From the NCBI GenBank assembly GCA_020073085.1, contig JAIQFV010000002.1:257586-321585 (forward strand): DNA of 64,000 nt. Reading direction: 5' to 3'. Below the pieces are notes generated by a model, which was not told the origin of the DNA, did no database searches, and worked only from the letters and a program-made list of their open reading frames with translations. This document shows positions 1 to 64,000 of the stretch, in pieces. A program made the translations under genes and the position numbers. This DNA comes from Terriglobia bacterium (GTDB lineage: Bacteria; Acidobacteriota; Terriglobia; JAIQFV01). Within the stretch, counting starts at the first letter, position 1, and each line of letters opens with the position of its first letter.

Positions 1-447
1 GCCAATTTTGTCGGCTTGGTCGAGGGGACCAAGGAGTGGAGAAACCCCCGCGGCGAAGTCAAGAATGGCGTCCCCTACTACAACGGCACGATCTTTCACC
101 GCGTCATCAAGGATTTCATGATCCAGGGGGGTGATATCACCGGGACGGGAACATTCAGCCCAGTTCCCAAATTCAGGGACGAGATTGTTGACACCCTGAA
201 ATTTGACCGGTCCGGTCTATTGGCCATGGCCAATTCGGGGCCCAACACGAACGGTTCCCAGTTTTTCATTACGGTTCGCGATACGCCTCATCTCAATGGT
301 CTGCATACCATCTTTGGTCGCGTGATCGAAGGATATGACGTCGTTGACAAGATCTCCAAGGTTTCTGTGAATTCCAGCAGCAAGCCGTTGAACAATGTGG
401 TGATCAACAAGATCACGATTGACCGCGTGGCGAAGGCAGCGAAATAG
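1..447 (+). CDS. Peptidyl-prolyl cis-trans isomerase (cyclophilin type), 5' end missing
   Basis: The frame is open from base 1 (reading ANFVGLVEGTKEW), so the gene begins left of the window and the first internal TTG at base 16 is not the real start. Cyclophilins isomerise the peptide bond before proline and assist protein folding. Family signatures are visible: YYNGTIFHRVIKDFMIQGGD (the catalytic Arg lies in FHRV), the LAMANSGPNTNGSQFFIT core, and HLNGLHTIFGRV near the end. The visible 148 codons cover almost the whole domain, so probably only a short N-terminus or signal peptide is lost. It converges on the HAD gene, with a hairpin between the two stops. Confidence 0.93.
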   Translation, partial: ANFVGLVEGTKEWRNPRGEVKNGVPYYNGTIFHRVIKDFMIQGGDITGTGTFSPVPKFRDEIVDTLKFDRSGLLAMANSGPNTNGSQFFITVRDTPHLNGLHTIFGRVIEGYDVVDKISKVSVNSSSKPLNNVVINKITIDRVAKAAK

Positions 448-458
448 ACGAAAGATCC

Positions 459-486
459 GGGGCGCTCCGATGGGTTGGAGCGCCCC
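459..486. terminator. Perfect 10-bp hairpin between convergent genes
   Basis: GGGGCGCTCC (459-468) pairs perfectly with GGAGCGCCCC (477-486) around an 8-nt loop. It sits 12 nt after the cyclophilin stop and reaches the last base of the HAD gene. There is no T-run on the plus strand, so termination is inferred from position and stem strength. Its stem resembles the GGGGCGCAT palindromes at 34172 and 34256, so it may instead be one of that dispersed family. Confidence 0.5.
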
Positions 487-1229
487 TACAGGGTTTCCAG
501 GACTTCAGGGATTTTCCGGAATTCACTGACCACGGGCACGCCTCTCCCCTTGCGTTGCAATTCCCTTCTGGAGTACTTCGTGATCCCGGTAAACAACAGG
601 GCATGCATCCCGGCGCCTTGCGCGCCCCGGATGTCGGTGCGAATGAGATCGCCGACGTGCACCGCTTCCTCCGGGTGAGCGCGAAGCTTTCGAAGCGCCA
701 GGTGAAAATTGTCGATATGGGGTTTGGTGCGGCCCACCTCGTCCGAAAAGATACAATGCCTGAAGTAAGGAAGCATTCCATCCCTGGCGAGAATCTCTCG
801 CAGGACCCGGCCGGGCGTGATGCCCGTATCACAAATGATGGCCAGCCGGTAGCGTTCGGCGAGCCGCGGGATCGTCTCTCGAACACCCCCGATGAGCCGC
901 GGGGGCGCCATTCGAGTGAAGTCCTCATAGGCCTTTGACAACTGACGCAAGTCGCGTCGGCTGTGGGAAATCTTCAGCTGGTCCAGGACCACCTGGAGGC
1001 GTTGTTCGGTGGTAAAGGATCGATGGTGCCGCTGCCACCAGTCGTCGAAGAGAGCGTTGGCATAATCCCAGGCGCGACGACGTTCGGTGGGGGAAGCCGC
1101 CTCGCCTCGTCCTGCGAGGAATTCCGCCATAAGCCTTCGACGGGCGCGCTTCCTTTTCTCGGTTGCGGTCTTGGTGTCGCGATAGAGCGTCATCCAGAAA
1201 TCAAAGGTGATGGCCTTCAACATGGTCAA
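486..1229 (-). CDS. HAD-superfamily hydrolase
   Basis: A 247-residue protein of the haloacid dehalogenase superfamily. Motif I is TFDFWMTLY with the nucleophile Asp10. The second Asp of the phosphatase-type DxDx(T/V) motif is replaced by Trp, a DxWxTL form seen in the dehalogenase-like branch. The motif III lysine is in DEVGRTKPH (about residue 170) and motif IV is HVGDLIRTDIRGAQ. The alpha-helical cap lies between residues about 20 and 90. The substrate cannot be told from sequence. ATG at 1229 is used; a second ATG two codons in is possible. It converges with the cyclophilin gene. Confidence 0.85.
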   Translation of the reverse strand: MTMLKAITFDFWMTLYRDTKTATEKRKRARRRLMAEFLAGRGEAASPTERRRAWDYANALFDDWWQRHHRSFTTEQRLQVVLDQLKISHSRRDLRQLSKAYEDFTRMAPPRLIGGVRETIPRLAERYRLAIICDTGITPGRVLREILARDGMLPYFRHCIFSDEVGRTKPHIDNFHLALRKLRAHPEEAVHVGDLIRTDIRGAQGAGMHALLFTGITKYSRRELQRKGRGVPVVSEFRKIPEVLETL

Positions 1230-1399
1230 GGTTAAATTCGGAGAGAAGTCCTTGCCGACTCAGGGACGGGGTTTCTGATCCGGCTTCCGGTCGAATCGCG
1301 ATGCAAGGGGAACCATCGGCTTGTTCAGCGGGAGGGGGATCCTGAGGGACAGAGGGCACAGGATGCAGCGGCGCCTTCCATAGGCTCTTGAACTCTCCG

Positions 1400-1714
1400 C
1401 TAATCCTTCATTCTGAGTCGTTCCACCACTTCACCCCGAAGGATATGTCGCTCGATGATTTCGGCAGCGTCTTCCTTCGTCTTCACCTGATACCAGATCC
1501 CTTCAGAATAAATGACCACGGTCGGCCCCTGAAGGCACTGGTCGAGGCAGCCGGCCGCATTCACGCGGACTCTCCCCTTCAATCCATGCCGTGCGACCTC
1601 TGATTTGAAAAACTCCCGGAGCGCTTCACTTCCCTTATCGGCACAGCAACCCTTGGGATGGCCGGGTGGACGTTTGTTCACGCAAACGAAAACATGATGT
1701 TCGTAATGAGGCAT
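1400..1714 (-). CDS. Thioredoxin-like [2Fe-2S] ferredoxin
   Basis: About 104 residues starting MPHYEHHVFVCVNKRPPGHP; the frame is open to an upstream ATG at 1732 but the MPHY start fits the family. Four ligand cysteines are visible: the first in VCVNK, the second in PKGCCADKG, and the last two in NAAGCLDQCLQGPTVV. This is the layout of the thioredoxin-fold 2Fe-2S ferredoxins, related to the NuoE C-terminal domain. These are small cytoplasmic electron carriers; no partner enzyme is adjacent. It lies just downstream of the DUF2911-like gene on the same strand. Confidence 0.85.
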   Translation of the reverse strand: MPHYEHHVFVCVNKRPPGHPKGCCADKGSEALREFFKSEVARHGLKGRVRVNAAGCLDQCLQGPTVVIYSEGIWYQVKTKEDAAEIIERHILRGEVVERLRMKD

Positions 1715-1740
1715 GCGCGTCCCGGAAATCAATCGCCGGG

Positions 1741-2292
1741 CTATTTCGTGATGAACGACTTTGTCAACCGGCGGTTGCCATAGTTGACGATCAGGTCGAA
1801 CCCTTGTCCGGTCGAGGCGAGTTCGATCTTCATATGGTCGAACACGGTGTCAACGGTCGAGAATGAAACATCCTTCTTATAGACGAGGTTTCCCTTGGGC
1901 GCCGGCGAAAAAATGTTTCCCGGCTTGACGAACGTCGGGCCGTCGAATTGCACCACCGAAAGGGTCATCGGCTTCACGTCTTCGCCGGGAATGATGACCA
2001 GGGCAAACTGGCCGGGGTTTAGTTTCGTCCCTTCGAAGGTCAGTGGAATTTTTGTGTCGAGCTGTGCGAAAGGCCAGGTACGTTCTCCGTAGTAAGTCCC
2101 TTTGGTGCCGTGTTCAATGTACGAAAACGTGACTTCTCCCCAGGGAAAATTCAAGTAGGAAACGGCCACAGCATCTTTAATCGTAGCCAGATCCAGGCTG
2201 GCGGCCTGAAGGGTCGTCTGTTCACGCGTCTGTGCGGAACCCACGTTCACCAGGCATGCCAGGAGAAACAGTAGCGCGGCAAGTCTTTTCAT
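1741..2292 (-). CDS. Exported DUF2911-like protein
   Basis: A 183-residue secreted protein. The start at 2292 (MKRLAALLFLLACLVNVGSAQ) has GGAG 9 nt upstream and gives a textbook signal peptide. An upstream in-frame ATG at 2319 overlaps the esterase stop as ATGA but would add nine residues before the signal peptide. The mature part has YYGERTWPFAQLDTKIPLTF followed by LNPGQFALVIIPGED. This resembles the DUF2911 pattern, in which a phrase about added value is followed by a glycine-rich beta turn and an IPG motif. The family assignment is from memory of that pattern. Function is unknown. It is probably co-transcribed with the esterase upstream. Confidence 0.6.
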   Translation of the reverse strand: MKRLAALLFLLACLVNVGSAQTREQTTLQAASLDLATIKDAVAVSYLNFPWGEVTFSYIEHGTKGTYYGERTWPFAQLDTKIPLTFEGTKLNPGQFALVIIPGEDVKPMTLSVVQFDGPTFVKPGNIFSPAPKGNLVYKKDVSFSTVDTVFDHMKIELASTGQGFDLIVNYGNRRLTKSFITK

Positions 2293-2315
2293 AGGCGAAA
2301 GCTCCATCGGTTTGA

Positions 2316-3419
2316 TCATTTTGATTTATGCGGCAGCGATTCGGCGGAGATCGATTTGGAACCGCCCTGAAACGAGTCGGAAACAAATTTCAGGGAACGC
2401 GGGATCACGGATCGGGCGTAATCCCAACCGTGGTTGCCGGGGAAAATGTGGAACTCGTGAGGAATGTGGCTCGCCGTCAGGGCGCGGTCCAGAGTTTCAG
2501 CTCCCACGTTGAACCCGAATCGATCCTGGTCACCGCAATCGAAGTAGATCTTTAACGGGGGAGGCTTCTTGTAGTTCTCCGCCAGCAGTATGGGATTGTT
2601 GTGCCCCCAGAATTCCTTGTTGATAGGGTTTCCAAAGACGCGTTCCGCCAGCTGCAGCCGGTACTGCATGCGGCGATCGGCGCTCGATTCCTGCGGGATT
2701 TCTTCCAGGACGGCGGCGCTGTGCGCTGCGGCGACAGAAAAGACATCGGGATGTTTCATGCCCAGCGTCAGGGATCCGAATCCGCCCATGGAGACCCCCA
2801 GGATCCCGCGCGCATCGCGCCGGGCAATCGTCCGGTAGTCCGCATCGATTTTGGGTACCAGTTCGTTGACAATGAAATCCTCGTATCGCGATTTGCCATC
2901 GAACGAATTGATGAAGAAACTGGAACCCCCATTGGGCATCACCACAATCATTTCCCCGATGTCGTGCTCCGTTTCCATTTTCTCGAAAATAGCACTGACC
3001 CCGTTGCGCTCCCAGTCGTTTTCGTTTCCAAACTGACCGTGCAAAAAGTAGAGGACGGGATAGCGGCGGGTGGGATCGGCCTGATAGGAGGCCGGAAGTT
3101 CCACGGCGTAATTCTCTTCCCGCCCGAGGGCATTGGAACTCAGCGCCTTGTGTTCAATGAGGCGGTCACTGGAAACGAAGGAACGCGCTTGCGGGTTGAG
3201 AGGTGCCTGGCTCTGGGTGGGGGGCTGTGAAAACCCGATGGAACCTGCCAGCAGGAGCACGGCCATGAAGCGAGGGGTGGCGAAGATCCCCCGGCCCCAT
3301 GCCGTCGCACAAAGATTCATGGACAGAGATCTCACCCCCCAGCGAAGAACTCTCATGATTGGCCCGACCCTCTCCTTTTGGTGAAGGCGCAGTATAGGCG
3401 AAACCACGCCCGGGTGCAA
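2316..3419 (-). CDS. Exported esterase (esterase D / antigen 85-like alpha/beta hydrolase)
   Basis: Up to 367 residues; the true start may be the ATG before RVLRWGVRSLSM (about 3356), because the sequence MAVLLLAGSIGFSQPPTQSQ looks like the end of an export signal. Hydrolase features are VLYFLHGQFGNENDW (oxyanion region), the nucleophile elbow GVSMGGFGSL, an Asp in YFDCGDQDRFGF and the catalytic His in FPGNHGWDYA. The fold is that of the putative esterase family, which includes S-formylglutathione hydrolase and mycolyltransferase-like proteins. The substrate is unknown. Its stop overlaps the upstream candidate start of the DUF2911-like gene, so the two form a short operon. Confidence 0.85.
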   Translation of the reverse strand: MHPGVVSPILRLHQKERVGPIMRVLRWGVRSLSMNLCATAWGRGIFATPRFMAVLLLAGSIGFSQPPTQSQAPLNPQARSFVSSDRLIEHKALSSNALGREENYAVELPASYQADPTRRYPVLYFLHGQFGNENDWERNGVSAIFEKMETEHDIGEMIVVMPNGGSSFFINSFDGKSRYEDFIVNELVPKIDADYRTIARRDARGILGVSMGGFGSLTLGMKHPDVFSVAAAHSAAVLEEIPQESSADRRMQYRLQLAERVFGNPINKEFWGHNNPILLAENYKKPPPLKIYFDCGDQDRFGFNVGAETLDRALTASHIPHEFHIFPGNHGWDYARSVIPRSLKFVSDSFQGGSKSISAESLPHKSK

Positions 3420-3528
3420 GATTGGATCATCCGGCGTTACAAAGTTTTACATGGGAAAGGCAGTTCGGGTGCGGCCGGACGCGCTGAAGGCAGTCGCTCG
3501 AGGACAAGTCCGGCGCGACGGAGGTGTC

Positions 3529-4119
3529 CTACTTCAGGTAGGATAACATCGCCTTGAACTCAGGGGTGCCGCTGCGTCCCAGCAGTTCATAAATAATCAT
3601 CTCGGTCGAGCTGAGCAGCCCGCCGGCTTCTTTCATCCGGTCAAGGCCAATCCTCCAGTTGAAGTCGCTGCGCGACGAGGTCGCATCGGAGGCCACCTGC
3701 ACCTTGAATCCTTCCTCGACGGCGCCCAGCGCGGTCTGAGCCACGCAAATGTGGCTTTCAATTCCCGCGACCAGCAAGGTGTTTCGACGGGGCTTGAGCT
3801 GCTTGATGGTGTCCCGGAAGACCGGATTGTTGAAACACCCAAACTCAGTCTTGTCGATGGGGTGAAGATCGGGCGGGAGCGCCTCCCGGATGGCTTGGAC
3901 GGTCTCTCCCAATCCGCGCGGATACTGTTGCGTCAGCAGGATGGGGACATTTAGAATCTTTGCACACTCAATGAGCAGCTTTGTATTGCGGAGGACCCGT
4001 TCGCTTTCAAAGACCGCGGGAAGCAGTTTTTCCTGGAGGTCGACGACGATCAGGGCGCAGCGATCTTTTTCCAGCAGGGCAGGTCCTCTTTCAAAGACCA
4101 TGGGAACAGGGTTTTCCAT
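3529..4119 (-). CDS. Isochorismatase-like cysteine hydrolase
   Basis: A 196-residue protein when started at 4119, where AGGAAG sits 8 nt upstream. A longer open frame to 4443 has no family similarity. The catalytic triad of the family is present: Asp27 in ALIVVDLQEKLL, Lys90 in PIDKTEFGCF and Cys125 in VAGIESHICVAQTA. Members hydrolyse amides or enol ethers such as isochorismate and nicotinamide, and many are uncharacterised. The C-terminal part (SSTEMIIYELLGRSGTPEFK) matches the single-domain YcaC-like members. It is divergent from the prephenate dehydrogenase gene. Confidence 0.88.
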   Translation of the reverse strand: MENPVPMVFERGPALLEKDRCALIVVDLQEKLLPAVFESERVLRNTKLLIECAKILNVPILLTQQYPRGLGETVQAIREALPPDLHPIDKTEFGCFNNPVFRDTIKQLKPRRNTLLVAGIESHICVAQTALGAVEEGFKVQVASDATSSRSDFNWRIGLDRMKEAGGLLSSTEMIIYELLGRSGTPEFKAMLSYLK

Positions 4120-4219
4120 AGCGGTTTCTTCCTTGTCACTTGATGCCTGCATTGTAATGAAAGGTGCTGGCTCATGGAAAGACATTCTTCGATTCTCGGT
4201 TTTCCATTGGCCACCCCTG

Positions 4220-4248
4220 TTGAGTAGTTTTTTGACTTGTGTTATACC
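4220..4248 (+). promoter_or_regulatory. Candidate sigma-70 promoter for the prephenate dehydrogenase gene
   Basis: TTGAGT (4220-4225), a 17-nt spacer and TATACC (4243-4248) lie about 60 nt before the start codon at 4309, in the gap between divergent genes. Seen by eye only. Confidence 0.4.
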
Positions 4249-4308
4249 CCATGAGAACGAGACGAACACAGAATCCTGAAATAAACCGCATGGGAAGCAG
4301 AGGGGCCT

Positions 4309-5127
4309 ATGGACGATACCAATTTTGTGGGTGTGTTCGGTTATGGTCGATTCGGCAAATTTCTTTGTGACGAGCTCCGACGGGCCGGTTCCGGGAATGT
4401 TCGAATTCGGGTATATGATCCGGTTGCGACACGTGATGCACAAGCTGCGCCCAAGTTTGCCGAGACCTGGTCCGCGCGGGCGACCGGCAAGGCGAAGGCC
4501 ATTATTGAGTTTGTCTCCGCGCCCGAAGCCGCCCGAGGCGCCATCGTTGTGTTTGCGGTTCCGATTTCAGAGCTGAAAGCGGCGGTCCTGGCGGCCGCAC
4601 CCTTCATGAGTGAAGGCGCCATCGTCATGGACGCTTGCTCGGTCAAGATAAAGCCGCTTGAAGTCATGAAGCTGCTGCTGCCCTCGAATGTCGAGATCCT
4701 GGGGGCACATCCGCTCTTCGGCCCCGATAGTGCGCAAGCCAACCGGGGCATTCGCGGCTTAAAGGTGGTGCTCTGTCCGGTCCGTATCACCGCAGAGCAT
4801 GCTGCAACGATCCGTGGATTCCTGGAGAAGGCTGGACTGAAGGTGATCGAGACGACCCCCGAAGCGCACGATCGTGCCATGGCCGAATCGCAGGCACTGT
4901 TCCACCTGATTGCCCGCGCGGTCCAGGAACTCGAGTCCGAAAAGCCGGCGTCGCAGGAGATCATCACGCCCGGCCCGTCGCGGTTGTTCGAAGATCTGAA
5001 AATCCTTCAAAACGACACGGTCCAGTTGTTTCTGGACATTCAGCGGGAGAACCCGTTTGCCCGGGAGATTCGCCAGAAATTCATCGATCGCCTGGCGGAG
5101 ATCAATCGCGATTTGAACCAGGAGTGA
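4309..5127 (+). CDS. Prephenate/arogenate dehydrogenase family protein (TyrA-like)
   Basis: A 272-residue protein of the prephenate dehydrogenase family, which oxidatively decarboxylates prephenate or arogenate in tyrosine synthesis. The N-terminal Rossmann fold has GVFGYGRFGKFLCDEL (GxGxxG) followed by the strand ending VYDP. The substrate domain has ILGAHPLFGPDSAQANRG, which carries the family's conserved His and the G-P-D stretch. Helical C-terminal segments follow, with HLIARAVQELE. No ACT domain or chorismate mutase domain is attached, so feedback by tyrosine is not evident. The next gene starts about 40 nt downstream and may be co-transcribed. Confidence 0.85.
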   Translation: MDDTNFVGVFGYGRFGKFLCDELRRAGSGNVRIRVYDPVATRDAQAAPKFAETWSARATGKAKAIIEFVSAPEAARGAIVVFAVPISELKAAVLAAAPFMSEGAIVMDACSVKIKPLEVMKLLLPSNVEILGAHPLFGPDSAQANRGIRGLKVVLCPVRITAEHAATIRGFLEKAGLKVIETTPEAHDRAMAESQALFHLIARAVQELESEKPASQEIITPGPSRLFEDLKILQNDTVQLFLDIQRENPFAREIRQKFIDRLAEINRDLNQE

Positions 5128-5168
5128 CAGGCGGAACACCCGGGCTCTATCTGAGGAGAGCTGACAAA

Positions 5169-5915
5169 ATGTTTCAGGCGAATTCGTTTGCGGGCTTTAA
5201 CCGGGACACGTTTGTTCTCTTCCGCGATCTCGCGGATCCCGTGAAGAACAACCGGCTCTGGTTTGATGCGAACCGCTGGCGTTATGAGGAGGACGTGGTG
5301 GGGAGGTTCAAGGCGCTTCTGGGCGCCTTGAAACCCTGGGTGCGAAAGCTAAATCCCCAATTCGACTGCAGCGGGAAAACCAATGGAAACTTTTCCCGCA
5401 TCAACCGTGACATCCGCTTCAGCAAGGACAAATCCCCGTACAAGTTGAATTACTACCTCTACTTTTTCGACCAGCGCCGGGCCCGTGACAGTGACGGGCG
5501 CCTTTACGTGGGGGCGAGCGGCGAAGGACTCACCGTCGGTTTTTCGATTTACGGCGAATGGCGGCGCAAAACCGGCGATGTGCTGGAAACTGTCTTGAAA
5601 AAACGCCTCCCGCGGGAAGGCGCGTTGCTGCAGGATTACCTGGGGCGGCGCGCCCTGGGCCGGCGTTACGACGGGTATTGGTACTCGATGGATCATAAGG
5701 AATGGACCCAGCACCGCGGTCTGCCCAAAGATTCCGAAGACTGGGACCGGCTGCTCGCCTGGGTTGTGCGCCGGAAGATCAAGCCCCGGGCTGCCTGTTC
5801 CGATTCGGTACTGGGCGAGATTCAGGGGATCTTCGAAGAACTGTATCCGCTCTACGTTTTTTCCGCTTCTTCCGAACGGGGATGGCGGCGCACGTTTGAT
5901 CGACTTGCAAAGTGA
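5169..5915 (+). CDS. DUF2461 (TIGR02453 family) protein
   Basis: A 248-residue protein. The start at 5169 (MFQANSFAGFNRDTFVLF) is chosen because GGAGA lies 9 nt upstream; the frame is open back to 5124. Family marks are FxxFxRDT near the N-terminus, NNRLWFDANRWRYEEDVV, the RINRDIRFSKDKSPYKLNYY core, and YVGASGEGLTVGFSIY. Proteins of this family are widespread and have no established biochemical role. Its stop codon overlaps the next gene's GTG start (GTGA), so it is translationally coupled to the M20 peptidase. Confidence 0.85.
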   Translation: MFQANSFAGFNRDTFVLFRDLADPVKNNRLWFDANRWRYEEDVVGRFKALLGALKPWVRKLNPQFDCSGKTNGNFSRINRDIRFSKDKSPYKLNYYLYFFDQRRARDSDGRLYVGASGEGLTVGFSIYGEWRRKTGDVLETVLKKRLPREGALLQDYLGRRALGRRYDGYWYSMDHKEWTQHRGLPKDSEDWDRLLAWVVRRKIKPRAACSDSVLGEIQGIFEELYPLYVFSASSERGWRRTFDRLAK

Positions 5916-7387
5916 CGAGATGCTGGTTTGGTCCGAAGGTACTTGTGATCACGCCACCGCTTAGATTTTCGACGACCGCGCAGACGCGGGTCCGGCTATG
6001 GACCGCGAGACTGCTGGCCGTCTGCCTTTCCTGTTCCCCCTTGTTCGCCCAACCCAGGCCAATCGATTGGCCAAAGACGCAGGATGAAGCGGTCCTGATT
6101 TTGCAGAACCTGATCCGGCTCGATACGTCGAACCCGCCGGGTCAGGAGGTCCTTGCGGCCCAACAGCTGAAGAGGATTTTCGATGAGGCGGGCATAGAGT
6201 CTTCTGTCTATGAATCGGCGCCCGGTCGCGGCAATCTTGTAGCACGGCTCAAGGGCGACGGGAGCAAGAAGCCGGTTCTGCTGCTGGGCCACCTCGATGT
6301 GGTCGGCGTCGAGCGCGATCACTGGACCGTGGATCCCTTCGGGGGCGAAATCAAGGGGGGCCGCCTCTACGGACGTGGAGCGGCCGACATGAAGGGACTC
6401 GTGGTGGCAGAGGTCATGACCCTGCTGTTGGCCAAGAGGTCAGGCCTTCCCCTGCACCGCGACCTCATCTTTGCCGGAGTGGCAGATGAAGAGTCCAGCA
6501 GTGAATACGGCATCCAATATATGATCCGGAAGCACTGGCCGGAGATCGAAGCCGAGTTCTCCTTCAACGAAGGCGGGCGAATCGAGTCCTCTCCCACCAC
6601 GGGAAAGGTGGAGTGGGTCGGAATTCAGACCACGGAAAAACGCCCGTACAACCTCCATGTCATTGCCCACGGAACGAGCGCGCATGCTTCCCTGGAGACC
6701 CCGGACAGTCCGATTTACACCCTGGCACGAGCCCTGGTTCGCCTCTCCGAATATCAGCCGCCTCTGAAACTGAATGAGACCACCCGAAAATACGTGGAGG
6801 AGATCGGCGAACTCGAGCATCTGCCCGGCGACTGGTACGAAGAATCCCACAAGGTGAGATCCGGAGCTGGGCCTTCTGCGCACGACGACGGGCCCGGCCA
6901 GAGCCTCGCGCTATATGCCACGCTGCACGACACCATCTCCCCCACGGTGCTGGCGGGCGGCTACCGCTCGAATGTCATACCCGCCGAGGCGGAGGTGAAT
7001 CTCAATTGTCGGCTGCTGCCGGACACCGACATCGTGGAGTTCGTGGATACGCTCAAGAAGGTCATCCATGAGGAGCAGGTGGAAATAAAATATCAATCGG
7101 ACTCCCGTCCGCGCACTTCTCCCACGCCCTATGCCACGGCGGCCTTCAAGGCCTATGAAAAGGTGGTGAAGAAAACACTGGGGGCAACGATTCCCCTCAT
7201 TCCCATCATGGGGACGGGCGCGACCGATTCTTCATTTTTGCGTGCCCACGGGATGTCCAGCTACGGCATAGATCCATTCTTAGAGGATCAGCCCTCCAAC
7301 GCGCATGGAAATGACGAGTCGATTTCGCTCAAGGGATATCGCGATGGAGTGAAGTTTCTGTTTGAGGTGATCGAGCAGTTGCAGTGA
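5912..7387 (+). CDS. Exported M20-family zinc peptidase
   Basis: Up to 491 residues. The GTG at 5912 overlaps the previous stop; a GTG at 5945 is an alternative that still keeps the signal peptide (LLAVCLSCSPLFAQ). Zinc ligands and catalytic residues of family M20 are visible: His and Asp in LLLGHLDVVGVE, Asp in GRGAADMKG, and the Glu pair in ADEESSSEYG. The dimerisation domain carries the RSNVIPAEAEVNLNCRLLP motif and a late zinc His lies in PSNAHGNDE. Members are carboxypeptidases or dipeptidases. Export to the periplasm suggests scavenging of peptides, which is inference. Confidence 0.9.
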   Translation: MTRCWFGPKVLVITPPLRFSTTAQTRVRLWTARLLAVCLSCSPLFAQPRPIDWPKTQDEAVLILQNLIRLDTSNPPGQEVLAAQQLKRIFDEAGIESSVYESAPGRGNLVARLKGDGSKKPVLLLGHLDVVGVERDHWTVDPFGGEIKGGRLYGRGAADMKGLVVAEVMTLLLAKRSGLPLHRDLIFAGVADEESSSEYGIQYMIRKHWPEIEAEFSFNEGGRIESSPTTGKVEWVGIQTTEKRPYNLHVIAHGTSAHASLETPDSPIYTLARALVRLSEYQPPLKLNETTRKYVEEIGELEHLPGDWYEESHKVRSGAGPSAHDDGPGQSLALYATLHDTISPTVLAGGYRSNVIPAEAEVNLNCRLLPDTDIVEFVDTLKKVIHEEQVEIKYQSDSRPRTSPTPYATAAFKAYEKVVKKTLGATIPLIPIMGTGATDSSFLRAHGMSSYGIDPFLEDQPSNAHGNDESISLKGYRDGVKFLFEVIEQLQ

Positions 7388-7408
7388 TGGTTGGGGTGAG
7401 GCAGGGGT

Positions 7409-7888
7409 TCAATCTTCGACCAGAAATTTCCAGTCCCCCGGCTGATAGGCCATCTGTTTGTCAAACTCGAGGGATGCCTGGCGGGTCATGGGAAAGAACT
7501 TCCCCGAGGCGCGGGCAAAAACCTCCCCGGCCTCGCTGTGGACCTCCCCCGCGGAGATCAGGTAGCGCGACTTCTTTTCTTTGAGGCGGGCCGTGACGGT
7601 CAAGGGTTGGGGGGTTGGCGCCGGATTCACAAATCGCACTGTCAGTTCCGCCGACACGAAATAGCACCGCCGTTCAATGCAGGCGGCCCAGCCCAGAGCT
7701 TCATCCAACAAACTGCACAGAATTCCGCCGTGCACCACGCCGGGATACCCCATCTGCTCGATCCCCGCGGTCAGATGCGTTCTCACCACACCCGCTTCAC
7801 AATACCACCGGACGCCCAGGGCAGCCCGATTGTGTTTGTGGTCGCCGCACACGACACAGGTGTCATAGCTGGGAAGATAGCGCTTCAT
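7409..7888 (-). CDS. PaaI-type hotdog thioesterase
   Basis: A 159-residue protein when started at MKRYLPSYDTCVVCGDHKHN; the frame is open to 7966 but the extra 26 residues are unlike the family. The N-terminal CVVCGDH pair of cysteines and the GYPGVVHGGILCSLLDEALG segment mark the hotdog fold of acyl-CoA thioesterases, where the HGG turn and the following Asp/Glu form the active site. A second beta strand block (SAELTVRFVNPAP) follows. The substrate is unknown. It converges with the M20 peptidase gene. Confidence 0.85.
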   Translation of the reverse strand: MKRYLPSYDTCVVCGDHKHNRAALGVRWYCEAGVVRTHLTAGIEQMGYPGVVHGGILCSLLDEALGWAACIERRCYFVSAELTVRFVNPAPTPQPLTVTARLKEKKSRYLISAGEVHSEAGEVFARASGKFFPMTRQASLEFDKQMAYQPGDWKFLVED

Positions 7889-8073
7889 GATTGCCCGCCA
7901 ACGTGGAATGCTCGCCCTACTTTTGGCCGGGGAGTGTATCATGAAACTCACCCGCCCCTTAGACATCGCCAGTTTTGCCGAGATCGAAGGTGGCCGGAGA
8001 ATCAGGCCGAGGCATCGAGGGCGGGACTGGGGTTAACCAAGACGGTTTCATTGAAGGAGTAAGGGGATTAGCG

Positions 8074-9069
8074 ATGAAGGTTCTAATTCCAGGCGGGTCC
8101 GGACAGGTCGGAACGGTGCTGGCGCGTGCATTTCATGCGGATGGTCATGAGGTGGTTGTTCTAAGCCGCCATCCGGAGCCCGCGCCCTGGAACGTCATTC
8201 CCTGGGACGCGCGGAGTTCAGGTGGGTGGGCGTCCGAGGTGGACGGTCCGGACGTGGTGATCAATCTGACCGGACGCAGCGTGAACTGCCGCTACAATGC
8301 AGGGAATCGGAAGGCGATCCTGGACTCCCGCATTGACTCCACACGGGTATTGGGGCAGGTGATTGCCGGATCAGCAAGGCCACCGCGAGTTTGGCTGCAG
8401 GCAAGCACTGCCACGATTTATGCTCATCGTTATGATGGCGCAAACGACGAGAGGTCGGGAATCTCGGGCGGCCAGGAACCGAACGCCCCCGAGACCTGGC
8501 GGTTCAGCATCGAAGTGGCCCGGGAGTGGGAACGTGCTCTTGACGAGGCAGTGGTGCCCCGCACGCGAAAGGTAAAGCTTCGATCGGCTATGATTATGAG
8601 TCCAGACTGGGGCGGAGTATTCGACGTTTTACTAAGCCTCGTCCGGCACGGCCTTGGCGGACGCGCCGGAAACGGGCGTCAATACGTCTCCTGGATTCAC
8701 TGCGAGGATTTTGTGCAAGTTGTCTATTGGCTCATTGAACATGAAGGGGTCGAGGGCGCCGTCAATGTGGCCGCTCCAAACCCATTGCCGAATTCGGAGT
8801 TCATGCGTTCGCTGCGGGATGCCTGGGGCATCCCGTTCGGACTTCCTGCGACGGAATGGATGTTGGAGATCGGAACGCGGATCCTGAGATCGGAAACCGA
8901 ATTGGTTCTCAAGAGTCGCCGCGTCGTCCCCGGCAAGCTTCTTGATGAGGGGTTCTCGTTCAAATTTCCGGACTGGACGACAGCGGCCCGCAACCTGTGC
9001 GGCCAATGGCGTCAAATGGACAAGGGGAACCGGTCCAGGGAGCAGCAACACCATCGGGCCGGCAGCTAA
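8074..9069 (+). CDS. TIGR01777 (SDR39U1-type) NAD(P)-binding epimerase family protein
   Basis: A 331-residue protein starting at 8074, with AGGGGA six bases upstream; the frame is open to 7975 but the extension is not conserved in type. The N-terminus MKVLIPGGSGQVGTVLARAF is a Rossmann nucleotide-binding turn. It continues with NLTGRSVNCRYN and a family-typical DSRIDSTRVLG segment. The C-terminal part from about residue 245 (SEFMRSLRDAWGIPFGLPA) resembles DUF1731. Members are predicted nucleoside-diphosphate-sugar epimerases without proven substrate. The DCC gene follows at a short distance. Confidence 0.87.
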   Translation: MKVLIPGGSGQVGTVLARAFHADGHEVVVLSRHPEPAPWNVIPWDARSSGGWASEVDGPDVVINLTGRSVNCRYNAGNRKAILDSRIDSTRVLGQVIAGSARPPRVWLQASTATIYAHRYDGANDERSGISGGQEPNAPETWRFSIEVAREWERALDEAVVPRTRKVKLRSAMIMSPDWGGVFDVLLSLVRHGLGGRAGNGRQYVSWIHCEDFVQVVYWLIEHEGVEGAVNVAAPNPLPNSEFMRSLRDAWGIPFGLPATEWMLEIGTRILRSETELVLKSRRVVPGKLLDEGFSFKFPDWTTAARNLCGQWRQMDKGNRSREQQHHRAGS

Positions 9070-9120
9070 CCTGAAACCCGCCCGGTCAAGATGTAAGACT
9101 ATCCAGCGCTTTGAGCGGAC

Positions 9121-9537
9121 ATGCAAAGAAATCCGGGAGACGAATCATCCATCATTCTGTTCGATGGAATCTGTAATTTCTGTAACGGTTCAGTCCGATT
9201 TATCATCAATCGGGACCCACAAAGGCATTTCAAATTTGCTCCATTACAGTCGTCTGCCGGTCAGTCCATGCTCGAGAGGCACAACCTTAGCCCGGGTTCT
9301 CTTGAAACTTTTATCTTGATCCAAGAGGGAAAGACTTACGGTCGCTCCACGGCGGCGCTGAGAATAGCAAGGCAGCTCAAAGGGTTCTGGCCTGCCTTGT
9401 ATGTATTGATTCTGGTTCCCCGAGCCCTCCGTGATTCCCTATACAACATTCTGGCAAGAAACAGGTACAAGCTGTTCGGGAGGCGAGAAACATGCATGAT
9501 TCCCTCCCCGGAGTTGAGGGATCGCTTTATGATCTGA
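9121..9537 (+). CDS. DCC (DUF393) family thiol-disulfide oxidoreductase-like protein
   Basis: A 138-residue protein. The signature ILFDGICNFCNGSVRFIIN contains the D-x-x-C-x-x-C motif that names the DCC family. FKFAPLQS and a C-terminal Arg/Tyr-rich segment (LYNILARNRYKLFGRRETC) follow, both typical. A thioredoxin-like fold and a redox role are predicted for the family. ATG at 9121 is used; no strong ribosome binding site is visible. It is probably transcribed with the SDR39U1 gene. Confidence 0.88.
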   Translation: MQRNPGDESSIILFDGICNFCNGSVRFIINRDPQRHFKFAPLQSSAGQSMLERHNLSPGSLETFILIQEGKTYGRSTAALRIARQLKGFWPALYVLILVPRALRDSLYNILARNRYKLFGRRETCMIPSPELRDRFMI

Positions 9538-9622
9538 GCGCCCCAGAATCGAGTTTCCATAGCTCCACGCATTGATTCCATGAGCGCATCAACGGCGTGT
9601 ATCACAACCCAGAATTTCTTTC

Positions 9623-10477
9623 ATGAGTTTCTTCTTCAATTCCGCCAATGAAATTCGACCGGAGTTCCGGGCGATATTGTTCTATGTGTTCGCCTTTCTG
9701 GTGCTGGTCGTTTCGCAGACGGTGGTGACGCTGGCCGGGGTGGGGGACGGTACAGTCTATCAAGCCCTCGTCTATCCGCTCGAAGCGATCGGGGTATTTG
9801 GCGTGAGCGTGATTGCCTTTCACGAGTTCGATCACCGGTCTTCGGCTCCTCTCGGATTTCGGAGCAGGAGAACGGGGATTCTTCTTTTGGAAGGCAGCGT
9901 GGGCGGCATCGTGGCTATTGCCGTGGTTTTCTTCGGAGTCTGGTTTCCGGTGCGAAAGGCGAGTGCGCTGGCCATCCGTCCCAATGCCGTCCTGCATCGC
10001 GAGTTTCTACTTTGGCTGTTTATTTTTTTCTTTGCTGCGGCTGTGGAAGAAATGGGATTTCGCGGATATCCCTTTGTGGCGCTCCGCGCGTCGTTGAGAA
10101 GATGGGGTGCTTCCATGATCCTGTCCCTTCTGTTTGTGGCGAGCCACCCCAATTTCTATCACTCCCCGGTGGCAATAGTTTCCACATTTTTAGGAGGTAT
10201 TGTTTTCACACAGCTTTTTGTTCTGGCGGAATGCCTTTGGCTCCCGATCGGTTTTCATTTTGGGTGGAACATTGGCCAGGCGCTGGTATTTCCCCTCCAC
10301 AGCCGAACCGCAACACTCGTGACCGTCTCAAACTTCGATCCGGCGGCGTTGGGTTTGACGGAAGGAGCAGAGCAATCGTGGTGTGCGGCGGTTGTGTTAC
10401 TGATGCTGGCAATAGCGACCGAGGTTCTGCTGCGAAGGAAAGTTCGGCTGAGCGAACAAGTCAGGGAGACTGTATGA
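9623..10477 (+). CDS. CPBP-family intramembrane metalloprotease (Abi/CAAX type)
   Basis: A 284-residue membrane protein with several hydrophobic segments (about residues 13-35, 45-65, 80-105, 125-150 and further). The family motifs are AAAVEEMGFRGYPFVAL (EExxxR), the later SHPNFYH with a metal-binding His, and HFGWNIGQAL with His and Asn. CPBP proteins include CAAX prenyl endopeptidases and bacteriocin self-immunity proteins; the local context does not reveal a substrate. Confidence 0.87.
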   Translation: MSFFFNSANEIRPEFRAILFYVFAFLVLVVSQTVVTLAGVGDGTVYQALVYPLEAIGVFGVSVIAFHEFDHRSSAPLGFRSRRTGILLLEGSVGGIVAIAVVFFGVWFPVRKASALAIRPNAVLHREFLLWLFIFFFAAAVEEMGFRGYPFVALRASLRRWGASMILSLLFVASHPNFYHSPVAIVSTFLGGIVFTQLFVLAECLWLPIGFHFGWNIGQALVFPLHSRTATLVTVSNFDPAALGLTEGAEQSWCAAVVLLMLAIATEVLLRRKVRLSEQVRETV

Positions 10478-10591
10478 TCATTCATCTTCCCCAGGATTGA
10501 GCCCCATCAATATTCAATGCATCACTCAGCTTCGTGCGGTGGCGCCGGGATCAATCTGAGAATTTTCATTCAACGGCAATCCGAATCCAGC

Positions 10592-10597
10592 TATAAT
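10592..10597 (+). promoter_or_regulatory. Candidate -10 element upstream of the S9 peptidase
   Basis: A perfect TATAAT lies about 118 nt before the start codon. Seventeen nt further upstream is TTCAAC, a weak -35 match. The low GC of this spot in an otherwise GC-rich area supports a promoter. Confidence 0.35.
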
Positions 10598-10714
10598 TCT
10601 TGTTTTGCTTTCTCAAAATCCTGAATCCAATCCGTGATTTCCGTAAGGATCTCATATGAAGATCTCTTGTTGTTCTCCCCGATCTTATCGCGTCCAACCC
10701 CCGGAGGCTTCTTT

Positions 10715-12775
10715 ATGAACCGAAAATGGGTCGTATTTTTTTTCCTGTGTCTCCTGTACATCGTTGTGGCAGCTCCAATCGCCGCGGCGCCGCGCGCTTT
10801 CACCCTTGATGATGTCTACAAAATCAAACCGGTGCGCGAGCCGCAAATTTCCCCCGATGGAAAGTGGGTGGCGTATGTGGTCAGTGTCCCGAGCCTTGAG
10901 AAGAATCGTGCCAACGCTGATATCTGGCTGGTTCCGAGCGGAGGCGGCGAGGCCCGACAACTGACGACTTCCGATAAACGGGATGATACCCCGCGATGGT
11001 CGCCCGACGGCAAGCAACTCGCCTTCATCTCAACGCGGGGCGGAGACCCCCAGATCTATCTCCTGGATATCGCCGGGGGAGAGGCGCGCCCTCTGACTTC
11101 CATTCACGGGGGCGCTGACGGCGAGGTCTGGTCTCCGGATGGAAAGTGGCTGGCCTTTTCCGCGTCCATCTATCCCGAGTGTTACTCGACCGATTATAAG
11201 AAGCTGGATGACTGCAACAAAAAGAAGGATGAAGAACACGAGAAGAATCCGGTGAAGGCACGCGTGATCACGCGCCTGCTCTACCGGCACTGGAATGCTT
11301 ACACCGACGACAAGCGCTCGCACCTCTTCATCGTGCCCGCCGTCGGCGGAGACCCCATCGATATGACACCGGGAGATTACGAGACGCCGACCTTCGCCGT
11401 CGGAGGCGGCGGCGATTATGCGTTCTCACCCGATTCCAGGGAGCTGGCGTATGTGTCCAACCATGAAAAGAACGAGGAGTCTTCGACCAACTCCGATATC
11501 TTTGTCGTTCCCATCGGCGGAGATCCCTCCAAAGAGGCAGTGAAGATTTCGACCAGCCCGGGGGCCGATACCAGCCCGGTGTACTCCCCTGACGGACGTT
11601 ACATGGCCTGGAAGACCCAGGCGCGCAACGGGTATGAAAGCGATCTGATTCGCCTCGCTCTGTACAACCGCCAGACGAAAGCCATCAAAATCATCTCCGA
11701 CCAGTGGGATGACTGGATTGAACAAGTCCTGTGGGCGCCCGATTCGAAATCGGTGTTCTTCACGACTGACTATCACGGCAATGTGCCGCTGATGAGCGTT
11801 TCGGTCAATGGCGGACCGGTGAAGACGGTGCTGAGCGAAACCGGCTGGCACGAGGGGGTCGACGTCTCGTCCGATGGAAAATGCGTGGTCATGGCCTGGC
11901 GGGACGTGGCTCACCCCGCCGAAATCTTTCGTGCGGATGCCGATGGAAAGAACTTTCACCCCCTGACCCATGTCAACGATGCGCTGCTTGTGGAATGGGG
12001 TCTTAACAATGCTGAGGAGCATTGGGTGACCTCCAAAGATGGCGCGAAGATCCAGCTCTTCATCGTCAAGCCGTTCCAGTTTGAGGCGACCAAGACCTAT
12101 CCCACGGTGCTCATCATCCATGGAGGCCCGCAGCAGATGTTTGGCAATGCCTTCCGCGCGGAGTACCAGATTTATGCTCAAGCCGGGTTCGTCGCGGCTT
12201 TCTCCAATCCGCGGGGTTCGCCGGGCTATGGCCAGAAGTTTGTCGAAGAGATCTCCGGCGATTACAGCGGGAAAGTGTATGACGACCTCATGAAAGTCGC
12301 CGATTACCTGGAGACGCTCCCTTACGTGGACAAGTCCCGGATCGGCGCGACCGGGGGCAGCTTCGGCGGGTTTATGGTGAATTGGATTGAGGGTCACACC
12401 GACCGGTTCAAAGCCCTCATCTCCCATGCCGGCCCTTCCGATCAGATTTCTTTCTTCGGGACCACCGAAGAGCTATGGTTCCCGACCTGGGATCTTAAAG
12501 GCACGCCATGGACGAACTGGGACCATTACGTGCAAATGTCGCCAGTGAAATATGCGCCCAATTTCAAGACCCCGCTCCTCATCACCCACGGGGAGATGGA
12601 CTACCGCGTCTTGATCGGGCAGGGAGAGGAGATGTTCACCGCCCTTCAGAAGATGGGAGTGGAATCCAAATTCATCCGGATTCCCGACGAAGGGCACTGG
12701 ATCCTCAAGCCCCAGAACTCAAAGTTCTGGTACGAACAGCAGTTGGACTGGATGAAACAACACCTGATGAAATAG
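10715..12775 (+). CDS. Exported S9-family prolyl oligopeptidase-type peptidase
   Basis: A 686-residue protein when started at 10715, with GGAGG 7 nt upstream and a signal peptide (MNRKWVVFFFLCLLYIVVAA, cut near APIAAAP). The N-terminal half is a beta-propeller with WD40-like PD40 repeats, seen as repeated ISPDGKWVAYV / WSPDGKQLAF / YSPDGRYMAW phrases. The C-terminal alpha/beta hydrolase domain has the oxyanion motif LIIHGGP, the nucleophile Ser549 in GGSFGGFMVN, and the catalytic His in IPDEGHW. Length and layout fit dipeptidyl-peptidase 5-like enzymes. It probably degrades peptides in the periplasm. The amidohydrolase gene starts 22 nt downstream. Confidence 0.93.
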   Translation: MNRKWVVFFFLCLLYIVVAAPIAAAPRAFTLDDVYKIKPVREPQISPDGKWVAYVVSVPSLEKNRANADIWLVPSGGGEARQLTTSDKRDDTPRWSPDGKQLAFISTRGGDPQIYLLDIAGGEARPLTSIHGGADGEVWSPDGKWLAFSASIYPECYSTDYKKLDDCNKKKDEEHEKNPVKARVITRLLYRHWNAYTDDKRSHLFIVPAVGGDPIDMTPGDYETPTFAVGGGGDYAFSPDSRELAYVSNHEKNEESSTNSDIFVVPIGGDPSKEAVKISTSPGADTSPVYSPDGRYMAWKTQARNGYESDLIRLALYNRQTKAIKIISDQWDDWIEQVLWAPDSKSVFFTTDYHGNVPLMSVSVNGGPVKTVLSETGWHEGVDVSSDGKCVVMAWRDVAHPAEIFRADADGKNFHPLTHVNDALLVEWGLNNAEEHWVTSKDGAKIQLFIVKPFQFEATKTYPTVLIIHGGPQQMFGNAFRAEYQIYAQAGFVAAFSNPRGSPGYGQKFVEEISGDYSGKVYDDLMKVADYLETLPYVDKSRIGATGGSFGGFMVNWIEGHTDRFKALISHAGPSDQISFFGTTEELWFPTWDLKGTPWTNWDHYVQMSPVKYAPNFKTPLLITHGEMDYRVLIGQGEEMFTALQKMGVESKFIRIPDEGHWILKPQNSKFWYEQQLDWMKQHLMK

Positions 12776-12797
12776 GAGTCCGCAAGGGACATTCCAG

Positions 12798-14483
12798 ATG
12801 CAAAGACAATTCTTCGCCGTTGCCATTGCTGTTGTGCTTTTCTTCTGTTCCGCCTGTTCACGCAAGCCGGATTACGACGTGTTGATCGTGAATGGGACGG
12901 TCGTGGATGGAAGCGGATCCCCGGGCGTCCGTGCCGACGTTGCAATCCAGGGTGACCGCATCGTCAAGGTGGGTGACCTGAAGAATTCCCACGCCCACAA
13001 AACCATCGACGCGACCGGCCTCGTCGTGGCGCCCGGGTTCATCGACATGCTGGGGCAATCCGAGTTGATCGGCCTGGTAGACCCGCGGGTGCCTTCAAAG
13101 ATCCATCAGGGCATCACGACGGAGATCACGGGCGAAGGGGAATCGATTGCCCCGTTAAATGATGCCCTGATCAAAATCATGCAGCCCCTCCTGGAACATT
13201 ACAAACTCACGGTCGATTGGCGGACGCTGGAGGAGTATTTCGCGCGTTTCAAAAAACAAGGGATGGCGATCAATCTGGGTTCATTTATTGGTGCGACCCA
13301 GGTGCGCGAGTATGTGCTCGACTCGGAAAACCGTGCCCCCACGAAAGAGGAGCTGGAAGAGATGAAATCCCAGGTCGCTGTAGGGATGCAGCGGGGAGCG
13401 CTGGGGGTTTCAACTTCGCTCATTTATTCCCCGGCAATCTATGCGAAGACCGACGAACTGGTCGCGCTCGCTCAAGTGGCGGCCCGGTATGGCGGGATCT
13501 ATGCTTCGCACATTCGCAATGAAGGCGACCATATCTTCGAGGCGCTGGATGAAGCATTCCAGATCGGCCGGGAGGCAGGAATCAGAGTGGAGATTTGGCA
13601 CCTCAAGGTGGCAGGCCGGGACATGTGGGGAAAGATGCCGGAGGTCTTGCAGAAGATCGAGAGTGCGCGTGCCCAGGGCGTTGATGTCGGGGCCGACCAG
13701 TACCCCTACATTGCGGCGGCAACCAGCCTGGCGGCCTGCATGCCCCCCTGGGCCCATGAAGGGGGCAACGAGAAACTGATCGAGCGGTTGAAAGACAAAA
13801 AGCTTCGGGCCCGCATCAAGAAGGAGCTTCCGCTTCGCAGTGACAAGTGGGAAAGTGAATGGTTCGACGTGGGCGGGGCCCCGGGAATACTCATCTCGTC
13901 GGTCTTGAATCCCAAGTTGAAGGGGTATGAAGGCAAGCGGCTCGATGAAATCGCCAAAATCCGGGGTGATTCGGATCCCATGGACACGCTCATGAACTTC
14001 ATCATTGAAGACAACGCGCAAACCGGCGCCATCTACTTCTCGATGAGTGAAGAGGACGTCCGAGCCGCATTGAAGATTCCTTGGGTCGCCGTGGATTGCG
14101 ATTATGGCGCCTCTAATCCCACCGGCGTTCTGGCTGACGAAAAACCCCATCCACGTGCGTACGGAACGTTCCCCCGGATCCTTGGGAAATACGTGCGCGA
14201 AGAAAAAGTCCTGCCGCTCGAAGTAGCCATCGAGAAAATGACCTCCGTCGCCGCGCGACGCGTGGGGCTGAGGGACCGCGGTTTGATCAAGGAAGGCAAC
14301 TTCGCCGACCTCACCCTGTTTGATCCCGGGCGCGTGTCGGACAGGGCGACCTTTGAGAATCCCCATCAGTTCCCGGTCGGCATCGAATATGTCCTGGTGA
14401 ACGGGCGGCTGGAATTGGAACATGGAGAACAAAATGCCACGCTGGCGGGCCAGCCCCTGCGGGGACCGGGTTACAAGCCATAA
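12798..14483 (+). CDS. Lipoprotein amidohydrolase (N-acyl-D-amino-acid deacylase-like)
   Basis: A 561-residue protein of the D-aminoacylase branch of metal-dependent amidohydrolases. The N-terminus (hydrophobic to CSACS, with Cys20 as the likely lipidation site) suggests a lipoprotein. The core starts DVLIVNGTVVDGSGSPGVRADVAI and VAPGFIDM. In most relatives the GFID motif is followed by xHxH metal ligands; here it reads GFIDMLGQSEL, so both histidines are missing. Other motifs remain: YASHIRNEG and EIWHLKVAG (likely metal ligands) and DCDYGASNPTG near the usual catalytic Asp. It may act with fewer or different metals. It follows the S9 peptidase closely and is probably co-transcribed. Confidence 0.85.
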   Translation: MQRQFFAVAIAVVLFFCSACSRKPDYDVLIVNGTVVDGSGSPGVRADVAIQGDRIVKVGDLKNSHAHKTIDATGLVVAPGFIDMLGQSELIGLVDPRVPSKIHQGITTEITGEGESIAPLNDALIKIMQPLLEHYKLTVDWRTLEEYFARFKKQGMAINLGSFIGATQVREYVLDSENRAPTKEELEEMKSQVAVGMQRGALGVSTSLIYSPAIYAKTDELVALAQVAARYGGIYASHIRNEGDHIFEALDEAFQIGREAGIRVEIWHLKVAGRDMWGKMPEVLQKIESARAQGVDVGADQYPYIAAATSLAACMPPWAHEGGNEKLIERLKDKKLRARIKKELPLRSDKWESEWFDVGGAPGILISSVLNPKLKGYEGKRLDEIAKIRGDSDPMDTLMNFIIEDNAQTGAIYFSMSEEDVRAALKIPWVAVDCDYGASNPTGVLADEKPHPRAYGTFPRILGKYVREEKVLPLEVAIEKMTSVAARRVGLRDRGLIKEGNFADLTLFDPGRVSDRATFENPHQFPVGIEYVLVNGRLELEHGEQNATLAGQPLRGPGYKP

Positions 14484-14616
14484 ATTCATGTGGCCCCAGG
14501 GCAGAACCCGGTGGGTTGAAGGATGGGACCCTGCGGGGCGGTCCTTTGAGAACCGCACAAAGATGCACTTTCCCGCCCCCGTGGACGGGACACCTTGTTT
14601 TTCGAAAGGAATCTTA

Positions 14617-15129
14617 ATGACACTCCAGGAAATCAAGCTTCTTTTCGCTTACAACGCCTGGGCGAGCGACCGGATCTTTGAAGCCCTCGCTCCCCTGCCG
14701 GTGGAGGATTATTTCAAGGACCTGAAGGGCAGCCACGGCGGCATCCATGGAACCCTGACGCATTTGGTGGGGGCTGAAAAGATCTGGCTGTCTCGATGGG
14801 CGGGCAGTCCGGATGCGACTATGTTGAAGGCCGAGGAATTCACAACACTGGCCGACCTCCACGCCGCCTGGGAGAAGGTGGGCCGGGAGACAGCGGTTCT
14901 TGTGGCAAAGATGAACGACAAGAAATTGCAGGAGACCCTGAGCATCACCACCAGCAAGGGAATCCAATACACCCAGACCTACCAGCAGATGTTTCAGCAT
15001 CTGGTGAACCATTCCACTTATCATCGGGGCCAGATTGCCGCGATGATGCGGCAGGTGGGGGCGACGCCGACGGCAACGGATCTCATCGCCTTTTATCGTC
15101 AAGTGGGCGGGGCCGTGGCGGGGCGATAG
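14617..15129 (+). CDS. DinB-family protein
   Basis: A 170-residue four-helix-bundle protein. The start at 14617 has AAGGA 6 nt upstream; the open frame before it overlaps the amidohydrolase end and is not coding. The three His metal ligands are visible: one in GTLTHLVGAEKIWL, and two in FQHLVNHSTYHRGQI. The N-terminal LFAYNAWASDRIFEAL is also typical. Members of the DinB/YfiT group include thiol-dependent transferases; many are of unknown function. Confidence 0.9.
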   Translation: MTLQEIKLLFAYNAWASDRIFEALAPLPVEDYFKDLKGSHGGIHGTLTHLVGAEKIWLSRWAGSPDATMLKAEEFTTLADLHAAWEKVGRETAVLVAKMNDKKLQETLSITTSKGIQYTQTYQQMFQHLVNHSTYHRGQIAAMMRQVGATPTATDLIAFYRQVGGAVAGR

Positions 15130-15219
15130 ATCCTGGGCAGCGCGTCCCGCCGTGAGGCCATCCCAGGGGGTAGATCGTGCGGTCCGTTTTCAGATGGTCC
15201 ACCCCGCAGATCGCGCCGC

Positions 15220-15368
15220 ATGAAATCCAATAAGGTCTATGATCGGTACTCCCGACTCGTCTATAACCTGGCGCGCAAGATATTGCGTGACGACTCAGAG
15301 GCCGACGAAGTGCTCCAGGACGTGTTCTGGCAGTTTAGGAAGAGCGTTTCTCAAATTGATTTGGAAAA
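15220..15368 (+). pseudogene. Remnant of an ECF sigma-70 factor (region 2 only)
   Basis: The frame from ATG 15220 reads KVYDRYSRLVYNLARKILRD and then SEADEVLQDVFWQFRKS. This is unmistakably ECF sigma region 2, where core RNA polymerase and the -10 element are bound. Everything after about SVSQID lies out of frame within the next gene: the open frame runs to 15681 but there only mirrors the anti-sigma gene. Region 4 is absent and the usual 20-odd residues before YDRYS are absent too. An internal deletion that joined region 2 to the anti-sigma start is the simplest explanation. An assembly collapse is possible. Confidence 0.75.
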
Positions 15369-16130
15369 ATGGACTGCAAAGAGAGCAAAGAGGTCATGGG
15401 GTTGTACGTGGTCGGCGCGTTGGCCCTCGAAGAGGCCCGGGAGCTCGAAGCGCATCTCAAGCAATGCCCCGCGTGCAAGGTCGAACGGGCGGCCGATGAC
15501 CAGGCTTATGCCTTGCTGCCATTGGCCCTGGACGGTCCAGCCCCTCCCGACTCCGCACGCCGTTCTCTTCTCGAGCGATTGGAGAAGGAGGAATCGACTC
15601 GCCAGGGTGCAGTCCACGGCCTGGATTTCTTTTTCCGCCCGGCGTTTGCCTGTGCCCTCCTTGCGTTTGCGGTGCTGGTGATCGCTTGGGTCGGATTTCA
15701 GGAGCACCAAAGATACTCCCGTCAAATAGCGGCAGCCCGCGCTGAAATCGGAACATTGAAATCCCAAATAGAACTCTCGCAAGCACAGCTGGCCCTGATT
15801 CAATCCCCGGATACTACAGTGCTCGCCCTGACAGGGCAAGCGGTTCGTCCGGAGGCGGTTGGAAAGGTGTTTTGGAACAAATCGAAGAAGATCTGGCTGG
15901 TGTATACCTTTCAATTGCCGTCTCCCCCGTCGGGCAAGGCCTACGAGCTCTGGTTTCTCACCAAAAAGAGTCCTGTCCAGGCGGGAATGCTTTTCTCCGA
16001 CTCCCAGGGATACGGCTTTATGCAGATTTCCATTCCTGAAGGGGTCGAGCCCGTCAGTGCTGCAGTTTCCCTCGAGCCGGAACAGGGGGTCTCCTCTCCC
16101 ACTGGCGCCATCTACCTCGCGGGCGCTTGA
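15369..16130 (+). CDS. Anti-sigma factor, RskA type
   Basis: A 253-residue membrane protein. The cytoplasmic N-terminus MDCKESKEVMGLYVVGALAL leads to the zinc anti-sigma motif HLKQCPAC (Hx3Cx2C). A single membrane span lies at about residues 94-112 (FACALLAFAVLVIAWVGF), followed by a coiled segment and an extracytoplasmic domain (GKVFWNKSKKIWLVYTFQLP, GKAYELWFLTKK) typical of anti-sigma-K domains. It would normally hold its cognate ECF sigma at the membrane until proteolysis. Here the adjacent sigma gene is a fragment, so its partner is either lost or elsewhere. Confidence 0.88.
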   Translation: MDCKESKEVMGLYVVGALALEEARELEAHLKQCPACKVERAADDQAYALLPLALDGPAPPDSARRSLLERLEKEESTRQGAVHGLDFFFRPAFACALLAFAVLVIAWVGFQEHQRYSRQIAAARAEIGTLKSQIELSQAQLALIQSPDTTVLALTGQAVRPEAVGKVFWNKSKKIWLVYTFQLPSPPSGKAYELWFLTKKSPVQAGMLFSDSQGYGFMQISIPEGVEPVSAAVSLEPEQGVSSPTGAIYLAGA

Positions 16131-16518
16131 TCAGGGAGACTCCACCCGGCTAATTATCCCCTTGAACCCAGGCATTTCAAACGCAGGACGATGGAGATCA
16201 CGATTTGTTCTCAATGGTAAGTTGCTCAAACAATTGACCCTTCGCTGGAAGGCCGAAACAGGCTGATTCATGCCTGGAGTTTTTACTTGAGAATTCTTCC
16301 GAAGTGGATTAAAACAATTCTACCTGCGAAGGGTGGTCTTGCGATTCAAGGGTAGCGTTGATTCCGCACGACCTCGAGGAGGCAACCTTTGAAATCGCTA
16401 CGAATTTCCCCGTGATGAGTCCCCCTCCAGCTCGACATTCCAAGCGATGACTCTTCGATTCAATGCCGGAGCCTGAAGCAATTTCAGCATGGGCTATTTT
16501 TCAGACCAAGGAGAAAGC
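16131..16518. other. Intergenic gap with a weak terminator
   Basis: No gene is supported here. The only structure I see is CAGGC (16259-16263) pairing with GCCTG (16272-16276) followed by five T's up to 16284, a weak intrinsic terminator for the anti-sigma gene. Confidence 0.35.
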
Positions 16519-17946
16519 ATGAGTTTCAAAAGATGGAAGATCGTTATTTTTGTTGTTAGCATGGTTGTTCTGCTTCTTTCGGCAACTGCCCGCAATCATG
16601 CGCAACAGACGGATTTCTTTATACCTCAAGTCGTGGACGGGGGCGGATTTCGCACGCTGTTCACGGTGACCAACCTCTCCGCCTCGACCGGGGCCCCGTT
16701 TACGATTCAAGCGACACTTGATCCCGCTTTCGGTGGCGGCCCGGCGGCGATCCTGAGCATTCCAGGCCAGACGGGCGGGCAGGCAAGTGGCACCCTGACC
16801 GTCTCGCCGGGCGGACAAATCACACTTTCCACGGTGGGAGCGGCCGGCGGTGTGAAGGTGGGTTGGGCGAAGATCAGTTCTTCTTCATCGGTGGGGGTCT
16901 CTGCCGTATTTCTGGTGGTGGATGGGAATGGCAATGTGACAAGTGCGGCAGGAATTTTGCCACAGCCGTCCCAGTCGACATTTACCGTCATCGGGATGAT
17001 CAAATCCAGTGCAAAGACCGGCGTGGCGGTGTTGAATCCGTCGAACGTCGATGCCCATGCCACATTCAAATTGCTTGACACCAATGGAGCTCAAGTCTCC
17101 ACTGATAAGACAATAACGATTCCCGGCCTGACCAAGATCGCACAGTTCTTCGATGAGGGATCACTTTTTGTCGGCGTCACGAATTTTGACGGCTCTGTGG
17201 CCATTTCAAGTGACGCCCCATTGCAAGTGTTGAGCCTGCGGCTGGATTTTCCCAGTGGAAACGTTGCCACCCTCCCGAACCTTCCCGGACGCACGGGGGC
17301 TCCACTACAACATGCGGATGCGACCTTCAGCTGGATTGATGCCACGCCGGCGGGGGGTGGAGGCCGGATCCCCCTGGGAACCACTCCGAATAGCACAGAC
17401 GTGAATGGGAAGACCACAACAATTGCCTTCCCTTTCTCCATCACGATGTATGGGAAGACTTACGGCAATACCCCGTTCGATCAGATGACGATTGCTGAAG
17501 ATGGTTGGGTGAGCATGGGATCTGGCTTTGCCGCCACACCGACGGCCTTGCCCAGTGCGACTCTTCCTCCAGCCCTGGTGGCCCCGTTCTTTGCCGACTT
17601 CCATTACGACAGCACGAACGCCAACGTGGGCGTGTTCAGTCGAGTCGATGGCACGCAGCCAAACCGCCGCTTTGCCATTGAGTGGGTCGACGTCAGTTTC
17701 GTCAATTCGTCCCTGGGAACCACGGCCCGTTTCGAAGTGGTTTTCTTCGAAGGGACCAGTGACATCAAGTTCCAATACCAGGTTGTCGGGAACAACCCGG
17801 GTGGCGCTGGCATTGTAGTCGGAATCCAGGATGACACGCGGACCCAGGCCGTCTCCGTGGACCGTTCCAGCAACCCTCCCGGGGCGAACAAGGCGAAGAC
17901 ATTTCAGTACTTCGGAGGTTCCAGCTACACCCTGGTTCAGAACTAG
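16519..17946 (+). CDS. Exported beta-rich protein with a repeat module also found at 60980
   Basis: A 475-residue secreted protein. The start at 16519 has AGGAGA 4-5 nt upstream and gives a signal peptide ending near ARNHAQQ. The first half has IPQVVDGGGFRTLFTVTNLS and then GVAVLNPSNVDAHATFKLLD through ATLPNLPG. These phrases recur in the 804-residue protein at the right end of the window (GGGGFQTVIVLMNTTN; GVALANPSSTQTADVSFKL). The C-terminal half (TFSWIDATPAG to the end) looks like another beta-sandwich with TIAEDGWVSMGS, similar in style to nidogen-like segments. I do not recognise a named function; an extracellular surface role is likely. Confidence 0.7.
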   Translation: MSFKRWKIVIFVVSMVVLLLSATARNHAQQTDFFIPQVVDGGGFRTLFTVTNLSASTGAPFTIQATLDPAFGGGPAAILSIPGQTGGQASGTLTVSPGGQITLSTVGAAGGVKVGWAKISSSSSVGVSAVFLVVDGNGNVTSAAGILPQPSQSTFTVIGMIKSSAKTGVAVLNPSNVDAHATFKLLDTNGAQVSTDKTITIPGLTKIAQFFDEGSLFVGVTNFDGSVAISSDAPLQVLSLRLDFPSGNVATLPNLPGRTGAPLQHADATFSWIDATPAGGGGRIPLGTTPNSTDVNGKTTTIAFPFSITMYGKTYGNTPFDQMTIAEDGWVSMGSGFAATPTALPSATLPPALVAPFFADFHYDSTNANVGVFSRVDGTQPNRRFAIEWVDVSFVNSSLGTTARFEVVFFEGTSDIKFQYQVVGNNPGGAGIVVGIQDDTRTQAVSVDRSSNPPGANKAKTFQYFGGSSYTLVQN

Positions 17947-17989
17947 CGGCGGGCTCGCCCCGTTGGAGTTGTGGAAGAAACACTTTATC

Positions 17990-18029
17990 GCGGCCGTAGG
18001 AAGCCCTTTCAGCGGGTTTCTGCGGCCGC
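17990..18029. terminator. Long hairpin between convergent genes
   Basis: GCGGCCG (17990-17996) pairs with CGGCCGC (18023-18029), and an inner GAAGCCC/GGGTTTC stem with one G-U pair lies inside. It sits between the stop of the exported protein (17946) and the stop of mutY (18056), a natural place for a two-way terminator. No clear T-run follows. Confidence 0.4.
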
Positions 18030-18055
18030 ATTCCTTTGTGTGCCTGCATCCTGGT

Positions 18056-19186
18056 TCAGCGGTTCTGGAGTGCCGACAGGATCTTCAAAGACGTGGAATC
18101 GAAGAGGTGATTCTTGAGAGCCCGTACCGTGATCCAACGACAGGGCAGGTGGGTGCACTGGAGATCCCCGGAGGCGGCGTTCCACTGCGCTTCAAATGCC
18201 TGCACGGTGATCCGGCGAAAAGTGATGTTCTGCTGGAAGCGACACAGGGGTCGGCCTATGATGAATTCCTTCCCAAAACGGTTTTGAAGGGAGCGGCGAA
18301 AGAAGGCGGAGGATCTTCTCCCGTCCCGCTTCCCCTCTCCTTTCGAAGGCATATCAAATTGGGGAAACTCCCAGAAATCACGCATGAGCTCCTCGTCGCG
18401 CCTCTGAACAAGGAGGACGCGATTCCGACTGTCGCGAATGACTGCGGTGTACCGCCGGAGGTATTGAGCGGTCTTCATCCGGCGAGGTTTCGGAATGCTG
18501 TTCTCCACATTCAGGTGGCGCGCGCGGCACATCGATTTCAGAGGACACAAACCACATCGGGGCTGGCGCGGCAAACACACCAGGGCACCCAGTTCCATCA
18601 TTCCCTGGTTGAAATCGGAAGGTGAACTCCGGGGGATCAATTGTCCGGCCAGGGACCAAAGGTACTTCTGATGAGAGGCGCTCTTGACCTCTCCGCGCAG
18701 GGCCATCACCCGGGCCAGAACACGCTCTACGTTTCCGTCAACAACAGGATATCTTTGCCCGTAAGCAATCGAGAGAATGGCCCCCGCAGTGTATCGCCCA
18801 ATACCCGGGAGCGAGTGCACGTCCTCATAGCGCTGTGGAAATTTTCCACCAAATCGATTCACGATGATCCTGGCGGCCCGATGGAGATTTCGGGCGCGGC
18901 TGTAATATCCCATGCCGGCCCACCTCGCGAGAACGCTCGGCGGCGATGCCGCCGCGAGCCGCTGGATCGTCGGAAACTTCTGAAGGAAGGCCGGGTAGTA
19001 GCGCAGCACAGTGACCACCTGCGTTTGCTGGAGCATGATCTCGGACACCCAGATATGATAGGGGTCGCGGGTTCGCCGCCAGGGCAGGTCGCGGTGCTCC
19101 TTGCGGTACCAGGAGAGCAGCCGCTTGCGAAAATAGGCGAGGGAGAAGGAGGAGTTTGAGGGAACCGTGCCGGGCTTTCTGGACAA
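18056..19186 (-). CDS. mutY: A/G-specific adenine DNA glycosylase MutY
   Basis: A 376-residue base-excision repair enzyme that removes adenine mispaired with 8-oxoguanine. The TTG start at 19186 is preceded by AGGTGA. The catalytic Glu lies in DPYHIWVSEIMLQQTQV and the helix-hairpin-helix/Asp region in LPGIGRYTAGAI and VVDGNVERVLARV. The 4Fe-4S cluster ligands fit Cx6Cx2Cx5C exactly (CLPRQPRCGLCPLKSMC). The C-terminal MutT-like domain (residues about 240-376) has VLLVQRRDEELMRDFWEFP. A complete, normal MutY. Confidence 0.95.
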   Translation of the reverse strand: MSRKPGTVPSNSSFSLAYFRKRLLSWYRKEHRDLPWRRTRDPYHIWVSEIMLQQTQVVTVLRYYPAFLQKFPTIQRLAAASPPSVLARWAGMGYYSRARNLHRAARIIVNRFGGKFPQRYEDVHSLPGIGRYTAGAILSIAYGQRYPVVDGNVERVLARVMALRGEVKSASHQKYLWSLAGQLIPRSSPSDFNQGMMELGALVCLPRQPRCGLCPLKSMCRARHLNVENSIPKPRRMKTAQYLRRYTAVIRDSRNRVLLVQRRDEELMRDFWEFPQFDMPSKGEGKRDGRRSSAFFRRSLQNRFGKEFIIGRPLCRFQQNITFRRITVQAFEAQWNAASGDLQCTHLPCRWITVRALKNHLFDSTSLKILSALQNR

Positions 19187-19548
19187 TAGATCACCTGCTT
19201 CTGTCGAAAATGACAGGAGGGTCCTCTTCAGGATCCTGAGAATATTCTAACGCGATTGTGTTTGGAGAACAAAGGAGGGGAGTGAATTGCGGAAGCCGCG
19301 ATCGATCAGCAGGACAAGAATCCAAGACCGACTGAGGACGAAATCCTCCTGGACCGCCACCTGCGCTCGGCGGGAATGTCCGCAATGCTCACGCCGGTGG
19401 TTTACGGAACAGCAGTCATGCTACAATGCGAGCCGGACACACTTCCCGGCTTAAGGGGGTGAAATTCCACAAAGAAAAATCCCTCCATCCTGGACCTCTT
19501 CACACGAGAGAGTGCGCCCGACTGGAATGTCTGCATGGGCATCAAGGA

Positions 19549-19827
19549 TCACAGGCCACTCCACCCCCGATAAAACCAGAGGATCCCCAGTAAGGCCGTC
19601 AAGGTGACGCCCAAGGTGCGGGACCAGTGCAGATAGGGGGAAAGCCGCTCCACCCGTTCCGCGAGTTCCTCCTGGTCGCGGACGAGATATTCTTCGCCCT
19701 CGAACAGGAATATCCGCCCTTCCTCGTGCATGCCGAGGACCCCCCGGTAGATTGAAAGGGAGACCCAGATCGCTCCAATCATCCCCCAAAGTGAAAAAAC
19801 CCACAGGAGAAGCGCTGAACTTTTCAT
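19549..19827 (-). CDS. Small two-helix membrane protein, unknown
   Basis: A 92-residue protein with an excellent ribosome binding site (AGGAGG five bases before ATG at 19827). Hydrophobic helices are at about residues 5-28 (LLLWVFSLWGMIGAIWVSLS) and 70-88 (LGVTLTALLGILWFYRGW). Between them is a charged loop with EGEEYLVRDQEELAERVERL, probably a short amphipathic helix. An overlapping longer frame (19451-19912) has no such support. Function is unknown; I recognise no family. Confidence 0.6.
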   Translation of the reverse strand: MKSSALLLWVFSLWGMIGAIWVSLSIYRGVLGMHEEGRIFLFEGEEYLVRDQEELAERVERLSPYLHWSRTLGVTLTALLGILWFYRGWSGL

Positions 19828-20619
19828 GGCAACCTCCTGGCTGGTGATGCCTCAAAGAATCTTGGACAAACGTGGCGTTGTCCCGCCGACGTTCGATCGC
19901 AAATAAAACCACAAATGGGGAGAGGATAAAAGGAAGCCGCTGCTCACGGACACGGTTGCAATATCACACCGCACTATTCTAATCGTTCAACAGGCCACTT
20001 CAGGGGGCAGCGGGCTCCTCGAGCCCGTCCAAATGAGAGCCAGCCGACACCCTCATTCGAACAAGAAGAAGATATCAGGGATTGGATTTATTCGTGTGAT
20101 GGAAATCACCTGAAGCCCCGAAAAACAAGCTTTCGATCGGACCCACTTCTAAGGAGGATTAGATGGCAAGGCTCGAAGGTTCGTTCAAACGGAATTGCCG
20201 GCACTCCTTACCATCTCGCTCCAGCAGCAGAGCGCCATTCATTCTTCCGGTCTAGAGAATGCCTCAAGACCCTCCTACTCAAGAGTTGGCAACAAGGGGA
20301 GCTTCATTGGTTTGGGGTGAACCGGGAAGGGGACAGGGCAAGGGTCCTGGGAAAGGGGTGGACTCCGTCAGGCATGGAGAACTTCAATACACCCCCCGGG
20401 AAAAGCAGGCCCGGCGCAGAGCGGCAGCTGAACCCTGATTGCCGCCGGGCCGGAAACAGGAGACGGACCGTCTACACGGTGCTCCATCCACATTCTAACG
20501 CAGAAGGAAGGGCAAATGAAGAAATGGATCGGCAATAAAATCTACTTGTGAAACGCGGCACAATCCATGGGCAAATCAACCCTTTTGGCGCCCCGCTGAC
20601 TCGTCGCCGGAGGCACCCC
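19828..20619. other. Long intergenic gap, mostly empty
   Basis: About 790 bp without a recognisable gene. The frame at 20317-20538 looks non-coding. One short frame with a perfect ribosome binding site is listed separately at 20163. No repeats or hairpins stood out. Confidence 0.4.
20163..20255 (+). CDS. Possible 30-residue small protein
   Basis: AAGGAGG lies five bases before ATG 20163, and a 30-codon frame follows (MARLEGSFKRNCRHSLPSRS...), ending at TAG 20255. It is rich in Arg and Ser with no hydrophobic segment. A ribosome binding site this good in an otherwise empty gap is unusual, but the frame could also be the start of a decayed gene. No homology can be claimed. Confidence 0.25.
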   Translation: MARLEGSFKRNCRHSLPSRSSSRAPFILPV

Positions 20620-21339
20620 TCATTTTCTGGGCGGCTTGGAGGGACGGAGCTCGACCCGGCTGGGCAGGCTTCGTGGGTTATGCCGCAGCAGATCGAGGAC
20701 GGCTTCGGCAATATCTTCGGGCTGGAGTTGCCACTCCCTGGTGGCATCGGCGGCGTCTCCTCCAAATTCCGTGTTGACACTGCCCGGCATGATGTAACTC
20801 ACGCGGATGTTGTCGTAACGGACCTCCTGCATGAGGGCCTCGCTGAACCCGATCAATCCGAACTTGGAGGCATTATAAGCAGCTGCCTTCGGAAAGGCGT
20901 TCTTCCCGGCCAGGCTTCCGATATTGATGATCCAGCCTCCGGACTTCTTCATCAGGGGGAGCGCCTCATGACAGCAGTAAAACATCCCCGAGAGATTGGT
21001 TTCAATGACCTCCTGCCAATGCTCGGGGGAGAGATTCTCGACCAGCTCAAAGATCCCGACGCCGGCATTGTTGACCAGGATGTGCAGCCCTCCATAGGCG
21101 GCGGCCGCATCGGCAATCATCTCGGCGACCATGTCGGGCTGGCGCACATCACAGACAGAACCGTGGATTCGGTCGGCGGCCGATTTCTTCAATTCTTCGA
21201 TGGCTCGCGTCACCGCATCCCGATGACGTGCCGCAATGGTCACCGACGCCCCTTCGCGGAGCAGCGCTTCGGTAATGGCTCGCCCGATCCCTTTGGTCCC
21301 GCCCGTCACCACTGCTGACTTGCCGTCCAATAGACCCAC
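20620..21339 (-). CDS. Short-chain dehydrogenase/reductase
   Basis: A 239-residue classical SDR when started at the GTG at 21339, which has GGAGG five bases upstream; the frame is open to 21378. The cofactor site is VVTGGTKGIGRAITEALL (TGxxxGxG), the NNAG motif is ILVNNAGVGIFE, and the catalytic Ser and Tyr-x-x-x-Lys are in NIGSLAG and AAYNASKFGL. The substrate is unknown. The acidic/basic residues after strand 2 (IAARHRDAV) favour NADP(H), which is inference. Confidence 0.9.
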   Translation of the reverse strand: MGLLDGKSAVVTGGTKGIGRAITEALLREGASVTIAARHRDAVTRAIEELKKSAADRIHGSVCDVRQPDMVAEMIADAAAAYGGLHILVNNAGVGIFELVENLSPEHWQEVIETNLSGMFYCCHEALPLMKKSGGWIINIGSLAGKNAFPKAAAYNASKFGLIGFSEALMQEVRYDNIRVSYIMPGSVNTEFGGDAADATREWQLQPEDIAEAVLDLLRHNPRSLPSRVELRPSKPPRK

Positions 21340-21703
21340 GGTCCCCTCCTTGGATAATCCAGACTTCCGAGGTCTCAAGACTTCGGAAATCCGGGGGGTG
21401 CTTCAAGATGTAATATCTGCGGGATTGATCTTTGCACGAATCAAGTACATTTTTCAAATAGAAGACAAACGAGTATTGCTCTATCCTGATGACGCAATGC
21501 TCGAGCCACATGGTTCATTATTGATATTGGTCTCAGGCCTCTTTGCAAAGCGCCCCACTTATGCAAATTAGTCCTGTTGGTTCGGGCTCATCCGGGTGAG
21601 GAGATTGAAAGTCATAGCCGGGATAGGGATAGTCCCCTTTGAGGGGACTTGTCTTAATACAGCCCGCCGGTTCACCAGCGGAAACAGCGAGCTAGAAGGC
21701 GTA

Positions 21704-21860
21704 CCCCGATTCATCGGGGTTGGTGGGGGATGGGCGGTCGTTAACGGCCGACCCGGGTATGAGGTCAGCCCCGATGAATCGGGGTGAAAAACCGGGAGGG
21801 GTAGGCTTACCCGCCGGTAAACCAGCGGGCTGTACTCATTCAAGCCCGGCGAGCCGGGCT
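21704..21860. repeat. Cluster of short palindromes
   Basis: Three perfect hairpins lie in 160 bp: CCCCGAT-TC-ATCGGGG (21704-21719), CCCCGAT-GA-ATCGGGG (21769-21784) and AGCCCGGC-GA-GCCGGGCT (21843-21860). A direct repeat, CCGCCGG-TNNACCAGCGG, also occurs at about 21664 and 21810. A related CCCCGA-TAGG-TCGGGG lies at 34354. The rest of the gap 21340-21890 holds no gene that I can support. Confidence 0.6.
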
Positions 21861-21890
21861 GTAATTCAATGTCTTTCGTTCGCAACCGCC

Positions 21891-22535
21891 ATGCATCTAT
21901 TGATCCCCTCCCCTAACGGCCAGTTGGAAGCTCTCTTGACCGAACCGAACATCTCCCCGCGTGAATGGGGGTGTGTGCTTTGTCATCCCCACCCGCAGTT
22001 TGGCGGAAGCATGCACACCAAAGCAATATTCCGCTCGGCGCGGGCTCTCCAGTCATTGGGGATGGTGACGCTTCAATTCAACTTTCGGGGAGTAGGTCAA
22101 AGCACAGGCGCATTTGACGAGGGGCGAGGGGAGAAGGACGACGTCCGTGCCGCGATTGACTTTCTGCAGATGCGTTTTCCAAAGGCGAAACTCGCCCTGC
22201 TCGGTTTTTCTTTTGGCGCCTGGGTGGGGCTTCAGGTGGGCGTAGAGGATGAGAGGATCGAGCAACTCATCGGCTTGGGAATCCCGTTCAGCATCTCCTC
22301 ATTTTCATTCCTGAAAGCGAGTGTAAAGGCCAAACTGATCGTGCAAGGCTCGCGCGACGAATTTGGGTGCCGGGACGTCATCGAGACATGGTACGAAACC
22401 TTGTCGGAACCGAAGAAGCTCGTCCTTATCGAAGAAGCGACCCATTTGTTTGAGGGAAAAATCCACGAGCTCCAGAAATCCATGGTGGAGTACTTCAGGG
22501 AGCGTTACGCAATGAACGCCGTCAATCCAATATGA
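21891..22535 (+). CDS. Alpha/beta hydrolase
   Basis: A 214-residue protein starting at ATG 21891; the open frame before it runs through the palindrome cluster and is not coding. The first strands carry VLCHPHPQFGGSMHTK and FNFRGVGQSTGAF (oxyanion region). The nucleophile elbow is LLGFSFGAWVGL. Asp in VQGSRDEFGC and His in IEEATHLFEGK complete the triad. It resembles the KANL3/Tex30-like and dienelactone-hydrolase-like small hydrolases. The substrate is unknown. No clear ribosome binding site is visible. Confidence 0.87.
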   Translation: MHLLIPSPNGQLEALLTEPNISPREWGCVLCHPHPQFGGSMHTKAIFRSARALQSLGMVTLQFNFRGVGQSTGAFDEGRGEKDDVRAAIDFLQMRFPKAKLALLGFSFGAWVGLQVGVEDERIEQLIGLGIPFSISSFSFLKASVKAKLIVQGSRDEFGCRDVIETWYETLSEPKKLVLIEEATHLFEGKIHELQKSMVEYFRERYAMNAVNPI

Positions 22536-22648
22536 GAGTGAAACCTCCGGTTAGGGGACACAAACTCGGATCGCTCGTGGAATGTGCCACCCCGGCTCCT
22601 ATTCAAGTCCCCTCTCTGTGTAGTCCGCGTTCCTCTGTGTCCAATGTC

Positions 22649-23731
22649 CTATTTCCGGAAATTCTCCAGGGCCAAGGTACGGTTGAGGGCGACACGCGTG
22701 AACACCAGTGACTCCGCCAACTGGCCGGCGATGTAGCGATCGATCCGGAAGGGGAATTTGACGGTCGCGCCCGAGTCTCCAGTCTTGGCTGCAGGCTTTG
22801 CCGAAAACGGCTCGGGGCTCGCCAGGGGGACGTCTCGGTAGTCAGAAAACTCAAAGACCTCGGTGAGCGCGACGGGTTGATTTGAAAACGGATCGGTCGC
22901 CGTATCGTAATCAAATTCCATGCGCGTGACCAGCGAGGTGGCGTCGTCGATGTAATAGCGCGTCGATTTCCCCGGCGAGCTGCCTTGAGGACCATGACCG
23001 TTTCCGGGTGAATCATCGACTTCAATCACCTTCCTGTTCCTGGCTGCCTCAAAGGCTGGAGTGGGATGGGCCCGGTCGCGGTGGCCATTTGCATTCCCGT
23101 TTCCGTTGTCGTTGCCGTTATCGGCAGCTCCGTTGGCGCCCTGGCCTTGTGCGGTAAACCTGTCGGTGAGGTCGGCAAGGTTCTTGCCATGCTTGCGGAA
23201 GTTGAACAGCGCCTCCAGGGAATGTTCGGTTTGGGATTCAATGAAGCGCTGGACATGGCCTGCCGCCTTGGTGCTGAGGGGGCCGGCCGAGTGCCACTGG
23301 TCGTTGCCATCGGTTCCCTCGCGCGTGAGGATCCTCTCGGGAGAGCGAGGATTGACAAAAGAGGACTGTGGCGCAGTGGACCCGTCTGGAGATGCCTCGG
23401 GTGCCTTGAACATGAGTCGCTGAAGCTTGTCGCCCTTGGCGCCACCTCCCGCAGGATCGGCCTGGTGAATCACGGTCACCGGAAACGTCTGCTGCGATTG
23501 CTGCATCTCGTTATCGTAGCGATAAATGGTCACAGTTCCAGTGGCGACCCACGTCTTGACTGCGCCCTTCTGCCAGCCATCTCCATGCGCCTTGGCTGCC
23601 CGATCCGCATGTGCTGAAGGGGAATTGCCCTGGGCCCAACAGGTCATGGAGGCAAACAGCAACAGGGCAATGATGCCCACGAATTGAGCATTGACTCTGA
23701 TCGGCTTCCTAAAGGGTTTCTTATTTGTCAT
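22649..23731 (-). CDS. Exported protein, copy A of a duplicated pair
   Basis: A 360-residue protein with a signal peptide (FVGIIALLLFASMTCWAQ). It has an acidic Asn/Gly-rich low-complexity run (NGNDNGNGNANGHRDR) at about residues 205-220. The C-terminal half (TRYYIDDATSLVTRMEFDYD, FEFSDYRDV, FPFRIDRYIAGQ) reads like the beta-sheet fold of LolA/outer-membrane-lipoprotein-sorting proteins; this comparison is tentative. It is nearly identical along most of its length to the protein at 26051-27154, and the sequence just before the start codon is conserved as well. Function unknown. Confidence 0.75.
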   Translation of the reverse strand: MTNKKPFRKPIRVNAQFVGIIALLLFASMTCWAQGNSPSAHADRAAKAHGDGWQKGAVKTWVATGTVTIYRYDNEMQQSQQTFPVTVIHQADPAGGGAKGDKLQRLMFKAPEASPDGSTAPQSSFVNPRSPERILTREGTDGNDQWHSAGPLSTKAAGHVQRFIESQTEHSLEALFNFRKHGKNLADLTDRFTAQGQGANGAADNGNDNGNGNANGHRDRAHPTPAFEAARNRKVIEVDDSPGNGHGPQGSSPGKSTRYYIDDATSLVTRMEFDYDTATDPFSNQPVALTEVFEFSDYRDVPLASPEPFSAKPAAKTGDSGATVKFPFRIDRYIAGQLAESLVFTRVALNRTLALENFRK

Positions 23732-23998
23732 GTCCCACCTCGGCGGAAATCTGTACCTTGTCTTCTTTCTTTATTGCCCGAGTGTTTGTTTGCGTTGGGC
23801 AGCCTCAACGAAGCTACTGATCGCTGTACAATGCGGCCTCATCTCGACAGAAAGCAGGTTCCATCACACGGATTCCCGGGTGCAATCAGATTGCAAAGAA
23901 CGCGAATGATATGGTCCGATTGTGTATTCTGATTCCACCCAAGCAAGTGTGCAGTGGTTGGCATTGTAATAATTCGCCAGCTCATGTTTGGAGCAGAC

Positions 23999-25201
23999 TC
24001 ATTCCAGTTTTGTAGGTGCCATTCGGATCTCTCTCTCCAAAGACAAAGCATGCGTCAGAAGGTTATACCTGAAAATTTCCTTGCCATTGGACAACATCAA
24101 GCCTTTATTAGATATTGAAAAGAACCCTCCGCGATACGGTCCCAATTCGCCCTGCAACTCTTTGGTCTTTGTTTTCGAGGCCTTAGCCGCTTCGATTTGC
24201 ACTCGGTCGACAAGTTTCCCATCAGAAACCGTGTAGATTTCGTACTCCACAGGTTTAGTCTGTGGCCCAACTGCGGGTATGGACCTATTTGGCACGAATA
24301 CAATCATGCCTCCATCAGGGCTGAGGTATGATTCCCCGAAAGGGAAGGTATTTATCTTCTTTGAAGTTTTCTTTGATCCGAGATCATAAGTGAATAAGTA
24401 ACAGTCCAGAGTGGCACCCTCACCTTTGCAAGCGTGTAGTAATATCTTCTCATTTTGCAGGTCGTCAGGGCCTACTCGGCGATTCCCTTCAGCAAGGCCA
24501 TTCAGTGGCAGTGTGTCAAGGATCGCGAAGTTTGAAAGACTAACAGTCACGAGGTTCCGGCCGGGTCCATATGCGTATAATAGACTTGAATCATCGGAAT
24601 ACAGGGGATGCGATATCGTCCCATTACCCCCAACCCAATATTCTGAGGGAGTATGCAGGGATCCATATGTTTCACCACTCAGAATAATTGTCTTGTTCTT
24701 CCACTCCATAGGATCCTTCTGACTAGTGGTCTCTGAATAATCCATCGCAATCGTCTTGCCATCGGGGGAGATAAACAGTTTTCCCAATGAGTCTCTTGAA
24801 ATAACGGGGAGCTTACGAAGGACCTTCTTTTTGTTTACATCAACCACCCACCATCTGTACTGGTTCTCCCCAGGATAATAGTCTTGAACAAACAAGCGCC
24901 CATGCCCTTCGTCCCCAACGTAGTCGACTATTCGACCAATCATAGAGAAATCCACATCTCCGATTACCGAAATTTCACCAGTGGCAATGTCCAGTGACTT
25001 GATTCGACAAGTGTGGTCGTGCACATTTCTTGTTAATTCATATTCGCCTAGCCTTCCAAAGGGATTCTCATCGACTATGTAGACTTCATTGCGATCCCTA
25101 AACACGCGTATAGGAGACGCAAGGATGGTCATATTGTTCCCCAAGCTCAGCGAGACTATCATCGCGCCAAATACAACTCTCACGAGATGGTGTCTAAGCA
25201 T
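23999..25201 (-). CDS. Exported beta-propeller-like protein
   Basis: A 400-residue protein. AGGAGG lies six bases before ATG 25201 and overlaps the stop codon of the truncated gene upstream, so the two were once translationally coupled. The N-terminus has a signal-like segment (VVFGAMIVSLSLGNNMTILA). Several phrases of the type LFISPDGKTIAMDYS, YSDDSSLLYAYGPG and YLSPDGGMIVFVPN are spaced as in propeller blades. Base composition is lower in GC than the genes on either side, suggesting separate acquisition. Function unknown. Confidence 0.7.
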   Translation of the reverse strand: MLRHHLVRVVFGAMIVSLSLGNNMTILASPIRVFRDRNEVYIVDENPFGRLGEYELTRNVHDHTCRIKSLDIATGEISVIGDVDFSMIGRIVDYVGDEGHGRLFVQDYYPGENQYRWWVVDVNKKKVLRKLPVISRDSLGKLFISPDGKTIAMDYSETTSQKDPMEWKNKTIILSGETYGSLHTPSEYWVGGNGTISHPLYSDDSSLLYAYGPGRNLVTVSLSNFAILDTLPLNGLAEGNRRVGPDDLQNEKILLHACKGEGATLDCYLFTYDLGSKKTSKKINTFPFGESYLSPDGGMIVFVPNRSIPAVGPQTKPVEYEIYTVSDGKLVDRVQIEAAKASKTKTKELQGELGPYRGGFFSISNKGLMLSNGKEIFRYNLLTHALSLEREIRMAPTKLE

Positions 25202-25211
25202 ATGGGACCTC

Positions 25212-25640
25212 CTAGAATGGTGGATGATCCGAAATGAACTTAACTTTATCTGCGTAACATATTCCGCCGGATTGCTTCGAACAAAAGGAATCGTTCCTCA
25301 AAAATACCGCACGTTCACTGTCGTAAGTGTAGTATCTTCCCCCGTTAAACCGTTGCCATGATTGCATCTGCAGTTGGTCAACTGTGAAATTGTTGCTAAA
25401 TTTGACAAGATCGCTTTTCGCGATATTGTACTTTTCTTCAATCGTAGTCAATCCCTGAGCAATGTTCTTCTTCCAATCAAAAATCTCCTGCATTGAATCC
25501 GGAGGAGGGTTTGTTAGCTGCATTATTCCAAATCCTTCATCAAAAGTATGCAACGGCTGTCCTATTTCAGTCTGATTCTTACAATTTAGAGTACTCAGGA
25601 ATTTAATTGATGGGCGGACAAATAACGGGGTCGGACCAAG
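25212..25640 (-). pseudogene. 5'-truncated lytic-transglycosylase-like gene
   Basis: The frame is open from the inner edge of the inverted repeat at 25640 down to the stop at 25212, but has no normal start; the only internal start is a TTG at 25553. The text IGQPLHTFDEGFGIMQLTNP, followed by MQEIFDWKKNIAQGL, resembles the second half of a transglycosylase SLT domain (GxGIMQL...). The catalytic Glu upstream is missing. The reading frame breaks off exactly at the 415-bp element, so insertion or recombination there probably removed the 5' part. The family call rests on this one motif. Confidence 0.45.
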
Positions 25641-26040
25641 CTAAATATTCTTAACAAAGAAGATAGCATCTAAAAGAGGGCTTTTTTGACGCTTAAGGCA
25701 CCCTTTTTGCCCCGACAATTGTCCTGCTAAACCGCTTCATGCTCCAGCAACAGTCCACCGTCTTGGTGGGGCCTCAGCTTGATTGCAAGCCCCCCACCAA
25801 CCCGTGGACGGGGTTGAAATGGCTTGAGTTTGTGGGACGCACCGGCCAAAGCGCTTGCGGGCTTCAAAGAGGGACCCGATCCAAGCTCGCCAGTAAGCTC
25901 CCGCCATGGTCAATTCCTTCCGGATCCATGTTGGCAAAGGGGGCTATTTTAGGGCCAAAAAAGCACTTCTAAGACCCCAATCCTATCCTTTTTTGTAATC
26001 ATCCACAACCGTTTCAATCACTTGACTTGGTCCGACCCCG
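25626..26040. mobile_element. 415-bp element with perfect 15-bp inverted ends
   Basis: CGGGGTCGGACCAAG at 25626-25640 is the exact reverse complement of CTTGGTCCGACCCCG at 26026-26040. The interior has no intact transposase; the only frame (25737-25937, minus) is unrecognised. It could be a MITE, the shell of a decayed insertion sequence, or a pair of REP-like sequences facing each other. It sits between the truncated transglycosylase-like gene and copy B of the duplicated gene, whose stop codon is only 10 bases away. Confidence 0.55.
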
Positions 26041-26050
26041 CACTTGCAAG

Positions 26051-27154
26051 CTACTTCCGGAAATTCTCCGGCGCCAAGGTACGGTTGAGGGCGACGCGCG
26101 TGAAAACGAGCGATTCCGCCAACTGGCCGGCGATGTAGCGATCGATTCGGAACGGGAATTTAACGGTCGCGCCCGAGTCTGCGGCCTTGGCCGCCGGCTT
26201 TGCAGAAAACGGCTCAGGGCTTGCGAGGGGGACGTCACGGTAGTCCGAAAACTCATAGACCTCGGTGAGCGCGACCGGTTGATTTGAGAACGGATCGGTC
26301 GCCGTGTCGTAATCAAATTCCATGCGGGTGACTAGTGAAGTGGCGTCGTCGATGTAATAGCGCGTCGATTGCCCCGGCGAGCCGCCTTGGGGACCATGAC
26401 CGTTTCCGGATGAATCGGCGACTTCAATGACCTTCCTTTTCCTGGCGGCCTCAAAGGCTGGAGTGGGATGGGCTCGATCACGATGTCCATTGGCATTCCC
26501 GTTTCCATTGTCGTTGCCGTTATCCTCGGCTCGGTTGGCGCCCTGGCCCTGTGCAGTAAAGCGGTCGGTGAGGTCTGCAAGGTTCTTCCCATGCTTCCGG
26601 AAGTTGGACAGGGCCTCGAGTGACCGTTCGGTTTGGGATTCAATGAAGCGCTGGACAGGGCCTGCCGCTTTGGTACTGAGCGGGCCGGCCGAATGCCACT
26701 GGTCGGTGCCGTCGGTCCCCTCGCGCGTGAGGATCCTCTCGGGAGAGCGAGGATTGACAAAAGAGGATTGTGGCGCAGTGGACCCGTCTGGAGATGCCTC
26801 GGGTGCCTTGAAAGTGAGCCGCTGGAGCTTATCGCCCCTGGAACCTCCTCCTGCAGGATCAGCCTGGTGAATCACGGTCACCGGAAACGTCTGCTGCGAT
26901 TGCTGAATGTCGCTATTCCCCACGGACGGATCTGAAACATATCGATAGATGGTCATCGTCCCCTGAGCCACCCACGTCTTGACCGCGCCCTTCTGCCAGC
27001 CGTCTCCGTGCGCCATGGCTGCTCGATCCGCATGTGCCACGGCAGAGTTGCCCTGGGCCAAACAGGTCATGGACGCGGACAGTAAGAGAGCAATGATACC
27101 CACAAAGTAACGGCTCGCTCTGATCACCCTTATAAAAGTTTTTTGATTTCTCAT
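26051..27154 (-). CDS. Exported protein, copy B of a duplicated pair
   Basis: A 367-residue paralogue of the protein at 22649-23731. It has the same signal peptide design (YFVGIIALLLSASMTCLAQ), the same Asn/Gly-rich run (DNGNDNGNGNANGHRDR) and the same C-terminus (RVALNRTLAPENFRK). It differs by scattered substitutions and a short insertion (YVSDPSVGNSDIQQ for YDNEMQQ). The conserved leader before the ATG (CCACCTCGG on the plus strand) shows the duplication included the 5' untranslated region. Function unknown. Confidence 0.75.
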   Translation of the reverse strand: MRNQKTFIRVIRASRYFVGIIALLLSASMTCLAQGNSAVAHADRAAMAHGDGWQKGAVKTWVAQGTMTIYRYVSDPSVGNSDIQQSQQTFPVTVIHQADPAGGGSRGDKLQRLTFKAPEASPDGSTAPQSSFVNPRSPERILTREGTDGTDQWHSAGPLSTKAAGPVQRFIESQTERSLEALSNFRKHGKNLADLTDRFTAQGQGANRAEDNGNDNGNGNANGHRDRAHPTPAFEAARKRKVIEVADSSGNGHGPQGGSPGQSTRYYIDDATSLVTRMEFDYDTATDPFSNQPVALTEVYEFSDYRDVPLASPEPFSAKPAAKAADSGATVKFPFRIDRYIAGQLAESLVFTRVALNRTLAPENFRK

Positions 27155-27416
27155 GTTCCACCTCGGTGGAATACTGTATGCGAAGCTCTTTCCCTTCTTG
27201 CTGGGTGCTTGTTGCCTTTCAACAGTCGTAACGAAGTGGCTGACCCCACCTCATCCCCATGGAGCAATTCTCTTTGAATCTGCAGAGACATCGTCCTAGC
27301 CTCTCAGTGGAACTCCATTCCTCAGAGGACCCGGACACATGGCTCCCAACGCCATGTGTGCGCCACCCCGCCCAACCGAAAGATGCGAAGAAGTGACTGC
27401 AGGCGATTAAGCCTCC

Positions 27417-28628
27417 CTACTTGTTTTGAGCTGGTTTCATAATCTTCGATTTCCGAATCTCGTCTTGAACAGACTTATCAGCACAGATGTCACTGTGGTC
27501 ATACTTATTGACACAAGGCGATGTATCTTTGGAGAGGAGCTGTTCAAACTTCTTCCTGACTTCTGGGTTGTCCATATTCCCCAGCGTTCTAACAACCTGA
27601 TATCGAATGTCCCGATCGTCTTGGCTATTCTCAAGCACTCGAAACAGGGGTTGCAAATCGATGGATCGCCCAAGGTCAACAAGCGGAAGGACCGCCCACA
27701 TTAATTTATCCCGGACTAAGAAAGGTCGACTCGGATCTGCTGCGATTTGCACAAGTTCATTCAGTCCCTGATCATCGAGATGCTCTCTGCTTTGCTGAAG
27801 CCTCTGTTTTTTCAAGGCTGGGATGGCGGGCAATGACACACTGTCCGGCCATACTGCCACGGCATCCGCAGAAGCGCCTATTGCAATCACCTCGGGGGTC
27901 TGAGGATTCTTTAAAAGCTTCAAAGAGAAATGCGCCAACTCCCGCATTTGTTCCTGGCGATCTTGAATGGTGCCGATTTCAAGATACCGTTGAAGGACGT
28001 TCACCTCCTGGTGTTTATCGTCGATCGGAAAAAAGGACGAAGCGCCGAAGAGGGGCTTCCCTTGATTCAACTTGTCGCCTCCCAGCCACATGATCAAACC
28101 GCCGGGATCCTCAAAAATGGCTGGAAACAGACGAAAAATCCCCTCTTGACCATCGGCAATCTCCGGATAATTCTCCTCCTGTCGAGGTGCATTTGTCGGC
28201 AGTTTTCCTGTCTTCCGAAGCTCCTCGAAATCCTTGTGGGGATCCCATCCTGCCGGGGGGATAGAGCGAAGCATCACCCAAGGAAGAATTACGGCTTGAA
28301 TCTCAGTGCCCGGCAAGATTCTGGAACCTTTAACCACCTCTTCGACCCGGAGATGTAAGACCTTGACTCCGCTGATATTGGCTAATGTGTGGTTATAGAC
28401 TTTAACTCCCTGTGCGATTGCGCTGCTCTTGACTTGGCACACAACGATTAGTGTGGCATTTTGAGCAAACGAGAAGTCCATTACAGCGGAAGAGTTGAAG
28501 AACCATAAATCACTTACAGCATAAGGGTTAACGAGCCTTGAATCACCCGCCCGGGCAGATTGGGAATCTGCATAAAGCGGCCAACAAACAAGGACAAATA
28601 AAATCACAAAAACCTTGGCTTTCAACAT
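27417..28628 (-). CDS. Exported protein with HEAT-like C-terminal part, unknown
   Basis: A 403-residue protein. GGAGGG lies just before ATG 28628, and a signal peptide (MLKAKVFVILFVLVCWPLYA) is present. The N-terminal half is beta-rich with FAQNATLIVVCQVKSSAI and VLHLRVEEVVKGS, a pattern seen in exported proteins that describe secreted factors of unknown role. The C-terminal 150 residues (VRDKLMWAVLPLVDLGRSID, RYQVVRTLGNMDNPEVRKKF) read like HEAT/armadillo helices. It lies directly downstream of the giant metalloprotease gene on the same strand, with an 18-nt gap, so the two are probably an operon. Confidence 0.65.
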   Translation of the reverse strand: MLKAKVFVILFVLVCWPLYADSQSARAGDSRLVNPYAVSDLWFFNSSAVMDFSFAQNATLIVVCQVKSSAIAQGVKVYNHTLANISGVKVLHLRVEEVVKGSRILPGTEIQAVILPWVMLRSIPPAGWDPHKDFEELRKTGKLPTNAPRQEENYPEIADGQEGIFRLFPAIFEDPGGLIMWLGGDKLNQGKPLFGASSFFPIDDKHQEVNVLQRYLEIGTIQDRQEQMRELAHFSLKLLKNPQTPEVIAIGASADAVAVWPDSVSLPAIPALKKQRLQQSREHLDDQGLNELVQIAADPSRPFLVRDKLMWAVLPLVDLGRSIDLQPLFRVLENSQDDRDIRYQVVRTLGNMDNPEVRKKFEQLLSKDTSPCVNKYDHSDICADKSVQDEIRKSKIMKPAQNK

Positions 28629-28646
28629 AATCCCTCCGTGCGCACT

Positions 28647-31600
28647 CTACCGTGGTAGTATGGCTGTCAGGTAAGCTGTTTCATTCTCCCTGAAGGATAA
28701 TTGTGTGCTGAGAACTAACGGAGTAGCTCCATCGGTCGCGAAACCACTGAATACTTTCTGCATTATTCCCGCGGTTGCATGATGATTCGCGTCCCCGTCA
28801 AACGCCACTCCCGCAAATCGATTGTCCCCATTTTGAGTAACCTGACTTTGGGAATTACTGTTCGGAACCAAACCCAGAACATGTCCGATTTCATGGGCGG
28901 CAACGTTTGCGATGCCGTTTGCGATCAAATCGTTTGACGCTCTCAGCCCTGATCCGTTGATCAAGGGGAGCTGATTGATAAAAACACCCCTAGGCGCAAG
29001 CGCATCACCTCCAAAGATGGCAGGTAAGAAGTCCAAGTCGTTAACAACCGCATCTCCCACTGTAACTGTTTCGGTGTCAGAAAACCTTCGAGGCGGTGAG
29101 AAATTCCCATTCGAGTCTTTCAGCGCTGAAATATCCATCGTCACAACGGCATCAGAGCCGGCGTCTGGCGTCCCCCATCCCGGAGGTTGCGAGAGCATTA
29201 CCACCACGTTCGCGGCGCTAAAGAGCGATTGCACCCTTGCGACAACTGCGGCCTCGATAGAAGCTACATCAGCATCTGAGAGAGCCAGACCCGCGCCGGG
29301 AAAACTCCCCTTCATGAAACTAATCGCGTCAGGGAGAAATCTCAAGTACAGCCTCATGGGACCAACTTGAACGAAGGGTTTCTCCTGAGTCTTGTAGTTT
29401 TTGAGAAATGTATGATCTGGAAGGTATGCTGCGGCCAACACAACACCTGGGGTTGAGTTGCCCGTGACTAATCCTGTCTGATTGACAAAGGCGGTGTCTT
29501 GGCCATTTTGGACTGTGGCGGCAAGCGTGAGCGTAGAGAAGGTTGTGCCTTGAGGAAATTGGGCCAACGAATTTCCTTGGGCGTCGGTCGGTATGAGCTG
29601 GCGAGTTCCCCCCGAGTTCAAAGAAATGATGGAAGGAGAAATGAACGTCGTCTGACTTGGGTCAGCAACATTCACTCTCACACGCGCTTGAGCGGCCGCC
29701 ACTTGGGCTGGCGAATCGTGGGACGGGAAGAAATCCGGCAGAATTCCAGCGGTGCCACGAAAGTCAGCGGTGTAAATAGTTGTTCCTGAAGGCCTAAGAG
29801 GAACAGATTGGCTTAGGTCGCAGGGTGTAAAGTCCAACAATTCATCCCCGCAATCATACGGAGGGTCATTGACATCATCAGTAATATGAACGTGGCTAAT
29901 CCTGATGGGGTTGCCCTGGCTCGTGGAAACAGTCCAAGATAGGGTTGTGGAGGAACCTTCGATGATGGTTTGAGGGGTGGCCGTAAGCGTCGCATTAAGT
30001 CCGGGCGTGACATTCACACACGTGGCACCGGGCGAGAAACTGAAGCCGCCGAGGAAGGTCATGTTGACCAGGCCGGCACAGATCTGCGTATCCTGGGGGA
30101 GACTGACCACGTTGATCGTGTCGGTGCAGACCCCCGGCTGGCTGCAATCCTCCGGCGCGCTGGACAGGAATCCGAGGAGTGGGCGGGTGAACTGGAGGCT
30201 CTTGCTCGTAGGAGTAATAAAACCGATCGTCATGTTCACCGACAAGGCGCAAGGCTCCGGAGTACAGTAACACACTTGTACGTCGGAGATGGAGTTGCAC
30301 GCCAACTGAAATCCCAAACTGGTATAGATGCGCACCCTAATGCCAATGAAACCGACCGTCAGATTGATGGGGTGGCCGATTTTAATATTATGGAGGCAAC
30401 TGGTGTCGAACCAACTGTTGCCGCACTGAATGAAGGGAAGGCCGATCTGGAACGAGGCGACGTCAATTTCCGTGGGGGCGCAGGCGCCCGAGCAAGACCC
30501 GTAATTGTCCAGGATGATGGGTGTGTTGTTGCGCACCTGCTTGTCAAACGATGTGTTGCGGCTGGTCAGTTTGCCCGCTTGGATCTGAATCCCCTGGGCG
30601 CTGGTGAGAGGGCCAACCTGGATTTCGACCGAACTGTCTCCGGCGGCGTTCGAGGCAATGATATGAGCAATTCCCGGAGCCACGTTGGGATCCACCGTGA
30701 GGAGTCCGACGACGATCTCGTAGCCCTCCGGCGCTTGCGAGACACTTTGCAGTTGCACCATGCCTCTTAGTATATGGATGCCGGAATTATCCGCATGGAT
30801 ATCAGCGTTGGCCAGGTTGTTTCCCGTCAAATGAAAGTAGTACACCCCTCCCGCGTTGGGCGTGGCAGGAGCGACCGAATCGATCGTCGGCTTGCTCGCT
30901 GCATCCAGAACCCGAAAAATGACATTGGTGATGCCGTACTGCGGAACAGTCACAGTGAATAAATAGGTTCCCGTGGGAGTCCCGTTGGCAACGACGGTGA
31001 CTTGAAGTTGTGTGTCGCTGACGTTCGAGACAGTGCTGATGGCCAGAGTTGAGTCCGTGGTGACCATCGCCTGGGTCAAATTGCTTCCCGTCAAAGTGAA
31101 CGTCTGAGTGGCCCCGGTAAGCATAGACGTCGGTGAAATGGACGTGACCACGGGCTGGCCTTGCGGGTTCACCGCAGTCACGGAGAAGTTCACGATCTGG
31201 CTTCCCCCGAGCGTCTTGACGGTGATTGGAACGCTTTGAACCGGCGCATCGTTGGCGATTGCCACGAGAGCTGAGATTTGTGTTGCGGTGACCGTGGGCG
31301 GAGGCGAAATCGAAAATGCGACGTGACTGGAGGATGGAACTGAAAGCGTCGCACCGGTGAGATTGGAACCGGCAATGACAATTTCAAAATCATGTTGTCC
31401 TTGCTTGCCGGAAGATGGGGTGATGGTCGCGAGGCTCGGCGGCAAGGCCACACCAATGACCAGATTGGCGGAAACATCCCCAAACCACACCCCATTTTGC
31501 GCCATCTGCCATAGAAAATTGTAAGTTCCAGGTGTTGTGGGTGCAGTGACATTAAAGGAGAAAGTCTTGCTTGCTCCTGGGGGGACCGATTCACCAGCCG

Positions 31601-33836
31601 CCAGCACCACGCGGCTCGGACCCCAGGTCGTGTTGTTCGCAGGGTTTTGAGAGCCCAGCTGGTAGTTTCCTGCCGCATTCCAGGTGGTCGTTCCGGTGTT
31701 GGTCAAGGTCACTGAGACGGCGTAGAGGCCACCCGGAACCATTACCGTCGGAACGGATTGGCTGACGAATTGGGCATTGTTGACCATCACATTCAGCGAG
31801 CCCGAAGCAGTCCCGCATGGAGTGCTTATATGAAAGGGCTGGAGCCCAGCCGGGACGTCAGTGGCCAAGGAGACGGTGGCGGTGACGGGGCTGCCGTCAT
31901 ACCAGGGATCCGGGGAGTAACTGGGGAATGTGATCCCCGCAGCGTCGCTCCATATCGTCAGTGGACCGCACAATCGCGTCCCCGTGATAGAATACGTGGT
32001 GGTCGTCCCTGCCACGACAGGCCCTATCGTATTGGGCACAATCGCCAGGTCCGGGGGATTGGGACATCGGATCGAGATCGCAGCCGACTGGTCGGCCCAT
32101 GGGATGGCAGGAAGCAGTGAATCCCTCAATCCAGTATACGCATAATCTCCGATCGCTGTGCACCTCGAAGCGAAAAGAGGGGCCTGAGCTAACTGACCCG
32201 CTGATTCATTGGAGGCCCAGCTAAACACCGGCCAGCCGTAAGTGTACTCCGGCCCGAGTCCATTCAAAAGATAGCGGCTGTCGGCCGTGACACTTCCCAT
32301 GTTGCCCGCTGACATGGTGAAGGTGCCCGGCGGAACCATTGAGGCTGGCGAAATTGTGAGGGTATTGGGGTAGGGTATCGGTGGGTTTATTGTAAGGCTG
32401 ACCGGCGGTGACAGCATCACCCAGGTGCTGGCATCAGCGTTCTTGATGGCCCGATAGGTGTAAGTGCCTGTGCCGTCGTTGTGATTGACCGTCACTTTGA
32501 CTTTCCCCTGGCTGTCGAGCTGCTTCTCCCATCGGGCCACGGTCACCACATTCCCCGGATTGCCCGACCATTCGTATTGCAAGCTCAACCACAGGTTGGC
32601 CCCATTGCCCACCGTCAGCCAGTAATCTCCGTTGCCGGCATTCTGGGAAGTTGGCGAGAAACTCATGGAGGTAGGCTGGGGGTAAACCGAAGGCGTGCTC
32701 TGATTCAGCGTGGAGGCGCCGAACCAGCCCACACCCTCTCGCACCATCCGCCACTGGAAGTTGTAGGTGTTGGGGGTGGAAGGGGCTGTGATTGCAAACG
32801 TAAAGGTCTTGTTCGCTCCCGGCACAACGCTCTCACCTGTCGCCAGCGTCACCCGGCTCAAGCCCCACGTCGTGTTGCTGGCAGGGTTCTGTGACCCCAA
32901 CCGATAGCTTTGGCTTTCACTCCACGTTGTAGTGCCGCTGTTGCGCATCGTTACCGACACGGTATAAGTGCGCCCAGCCTCCAAAGGCGAGGGCAATGTG
33001 GTTTGACTTATGAAGCCGGCATTATCCACCATTGAGTTGACCGTGATGCGCGTGGTGGCTGTCGTGGAGTCGCCGCTACTATTGTAGACCGTGAGCGTGT
33101 AAGTCGTAGTGGCGGTCGGGGTGACCCACATCCAGCCGCTCGGGCTGACGTACTGGCCGTTGATCTTGGCTGAAGAAACATTCTCGCCGTCCCAGTTCAA
33201 GTAGGTTCCATCTCCCCGGTTGATGGTGGATTGATCAGGGTAAAAATAGCTGACCGAAGGGGGAGCAGGCCGAGGATAGAGCGTCAGCGGGGTGGAAATG
33301 TTGGTCCAGGCGCCGTTCGGTCCATTGTTCGAATTGCGAATTCCGGTGAAGGTGTAACTGCCGGCGAAGGAATCACTGTCGTAATAGTTGTCAACACAAC
33401 CATCCGCCCCAAACGTGACCCCGTAGTCGGTTTCATACGGGACGCCGTCCCAGTAGTACTTCAGATCGACCGTCATGTTGGCCCCGCCGCCAGCACAGAA
33501 CCTCACCGTACCGGGCATGGTGAGACTGGGGGTGCTCGCCGACAGTGAAGTGGGATTGGGCGCAGCGGCATTCATCAGAAGTGGAGAGGCGAGCAGCAGA
33601 CTGAGAAGGCAAAGCATGAGAAGAGAAATCAGGTCTGGTCTCCATGTCGTTCTTCCGGCGCCAGGCGAATCTCCAGCGGAGGAATCACTCTCTGATGAAT
33701 TCTCATTTACAGAAATCCAGGGTGGACAGTCTCGAGTCCCGACTTGCTGTGCTTCAAGATTCTCGGATGCGCCGTTCCCACCCAAGATGACAGAGCCCTG
33801 CCGGGGCGAATTGATTCGAGGTGCCGGTGCTGACAT
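28647..33836 (-). CDS. 1729-residue Ig-like/TIG repeat protein with C-terminal metalloprotease domain
   Basis: GGAGG lies five bases before ATG 33836; the frame is open to 33983 but this start is the best supported. About 70 hydrophilic residues precede a hydrophobic span (LISLLMLCLLSLLLASPLLM). Two NBR1-like Ig domains repeat (YTVSVTMRNSGTTTWSESQS and YAVSVTLTNTGTTTWNAAGN). Several IPT/TIG-like units follow (ITPSSGKQGQHDFEIVIAGS, ISPTSMLTGATQTFTLTGSN). Near the C-terminus VAAHEIGHVLGLVPNS carries an HExxH zinc site (first His about residue 1648), with NHHATAGIM as a possible Met-turn. The usual metzincin third ligand position is Pro. Probably a large surface-anchored protease. Confidence 0.8.
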   Translation of the reverse strand: MSAPAPRINSPRQGSVILGGNGASENLEAQQVGTRDCPPWISVNENSSESDSSAGDSPGAGRTTWRPDLISLLMLCLLSLLLASPLLMNAAAPNPTSLSASTPSLTMPGTVRFCAGGGANMTVDLKYYWDGVPYETDYGVTFGADGCVDNYYDSDSFAGSYTFTGIRNSNNGPNGAWTNISTPLTLYPRPAPPSVSYFYPDQSTINRGDGTYLNWDGENVSSAKINGQYVSPSGWMWVTPTATTTYTLTVYNSSGDSTTATTRITVNSMVDNAGFISQTTLPSPLEAGRTYTVSVTMRNSGTTTWSESQSYRLGSQNPASNTTWGLSRVTLATGESVVPGANKTFTFAITAPSTPNTYNFQWRMVREGVGWFGASTLNQSTPSVYPQPTSMSFSPTSQNAGNGDYWLTVGNGANLWLSLQYEWSGNPGNVVTVARWEKQLDSQGKVKVTVNHNDGTGTYTYRAIKNADASTWVMLSPPVSLTINPPIPYPNTLTISPASMVPPGTFTMSAGNMGSVTADSRYLLNGLGPEYTYGWPVFSWASNESAGQLAQAPLFASRCTAIGDYAYTGLRDSLLPAIPWADQSAAISIRCPNPPDLAIVPNTIGPVVAGTTTTYSITGTRLCGPLTIWSDAAGITFPSYSPDPWYDGSPVTATVSLATDVPAGLQPFHISTPCGTASGSLNVMVNNAQFVSQSVPTVMVPGGLYAVSVTLTNTGTTTWNAAGNYQLGSQNPANNTTWGPSRVVLAAGESVPPGASKTFSFNVTAPTTPGTYNFLWQMAQNGVWFGDVSANLVIGVALPPSLATITPSSGKQGQHDFEIVIAGSNLTGATLSVPSSSHVAFSISPPPTVTATQISALVAIANDAPVQSVPITVKTLGGSQIVNFSVTAVNPQGQPVVTSISPTSMLTGATQTFTLTGSNLTQAMVTTDSTLAISTVSNVSDTQLQVTVVANGTPTGTYLFTVTVPQYGITNVIFRVLDAASKPTIDSVAPATPNAGGVYYFHLTGNNLANADIHADNSGIHILRGMVQLQSVSQAPEGYEIVVGLLTVDPNVAPGIAHIIASNAAGDSSVEIQVGPLTSAQGIQIQAGKLTSRNTSFDKQVRNNTPIILDNYGSCSGACAPTEIDVASFQIGLPFIQCGNSWFDTSCLHNIKIGHPINLTVGFIGIRVRIYTSLGFQLACNSISDVQVCYCTPEPCALSVNMTIGFITPTSKSLQFTRPLLGFLSSAPEDCSQPGVCTDTINVVSLPQDTQICAGLVNMTFLGGFSFSPGATCVNVTPGLNATLTATPQTIIEGSSTTLSWTVSTSQGNPIRISHVHITDDVNDPPYDCGDELLDFTPCDLSQSVPLRPSGTTIYTADFRGTAGILPDFFPSHDSPAQVAAAQARVRVNVADPSQTTFISPSIISLNSGGTRQLIPTDAQGNSLAQFPQGTTFSTLTLAATVQNGQDTAFVNQTGLVTGNSTPGVVLAAAYLPDHTFLKNYKTQEKPFVQVGPMRLYLRFLPDAISFMKGSFPGAGLALSDADVASIEAAVVARVQSLFSAANVVVMLSQPPGWGTPDAGSDAVVTMDISALKDSNGNFSPPRRFSDTETVTVGDAVVNDLDFLPAIFGGDALAPRGVFINQLPLINGSGLRASNDLIANGIANVAAHEIGHVLGLVPNSNSQSQVTQNGDNRFAGVAFDGDANHHATAGIMQKVFSGFATDGATPLVLSTQLSFRENETAYLTAILPR

Positions 33837-34413
33837 AAGAGCCTCCTCCGGGGAAAGAGGAAAAAGGGATGAAAGGAACAACATCCTAAATTTGAACCTG
33901 GGGTCGCTCGTGGTGACGAGTTTGAAGGGGGAAGAACACGAGCGCTTTAATCGATAACATAGAGCGGGGGGTGGGGGCGTCAAGAGTTATTTGCAAAAAC
34001 TTTCACAAAGTAACGCTCACGTTTGGTTCCGATTTCAGTTTTTCTGAGGATGAATAGAAACAGAATTCAGACGAGAGGCTTCAACTATCTTCTGCGCCGT
34101 GCGCGGACTCCGATGATACGGAGTGTGATGACTTGTCCACTCTTTGTGGAAGACTGCTTGTTATGGCAGTAGGGGCGCATCGCCATGCGCCCCCCGGACG
34201 TTGGACATTCGCGGTTCATGTATCAGCGTAAAGAATCAGGTTTTTCGAAGAATTCGGGGCGCATGGCTATGCGCCCCTACGAGGGATGATGGACATTTTG
34301 GTAAGATGCCTAGTGACGTTCGTGTCCGAAGGCCGATTGACTCGACGCGTGCACCCCGATAGGTCGGGGCATGCACCACCCCGGCCGAAGTTTGAAGATG
34401 AGAGGAACGTGCC
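33837..34413. other. Intergenic region with dispersed palindromes
   Basis: No gene is supported in these 577 bp. The stretch next to the giant gene is unremarkable; the part near 34170-34370 holds three palindromes described separately, just before the selenoprotein gene. Confidence 0.4.
34172..34369. repeat. Dispersed palindromic repeats
   Basis: GGGGCGCAT-N4-ATGCGCCCC occurs twice, at 34172-34193 (loop CGCC) and 34256-34277 (loop GGCT). CCCCGA-TAGG-TCGGGG lies at 34354-34369. The first family is related to the hairpin at 459-486 and the second to the palindromes at 21704 and 21769, so both families recur in the window. Confidence 0.6.
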
Positions 34414-35061
34414 ATGAGTGACAGAATCCCCATGATTGTGTTTTCAGATTATCTTTGACCGTGGTGCTACAACGCCGCGGTGCGGCTGCGAATCATCCAG
34501 AGAGAGTTTCAGGACTCTATTGAGATGATCGAGAAGTTCTTCCCGTTGCGGCGAGGTGTGGAAAACCATGCCGAATTCACGGAATATATCATTGAGCATC
34601 GTCACGCCGCCAGCGAGCAATTGAAGTCCGATGCCGAAGTGACCGATCCTCCCGCCTTCTCCATTCCTCCCCTGGGGACCCGTTATCCGCGCTCCTCGAT
34701 GCCGGCTTTGGAGGCTGCAGCCTTTGTCCAACGGAATTATCCGGATCGTTTTGACGCCTTCGACCTGGCTCTATTTCAGGCATTCTTCACCCGTACTGAG
34801 GACATCAGCAACATCGATTTCCTGGTTCGCCTGGCGTTTGACTACAACATCAGCATGGAGACCCTGCGGGAGGCCCTGGAATCCAGGCAATTCAGAGAAA
34901 CCGTAATGAAGGATTTTCGAGTAGCGGCGGAGGAGTTTGGGGTCACGGGAATCCCCACTGTCATTCTCCCGGACCAGTTCCCTATCGTCGGCGCTGTTGC
35001 GACCAGCCAGTATCGGGAGGCAGTTCAGCGTGCGATTCGGGAGCGGGTTCATGCGCCGTGA
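34414..35061 (+). CDS. DsbA/FrnE-like thiol oxidoreductase with in-frame TGA (selenocysteine) in the active site
   Basis: A 215-residue product if TGA at 34456-34458 is read as selenocysteine (residue 15). ATG 34414 has GAGG eight bases upstream. The N-terminus reads MSDRIPMIVFSDYL-U-PWCYNA, where FrnE/DsbA proteins have (C)PWC, so the TGA takes the place of the first redox Cys. The same frame continues without break to 35061. The cis-Pro loop is GVTGIPTVILPDQF and the helical insert contains LFQAFFTRTEDISNIDFL, as in FrnE. A SECIS-like hairpin follows the TGA. No signal peptide is visible, so the protein is probably cytoplasmic. The alternative is a nonsense mutation with translation restarting at GTG 34480, which would lack the active site. 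Confidence 0.85.
34474..34486 (+). promoter_or_regulatory. Candidate bacterial SECIS hairpin (DsbA-like gene)
   Basis: GCCGC (34474-34478) and GCGGC (34482-34486) form a 5-bp stem with a GGT loop. The loop begins 20 nt after the TGA, within the distance and loop-G pattern expected for bacterial SECIS elements. Confidence 0.6.
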
Positions 35062-35125
35062 GATGAATCGGAGGTGAAGACGTGAAGGGATATTTTAAAA
35101 GGCGTGCGCGGTGCTCGGTATAGGA

Positions 35126-35311
35126 TCACTCTTCCGGGGTTATTTCTGAAATCTCTACATCGAGGCGATGCTCCGTGTCCATGGCCTCAATTTCATGCCG
35201 GCGCGCCTCGGCGTCCTCCCGCGTCTTGAACCGCTCGGTACGCGTAGCAATGCCGAGGTTCTTGCTGATCTTGGGATAGACGTTCAATTCGTAACGATCA
35301 ATCTCAGTCAT
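35126..35311 (-). CDS. Small acidic protein, unknown
   Basis: A 61-residue frame reading MTEIDRYELNVYPKISKNLG through FKTREDAEARRHEIEAMDTE, with alternating charged residues like a compact alpha/beta protein. It has ordinary coding character and no hydrophobic segment. No strong ribosome binding site is seen before ATG 35311. Function is unknown. It sits alone between the selenoprotein gene and the hairpin cluster downstream of the haem operon. Confidence 0.45.
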   Translation of the reverse strand: MTEIDRYELNVYPKISKNLGIATRTERFKTREDAEARRHEIEAMDTEHRLDVEISEITPEE

Positions 35312-35400
35312 GGGTAAGGTGTAAGCCGATGGGGCTCCAAAGCCACAATCGGAGTCTATTGTAGTTTCTCAATCACATGAGTGATTCACCCTGCACTGCT

Positions 35401-35660
35401 GCCCTGTAAGGGCAGTCTCCAATAACCCAGGGCACCGCCCTGGGAAGGACGACCATTATCGGGTCTCGGTTTGCCCTGAAAGGGCAATCTGATAGAGGTG
35501 CAGCTGGGCGCACGAGAATTTTTTAATCGTCCACGGGCCCCCAAGATTCATCTACGATCTGCCTATTAAGGAAACCCGCCCAGGCGGGTTTGTGTGCTAT
35601 GGGCGATATGATCCCCCAGGGCGCTGCCCCGGGCTCTTGAAGATTGCCCTTGCAGGGCAA
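35401..35660. repeat. Two copies of a double-hairpin repeat, plus a bidirectional terminator-like stem
   Basis: A pair of hairpins, CCCAGGGC-N3-GCCCTGGG then TTGCCCT-N3-AGGGCAA, occurs at 35426-35444 with 35471-35487. A second pair, with one mismatch, occurs at 35615-35633 with 35644-35660. A half copy (GCCCTGTAAGGGC) is at 35401-35413. Between them AAACCCGCC-CA-GGCGGGTTT (35572-35591) could end transcription of the haem operon. No gene is supported in 35312-35812. Confidence 0.65.
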
Positions 35661-35812
35661 GAGAACAGGCATGACCTTGTTTCCTCACACAAATCCCGGG
35701 GACGCCAATTACCGCTTTTTTATGCTCACGATTTCCGGATGCGTCAAGCCTTGAGGCGGTTCTCTTATTTTGCGCTTCCACTTATTGAGCCCCTGCAACC
35801 TCTTGGGTCGCC

Positions 35813-37117
35813 TTAATACATCTTTTCCAGGATCTGTTCCGCGGCGTCCGCCGTCTTGCTGAGATCATCGATCGTGTGTGCGGAGGAGAGGAACATGGCC
35901 TCAAACTGCGAGGGGGCGATGAAAATCCCGCGACGCAGCATTTCGTGGAAGAACTTGGCGTACGCCCTGGTATCGGAGGTTTTGGCGGAGGCGTAATCGA
36001 CGACCGGCTTGCCGGTAAAGAAGACGGTCAGCATGGAGCCGATGTGGTTAATAGTGATCGGCCAGTTGCGCCGTTTGACGGTAGTTCGCAAGGCTTCCAC
36101 GAAGCGATGTGTCGTCTCATCAAGCGTCTTGTGGAAACCGGGCATCCGCAATTGGCGGAACATCTCGATGCCCGCGCGCATGGCCAGCGGGTTTCCGGAC
36201 AGCGTTCCGGCCTGGTAGACCGGCCCCAGCGGCGCCACCAGCGACATCACATCGCTGCGGCCGCCGTAAGCGCCCACCGGCAGTCCCCCACCGATGATCT
36301 TCCCCAGAGTGGTCAGATCGGGACGGACTCCCACAAATTCCTGGGCCCCGCCAAGGGCCAGGCGAAACCCGGTAATCACCTCGTCAAATATCAGCAGCGC
36401 CTCGTACTCGCGGGTCACTTCGCGCAAGCCTGACAGAAACGCGTCATGGGGAAGAACGACACCCATGTTGGCCGGGATAGGTTCCACGATGACGGCGGCG
36501 ATGTCTTTGCCCTCTGTTTCAAAGATTTTTCGTACCGCATTGAGATTGTTGTACGGCACGTTCAAGGTCAGGGCGGCCAACTCCTCGGGCACACCCGGGC
36601 TCGCGGAAATCCCCAGCGTGGCAAGTCCTGAGCCGGCCTTCGACAAGAAACTATCCCCGTGTCCGTGGTAGCACCCTTCGAATTTCAGAATCTTCTTCCG
36701 TTTGGTGAAAGCGCGCGCCAACCGGACGGCGCTCATGGTGGCCTCGGTGCCGGAGTTGACGAAACGCACCAGGTCGATGGACGGCATCGCCGTCTTCACC
36801 AGGTTCGCGAGCTCGACTTCCAGGGGGGTAGGAGCTCCATAGCTGGTTCCGTGCGTCACTTGCTCCTGGATGGCGCGGACGATGGCGGGGTGGGCATGCC
36901 CCAAAATCAACGGACCATACGATCCGACAAAGTCGATATACTCGTAGTCTTCCACGTCGACGATCCTTGAACCGTGCGCCCGTTTGACGAAGAAGGGCTC
37001 GCCGCCCACCGCCTGGAAGGCCCGCACGGGACTGTCCACGCCGCCGGGGATCGACTTGCGGGCTTCCGTGAACCAGAATTTCGAACTCTGTAACGCTTTC
37101 ACTTTTCCTTCAGCCAT
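35813..37117 (-). CDS. hemL: Glutamate-1-semialdehyde 2,1-aminomutase
   Basis: A 434-residue PLP enzyme that turns glutamate-1-semialdehyde into 5-aminolevulinate, the last step of the C5 pathway. Visible features are [20 protein letters not shown] at the N-terminus, the [16 protein letters not shown] phosphate-binding region, the [13 protein letters not shown] Asp, and the PLP lysine in [18 protein letters not shown]. Its start overlaps the end of hemB by 19 bases, marking tight coupling. It is the last gene of the haem operon. Confidence 0.97.
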
Positions 37118-38076
37118 TTTGCGGCATCCTTTGCGAAGTAAGTCAAAATCAGATCAGCGCCGGCGCGCTTGATGGACGTCAGAAGCTCCAACACCACGCG
37201 GCGCTCGTCGAGCCAGCGATTGCGGACCGCTGCCTTTACCATGGAGTATTCGCCGCTGACATTATAAGCCGCGACGGGAACGTTGACGGCGTTCCGCACC
37301 TCACGAATGATGTCGAGGTAAGGCAGCGCCGGCTTCACCATGACGATATCCGCGCCTTCTTCAAGGTCGTTCAGAACCTCCTTGATCGCCTCGATCCGAT
37401 TGGCCGGATCCATCTGGTACGAGCGCCGGTCGCCGAACTGGGGGGCGCTTTCAGCAGCTTCACGAAAGGGGCCGTAGAAACCCGAACAGTACTTGGCGGC
37501 GTAAGAAAGAATGGGGACGTTCGCGAAATCGTTTTCGTCGAGGATCTCCCGGATCGCCTTCACCCGGCCATCCATCATGTCGGAGGGCGCCACGATATCA
37601 GCGCCCGCCTGGGCGTGAGAGAGGGCCTCATCCGCCAACAACTTCAACGTCGGATCATTTGCCACATCGCCGTTTTCAATCACGCCGCAATGACCGTGGC
37701 TCGTATATTCGCACAGGCAGACGTCGGTGATGACAATCAAGTTGATTCGGGCTTTCTTGATGGCGCGAATGGCCTGCTGCACCATCCCCTGCTCCATCGA
37801 CGCGTGGCTGCCGACCTCGTCCTTGGCCTCGGGAATTCCAAAAAGGATGACCGCCGGGATGCCCAACCGCGCCACCTCCCGGCATTCCCGGACGATTTCG
37901 TCCACCGACATTTGATACACGCCGGGCATGGAACGAATTTCTTTTTTTACTTTCTTTCCCGGAACCACAAACAACGGATAGATGAAGTCCCGGGGTGAGA
38001 GCGCGGTCTCCCGAACCATGCTGCGAATCAATTCGTTGCGCCGCAGCCGCCGCGGTCGATGAATCGGAAAAGGCAT
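37099..38076 (-). CDS. hemB: Porphobilinogen synthase (delta-aminolevulinate dehydratase)
   Basis: A 325-residue enzyme joining two 5-aminolevulinate molecules to porphobilinogen. The ATG at 38076 is preferred because GGAGG lies eight bases upstream; a GTG at 38082 is too close to it. The zinc-type cysteine cluster is [17 protein letters not shown]. The Schiff-base lysines lie in [15 protein letters not shown] and [14 protein letters not shown]. The gene lies in the haem operon between hemD and hemL. Confidence 0.97.
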
Positions 38077-38094
38077 AAACACGACCTCCGGAAT

Positions 38095-38895
38095 TTAAAG
38101 AGATTGATAAAAACGAATGATCGCCGCCGTGAGATCGGCGAGCGTGGATGGGCTCGCTTCGATGGCGACGTCCACACCCTGTTCCCGCAGCGCGGCGGAG
38201 GTGGTCGGGCCGATTGAGGCCGCATGAAAATGTTCCTTGATGGCGGCAAGCGGCTCACTCCCCACCCAGAGAACGAATTGTTGAACCGCCGAGGGAGAGG
38301 CAAAGGTGATGACGTCGATCTCTCCCCTTCGGATTCGTTCGATCCAGGTCGAGGACTTGCTTTCCCCCGGCTGGGTCCGGTACACCACAACCTCGAGAAC
38401 CTCTGCCCCCCGGGCGCGCAGCTCGCGAGGCAGTTCCTCCCGCGCCAGGTCCCCACGCGGCAATAAAATCCTCTTCCGGAGCAAATCAGGCCCCAGGGTC
38501 TCGAGTATCCCCTCGGCGCTGAAATTATCCGGAACCGCATCGACCCGGATGCCCAACTCCTCGAGCCGGCGGGCCGTCGCCGCGCCGACGGCATAGACTT
38601 GGTGCGTATTCAAAACCGGACTCTTCTTCTGACGAAGGCCTCTCCCTGTCCATTTGTCAACCGCATTCACGCTGGTGAAGATCAACAGATCGAACCTGGC
38701 CAGCTGATCCATCGCACGGTCGACCAGGGCCCAGGAAGGTGGATCGGCGATCTGAATCAGGGGGAGGGTGATGACCTGGGCTCCCAGCGCTTCCAGTTGT
38801 GCCGCGAACTCCGCCGCCTGCTCGCGAGCCCGCGTGATGACGATAGATCGGTTCGCGAGGGGGCGACTTTTTGCGGGGGTCAGAGATTGATTCAT
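38095..38895 (-). CDS. hemD: Uroporphyrinogen-III synthase
   Basis: A 266-residue protein with the two-domain HemD layout. SIVITRAREQAAEFAAQLEA begins the first domain. LLIFTSVNAVDKW and, later, DVITFASPSAVQQFVLWVG are the characteristic S/T-x-N/P-A-V motifs, and ASIGPTTSAALREQGVDVAI is near the end. It cyclises hydroxymethylbilane with inversion of ring D. Sequence divergence is usual in this family. It lies between hemC and hemB in the operon. Confidence 0.93.
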   Translation of the reverse strand: MNQSLTPAKSRPLANRSIVITRAREQAAEFAAQLEALGAQVITLPLIQIADPPSWALVDRAMDQLARFDLLIFTSVNAVDKWTGRGLRQKKSPVLNTHQVYAVGAATARRLEELGIRVDAVPDNFSAEGILETLGPDLLRKRILLPRGDLAREELPRELRARGAEVLEVVVYRTQPGESKSSTWIERIRRGEIDVITFASPSAVQQFVLWVGSEPLAAIKEHFHAASIGPTTSAALREQGVDVAIEASPSTLADLTAAIIRFYQSL

Positions 38896-38964
38896 GGTTG
38901 TTCCCGGATGAGCCCGTTCGTTCCTGAGGATGCTTCAGACCGAACAGGCCAGTGGGGTTTCCAA

Positions 38965-39915
38965 TCATACCGCGGGCAGTTCCGATGCCGCGGATCGTCG
39001 AATCGCGTCCAGAATCTTATCTGCACCAGCCTGGAGAAGCCTCCTGGCCAGGGTAGAGCCGAGGGAGGATGCCTCCGATTCCCTTCCCTCGATTCGATCC
39101 CGCAAATAAATCTTTCCATCGATCGACATCACGCACGCCTCCAGGATAAAGCGCCCCTCTTCGACTCGAGCCCACGCCCCGATGGGGACCTGGCATCCTC
39201 CCTCGAGCTCCCGCAGCAGGGTTCGCTCTGATTCCACTGCCGACCGGGTGGGCGAGTGATTGAGACGGCCCACCAGCTGGAGAAGTTGCGGGTCGTCGTC
39301 GCGGCATTCGACTCCCACCGCCCCTTGGGCGACCGCCGGCAAGGCGATGTCGGTAGAAAGGGTCTCTGTAATGCGGGAGGACCAGCCCAATCGGTGCAGT
39401 CCTGCCCGGGCGAGCACAATGGCATCGTAAAGGCCCTCGTCCAGCTTTCTTACCCGGGTGTTTAAATTTCCCCGGAGCGTCAGGATTTCAAAATCGGACC
39501 GAAAATGTTTTAGAAGCGCCTGGCGGCGAAGGCTGCTGGTTCCGATCCGGGCGCCGGAGGGGAGCTCGGCGAGTTTTTTTCCAGCACGACTGAGAAGGGC
39601 GTCGCGCACGTCCTCACGCTCGCAGACCGCGGCGATGGCCAGTCCTTTCGGAATCTCGGTGGGGACATCCTTCATGCTGTGCACGGCGATGTCGACCTCC
39701 CGGGACAACAGGGCATCTTCAATTTCCTTAATGAACACGCCTTTGCCGCTCAACTGGGCGACCGGGGCGCTGGTATCGCGGTCGCCTTCAGTCCTGATGG
39801 TTTTAAGGTCGACCGTCGTTTCAGGCGACTGGCGGGACAGCGCGTCGCGAACAAAGTGTGCCTGCCACAGGGCGAGCTGACTTCCCCGGGTGCCGATGAT
39901 GATGCGTTTTACCAT
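38965..39915 (-). CDS. hemC: Hydroxymethylbilane synthase (porphobilinogen deaminase)
   Basis: A 316-residue enzyme that polymerises four porphobilinogens. Visible motifs are RIIIGTRGSQLALWQAHFV, KGVFIKEIEDALLSREVDIAVHSMKDVPTE (catalytic Asp in SMKDVPT region), GTSSLRRQA, and the dipyrromethane cofactor cysteine in ELEGGCQVPIGAW. It starts seven bases inside the end of hemA, so the two are coupled. Confidence 0.97.
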   Translation of the reverse strand: MVKRIIIGTRGSQLALWQAHFVRDALSRQSPETTVDLKTIRTEGDRDTSAPVAQLSGKGVFIKEIEDALLSREVDIAVHSMKDVPTEIPKGLAIAAVCEREDVRDALLSRAGKKLAELPSGARIGTSSLRRQALLKHFRSDFEILTLRGNLNTRVRKLDEGLYDAIVLARAGLHRLGWSSRITETLSTDIALPAVAQGAVGVECRDDDPQLLQLVGRLNHSPTRSAVESERTLLRELEGGCQVPIGAWARVEEGRFILEACVMSIDGKIYLRDRIEGRESEASSLGSTLARRLLQAGADKILDAIRRSAASELPAV

Positions 39916-41183
39916 TCTTCTTTGTCCAGGTCGAAGAGATACCGTAACGCCTTGGCGTGGTCCTGGCGTTCGCTTTCATCTGCGGTGCGTTTGAGCCGGA
40001 TGGTCGGCTCGTGCAGAATCTTGTTCACAATGGACTGCGTCAGGGCATCAATGATATTCCGTTCCCGCTCGCCCAACGGCCCCAGTTTGCGCAAGTGCGC
40101 TTCCAGTTCAGCGGTCCGGATCAGTTCCACTTTCTTTCGAAGGCTGGTGACGGTCGGAACGGCGGCCAGCCCCTCGAGCCAGCGCATGAAGAGGCGCACC
40201 TCTTCATCGACGATGCGGTCGGCCTTGGGGATGTCCTTCTCACGTTCGGCGCGATTGTTCTCGGCGATCGACTTGAGGTCGTCGAGATTGTACAGGTAGA
40301 CGTTGTAGATTTCCTGGACGCGGGGGTCGATGTCGCGGGGCAGGGCGATGTCGATGAAGAACAGGGGACGATGTTTGCGCGCCGACATCAGCCGTTCCAG
40401 GTGCGCCTTGGTGATCACGAAGTCGGGCGAACTGGTGGAACTGATGATGATATCCGGTGGCAGCAGCGCCTCGTCCAGATTTTCCCAGGGGATCGCGGTG
40501 CCCTTGAACTTCGCCGCCAGTTCCTTCGCCCGATCGAACGAGCGATTCGCGACGGCGAAGTTTGTTACGCCGTGCAAGGAGAGAGACTCGACGGTCAGCT
40601 CACTCATCTCCCCCGCCCCGAGCACCAGCACGGCACGCCCTTCCAGCTTTCCAAAAATCTTGGCGGCGGTTTCAACGGCGACGGAACTGAGGGACACCGG
40701 CCGGCTGCCGATCTCCGTTTCCGCCCGGACCCGCTTCCCTACTTCCACCGCTTTTTGAAACAGCCGGTTCAGAACAATTCCCGTGCTCTTGTTTTCGAGC
40801 GCCAGGACGAACGCGTTGCGGACCTGGCCGAGGATGTGGGGCTCCCCCACCACCTGGGAGTCGAGGCTGGACGCGACCCGGAACAGATGCCGCACGGCCT
40901 CTTCCTGGGCCCGCTGGTAAAAGCAGCCGTTCAGGGTGGCCGGGGTGATTTGATGGAATTCGCAAATGAAATTCCGAATCTCCTCGAGAGGACTGGTTTC
41001 TCCCTCCGTGAGGCCGTAAATCTCGCTGCGGTTGCAGGTCGACAGGATGACGTCCTCGCGGAGCAATCCTCGCTCCGAAAGGGTGGTCAGGGCAGTCCGG
41101 CTCTGATCCGAATTGAAAACCACCCGCTCCCGGACTTCCACCGGGGCCGTGGTGTGATTGAGTCCAACTAAAAAGATCGGCAT
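39909..41183 (-). CDS. hemA: Glutamyl-tRNA reductase
   Basis: A 424-residue enzyme that reduces glutamyl-tRNA to glutamate-1-semialdehyde, the committed step of haem synthesis in bacteria with the C5 pathway. The N-terminus is FLVGLNHTTAPVEVRERV, the catalytic cysteine is in LSTCNRSEIYG, the NADPH site is VLVLGAGEMSELTVESL, and the C-terminal dimerisation helix follows. It lies six bases after the ccsA/hemX-like gene and overlaps hemC. Confidence 0.97.
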   Translation of the reverse strand: MPIFLVGLNHTTAPVEVRERVVFNSDQSRTALTTLSERGLLREDVILSTCNRSEIYGLTEGETSPLEEIRNFICEFHQITPATLNGCFYQRAQEEAVRHLFRVASSLDSQVVGEPHILGQVRNAFVLALENKSTGIVLNRLFQKAVEVGKRVRAETEIGSRPVSLSSVAVETAAKIFGKLEGRAVLVLGAGEMSELTVESLSLHGVTNFAVANRSFDRAKELAAKFKGTAIPWENLDEALLPPDIIISSTSSPDFVITKAHLERLMSARKHRPLFFIDIALPRDIDPRVQEIYNVYLYNLDDLKSIAENNRAEREKDIPKADRIVDEEVRLFMRWLEGLAAVPTVTSLRKKVELIRTAELEAHLRKLGPLGERERNIIDALTQSIVNKILHEPTIRLKRTADESERQDHAKALRYLFDLDKEEW

Positions 41184-41189
41184 CCGAGT

Positions 41190-42005
41190 TCAATAAAATT
41201 TGTGGAAAGAGGAAAAGAACAGGTTCACCACGCTGTAACTGAAAATGATGATCAGGAAACCGCACACTGAGATGATGGCGGAGCGCTTCCCTTTCCACGT
41301 TCCCTGTTTCTCCAAATAGAGGTACCCGGCGTAGACCAGCAGGGTAATCAGCGACCACACGAGCTTGGGGTCCAAGGCCCAGTGGACATGAAGTTTCCGC
41401 GCCCAGAGCGACCCCAGCAGGATTCCGCACACCAAGACCGGGACGCCAATGGCGACGGAGGTGCGGTTCATGCGCTCCAAAAGCTCCAGCGAAGGCAGGC
41501 GCGAGAACAGAAGCCCGGAGCGGCGAATTCGAATTTGATGGTGCTGCAACAGGTACATCGCCGACAGGATGAAAGAGACCGTGAAGGCGGAGTAGGCAAA
41601 AATGTTGGAGGTGACATGGTACGCGAATAGTGCGCCGCGCAATTCGGCGGGCGGCGTGTAGCGTTCCGTCCGGTTCAACAGGGTGGCGAGGATCAGAAGG
41701 ATGATGGGAATGGGCAGCAGGAACGCCCCGACGGACTTCTGGCGGTGACGGAATTCCAGCGCCAGGTAAATGATCGCCACCATCCACGCAAACAACGAAA
41801 GCGATCCATAGAGATCATTGTAAGGAACCACCTGGAACTGGCGCGACCGTGCCAGCATGGCGCCAAAATGAATCGCCATGCTGAGAACCAGAAACCGGGA
41901 CGCCAGCTTGGCGAAGGCCGGCCTGCGCTCAACCAGGTTGAGTCCGTAAAGCACTTCAGTGATCAGGTACGAAAGGATGGCGATCCAGCTGAGGATGATG
42001 TACAT
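41190..42005 (-). CDS. Cytochrome c assembly (CcsA/HemX-like) membrane protein
   Basis: A 271-residue protein with about eight hydrophobic helices. HWALDPKLVWSLITLLVYAG resembles the WWD-like tryptophan-rich loop of CcsA/CcmC proteins, but with a shorter Trp content (ALDPK instead of GWDPK). Histidines flank it, such as YHVTSNIFAYSAF. HemX genes next to hemA are common and are thought to affect haem handling or hemA stability; CcsA exports haem to cytochrome c. Which role applies here is not clear from sequence. It is the first gene of the haem operon. Confidence 0.85.
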   Translation of the reverse strand: MYIILSWIAILSYLITEVLYGLNLVERRPAFAKLASRFLVLSMAIHFGAMLARSRQFQVVPYNDLYGSLSLFAWMVAIIYLALEFRHRQKSVGAFLLPIPIILLILATLLNRTERYTPPAELRGALFAYHVTSNIFAYSAFTVSFILSAMYLLQHHQIRIRRSGLLFSRLPSLELLERMNRTSVAIGVPVLVCGILLGSLWARKLHVHWALDPKLVWSLITLLVYAGYLYLEKQGTWKGKRSAIISVCGFLIIIFSYSVVNLFFSSFHKFY

Positions 42006-42211
42006 GAAGGAGAATCCTGTTCACCGACGGAAGTCTTGGAATGTATGCCATCGCTCAAGATTGCGAAGCAAACTCTCCGGTGCTGTCGATGCTCATGCCA
42101 AACGACGCCCCGCAGGGCACCAGGGTCGGGCAGCGGGCACTTCCTTATTGCAGAGACAAGCTTGAACAGAATCACGCGCCCGGTCGAAGGTGACAACCAT
42201 GCAAATGAGGA

Positions 42212-42240
42212 AGTATAGCAAAAGAGCCGCTTTCCCACAA
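42212..42240 (-). promoter_or_regulatory. Candidate promoter of the haem operon
   Basis: On the minus strand TTGTGG (42240-42235), 17 nt, then TATACT (42217-42212), about 200 nt before the ccsA/hemX-like start. The -35 match is weak. Confidence 0.4.
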
Positions 42241-42284
42241 ACGACGCGGAGCGCGGAAGCGCGTGCGCCGGGCCTGCAATTGGC

Positions 42285-42313
42285 TTGACAGGTGGGCGGA
42301 GCGTCACTATAGT
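42285..42313 (+). promoter_or_regulatory. Strong sigma-70 promoter for rpmH
   Basis: TTGACA (42285-42290), a 17-nt spacer and TATAGT (42308-42313). This is nearly consensus and lies 45 nt before the rpmH start. Confidence 0.75.
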
Positions 42314-42357
42314 GGGGGTTTTGTAAGCACGCTGGAATCAAACTAGGAGCACACCTG

Positions 42358-42495
42358 ATGCCGAAGAGAACATTTCAACCCAATCGGAGACGGCGCGCCA
42401 AAACTCATGGTTTTCGGGAACGCATGTCGACACGCTCGGGCCGCCTGGTTCTAAAGCGGCGACGGGCAAAAGGTCGTAAGCGGTTGATTCCTTAG
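42358..42495 (+). CDS. rpmH: 50S ribosomal protein L34
   Basis: A 45-residue protein beginning [19 protein letters not shown] and ending in an Arg/Lys-rich tail with [16 protein letters not shown], the normal L34 pattern. AGGAG lies eight bases before ATG 42358, and the strong promoter is 45 nt upstream. It heads the rpmH-rnpA-yidD-yidC cluster. Confidence 0.97.
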
Positions 42496-42512
42496 GCAGA
42501 ACCGTTTGGGGG

Positions 42513-42899
42513 ATGAGGGTAGATGGTTCCTTGAGATTTCCCAAGCAAATTCGGCTGACTCGTAGAAGTGACTTTCAAAGGGTGTATAAGAACGGCCGTC
42601 GGGCAAGAGGATCTCATTTCGTTGTTTTCTTTGATCAGAATCATCTGGCGTACAGTCGTTTTGGAATGACTGTGTCGAAGAAGTTGGGGTCGGCTGTCCG
42701 GCGCAACCGGATCAGGCGCATTTTCCGGGAGGCCTTGCGCTTTCACCAAAGAGAGGCGATGCCAGGGTTCGACTTTGTCTTCAATCCCCATCCGTCCGCG
42801 GCCAACTTGAAATGCCAGGCGCTTGCGGAGGATGTCGCCCGGGTGCTCTCACAATTGAAGGGAAAGTACGATGCGTCGTTTGGTGTTAAGCGCTCTTAA
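42513..42899 (+). CDS. rnpA: Ribonuclease P protein component
   Basis: A 128-residue basic protein that assists the RNase P RNA in tRNA 5' processing. LTRRSDFQRVYKNGRRARG and VSKKLGSAVRRNRIRRIFRE (the RNR motif) are diagnostic. Seventeen bases separate it from rpmH, and its 3' end overlaps yidD by 29 bases. Confidence 0.96.
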   Translation: MRVDGSLRFPKQIRLTRRSDFQRVYKNGRRARGSHFVVFFDQNHLAYSRFGMTVSKKLGSAVRRNRIRRIFREALRFHQREAMPGFDFVFNPHPSAANLKCQALAEDVARVLSQLKGKYDASFGVKRS

Positions 42900-43080
42900 C
42901 CTATATCACCGATTCGTCTCACCCGTGCTCCCCCCCTCCTGCAGGTTTGTTCCATCTTGTTCCGTCTATGCCTCCGAGGCGGTGGAAAAGTATGGGATTT
43001 TTAAGGGGAGTTGGCTCGTATTGCGTCGATTGGCACGATGCCATCCGCTCGTTCAAGGGGGTTACGATCCCTTGCGTTGA
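42871..43080 (+). CDS. yidD: Membrane protein insertion efficiency factor YidD
   Basis: A 69-residue amphipathic protein. ALNLYHRFVSPVLPPSCRFVPSCSVYASEA contains the three conserved cysteines and the CRFxPSCSxYA pattern, with CHPLVQGGYDPL at the end. It works with YidC in inserting membrane proteins. It overlaps the 3' end of rnpA. Confidence 0.96.
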   Translation: MRRLVLSALNLYHRFVSPVLPPSCRFVPSCSVYASEAVEKYGIFKGSWLVLRRLARCHPLVQGGYDPLR

Positions 43081-43203
43081 CCTGACTTGCGGGAATCAAA
43101 AAGGGAGAGGGGGTCGGTCCTCTTCGGAACACGAGATATCGGTTGATCCCTCCCCTATGAATTTTGTATTTCAGGTTTTATCCGCCGATCACTGATAAAG
43201 CTC

Positions 43204-44811
43204 ATGGAAAAAAGATTCCTCCTTGCCTTTGTGCTGTCGCTGCTGGTGCTGGTGCTCTCCCAGGTCCTGATTGAAAAGAAATTCAAGCAGACCGCCCGGC
43301 CCGCGCAGCCTCCCGCGTCGGCAACACAGTCAATCCCTGCTGAAAAGCCGCCGGTGATCCCCACCCCTGCGGAGATAAAATCGCCCGCAGCGGCGTCATC
43401 CGCTACTCCGATCAAAGCTGAACGCGAACACGATATTGTGCTGGAAAATTCGCTGGTCAAGGTGATTCTCTCAAACCGCGGCGGGGTCGTGAAGAGCTGG
43501 ATCCTGAAACAGTTCAAGGATTCGAACCGGCAGGTTCTCGACCTGGTCGCGGGGGGCGATCCTGCCAAAGGAGGACTGCCTCTTTCGTTGTACTTCCCTG
43601 ACAACAACGATCTGACGAATGAGGTCAATTCGGCGCTCTTTGCTGAGGCCCCGGGAGACGCGAAAAACATTGCAGGGCAGAGAGCAACCGGGGTTGTCCT
43701 GCAATATTCCGAGAATGGCGTTGAGGTTGAAAAATCCCTCTCCCTGAAGCCCAATTCTTTCCTGGCCGAATTGAATATCCAGGCAAAAAGGGCTGGCAGC
43801 AGTGTGCCCTGTCTGGTGGAGTGGCCGGCACGATTTGGAGACAATGCCCTGGAGATCCGCGATGACCCGCGCGAGGTCGTGACCCTCACCGAAGGAAGGC
43901 CCACCAAGACCTCGCTGGCGAAGGTCAAGGATACCCAGGATCTGGCCGGGGGATTTAAGGTCGGGGGTGTAGAAGACCGATATTTTGTGGCGATCTTCCT
44001 TCCTCTTGCACCCATCTCGCGAGTTCAGGTCACTCAGAACGGTGCTCGCCTCGCACTCCCACCCGGGATGAACCGTTTGTACGTCGGTCCCAAAGAGATC
44101 AGCATCCTCAGGGGCGTCGATCCTCAACTGGAGTCACTCGTCGATTTCGGATGGTTCGGTATCATTGGAAAGCCATTATTTCTTGCGCTAAGATGGATCT
44201 ACGGCTATTGTAAGAATTACGGGTTGGCCGTCATACTCCTGACAATCGTCATCAACATGGCAATCTTCCCCTTGCGCTGGAAAAGCATGGTTTCTGCTCA
44301 AAGAATGCAGAAACTCCAGCCTAAGATAAAGGCAATCCAGGAGAGATATAAGAAATATAAGGTCAATGATCCCAAGAAACAGGAAATGAATCAGGAGATG
44401 ATGGCCCTTTACAAGGAGCACGGGGTCAATCCGTTGGGTGGGTGCCTTCCCATATTACTACAAATGCCGATTTTGATCGCTTTTTACAATGTCTTGACGG
44501 TAGCCATTGACCTGCGTCAGGTTTCATTCCTTTGGATCCCGGATCTGTCACAGTATGACAAGACCTTCGTTCTGGTGATCATCATGGTCGTCACGCAATT
44601 CCTGATGCAGAAACTCACGCCGACCCCATCGGCTGATCCTGCTCAGGCCAAGCTCTTCATGTTGATGCCCCTCGTCTTTGGATTCATGTTTGCGAAAGTG
44701 GCGAGCGGGTTGGTGCTTTACTGGTTGACAGGGAATGTGATCGGGATTATTCAACAATTGTACTTGAACAAGCACGGGATGGTAGCGGCGCCCGGCACCG
44801 CAAAAAAGTGA
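43204..44811 (+). CDS. yidC: Membrane protein insertase YidC
   Basis: A 535-residue insertase of Gram-negative type: an N-terminal helix (LLAFVLSLLVLVLSQVLI), a Pro/Ala-rich linker, a large periplasmic beta-sandwich domain (about residues 75-330), then the conserved five-helix core. Core marks are YCKNYGLAVILLTIVINMAI, NPLGGCLPILLQMPILIAFY and a C-terminal ASGLVLYWLTGNVIGIIQQ. It inserts membrane proteins with or without SecYEG. This size indicates a two-membrane bacterium. Confidence 0.97.
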   Translation: MEKRFLLAFVLSLLVLVLSQVLIEKKFKQTARPAQPPASATQSIPAEKPPVIPTPAEIKSPAAASSATPIKAEREHDIVLENSLVKVILSNRGGVVKSWILKQFKDSNRQVLDLVAGGDPAKGGLPLSLYFPDNNDLTNEVNSALFAEAPGDAKNIAGQRATGVVLQYSENGVEVEKSLSLKPNSFLAELNIQAKRAGSSVPCLVEWPARFGDNALEIRDDPREVVTLTEGRPTKTSLAKVKDTQDLAGGFKVGGVEDRYFVAIFLPLAPISRVQVTQNGARLALPPGMNRLYVGPKEISILRGVDPQLESLVDFGWFGIIGKPLFLALRWIYGYCKNYGLAVILLTIVINMAIFPLRWKSMVSAQRMQKLQPKIKAIQERYKKYKVNDPKKQEMNQEMMALYKEHGVNPLGGCLPILLQMPILIAFYNVLTVAIDLRQVSFLWIPDLSQYDKTFVLVIIMVVTQFLMQKLTPTPSADPAQAKLFMLMPLVFGFMFAKVASGLVLYWLTGNVIGIIQQLYLNKHGMVAAPGTAKK

Positions 44812-44848
44812 CGAAGGGAAGGGTTTCAGCGTCCTTAGTATTTCAACT

Positions 44849-45328
44849 ATGGAAAAAGAGACAGAGATTTCTAATCAGACGGATTTTCAAACGCGGCTCA
44901 TGGGATTTGCCCATAATCTTTTTGAGACGATGGGGTTCCAGGTTCAATGCGCCACCTCCGTGACGGAGGGGATGCTATATCTGGATCTCTCCGGGCGGGA
45001 TGTGGAAGAACTCATCGCGGACCGGGGTGAACTGCTCCATGCTGTCGAGTACCTGCTCAATAAGATTTTCCAGACGGACGTCAACGAGCATGGCATGATC
45101 AACTGCGACGTCATGGGCAAGAAACAAACGCGGATGACCGAGCTTCAACTGATCGCTCGCACTGCGGCGGAAAAGGTCCGGGACACCCGACTGCCGTTCA
45201 AATTAAACCCCATGGATTCGCGGGAGCGCCGAATCGTTCATCTCGCCTTGGCGGACGACCAGACCATTCGCACGGAGAGCGAGGGAGAAGGCGAATATCG
45301 AAAAGTAGTGATCTATCCCTCAGAGTAG
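44849..45328 (+). CDS. Jag/KhpB-like RNA-binding protein lacking the Jag_N domain
   Basis: A 159-residue protein. A KH-like part (MLYLDLSGRDVEELIADRGE, LLHAVEYLLNKIF) is followed by an R3H domain (PMDSRERRIVHLALADDQTI with the R-x-x-x-H). The usual N-terminal Jag_N domain and its linker are absent; the protein begins only about 25 residues before the KH region. Jag proteins bind RNA and, in other bacteria, influence cell division and envelope genes. The yidC-jag order is typical. Confidence 0.88.
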   Translation: MEKETEISNQTDFQTRLMGFAHNLFETMGFQVQCATSVTEGMLYLDLSGRDVEELIADRGELLHAVEYLLNKIFQTDVNEHGMINCDVMGKKQTRMTELQLIARTAAEKVRDTRLPFKLNPMDSRERRIVHLALADDQTIRTESEGEGEYRKVVIYPSE

Positions 45329-45340
45329 ATTCCGCTGTGG

Positions 45341-45364
45341 GGCCGACGTCCTCGTCGGCCTTTT
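45341..45364 (+). terminator. Intrinsic terminator after jag
   Basis: GGCCGACG (45341-45348) and CGTCGGCC (45353-45360) form a perfect 8-bp stem with a TCCT loop, followed by TTTT. It lies 13 nt after the jag stop. Confidence 0.8.
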
Positions 45365-45485
45365 CCGACCTATTCAGGGAATCCACAGAATTAATCAGAG
45401 CTGGCAGTTTGTTCTCGGCTCCCTCCCCCCACTTCCCCTTTCAAACTTCTCTCCCCCTTTCTCCCGCTTGATATAAAATCCAGGG

Positions 45486-46871
45486 GTGCTGGCCCACGAC
45501 ACGATCGTCGCCATTTCCACGCCCCCGGGACGGAGTGGTATCGGTGTTATCCGACTCAGCGGGGACAACGCCCTGGCGGTGGCGCGGAACCTCATGGCGG
45601 CCAAGGGCTCCCCCGAGAGTGTCGCGGCCCTCTCGCCGCGGTATGCCGAACGCATTGACCTTGTGGATCCCTCCAGCGGCGCCTTGATCGATGAGGTGGT
45701 AGTGACCTTCTTCAAGGGCCCGAAATCGTATACCGGCGAGGATGTCGTTGAGATCAGCTGTCACGGATCCCCCGTCGTCCTACATCACGTCGTTCAGCTC
45801 GCCATGGCCGAGGGGGCGCGGATTGCCGAACCCGGCGAATTCACCCTACGAGCCTTTTTGAACGGACACATTGATTTGGTGCAGGCGGAGGCCATCCAGG
45901 ATTTGATTGATGCCCGGACCTTTTACCAGGCGCAGGTGGCCATCCAACAGGCACATGGGCTACTGTCGAAAACCCTGGGGCCACTGAAGGACCATCTGAT
46001 TGACCTCATCTCCCTCCTGGAAGCGGGAATCGATTTTGCGGAAGATGATGTCCCGGTTCTCGCCGACGAAGCAATTAAATCCAGGCTGCAAGTTCTTCAG
46101 GGCGAGTTGGATCCCATCCTCCAGAGTTTTTCGGCCGGCCGCATCATCCGGGATGGGCTCACCCTGGCGATCATCGGCCGGCCCAATGTCGGGAAGTCGA
46201 GTCTCTTCAACCGCCTGTTATCGAGCGAGCGAGCCATCGTGACGGAGATTCCCGGAACGACCCGGGACCTGATCTCCGAGATGGCGCAGATTCATGGTCT
46301 TCCCGTGCGGCTGATGGACACCGCCGGGATCCGCGAGTCAATGGACCGGGTGGAACGCGAGGGCGTGGCCCGATCGTACGCCGCCCTGGCGGAAAGTGAT
46401 CTGGTCCTGCTGGTGTTGGATGCCTCCGGGCGGTGGGATCCCGGAGAAGGGGACCTCGTCCGGGAGGTCCGGCCCCTGAAGCACGTGATCGTGCTGAACA
46501 AGTGCGACCTGGGCGTGCGGATTGAACCCTCCCGGCCGGAGTTCCTAGGCCGCCGGGTGCTGTCGGTTTCCGCCAAGACCGGCGACGGGATTGAGTCTCT
46601 TCAGGGGGTTATTTTCGAAATGGCTACCGGCCGGTCGGTAGGTAACGTCCTCCCCCAGTCCGTGGTGACCAACCTGCGTCATCACCAGTTGCTTTCGGAG
46701 TGCGAGGCAAAGCTTGGAGAGGCGCGGCAGGGGGTGGACGCCAAGGACCCCCATGAAGTAATCCTTCTGGCCCTGTATGGTGCGCTGAAATCGCTCGACA
46801 CGATCACCGGGGCCACCACTGCCGAAGACATCCTGGGGAATATCTTTTCGCGCTTCTGCGTCGGAAAGTGA
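45486..46871 (+). CDS. mnmE: tRNA modification GTPase MnmE
   Basis: A 461-residue GTPase that, with MnmG, modifies U34 of tRNAs. The N-terminal domain starts with a GTG (HDTIVAISTPPGRSGIGVIR). The G domain has IIGRPNVGKSSLFN (G1), MDTAGIRES (G3) and VLNKCDLG (G4). The C-terminus ends in the zinc-finger-like FCVGK tail. It precedes a repeat-filled gap and mnmG. Confidence 0.97.
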   Translation: MLAHDTIVAISTPPGRSGIGVIRLSGDNALAVARNLMAAKGSPESVAALSPRYAERIDLVDPSSGALIDEVVVTFFKGPKSYTGEDVVEISCHGSPVVLHHVVQLAMAEGARIAEPGEFTLRAFLNGHIDLVQAEAIQDLIDARTFYQAQVAIQQAHGLLSKTLGPLKDHLIDLISLLEAGIDFAEDDVPVLADEAIKSRLQVLQGELDPILQSFSAGRIIRDGLTLAIIGRPNVGKSSLFNRLLSSERAIVTEIPGTTRDLISEMAQIHGLPVRLMDTAGIRESMDRVEREGVARSYAALAESDLVLLVLDASGRWDPGEGDLVREVRPLKHVIVLNKCDLGVRIEPSRPEFLGRRVLSVSAKTGDGIESLQGVIFEMATGRSVGNVLPQSVVTNLRHHQLLSECEAKLGEARQGVDAKDPHEVILLALYGALKSLDTITGATTAEDILGNIFSRFCVGK

Positions 46872-46881
46872 GCGAACCCGC

Positions 46882-47090
46882 GGGTGCCGCAGGCATGCGT
46901 TTTGTGGATGCCTGCGAATGAGCGACGAATGAATTCGTCACTCCCTCGGGTGCCGCAGGCATGCGTTTTGTGGATGCCTGCGAATGAAAACGAATGAATT
47001 CGTCACTACCCCGGGTGCCGCAGGCATGCGTTTTGTGGATGCCTGCGAATGAGCGACGAATGAATTCGTCACTACCCCGGGTGCTCCGAC
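46882..47090. repeat. Tandem 65-66 bp hairpin repeat, three copies plus a partial
   Basis: Units start at 46882, 46948 and 47013, with a broken fourth at 47079. Each contains CGCAGGCAT-N11-ATGCCTGCG (first copy 46888-46916) and a second hairpin GACGAA-TGAA-TTCGTC (first copy 46924-46939). In the middle unit the second hairpin has a small change. It fills most of the gap between mnmE and mnmG. The rest of 46872-47339 holds no gene. Confidence 0.85.
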
Positions 47091-47339
47091 AGACCGGCGT
47101 GCGAAGGGTAAACAAGCTCCATCCGACGCAGCCTCAACGCGCCCTCCCCGAACGGCCCCCGCTTCCGTCAATGAGACGATACGTCGTAAAACGATATAAT
47201 GAATTCCGAGGACAAGTGATTTTTTTCACGGAATGTCGGAGTGCCGACCTCCCCCGGCGCCGGCGCTTCCCTTTTGTCAGGCTCCGTACTAGAATGCAGG
47301 GTCCGAAGTGAGGGTGCGCTCGGGAGCGCCTGAAAGTTG

Positions 47340-49427
47340 ATGGAAGTCATGAAATCTGCAGCGGACGAAAAATATGATGTCGTGGTGATCGGGGCCGGTC
47401 ATGCCGGCTGCGAGGCGGCCGCCGCGGCCGCAAAGATGGGCCTGAAGACCGCCCTGCTGACCATGAACCTCGACCTCATTGCACAGATGTCGTGCAACCC
47501 CGCGATAGGCGGCATTGCCAAGGGCCACCTGGTCCGGGAAATCGACGCGCTGGGCGGGGTGATGGGGGAGGTGATCGATCGCACTGGGATCCAGTTTCGG
47601 CTGCTCAATACCAGCCGCGGTCCGGCTGTCTGGAGCCCCCGCGCCCAGGCGGACAAGCAGAAATACCGGGTGGAAATGCGCCGGGTCCTGGAACAACAGC
47701 CTCTTCTGACCATCAAGCAGGCGGAGGTCGTGGATTTGATTCTGGAGCACAATGGGGTCATGATCCGGGCTTCAGAATTGATGTTGAGTTCCCCGGAAAA
47801 GACCCATTTTGAAGGGAAACTGGATATCCGGGATTACCAGGCGCTGAGGGATGAGATTCTGCCAGGCGACAAGATCAGGGTCCGTGGCGTGGAATTGATG
47901 GACACACGCGTGATTGAGACCGGGGCCGTCATTCTGACCACAGGGACATTTCTCAACGGCTTGATTCACGTCGGAGAACGCCGCTATTCAGCGGGACGCA
48001 GTGGCGAACCCCCCTCCTGTCTGCTGGCCGAAGCGGTGAAGCGCATCGGTTTTCGTACCGGGAGGCTTAAGACCGGCACCCCCCCCCGTCTTGACGGGAG
48101 AACCATCGACTACACCCGATTGACCCCCCAGCCGGGCGACCTCCGGCCGACGCCGTTTTCCTTCCGGACGAAGGAACTGTCGCTCCGGCAGGTGAATTGT
48201 CACATCGCTTATACCACCCCCGAGACTCATGCCATCATTCGCCGCAATCTCCATCGCTCTCCGCTATACAGTGGTCAGATCCGCACCCTCGGCCCGCGCT
48301 ATTGCCCCTCCATCGAGGACAAGATTGTCAAATTTGCCGACAAAGAGCGCCATCAGCTCTTCTTGGAGCCCGAGGGCTTGGACACCTATGAGGTCTATCT
48401 CAACGGATTGTCCACAAGCCTTCCCGTCGATGTTCAGATGGGGATGGTCCACTCCATCGCAGGATTGGAAAAGGCCGAATTAATACGCCCCGGATATGCC
48501 ATTGAGTATGACTTTGTCCAACCGACGGAACTTCTATCCACGTTGGAAACCAAGCGGGTGGAGGCTTTATATTTTGCGGGTCAAATCAATGGCACCACGG
48601 GCTACGAAGAGGCGGCAGGGCAGGGGATCATGGCGGGTATCAACGCCGGCCTGAAGGTTCAGGGGCGAGAGGCGATAACGCTCGACCGGACACAGGCCTA
48701 CATCGGGATCATGATCGATGATCTCGTGACGAAGGGGACAAACGAGCCCTACCGGATGTTTACCTCGAGGGCGGAGTACCGCCTCCACCTGCGGATCGAC
48801 AATGCCGACCTCCGGCTCACCGACCTCGGCCATGAGGCGGGCCTGATCACTCCGGAGGAATACGCGGAATTCAAGAAGAAGCGGGAGCGGATCGCAAAGC
48901 TGAAGGAGCTGTTGCACTCCATCGCCGTGCCAAGGGACTCCAAGATGCGGGAGCAGGTGGACGCTCTGGTGGAGTCACGACTGACCGACAAGCCGAAACT
49001 CGCACAGTTCTTGAGGAAGCCGGAGATCCGCCTCGTTGAGGTAGCTCCCCTGATCACCGAATTTTTGAATTCGGAGATCAATACCACCCATCTGATCGAC
49101 GAGGGAGAACTTCTCGTCGCCGCCATCCAGGTCAAGTACGAGGGATACCTCAACCAGCAGGTGCGGGAGATCGAGCGTATGCGGCGGTCCGCCATGAGGC
49201 CGATCCCTGCCGATTTCAACTATTCCTCGATTCCAGGGCTTTCCCGCGAAATGATTGAAAAACTGACCCTTGTCTCGCCTCAAACCTTGCATCAAGCGGG
49301 TCGAATCCCCGGGGTCACCCCTGCGGCAGTGCAACTGGTCGCAGTGTACCTGGAATTGGGGCGGCGCCAGAAGGCGGGTACTTCTCTGTCTGCGGAAGAT
49401 GAATCCGACTCTCAGCCCTCCGCCTGA
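47340..49427 (+). CDS. mnmG: tRNA uridine-5-carboxymethylaminomethyl modification enzyme MnmG
   Basis: A 695-residue FAD enzyme that partners with Mnm[21 protein letters not shown] is the FAD-binding fold, [21 protein letters not shown] is a signature motif, and the C-terminal helical domain ([19 protein letters not shown]) is normal. ATG 47340 is used; a second ATG lies nine bases on. It is slightly longer than many relatives because of a charged C-terminal tail. rsmG follows about 190 nt on. Confidence 0.96.
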
Positions 49428-49619
49428 GAGGGGTGGTTCCACACCCGGGCGTGCCGGAGCCCCAATCGGTTTTTCATGAGGATTCCCGACTCCAGTTGTC
49501 GATTCATCGCCTTCGTTTCTGTCCGGAGGTTTTGAACTTCCAGTATTCCTGACCTCCAAATTTTGGATTCCCGTATCCTGTTTGACACCAACGCGGTCAG
49601 TCCACCCAACAGGGCTTGC

Positions 49620-50258
49620 ATGCTCACCCTAGACCAGATGGCTGTTATCTTTCAACAGTTTGAGGTGTCCTTATCTACGGTGCAGATAGAGCAAGTCCGA
49701 AAATACACGGAATTGCTCGAGAAGTGGAACGCCAAGATCAATTTGACGCGAATTGTCGAGGCAAGACGCATTTACGAGGAGCACTTTGGCGAGTCCTTTT
49801 ATATCTCGCGGTTTTTGCCCGAGCCGTGCCGAAGCCTGTTGGATGTGGGATCCGGGGCGGGCTTTCCCGGGGTGGCGCTGAAAATTATAAATCCCCGGCT
49901 GTCCTTGACCCTGGTAGAGTCGTCCACGCGAAAGGTTTTGTTTATGAATGAGGTGATCTCCATGCTAGGAATGGCAAGTGAGGCCACCGTGATACAAGCC
50001 CGTTTCCAGCAATTCGTCGAGGAGGGTGAAGGGGTTTTCGATGCCGCCACCGTGAGGGGGGTCAAGATTTCTCAAGAACTGATTGATTGTTTTAACGCGG
50101 TTTTGCGCCCGGGTGGACGGTTGATCGTGACCACGAGCCTGGCTTGGGCGAGGGAGTTCCAGAGACTCCGGCCGGACCGGATGGCCTGGGATGAGGTACA
50201 TCAGATCCCGTCGGGCTCTTCACGCGTCGTCCTGGTCGGAGAAAAACGTTCCACGTGA
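49620..50258 (+). CDS. rsmG: 16S rRNA (guanine527-N7)-methyltransferase RsmG
   Basis: A 212-residue enzyme from ATG 49620. SAM-binding motif I is LLDVGSGAGFPGVALKI. EKWNAKINLTRI and the terminal SGSSRVVLVGEK are typical. Its stop codon lies inside a parS-like palindrome. The order mnmG-rsmG-parA-parB is the conserved origin-proximal arrangement. Confidence 0.95.
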   Translation: MLTLDQMAVIFQQFEVSLSTVQIEQVRKYTELLEKWNAKINLTRIVEARRIYEEHFGESFYISRFLPEPCRSLLDVGSGAGFPGVALKIINPRLSLTLVESSTRKVLFMNEVISMLGMASEATVIQARFQQFVEEGEGVFDAATVRGVKISQELIDCFNAVLRPGGRLIVTTSLAWAREFQRLRPDRMAWDEVHQIPSGSSRVVLVGEKRST

Positions 50259-50262
50259 AACC
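50247..50262. promoter_or_regulatory. parS-like site 1 (imperfect)
   Basis: CGTTCCACGTGAAACC, a near match to the parS consensus TGTTNCACGTGNAACA. It contains the rsmG stop codon and forms the outer end of the left arm of an inverted repeat. Confidence 0.7.
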
Positions 50263-50496
50263 CGAAGCGGGTAAATTCCAAATTCCAAAGTCCAAAATCC
50301 AGATAAAGCCCAAAATCCAAATCTCAAACGGCTGGATCCACATAACTCCGGCTTGATAGAAACCCATGCAAGAACCTAAAAAGAGGTGAATTCCTATTTT
50401 GGAAAATTGCTTCGTTGATGTTTCTTGTTTGGGTATTGGAATTTGGTTTTTATTTGGATTTTGGACTTTGGACTTTGGGATTTACCCGCTCCGGGT

Positions 50497-50512
50497 TGTT
50501 CCACGTGGAACA
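50497..50512. promoter_or_regulatory. parS site 2 (perfect palindrome)
   Basis: TGTTCCACGTGGAACA is a perfect 16-bp palindrome that fits the ParB-binding consensus. It lies 80 bp before parA, the usual place for chromosomal parS. Confidence 0.85.
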
Positions 50513-50591
50513 TCCAAGGCCTAAAACCGGGCGCGGACCATTTTACATTTTGTTGAGGCGGGTATTTGTGGTAGATTCCGACGCATCGACC

Positions 50592-51383
50592 ATGGGCCAA
50601 GTCATTGCCATTGCCAATCAAAAGGGTGGAGTCGGAAAAACGACGACGGCGATCAATCTGGCCGCCGCCCTGGCATCGGCCGAAGCCCGCACGTTGCTGG
50701 TGGATTCTGACCCGCAGGCCAATTCCACCAGTGGTCTGGGATTTGGGCGTGACCCCGCGCGTCGGTCCATCTATCATGGACTGACCCTGTTCGAACCCTT
50801 TGATTCGCTGGTCCAGGCGACGGAGATGGAACATTTGTTCCTGATCCCGTCGGAAAGGAATCTGGTGGGGGCCACCGTGGAACTGGTCGGGATGGAAGAC
50901 CGGGAGATCCGACTTCGCAATGGGCTCGATCCCCTGCGGGCGCAGTATCGCTATGTCTTGATTGACTGTCCTCCCGCGCTGGATCTTCTCACGCTGAATG
51001 CCCTGGTGGCGGCCGACTCCGTGCTGATTCCCATCCAGTGCGAATACTTTGCCCTGGAAGGAATCTCCGAGATCCTGGACACGATGGAGAGGATCCGGCA
51101 GCACCTCAATCCCCAGCTGGAACTGGAAGGGGTTCTGATCACAATGTATGATGACCGCACCAACCTGGCGACCCAGGTGCGTCAGGACCTGGTGGATTTC
51201 TTTGGGGAGAAGATTTTTACCACGGTCATCCCGCGCAATATCCGGCTGGCTGAGGCCCCCAGCCACGGCAAGCCCATCATTCTGTACGACGCCCGCTCCC
51301 GCGGGGCGGAAAGTTACATTCAACTGGCAAGGGAGATCCTCGAGCATGACCACCACAAAGAAGGCGCTCGGGCGGGGGCTTAG
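50592..51383 (+). CDS. parA: Chromosome-partitioning ATPase ParA (Soj)
   Basis: A 263-residue Walker-type ATPase from ATG 50592. The deviant Walker A is [19 protein letters not shown]. Walker B/switch residues are in [17 protein letters not shown]. The central part reads [18 protein letters not shown], and the end [12 protein letters not shown] is normal. It drives segregation of ParB-parS complexes. The open frame before the ATG runs through the inverted repeat. parB overlaps its 3' end by 38 bases. Confidence 0.95.
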
Positions 51384-52215
51384 CGCCCTGATTCGGAGCG
51401 GTGACAGCGGCCAGGAAGGCGTTCGGGAGGTCGACATCGACCTGCTCGAGCCCAATCGTTTTCAGCCGCGGAGCGATTTTGACGAGGCCAAACTCAACGA
51501 ACTGGCCCAGTCCATCAAGTCCAACGGCGTCTTGCAGCCCCTGCTGGTGCGAAAGGTCCAGGATCGCTACGAGATTGTGGCGGGGGAGCGGCGATGGAGG
51601 GCGGCTCAGCTGGCGGGTTTGTTTCGAATCCCCGTGGTCGTTCGCGCCATCCGGGATGAGCGGTTGCTGGAAGTGGCCCTGGTGGAAAACATCCAGCGGG
51701 AGAACCTGAATCCCATCGAAGCGGCCAAGGCGTTCCAGCGGCTCCATTCGGAGTTGGGCCTCTCCCATGAAGAAATCGCGCATCGCACCGGGAAAGACCG
51801 GACCACGGTCACCAACTACATTCGTCTTTTGAAGTTGCCCCGGGAGGTGCAGCACTTGATCGCGGAGGGTAAGCTGTCGATGGGCCATGCCCGGGCGCTT
51901 CTGGCATTGGAATCAGCCGCGGAGCAAAAGGAGCTGGCCCAGAAGGCGGCCCAGGGCAACTGGTCGGTCCGACAGGTGGAGCGGGCCGCGTCCCGGCGGC
52001 ATGCTCCCAGACCCACCCCCTCAACGCACGTCGTGCCCCTCCAGGATCCGAATGTGGCTCATGCCGTCGAGGAGCTGGAGCGGGCCTTGGGAACCCGGGT
52101 CCGGATTTCACCGGACGGAACTAAAGGGCAAATCGAAATTGAGTACTATTCCCAGGATGATTTGATCCGGCTCTACGAATTGATCGTCCGGCCGGCTCAA
52201 AATCCTGAAGGCTGA
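51346..52215 (+). CDS. parB: Chromosome-partitioning protein ParB (Spo0J)
   Basis: A 289-residue CTP-dependent DNA clamp from ATG 51346. The N-terminus is [14 protein letters not shown]. The CTPase motif region is [27 protein letters not shown]. The helix-turn-helix is [20 protein letters not shown]. The C-terminal dimerisation domain ([18 protein letters not shown]) is complete. It binds the parS sites located just upstream of parA. Confidence 0.96.
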
Positions 52216-52224
52216 GGTCGTGTT

Positions 52225-52626
52225 ATGAACTGGAAAAAGGACAAAGGACCCGACGTGGTCACCGGGTTTCTGGACCAGGGGGTCTTCTTTGAAGGACACC
52301 TGGAGTTTTCCGGCACGTTGCGGGTCGACGGTTCCATCAAGGGAACTATCAAAACCGATGACCATCTGCTGGTCGGGGAGCACGGCGTCCTGGAAGCTGA
52401 AATCCATGCCGGGACAGTCTCCATCGGGGGCAAGGTCACCGGCGTCATCCATGCGAAGGAGCGGGTCCAGATTCATTCCAAGGGGCGGGTGAGTGGAGAA
52501 ATCCATACCCCTGTCCTCGTCATCGAAACCGGTGCCATCTTCGATGGGAAGAGCTTCATGACGGAGCCCATGGAGTCTCACCCCGGCGTCGAGCAACCGG
52601 ACCGCGTCGCAGCTCACGCAGGATGA
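52225..52626 (+). CDS. Bactofilin
   Basis: A 133-residue bactofilin (DUF583) with a right-handed beta-helix core: repeating VFFEGHLEFSGTLRVDGSIK, GTIKTDDHLLVGEHGVLEA and HSKGRVSGEIHTP. GAGGT lies before ATG 52225, nine bases after parB. Bactofilins form nucleotide-free filaments; in some bacteria they position ParAB, and the adjacency to parB fits such a link (inference). Confidence 0.93.
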   Translation: MNWKKDKGPDVVTGFLDQGVFFEGHLEFSGTLRVDGSIKGTIKTDDHLLVGEHGVLEAEIHAGTVSIGGKVTGVIHAKERVQIHSKGRVSGEIHTPVLVIETGAIFDGKSFMTEPMESHPGVEQPDRVAAHAG

Positions 52627-52774
52627 CGCGTTCGGAGAAGGAACGCCCGTTCCGATTTCGGATTGCGGGTTTTGGATTGCGAAAGAGAGGGGTAAAGACG
52701 CAGTTCCATGCGGTTTTTCCCGAGATCATCCACTGCGAAAGGACGAGGAACTCCAAGCCTGTTTTGCTGGGATT

Positions 52775-53824
52775 ATGAGCACAACAAATAAAACCGTCAG
52801 GTTGACTAGCCTGGTAAAAGCCGCGGGTTGAGCCGCTAAGATTGGTCCAAAGGATTTGGACCAGATTCTCAGCCGGCTTCCCCGGCAACATGACAAGAAT
52901 CTGTTGGTTGGCTTTGAAACCAACGACGATGCCGGCGTGTACCTGATCGCACCCGATCAGGCCCTGGTTCAGACCGTGGATTTTTTTACTCCAATTGTAG
53001 ATGATCCCTACCAATTTGGCCAAATTTCTGCGGCCAATTCCCTGAGTGATGTCTACGCGATGGGTGGGACTCCCATCTCATCTCTTACTATTGTAGGATT
53101 TCCAAGGAGTGGATTGGATTTTGGAATTCTCGAGAGTATCCTTGCTGGAGGGATGAATAAGATGATGGAGGCCGGGTGCACCGTTGTGGGGGGCCACTCC
53201 ATCGGGGATGAGGAGATTAAGTTCGGATATGCCGTTACGGGACTGATTGACCCCGGAAAGGTGATTCGAAATGTGGGAGCCAAAGAGGGGGATGTTCTCG
53301 TTTTAACCAAACCCTTGGGAACCGGGGTGATCGGCACCGCGTTGAAGCGGGAAGCGGTGGACGATTCAGTGGTTCAAGCATCGGTCCGCTGGATGATCCA
53401 GTTGAACCGCCAAGCCTCCAAGATTGCACGGGGCTACGAACTTCACGCCATGACCGACGTCACGGGATTCGGACTTCTGGGCCACGCTCGAATGATGGCG
53501 CAAGGTAGCAGCGTGACCCTCGAATTCGATCACACCCGGATTCCCGCCATTGAGGGGGCGATGGATTGTATCGAGAGGAAGATGATCCCGGGCGGGCTGG
53601 TCAATAACCGGAAGTACCTGGAGCCTCTCGTCGAATTCACGGCGGCAGTGCCTGAATCGATCCGCACGCTTCTTTACGATCCCCAGACCTCGGGGGGCCT
53701 GCTGATTTCCTGCCCCGTGGATCAGGCCGAGCCCATGATTCTCGAGATGCAACGTCACGAAATACCCGCCAGCGCCATTGGTAAGGCGGTTGAAATGGGT
53801 CCGATGCCTCTCCGGGTGATCTGA
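52775..53824 (+). CDS. selD: Selenide, water dikinase SelD with in-frame TGA (selenocysteine)
   Basis: A 349-residue protein if TGA at 52829-52831 encodes selenocysteine at residue 19. The text is TSLVKAAG-U-AAKIGPKDLD, where SelD has Cys or Sec. The conserved Lys lies just before it. Further motifs are FETNDDAGVYLIAPDQALVQ, QISAANSLSDVYAMGGTP, VVGGHSIGDEEIKFGYAVTG, DVTGFGLLGHARMM and YDPQTSGGLLISC. It makes selenophosphate from selenide and ATP for Sec-tRNA synthesis. A perfect hairpin follows the TGA. Without readthrough, the protein starting at TTG 52856 would lack the catalytic region. Confidence 0.93.
52843..52863 (+). promoter_or_regulatory. Candidate bacterial SECIS hairpin (selD)
   Basis: TGGTCCAAA (52843-52851) and TTTGGACCA (52855-52863) form a perfect 9-bp stem with a GGA loop that begins 20 nt after the TGA. 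The spacing and loop type equal those in the DsbA-like gene. Confidence 0.75.
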
Positions 53825-53979
53825 CCAGTGGGTCCGGGAAGAGGGTGGGACGGAGCCCGGGCTGGGCGTTTCCATCGCCCGTGGAATTGCTCCCAAATGT
53901 GCCAAGCTGGAAAATTCTTTTGCGCGGAATCAGGTTCAACTCATACGGAAACAGAGGTAATTTGTGACGGGGAAACCCG

Positions 53980-54009
53980 TTGACACTGTTCTCTGCCCTA
54001 TGCTAGATT
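53980..54009 (+). promoter_or_regulatory. Candidate promoter of the ATP synthase operon
   Basis: TTGACA (53980-53985), an 18-nt spacer and TAGATT (54004-54009) lie about 50 nt before atpF'. The -35 is perfect; the -10 is approximate. Confidence 0.5.
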
Positions 54010-54061
54010 CTGCGTTCTTTATTTCACAAGGACTTCCCCGTAGAGCAGAAGAAGAAAACCG

Positions 54062-54478
54062 ATGCTTGAGCTCAACGCCACGATTGTAGTGGTCATGGTC
54101 CTGTTTGCGGTCCTGGCATGGGCCGTAAGCAGGCTCTATCTTCGTCCGGTGGGCGCGCTTCTCGAAGAGCGCCGGCAATCCACGGAAGGGGCCCTCGAGA
54201 AGGCCGGGCAGAGCACGGCGAAGATGGAAGAGACCCTGCGGCGGCACCATCAGCTGATCCAGCAGGCGCGACAGGAAAATTACAAGCACCAGGAGGAACA
54301 CCGCCGTCAGGCGCTCGAGACCCGGCAGCAGACGGTTCAGCAGGGGCGGGAGGAGTACGAGCGGATCCTGGCAGAGGCCCGCCGCGAGATCACCGCGCAA
54401 ACCACGCACGCCAAAGAGTGGATGGCGCGGGAGGCGGCAACCCTGTCCCGGGCGATTGTGCAGAAGCTTCTTGCCTAG
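54062..54478 (+). CDS. ATP synthase F0 subunit B'
   Basis: A 138-residue protein with one N-terminal span (TIVVVMVLFAVLAWAVSRLY) and a long charged coiled coil rich in Gln, Glu and Arg. It is followed by a second b-type subunit, so this is the b' partner of a heterodimeric peripheral stalk. It lies first in the operon; no a or c subunit gene precedes it. Confidence 0.88.
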   Translation: MLELNATIVVVMVLFAVLAWAVSRLYLRPVGALLEERRQSTEGALEKAGQSTAKMEETLRRHHQLIQQARQENYKHQEEHRRQALETRQQTVQQGREEYERILAEARREITAQTTHAKEWMAREAATLSRAIVQKLLA

Positions 54479-54513
54479 TTCTGAAATTTCATTCGTCAGA
54501 CCCGAGCGTAAAC

Positions 54514-55185
54514 ATGGTTGAGGCAGGACCTCGAAATATCGCACTGCGACACCTGGGAATGCTCCTGATCGCCGCCATCCTGCTGTGGCCGTCCGCTTCC
54601 CGGTCCGATCTCGCCAGCCATCATTTCCTGGATGGGCGCGCGAGGGCCACGTCCGAAAATAACCACTCGGAAGAGGGCGGGCTGAAAGAATCGCTTTTCA
54701 AATGGGTGAATTTCCTCGTCCTCTTTGGCGGCCTCGGATACTTCCTGCGAAAACCGATGCAGCAATTTCTGGCGGCACGCCGCGAGGATATCCGCAAGTC
54801 GCTGGAAGAGGCCCGGACTGCCAAGGAAAAGGCGGAACGGGATTTGGCGCAGGCCCTGGCCCGATTGGAGCAGGTTGAGGAGGAGATGGCCTCGCTGAAG
54901 ACAGCGGCCGTGGCGGAGATGGAGGCGGATCGAAGGCAGATTCTCGAAGGCGCCCGTCGGGAAGCGGAACAGATCATCGCCTCGGCCCGCGACGAGGTGG
55001 CCCTTCTGGTGAAGAACGCGCAAAAAGATCTCCGGGAGCATTCAGCGGCGCTCGTGGTTGAATTGGCGGAGCAGCAGATCAAATTGCAGATCCGGCCAGA
55101 GAATCAGGGACGGCTGTTCCAGCAGTTTGCTTCTTCGCTCGAAGCGAAGACCCGTTCAAACCCTGATCCGGCCAGGAAGAGTTGA
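54514..55185 (+). CDS. atpF: ATP synthase F0 subunit B
   Basis: A 223-residue subunit from ATG 54514. An N-terminal leader with a hydrophobic run (LGMLLIAAILLWPSASRSDL) comes before the normal membrane span (LFKWVNFLVLFGGLGYFLRK), and a long coiled coil follows. Similar leader-plus-anchor b subunits are known in other Gram-negative bacteria. A later start at ATG 54559 would shorten the leader. Gene order is normal. Confidence 0.9.
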   Translation: MVEAGPRNIALRHLGMLLIAAILLWPSASRSDLASHHFLDGRARATSENNHSEEGGLKESLFKWVNFLVLFGGLGYFLRKPMQQFLAARREDIRKSLEEARTAKEKAERDLAQALARLEQVEEEMASLKTAAVAEMEADRRQILEGARREAEQIIASARDEVALLVKNAQKDLREHSAALVVELAEQQIKLQIRPENQGRLFQQFASSLEAKTRSNPDPARKS

Positions 55186-55191
55186 GATCGA

Positions 55192-55728
55192 ATGGCGTCC
55201 GTTGCAATCCGATATGCCAAGGCCCTTGCGGATGTCGTGCTCGCGAAGCACGAGGTGGAACGGGTTCGGTCAGAGCTCCAGGGTTTTTCCTCCCTGCTGT
55301 CTCGATCTCCTGAACTCGTCAATGTGATGATCAGTCCCGCGGTGCCGGTTCCACAGAAGAAGAGCCTCCTCCAGGCCCTCACAGCGCGGGCGGGCTACAG
55401 CACGACCACTCGTAATTTCCTCAATATTCTGATCGACCATCACCGCATCAACGTGTATGAGGAGATTCTGGCCGCGGTCCATCGGGAACTTGACCAGCGG
55501 CTGGGGATTCAGACGGTGGAGATCACGACGGCCACGCCGCTCGACGAAGAACAAAAGGTGATCCTCGCCGCCCGCCTGCGGGATCTCATCCGGAAAGAAA
55601 TTCAACTGGAGACTCAGACCGATCCCAAGCTGATTGGCGGGGTGGTGGCGAGAATAGGAAGCACCGTTTATGACGGATCGATTCGCGAACAGCTTCACCA
55701 GCTCCGGATGCAATTGAGCGGGGGATAG
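55192..55728 (+). CDS. atpH: ATP synthase F1 subunit delta
   Basis: A 178-residue stalk subunit. The N-terminus is ASVAIRYAKALADVVLAKHE, the middle RNFLNILIDHHRINVYEEIL, and the end DPKLIGGVVARIGSTVYDGSIREQLHQL is diagnostic. It links F1 to the b subunits. It starts seven bases after atpF. Confidence 0.94.
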   Translation: MASVAIRYAKALADVVLAKHEVERVRSELQGFSSLLSRSPELVNVMISPAVPVPQKKSLLQALTARAGYSTTTRNFLNILIDHHRINVYEEILAAVHRELDQRLGIQTVEITTATPLDEEQKVILAARLRDLIRKEIQLETQTDPKLIGGVVARIGSTVYDGSIREQLHQLRMQLSGG

Positions 55729-55766
55729 GCGGACCGTTTTTATTCTGAATGGACAGGGAGTTCTGA

Positions 55767-57311
<1,545 letters not shown>

Positions 57312-57360
57312 GGCGGGGAAGCGCATTTACCCGGCAGAGTAAAGGACCAGCCCTTTCGTT

Positions 57361-58239
57361 ATGGCGAACATCCTCGACATCCGACGCCGCATCCGGAGCG
57401 TCAAGAACACGCAGCAGATCACCAAAGCGATGAAGATGGTGAGCGCCGCGCGGTTGCGCCGCGCCCAGGAGCGGATTGTGAATGCGCGTCCTTACGCGAA
57501 CCGGATGCTGGCCGTGTTGAATTCCCTGGTGACCCGGGTCCAGGAGACCCTCTCCGAGGAGGAAGCTGAAAGGATCCATCCGCTGCTCGCCGAACGGGGA
57601 GATGACAAAATTGAGTTGGTGATCATCTCGGGGGACCGCGGGCTCTGCGGGGGCTTCAATACCAACATCATCAAGGCCGCGCAAGGGTTCCTCGACGGCC
57701 ATGCGGACAAGCAACTCGACCTGGAGCTGGTGGGCCGAAAGGCGCGCGACTATTTCAAGCGTCGCCGCTGGAAGATTCACCACGAGTACGTCAACATCTT
57801 CTCCCGGCTCAAGTATGAGCATGCGCAGCAGATCGCCCAGGCGATCATCGAAGAATACTCCCGCTCCGAGCTCGACGCGGTCTATCTGGTCTATAACGAA
57901 TTCAAGTCGATCATCCAGCAGCGCATCGTCGTCGAACGGTTGTTGCCGGTTGCCAAGCTCGAAAGCGCCGGACTGGAAAGCCAGGCGGATTATATTTACG
58001 AACAGACTCCCCGGGTGATCTTCAACGACTTGTTGCCCAAGCACGTGGAGGTGCAGGTCTACCGCGCCCTGCTCGAATCGGCCGCCGCGGAACATGCGGC
58101 CCGGATGACGGCGATGGATTCCGCCACCAACAATGCCGCCGAGATGATCGATTCGCTGACCCTCAACATGAACCGCGCCCGCCAGGCGGCCATCACCAAG
58201 GAAATCATCGAAATTGTGAGTGGCGCGGCGGCGCTATGA
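57361..58239 (+). CDS. atpG: ATP synthase F1 subunit gamma
   Basis: A 292-residue rotor shaft protein. The N-terminal ILDIRRRIRSVKNTQQITKA and C-terminal NNAAEMIDSLTLNMNRARQA with ITKEIIEIVSGAAAL form the coiled coil. ISGDRGLCGGFNTNI marks the Rossmann-like middle domain. It is normal in length and position. Confidence 0.97.
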   Translation: MANILDIRRRIRSVKNTQQITKAMKMVSAARLRRAQERIVNARPYANRMLAVLNSLVTRVQETLSEEEAERIHPLLAERGDDKIELVIISGDRGLCGGFNTNIIKAAQGFLDGHADKQLDLELVGRKARDYFKRRRWKIHHEYVNIFSRLKYEHAQQIAQAIIEEYSRSELDAVYLVYNEFKSIIQQRIVVERLLPVAKLESAGLESQADYIYEQTPRVIFNDLLPKHVEVQVYRALLESAAAEHAARMTAMDSATNNAAEMIDSLTLNMNRARQAAITKEIIEIVSGAAAL

Positions 58240-58263
58240 ACCCCGGCTGCAAAGCCATCCTGA

Positions 58264-59733
<1,470 letters not shown>

Positions 59734-59774
59734 AGACAGCGGTTTCTTCGGAGGCTCAATCGGAGTGAGGCGGC

Positions 59775-60197
59775 ATGTTGCCTGATAAAATTAGACTGGA
59801 TATCGTCACCCCTGACCGTCTGGTGCTCCTGGAATGGGTCGATGAGGTGCAAATCCCCGGCCAGGAGGGCTACCTGGGAGTCCTTCCGGGTCACGCTCCT
59901 CTGATCACCGAACTTAAGATCGGTGAGGTCTCGTATCGGCAGGGGACGGAAGTCACCTATCTGGCCGTCGCGTGGGGGTACGCCGAGGTGTTGCCCGACA
60001 AGGTGACTATCCTCGCGGAGACAGCCGAGCGGGCCGAGGAAATCAATATCCAGAGGGCACTCGACGCCAAGGCCCGTGCCGAAAAACGCCTGGCAAAGGT
60101 CAATGATACCGAGATCGATTTCAATCGCGCCCAGGTTTCCCTCGAACGAGCCCTGATCCGTATCCAGGTCGCAAAGCACGCAAGCAGCCGCGTCTGA
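59775..60197 (+). CDS. atpC: ATP synthase F1 subunit epsilon
   Basis: A 140-residue subunit. The N-terminal beta-sandwich shows IRLDIVTPDRLVLLEWVDEV and GYLGVLPGHAPLITEL. The C-terminal helical hairpin (AEEINIQRALDAKARAEKRL) regulates ATP hydrolysis. GGAG lies before ATG 59775. It ends the operon. Confidence 0.95.
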   Translation: MLPDKIRLDIVTPDRLVLLEWVDEVQIPGQEGYLGVLPGHAPLITELKIGEVSYRQGTEVTYLAVAWGYAEVLPDKVTILAETAERAEEINIQRALDAKARAEKRLAKVNDTEIDFNRAQVSLERALIRIQVAKHASSRV

Positions 60198-60979
60198 CTC
60201 CGGCGTGAGGTGGACCCCAAAATTTTTTCGTCCACGATCTGATCGCCTTCCCAACACCCCCACTCCATTTCGAATTTACAGCTCAAACCTCGACTTTCCC
60301 CTGATCCCGCGGAGAGGGTCCAATTTCCGCGTGGCATCAATTGCCTTAACCGGTGCAGTAATCTCGCCCCGAGGGAACCCCTCATCCGTTTCTTCCTTCT
60401 GAAATTCAGACCTCACGAATTCACGATTTGTATGACAATAATATACTACATTATTAGTATTAATGATTTGTTGACTGAACCATGGAGTCTTGCAGGCTAT
60501 ATATTGATTCATGATACCGCAAAAGTTGCCTGAAATATCACCATGTATTTGTCAGTCTCCTGTCGAAGTCGCAAGATCATCCTCCGGGTAAGAGATTGAC
60601 TGAGTTAAAAAAAACGACGTCATGTATTAATACTATATTAGTAGTTTATAAACTATAAATTATTTGTATTCATTAACAAAGCCATGTTCCATTCTGTAGA
60701 ATGTGGCACTATCCAAGAATAGAAATTCCTGGAGCTCTATATTTCCTACTTGGGAAAGATCCCCTAATAGTCTTACACCTCAGGCCTCGTTGTTTCTGTC
60801 ATGGGGGGTTACAGGCCCACGAAAGCACCGGCCTTCAATGAAAGAGCAGGGAAGAGCGTTGGAATCCTCGATGGATGACAGGAACCCGGATGGGGACCTT
60901 CAATCGAATTCATGAGATTGACGGAATTAAGGGCAAAATCACTTCGAAGGCGAACTATAGGTTGAGGGGGGCTTAGTCT
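60198..60979. other. Long AT-rich intergenic region
   Basis: No gene is supported in these 782 bp. From about 60420 to 60700 the sequence is very AT-rich with many TATTAAT/ATTAATA words; TAGTATTAAT (60455-60464) recurs inverted as ATTAATACTA (60626-60635). The composition differs sharply from the flanks. It may hold the promoter of the exported protein downstream. Confidence 0.5.
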
Positions 60980-63394
60980 GTGCCAAAGAGCGCGTTTGTT
61001 TCAAGAAGATTTAGTTTCACAAGTCTGCTCGCGATCTTCGTTTTGATATTCACGGTGGCCGCAGTCTCTGCAGTGGTCCTGTTTGGTTATGTAGAAGGAC
61101 CCCCGGCAGGAGAAAACGGCTGGCCGGGCGGGTCAGGTCCGAATTGTACGGTGTGTCATTTTTCGTTTGCCCTGAATGATCCCACCAGCAATAGCGGGAT
61201 AACCACTTCCGGATTCCCGACTTCCGGCTATGTCCCCGGTCAACAATACACCCTGAACATCACGGTCGGACTGGTTGGGCCTCAGACCTCGCCGCCGCGA
61301 AGGCGTTTTGGATTTCAGATTTCCGCCCGGTCTAGTTCGACTTCCGGCAACCCCCAGGCGGGAACTTTTGCTTTAATAGGGAATACAGGATTCGACACCC
61401 CGGGAGGATTAGGCACCACCACGTCTCCCACCCCAGTGAATGGAATTGTCTACGTGTCGCACAATGCCGCTGGAACCTGTACGGCTGCCACTTCCTGTAC
61501 CTGGCAGGTCAGTTGGACCGCTCCTGCTGACGCGTCCTTGGGTACGATCGAATTCGATATTGCCGGGAATTCTGCTAACGGGGATTTGACCAACCAGAAT
61601 GATTACATTCTGACCAAGGCAATTTCGGTGTCCGCGACGGTTCCCAGTCAGGCGCCACAGTTTGGTCCAACGAACCCGAGTTTCCCACACATTGGAAGCA
61701 TCCGGGGAGGGACAACCGTGACTCTGGACGGGTCCAACTTTGTGAACGGGGCGGTCGTGTTTTTCGGATCGAATCAGGTCAGCGCCTCCTTTATAAGCTC
61801 CTCCCAACTGACGGCGGTTTCGCCTCCATCCAGCGCCGCAGGTCCAGTGGACTTGAAAGTTCAGAATCCGGATGGCAAATCGTCCACAATCGATGGCGCG
61901 TTTACGTATTTTGATGATTCAACCTTGAAGATTGCCTATGCGGTGGCCACTCCGGCGCCTTCCAAGCAGGCCGATGTGGCTGCCGGCGGTGAGGCCCCCG
62001 CCGGAAGTGGAATCTTTAGCTTCTCGCAGAACAACGTCCTGGTTACGACGGTGGGAACGGCTTCAGCGACCCCCACAAGATCCTTCTTGATGTTTGCCTC
62101 TTCGAAGCCTTTCAAAAGCGTGAACGGCCCGATCCCGAACAATACGGGGATCGCGATCATCAACCGCTCCGGAAGCACCGCGAACCTGACCTTCACGCTC
62201 ATCAACAACGATGGAACCATCAAAGCGGGTCCGCAGCCCGGGCCTGCGCTTGCTGACGGGGCGCACCTTCAGGGGTTTGTAACGGACTCGAATTTCTTTG
62301 GCGCCGCGGCGGACAATTTTGAGGGGACCTTAAGGGTGGACAGCACGCAGCCGGTCAGCGCGCTGACATTACAGCTGACCAACAACCAGTTGCCCAGAAA
62401 TGAAGCGCTGTTTACCTCTTTTCCAGTCGCCGATCTCACGCAAGCCCCCGCCGTGGGTGCAAAACTGGTCTTCGCGCACCTGCTGGGCGGGGGTGGATTT
62501 CAAACCGTGATTGTGCTGATGAACACCACCAACAGCCCGATCTCCGGGAATGTCCTCCTCTTCAAAGACAGCCCCTCGATGCCCGGTTTTGATTTCGGCA
62601 CCGGACCGATCGCTCAGATCCCTTACTCCATTCCTCCGTTCTCGGAGCAATCCGCGACCTCGATCGGGACAGGGGCTCTGACGGATGGGTTTGCCGTGGT
62701 CGTCCCCGACGCCGGCAAGGCCACCCCTGTTGGAACCGGGGTCTTTGTCTTCACTCAAGGTGCGTTCACGGTTACCACGGCGGGGGTTCCATCTTCCCCG
62801 GCAATTCAGTCGGGATTGATCTTCGTGGATACCCATCCGACCTCCAGCGGGCTGGCCCAGGATACGGGGGTTGCGCTGGCGAATCCGTCATCGACCCAGA
62901 CCGCTGATGTGTCGTTCAAGCTGCGCACTCTGGTTGATGGGCAGGTGGTGGCGAGCAAGGACCTGAGTCAGGTCCCTGGCCACCATGCGCTGGCGCCGAA
63001 CAGCCATGACGCCTTGTTTGTCGACCAGATCTTCACCGGCGGGGAAGCGAGCAATTTTACCGGAACCCTTTCCATTGAAACCGCGAGCCCGGACGGCATA
63101 TCCCCGTTGACCCTCCTGCAGACGAACAATCAGCGCGGGGATGCGCTCCTCACCACGCTGCCGGTGGCAACGGAATCTGCTTCCACGGCGCCGGTATTCT
63201 TCCCTCAGCTGGTTGCTTTTGGGGGATTCCAAACACAATTGATTCTGCTGAACCCGTCGGGAAGCGCCGCATCGGCCGGGACTTTAAACTTCCTTAATGA
63301 GCTGGGATCTCCGTTGGTCTTGCCGTTGAACGACGAGGTCAACAGTTCCTTTGCATACAATCTCCCGTCCAAGGGAGGATCAACCTACAAATAG
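60980..63394 (+). CDS. Exported 804-residue protein with CxxCH motif, IPT/TIG domain and repeat modules
   Basis: The GTG at 60980 has GAGGGG upstream. A signal segment (LLAIFVLIFTVAAVSAVVLF) precedes the sequence GPNCTVCHFSF, a c-type haem motif, in a layout like the choice-of-anchor V / Reeler-like domain (residues about 35-215). An IPT/TIG domain follows (IRGGTTVTLDGSNFVNGAVV). The rest consists of beta-rich modules: two copies of a unit (GIAIINRSGSTANLTFTL and GVALANPSSTQTADVSFKL) and two GGF-type strands (GGGGFQTVIVLMNTTN and FGGFQTQLILLNPSG). These occur in the exported protein at 16519 too. Probably a surface protein of unknown function. Confidence 0.75.
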   Translation: MPKSAFVSRRFSFTSLLAIFVLIFTVAAVSAVVLFGYVEGPPAGENGWPGGSGPNCTVCHFSFALNDPTSNSGITTSGFPTSGYVPGQQYTLNITVGLVGPQTSPPRRRFGFQISARSSSTSGNPQAGTFALIGNTGFDTPGGLGTTTSPTPVNGIVYVSHNAAGTCTAATSCTWQVSWTAPADASLGTIEFDIAGNSANGDLTNQNDYILTKAISVSATVPSQAPQFGPTNPSFPHIGSIRGGTTVTLDGSNFVNGAVVFFGSNQVSASFISSSQLTAVSPPSSAAGPVDLKVQNPDGKSSTIDGAFTYFDDSTLKIAYAVATPAPSKQADVAAGGEAPAGSGIFSFSQNNVLVTTVGTASATPTRSFLMFASSKPFKSVNGPIPNNTGIAIINRSGSTANLTFTLINNDGTIKAGPQPGPALADGAHLQGFVTDSNFFGAAADNFEGTLRVDSTQPVSALTLQLTNNQLPRNEALFTSFPVADLTQAPAVGAKLVFAHLLGGGGFQTVIVLMNTTNSPISGNVLLFKDSPSMPGFDFGTGPIAQIPYSIPPFSEQSATSIGTGALTDGFAVVVPDAGKATPVGTGVFVFTQGAFTVTTAGVPSSPAIQSGLIFVDTHPTSSGLAQDTGVALANPSSTQTADVSFKLRTLVDGQVVASKDLSQVPGHHALAPNSHDALFVDQIFTGGEASNFTGTLSIETASPDGISPLTLLQTNNQRGDALLTTLPVATESASTAPVFFPQLVAFGGFQTQLILLNPSGSAASAGTLNFLNELGSPLVLPLNDEVNSSFAYNLPSKGGSTYK

Positions 63395-63570
63395 GATCCT
63401 TGTGGGGGACACAGGAGTGCGCCCTTTCCGTGTCGCCTCAGGGAACTGGGCGACGATCCGTGTCTGTGGACGCGTCCCGCGTCCAAATGACTCGAGCGGC
63501 AGGGAGAATGCGGACGACCTTCCGCCAGGGCGACGCATCCCTCGACGTGTGCGGACTCCTGCGACCCGCC

Positions 63571-63599
63571 TTGTCAATTCCGGGTGGATGTGTTAAAAA
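63571..63599 (+). promoter_or_regulatory. Candidate promoter of tRNA-Gln
   Basis: TTGTCA (63571-63576), 17 nt, TAAAAA (63594-63599), about 60 nt upstream of the tRNA. The -10 is weak. The rest of 63395-63661 shows no gene. Confidence 0.35.
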
Positions 63600-63661
63600 A
63601 GAGCCCCTTGTCCGCTCCGAGTGCGCCGTGGCGAATCGGAGTGTGTAAGCCCGCCGAGAGT

Positions 63662-63735
63662 TGGGAGGTCGTCCAACGGTAGGACTGCAGACTCTGGATC
63701 TGCGTATCGGGGTTCGAATCCCTGCCTCCCAGCCA
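63662..63735 (+). tRNA. tRNA-Gln (anticodon CTG), CCA encoded
   Basis: The acceptor stem TGGGAGG (63662-63668) pairs with CCTCCCA (63725-63731), followed by discriminator G and an encoded CCA. The anticodon stem-loop is GCAGA-CTCTGGA-TCTGC, giving CTG for glutamine CAG codons. The T-loop GGTTCGAATC is standard. Confidence 0.96.
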
Positions 63736-63810
63736 AGTTCCTTTTGACCGCACTGCTCGTCCGGATCCATGGGTTCCTTCACCTTCCAACTTGGAGTGGC
63801 GTGTCGCCTA

Positions 63811-64000
63811 TGAGCGTTCCAGTATCCATTCACCACATCCGTGACCATTACGACCAGCTGTCCACATATTACCGGACCCTGTGGGGAGTACACCTCCACC
63901 ATGGGTACTGGGAGGACAATGAGCCCCAGTCGGTGGCTCAGGTAAACCTCGTCAAGAAACTCGCAGGTCTGGCGGAACTCGCTCCTTCCATGCGGGTGCT
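63811..64000 (+). CDS. SAM-dependent methyltransferase, cut by the right edge
   Basis: The first 63 codons of a gene that runs off the window. The text HIRDHYDQLSTYYRTLWGVH and HHGYWEDNEPQSVAQVNLVK resembles the N-terminus of gamma-tocopherol / cyclopropane-fatty-acid-like methyltransferases. The SAM-binding motif is not yet reached. The start at 63811 has only a distant GGAG. Confidence 0.7.

Follow-up and report, generated by a model that had tools for sequence, protein, structure and literature searches.

A selenocysteine-containing member of the DsbA family, belonging to the cytoplasmic FrnE/COG2761 branch, is in our reading (with a probability of roughly 0.95) encoded at positions 34414-35061, plus strand, of the window, a stretch of 64,000 nucleotides from the genome of a Terriglobia bacterium (Acidobacteriota): its UGA would be decoded by way of SelB and a SECIS element, and its redox role would depend on the selenocysteine (Sec, U) at residue 15. 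Selenoproteins of this family have been known since 2005, and the protein adds one more to them without being of a new kind; the new part is the divergent branch found in this lineage, which seems to be unreported in the literature searched. Gene, reading frame, decoding machinery, conservation and fold class can all be read from sequence, and each is taken up below alongside the explanations that compete with it.

The gene opens at an ATG preceded at 7 nt by a probable ribosome binding site (AGAGGA, 34401-34406, plus strand), as an earlier note made from the DNA letters had proposed, and runs for 215 residues, U15 included, to a terminal TGA at 35059-35061. Translation of the frame gives MSDRIPMIVFSDYL-U-PWCYNAAVRL..., with one internal TGA at codon 15 (34456-34458, plus strand), and the N-terminus with Sec in place reads MSDRIPMIVFSDYLUPWCYNAAVRLR.... 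No signal peptide is evident in the sequence, and C18 is both the sole Cys of the protein and its only redox residue besides U15. Family similarity had been claimed on both sides of the TGA, and the Pfam DSBA domain (PF01323) does cover residues 8-204 (E 2e-19) with 70.5 bits, above the gathering score of 25.6. The same note had placed the single TGA at the first Cys of a CPWC motif and pointed to homologue alignment as a check: the CPWC of FrnE structures in the PDB (5cnw/5cp1) aligns with the UPWC of the window protein, and the TGA falls at the first Cys in alignment A1 also. Alongside this UxxC motif the protein has, ahead of the third strand, the Pro conserved at the cis-Pro position (TGIPT), and P181 is kept in at least 90% of the rows of A1. 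An AF2 model built from a 15-row alignment has a mean pLDDT of 90, and its best Foldseek matches are to FrnE of Deinococcus radiodurans (5xwh, TMq 0.79, E 3e-10). Membership of the FrnE/DsbA family thus holds by sequence homology and by predicted fold; from its similarity to FrnE the protein would also belong to COG2761, which we take to be the FrnE family.

Scans for promoters and terminators found nothing, and no operon partner points to the substrate. The adjoining gene (28647-33983, minus strand) encodes a very long surface-type protein (1778 aa) in which Ig-like stretches are repeated and the C-terminal part bears a metalloprotease-like motif, HEIGHVLGL. Also on the minus strand, 22649-23731 (MTNKKPF...) and 26051-27154 (MRNQKTF...) are near-duplicate ORFs with long similar stretches, separated by about 2.3 kb. 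The AtpD protein encoded in the window shows its greatest similarity, among the named genomes tried, to those of an Acidobacteria gp5 genome (82%) and another acidobacterium (80%), which makes an acidobacterial host probable.

It can be predicted with high confidence that the TGA at codon 15 is read as Sec. The presence of selA, selB and selC, on which the earlier note had made its claim of Sec in place of the first active-site Cys depend, is clear in the host genome (68 contigs, 98.7% complete): SelA scores 563 bits, SelB 391 bits, and a tRNA-Sec with anticodon tca is encoded. The selD gene that it had recognised in the window is confirmed (TIGR00476, 381 bits). This selenophosphate synthetase (52775-53824, plus strand) is itself encoded with Sec (AAGUAAKIGP), its own in-frame TGA (52829-52831) standing where SelD proteins usually have Sec or Cys and being kept in a same-genus genome, G297; a SECIS-like hairpin follows at 52832-52879, with a GGA loop (52852-52854) 20 nt after the UGA, a fold z of -4.5 and pair probabilities of 0.54-1.0 in the apical stem. 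A plain ORF caller begins selD at 52856, too late, the true start being upstream at 52775. Together the machinery, the placement of the TGA at a Cys column and its conservation in G297 support the replacement of the first active-site Cys by Sec.

Were the TGA instead a sequencing error or the mark of a pseudogene, with a Cys codon turned into TGA, translation would end at codon 14 or restart at the GTG at 34480, and the restart would cost the protein its active site along with its first strand. Such errors or decay do occur, as illustrated by G014, which has CPW-TGA at the second Cys and no SelB over the cut-off. Against this, the TGA of the DsbA-like gene is kept in the separate genome G297, and between the two copies the sequence after the TGA differs by a dS of 0.39 and a dN of only 0.018: a dN/dS of 0.046, and hence strong purifying selection on the frame beyond the TGA as protein. 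Sequencing error, which the earlier note had named as a risk to its claim, is refuted by the G297 copy, and on these grounds it and pseudogene formation are set aside, the two together being highly improbable. The full Sec machinery of the genome weighs in the same direction, as does a TGA in the same column of G297, G067 and more than 100 other contigs, remote homologues included. A recoded genome, in which TGA stands for tryptophan or some other amino acid, would also leave the frame open, TGA then being a sense codon, and is more improbable still: the gene's own terminal stop is TGA, the internal TGAs examined align to Sec/Cys columns of DsbA and SelD, the tca-bearing tRNA-Sec is present, and the residue found in relatives at the TGA position is the catalytic Cys, not Trp. 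In atpD of G297 a TGA had been reported as internal, but it lies upstream of the true start and is not a recoding.

Decoding as Sec would further call for a SECIS element. A bacterial SECIS is a hairpin after the UGA, about 16-37 nt downstream, that has a G among the first two bases of its loop. The earlier note had seen a GGN-loop hairpin at this distance, and its position and loop are borne out: the predicted apical hairpin GCCGC-GGU-GCGGC (34474-34486, plus strand) has its GGU loop at 34479-34481, 20 nt after the UGA, and the identical 13 nt hairpin occurs in a Rokuibacteriota gene, L067. In the single gene, however, the hairpin is not significant under synonymous recoding (P 0.12), and a competing fold, CCGUGGUGC/GCCGCGG, is more stable when the UGA-adjacent bases are free; the GGU hairpin is absent from free folds of 45-111 nt after the UGA and becomes the best fold only once six bases, counted from the UGA, are withheld. 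With a P of 0.12 for the window gene alone and a different hairpin favoured in its free fold, it is the family that carries the SECIS claim. Across 112 genes there is a strong bias at codons +5 to +10 downstream of the UGA, as measured against codons elsewhere in the same genes (Leu CTC 96% vs 24%, Ser AGT 87% vs 11%, Ile ATT 95-98% vs 29% and Arg CGT 78% vs 13%), and usage returns to background by codons +12 to +13. Of these genes 70% have a hairpin of at least 5 pairs whose loop contains a G and lies about 20 nt past the UGA, vs 4% when they are synonymously recoded. This family-wide synonymous-site signature is a clean SECIS signal and could serve for finding more members.

Relatives were sought by scanning the DNA pattern [WF]SDxxUPWC[YF] over named genomes, which matched at least 117 contigs from at least 10 phyla by record titles, with about a dozen chance matches expected on a rough arithmetic estimate from pattern information. 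Nearly all matches are open DsbA-type frames extending some 190 residues after U, a few being truncated or cut by contig ends. Their record titles assign them to Thermodesulfobacteriota, Myxococcota, Pseudomonadota, Chloroflexota, Actinomycetota, Acidobacteriota, Planctomycetota, Binatota, Rokuibacteriota, Methylomirabilota and others. Relatives in viral contigs were not found, and a tblastn search of plasmids returned remote Cys homologues only. In the host phylum, the profile matched in 21 of 297 sampled genomes, several of them carrying TGA at the position of the first Cys. All ten host-phylum genomes with UPxC, G297 included, have SelB over the cut-off; it is missing in some Cys-form genomes (such as G199) and present in others. 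In one set 16 of 18 genomes pass, the two that fail being the Cys-bearing G199 and the fragmentary genome of L028. Neither G014 nor G256, in which the TGA is not at the first Cys or not placeable, has SelB over the cut-off. The CPW-TGA of G014 (L158, minus strand, near base 58 when reverse-complemented) might have been a second way of placing Sec, a reading rejected because the genome has no SelB over the cut-off; the TGA is probably decay or error. The DsbA-like gene is dispensable, because the same-family genome G298 has SelB and no detectable copy of it.

A quick tree, with many open forks, places the window protein and its G297 copy inside a 10-row Sec-only clade (SH-aLRT 99) within a large Sec group; since the Sec rows were found by the UPWC pattern, this clade is inflated and in part a product of sampling. 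It also holds sequences from Rokuibacteriota/Rokubacteria, Binatota, Methylomirabilota and Actinomycetota. The window protein itself shares 22-34% identity with all rows of alignment A1 except the same-genus copy. Three further host-phylum sequences, L156, L157 (UPYC) and L160 (UPFC), lie apart from the UPWC group beside a CPYC relative (L155), an arrangement that suggests separate exchanges between Cys and Sec. An unnamed, ancestrally Sec-containing subfamily of seleno-DsbA, comprising this probably acidobacterial genus together with Rokubacteria, Binatota, Methylomirabilota and Actinomycetota, and having a GGU-type SECIS and a substrate of its own, is conceivable, though we regard it as rather doubtful.

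As to what the protein does, Sec-tRNA-Sec would decode the UGA at codon 15, SelB delivering it whilst bound to the hairpin just downstream, and the product would adopt a thioredoxin fold into which a helical domain is inserted. At its N-terminus the first helix would carry U15, the attacking residue, which would form either a mixed selenenylsulfide with the substrate or a U15-C18 selenenylsulfide, the latter to be re-reduced by thioredoxin or a low-molecular thiol. By analogy with FrnE of D. radiodurans, U15 may attack disulfides and C18 resolve, and the protein is likely to be a cytoplasmic thiol-disulfide oxidoreductase working through the U15-C18 selenenylsulfide, whose most likely job, in oxidative stress, would be to reduce or isomerise disulfides of the cytosol or related adducts. 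We infer in this way the selenium in the protein, the redox direction, the partner and the substrate. It is unlikely, if a good deal less remote than a misread TGA, that the selenoprotein is mainly an oxidant forming disulfides as DsbA does, or is GST-like or like 2-hydroxychromene-2-carboxylate isomerase, rather than a disulfide reductase. Kappa-class GST and 2-hydroxychromene-2-carboxylate isomerase share the fold and are among the Foldseek matches, but CXXC proteins top the ranking (FrnE and, alongside it, a putative PDI of Nitrosomonas) and DsbM is matched too; the resolving Cys is kept in UPWC, as is typical of thiol-disulfide exchange, and the lack of an evident signal peptide argues against periplasmic oxidation.

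Seleno-DsbA proteins have a published history: one of COG2761 carrying UxxC was described in 2005 in a study of the Sargasso Sea (PMC1088965), others were listed for several genomes in 2006 (PMC1794560), 45 sequences were counted in 41 organisms in 2016 (PMC5029168), and a 2026 review tabulates a 'DsbA-like protein form 1' (PMC13188914). The present matches, from at least 10 phyla by record titles, indicate that seleno-DsbA/FrnE proteins are commoner and wider spread than the 45 sequences of 2016 (PMC5029168). The earlier note's suggestion that a FrnE-type selenoprotein may be undescribed therefore fails for the family, which was known by 2005 (PMC1088965, PMC13188914), and stands only for this branch and lineage, which seems unreported; UPWC named together with a selenoprotein was not found in the literature searched. 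The window protein stays below the cut-off of every NCBIfam model, and its aligned relatives match the same weak families only; because of this, many genomes are probably annotated with the N-terminal active site missing. Membership of one such family, the Rcas_1661 family of thioredoxin-like (seleno)lipoproteins (NF041057, DsbG-like), of which Sec variants are known, was rejected, the weak profile match giving 22.6 bits vs a cut-off of 190.

Of the systems compared, the known DsbA-like selenoprotein (COG2761, PF01323) has the same fold family, Sec for the first Cys of UxxC and a bSECIS just downstream, where the window gene has its predicted hairpin; the window protein differs in lying on a divergent branch, and the label FrnE is unused in the two sources (PMC1088965, PMC13188914). 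The best structural match, FrnE of D. radiodurans (DR_0659; 5cnw, 5xwh), is described as a disulfide reductase of the cytoplasm that has a part in tolerance to cadmium and diamide (PMC8945050), and its CPWC aligns with the UPWC of the window protein, which is likewise predicted to be cytoplasmic. It has Cys where the window protein has Sec, and carries an additional C-terminal CX4C, proposed to serve regeneration, which the window protein lacks. The window protein thus has the FrnE fold without this CX4C, a motif present in many, not all, FrnE proteins; with C18 its only Cys, it is FrnE-like rather than of the D. radiodurans type, and an outside reductant such as thioredoxin becomes more likely. 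In this respect it resembles the cd03025 FrnE-like proteins of some Deinococcus (CGWC/CIWC), which likewise have one redox motif and lack Cys elsewhere (PMC8945050); those proteins carry Cys where the window protein has Sec.
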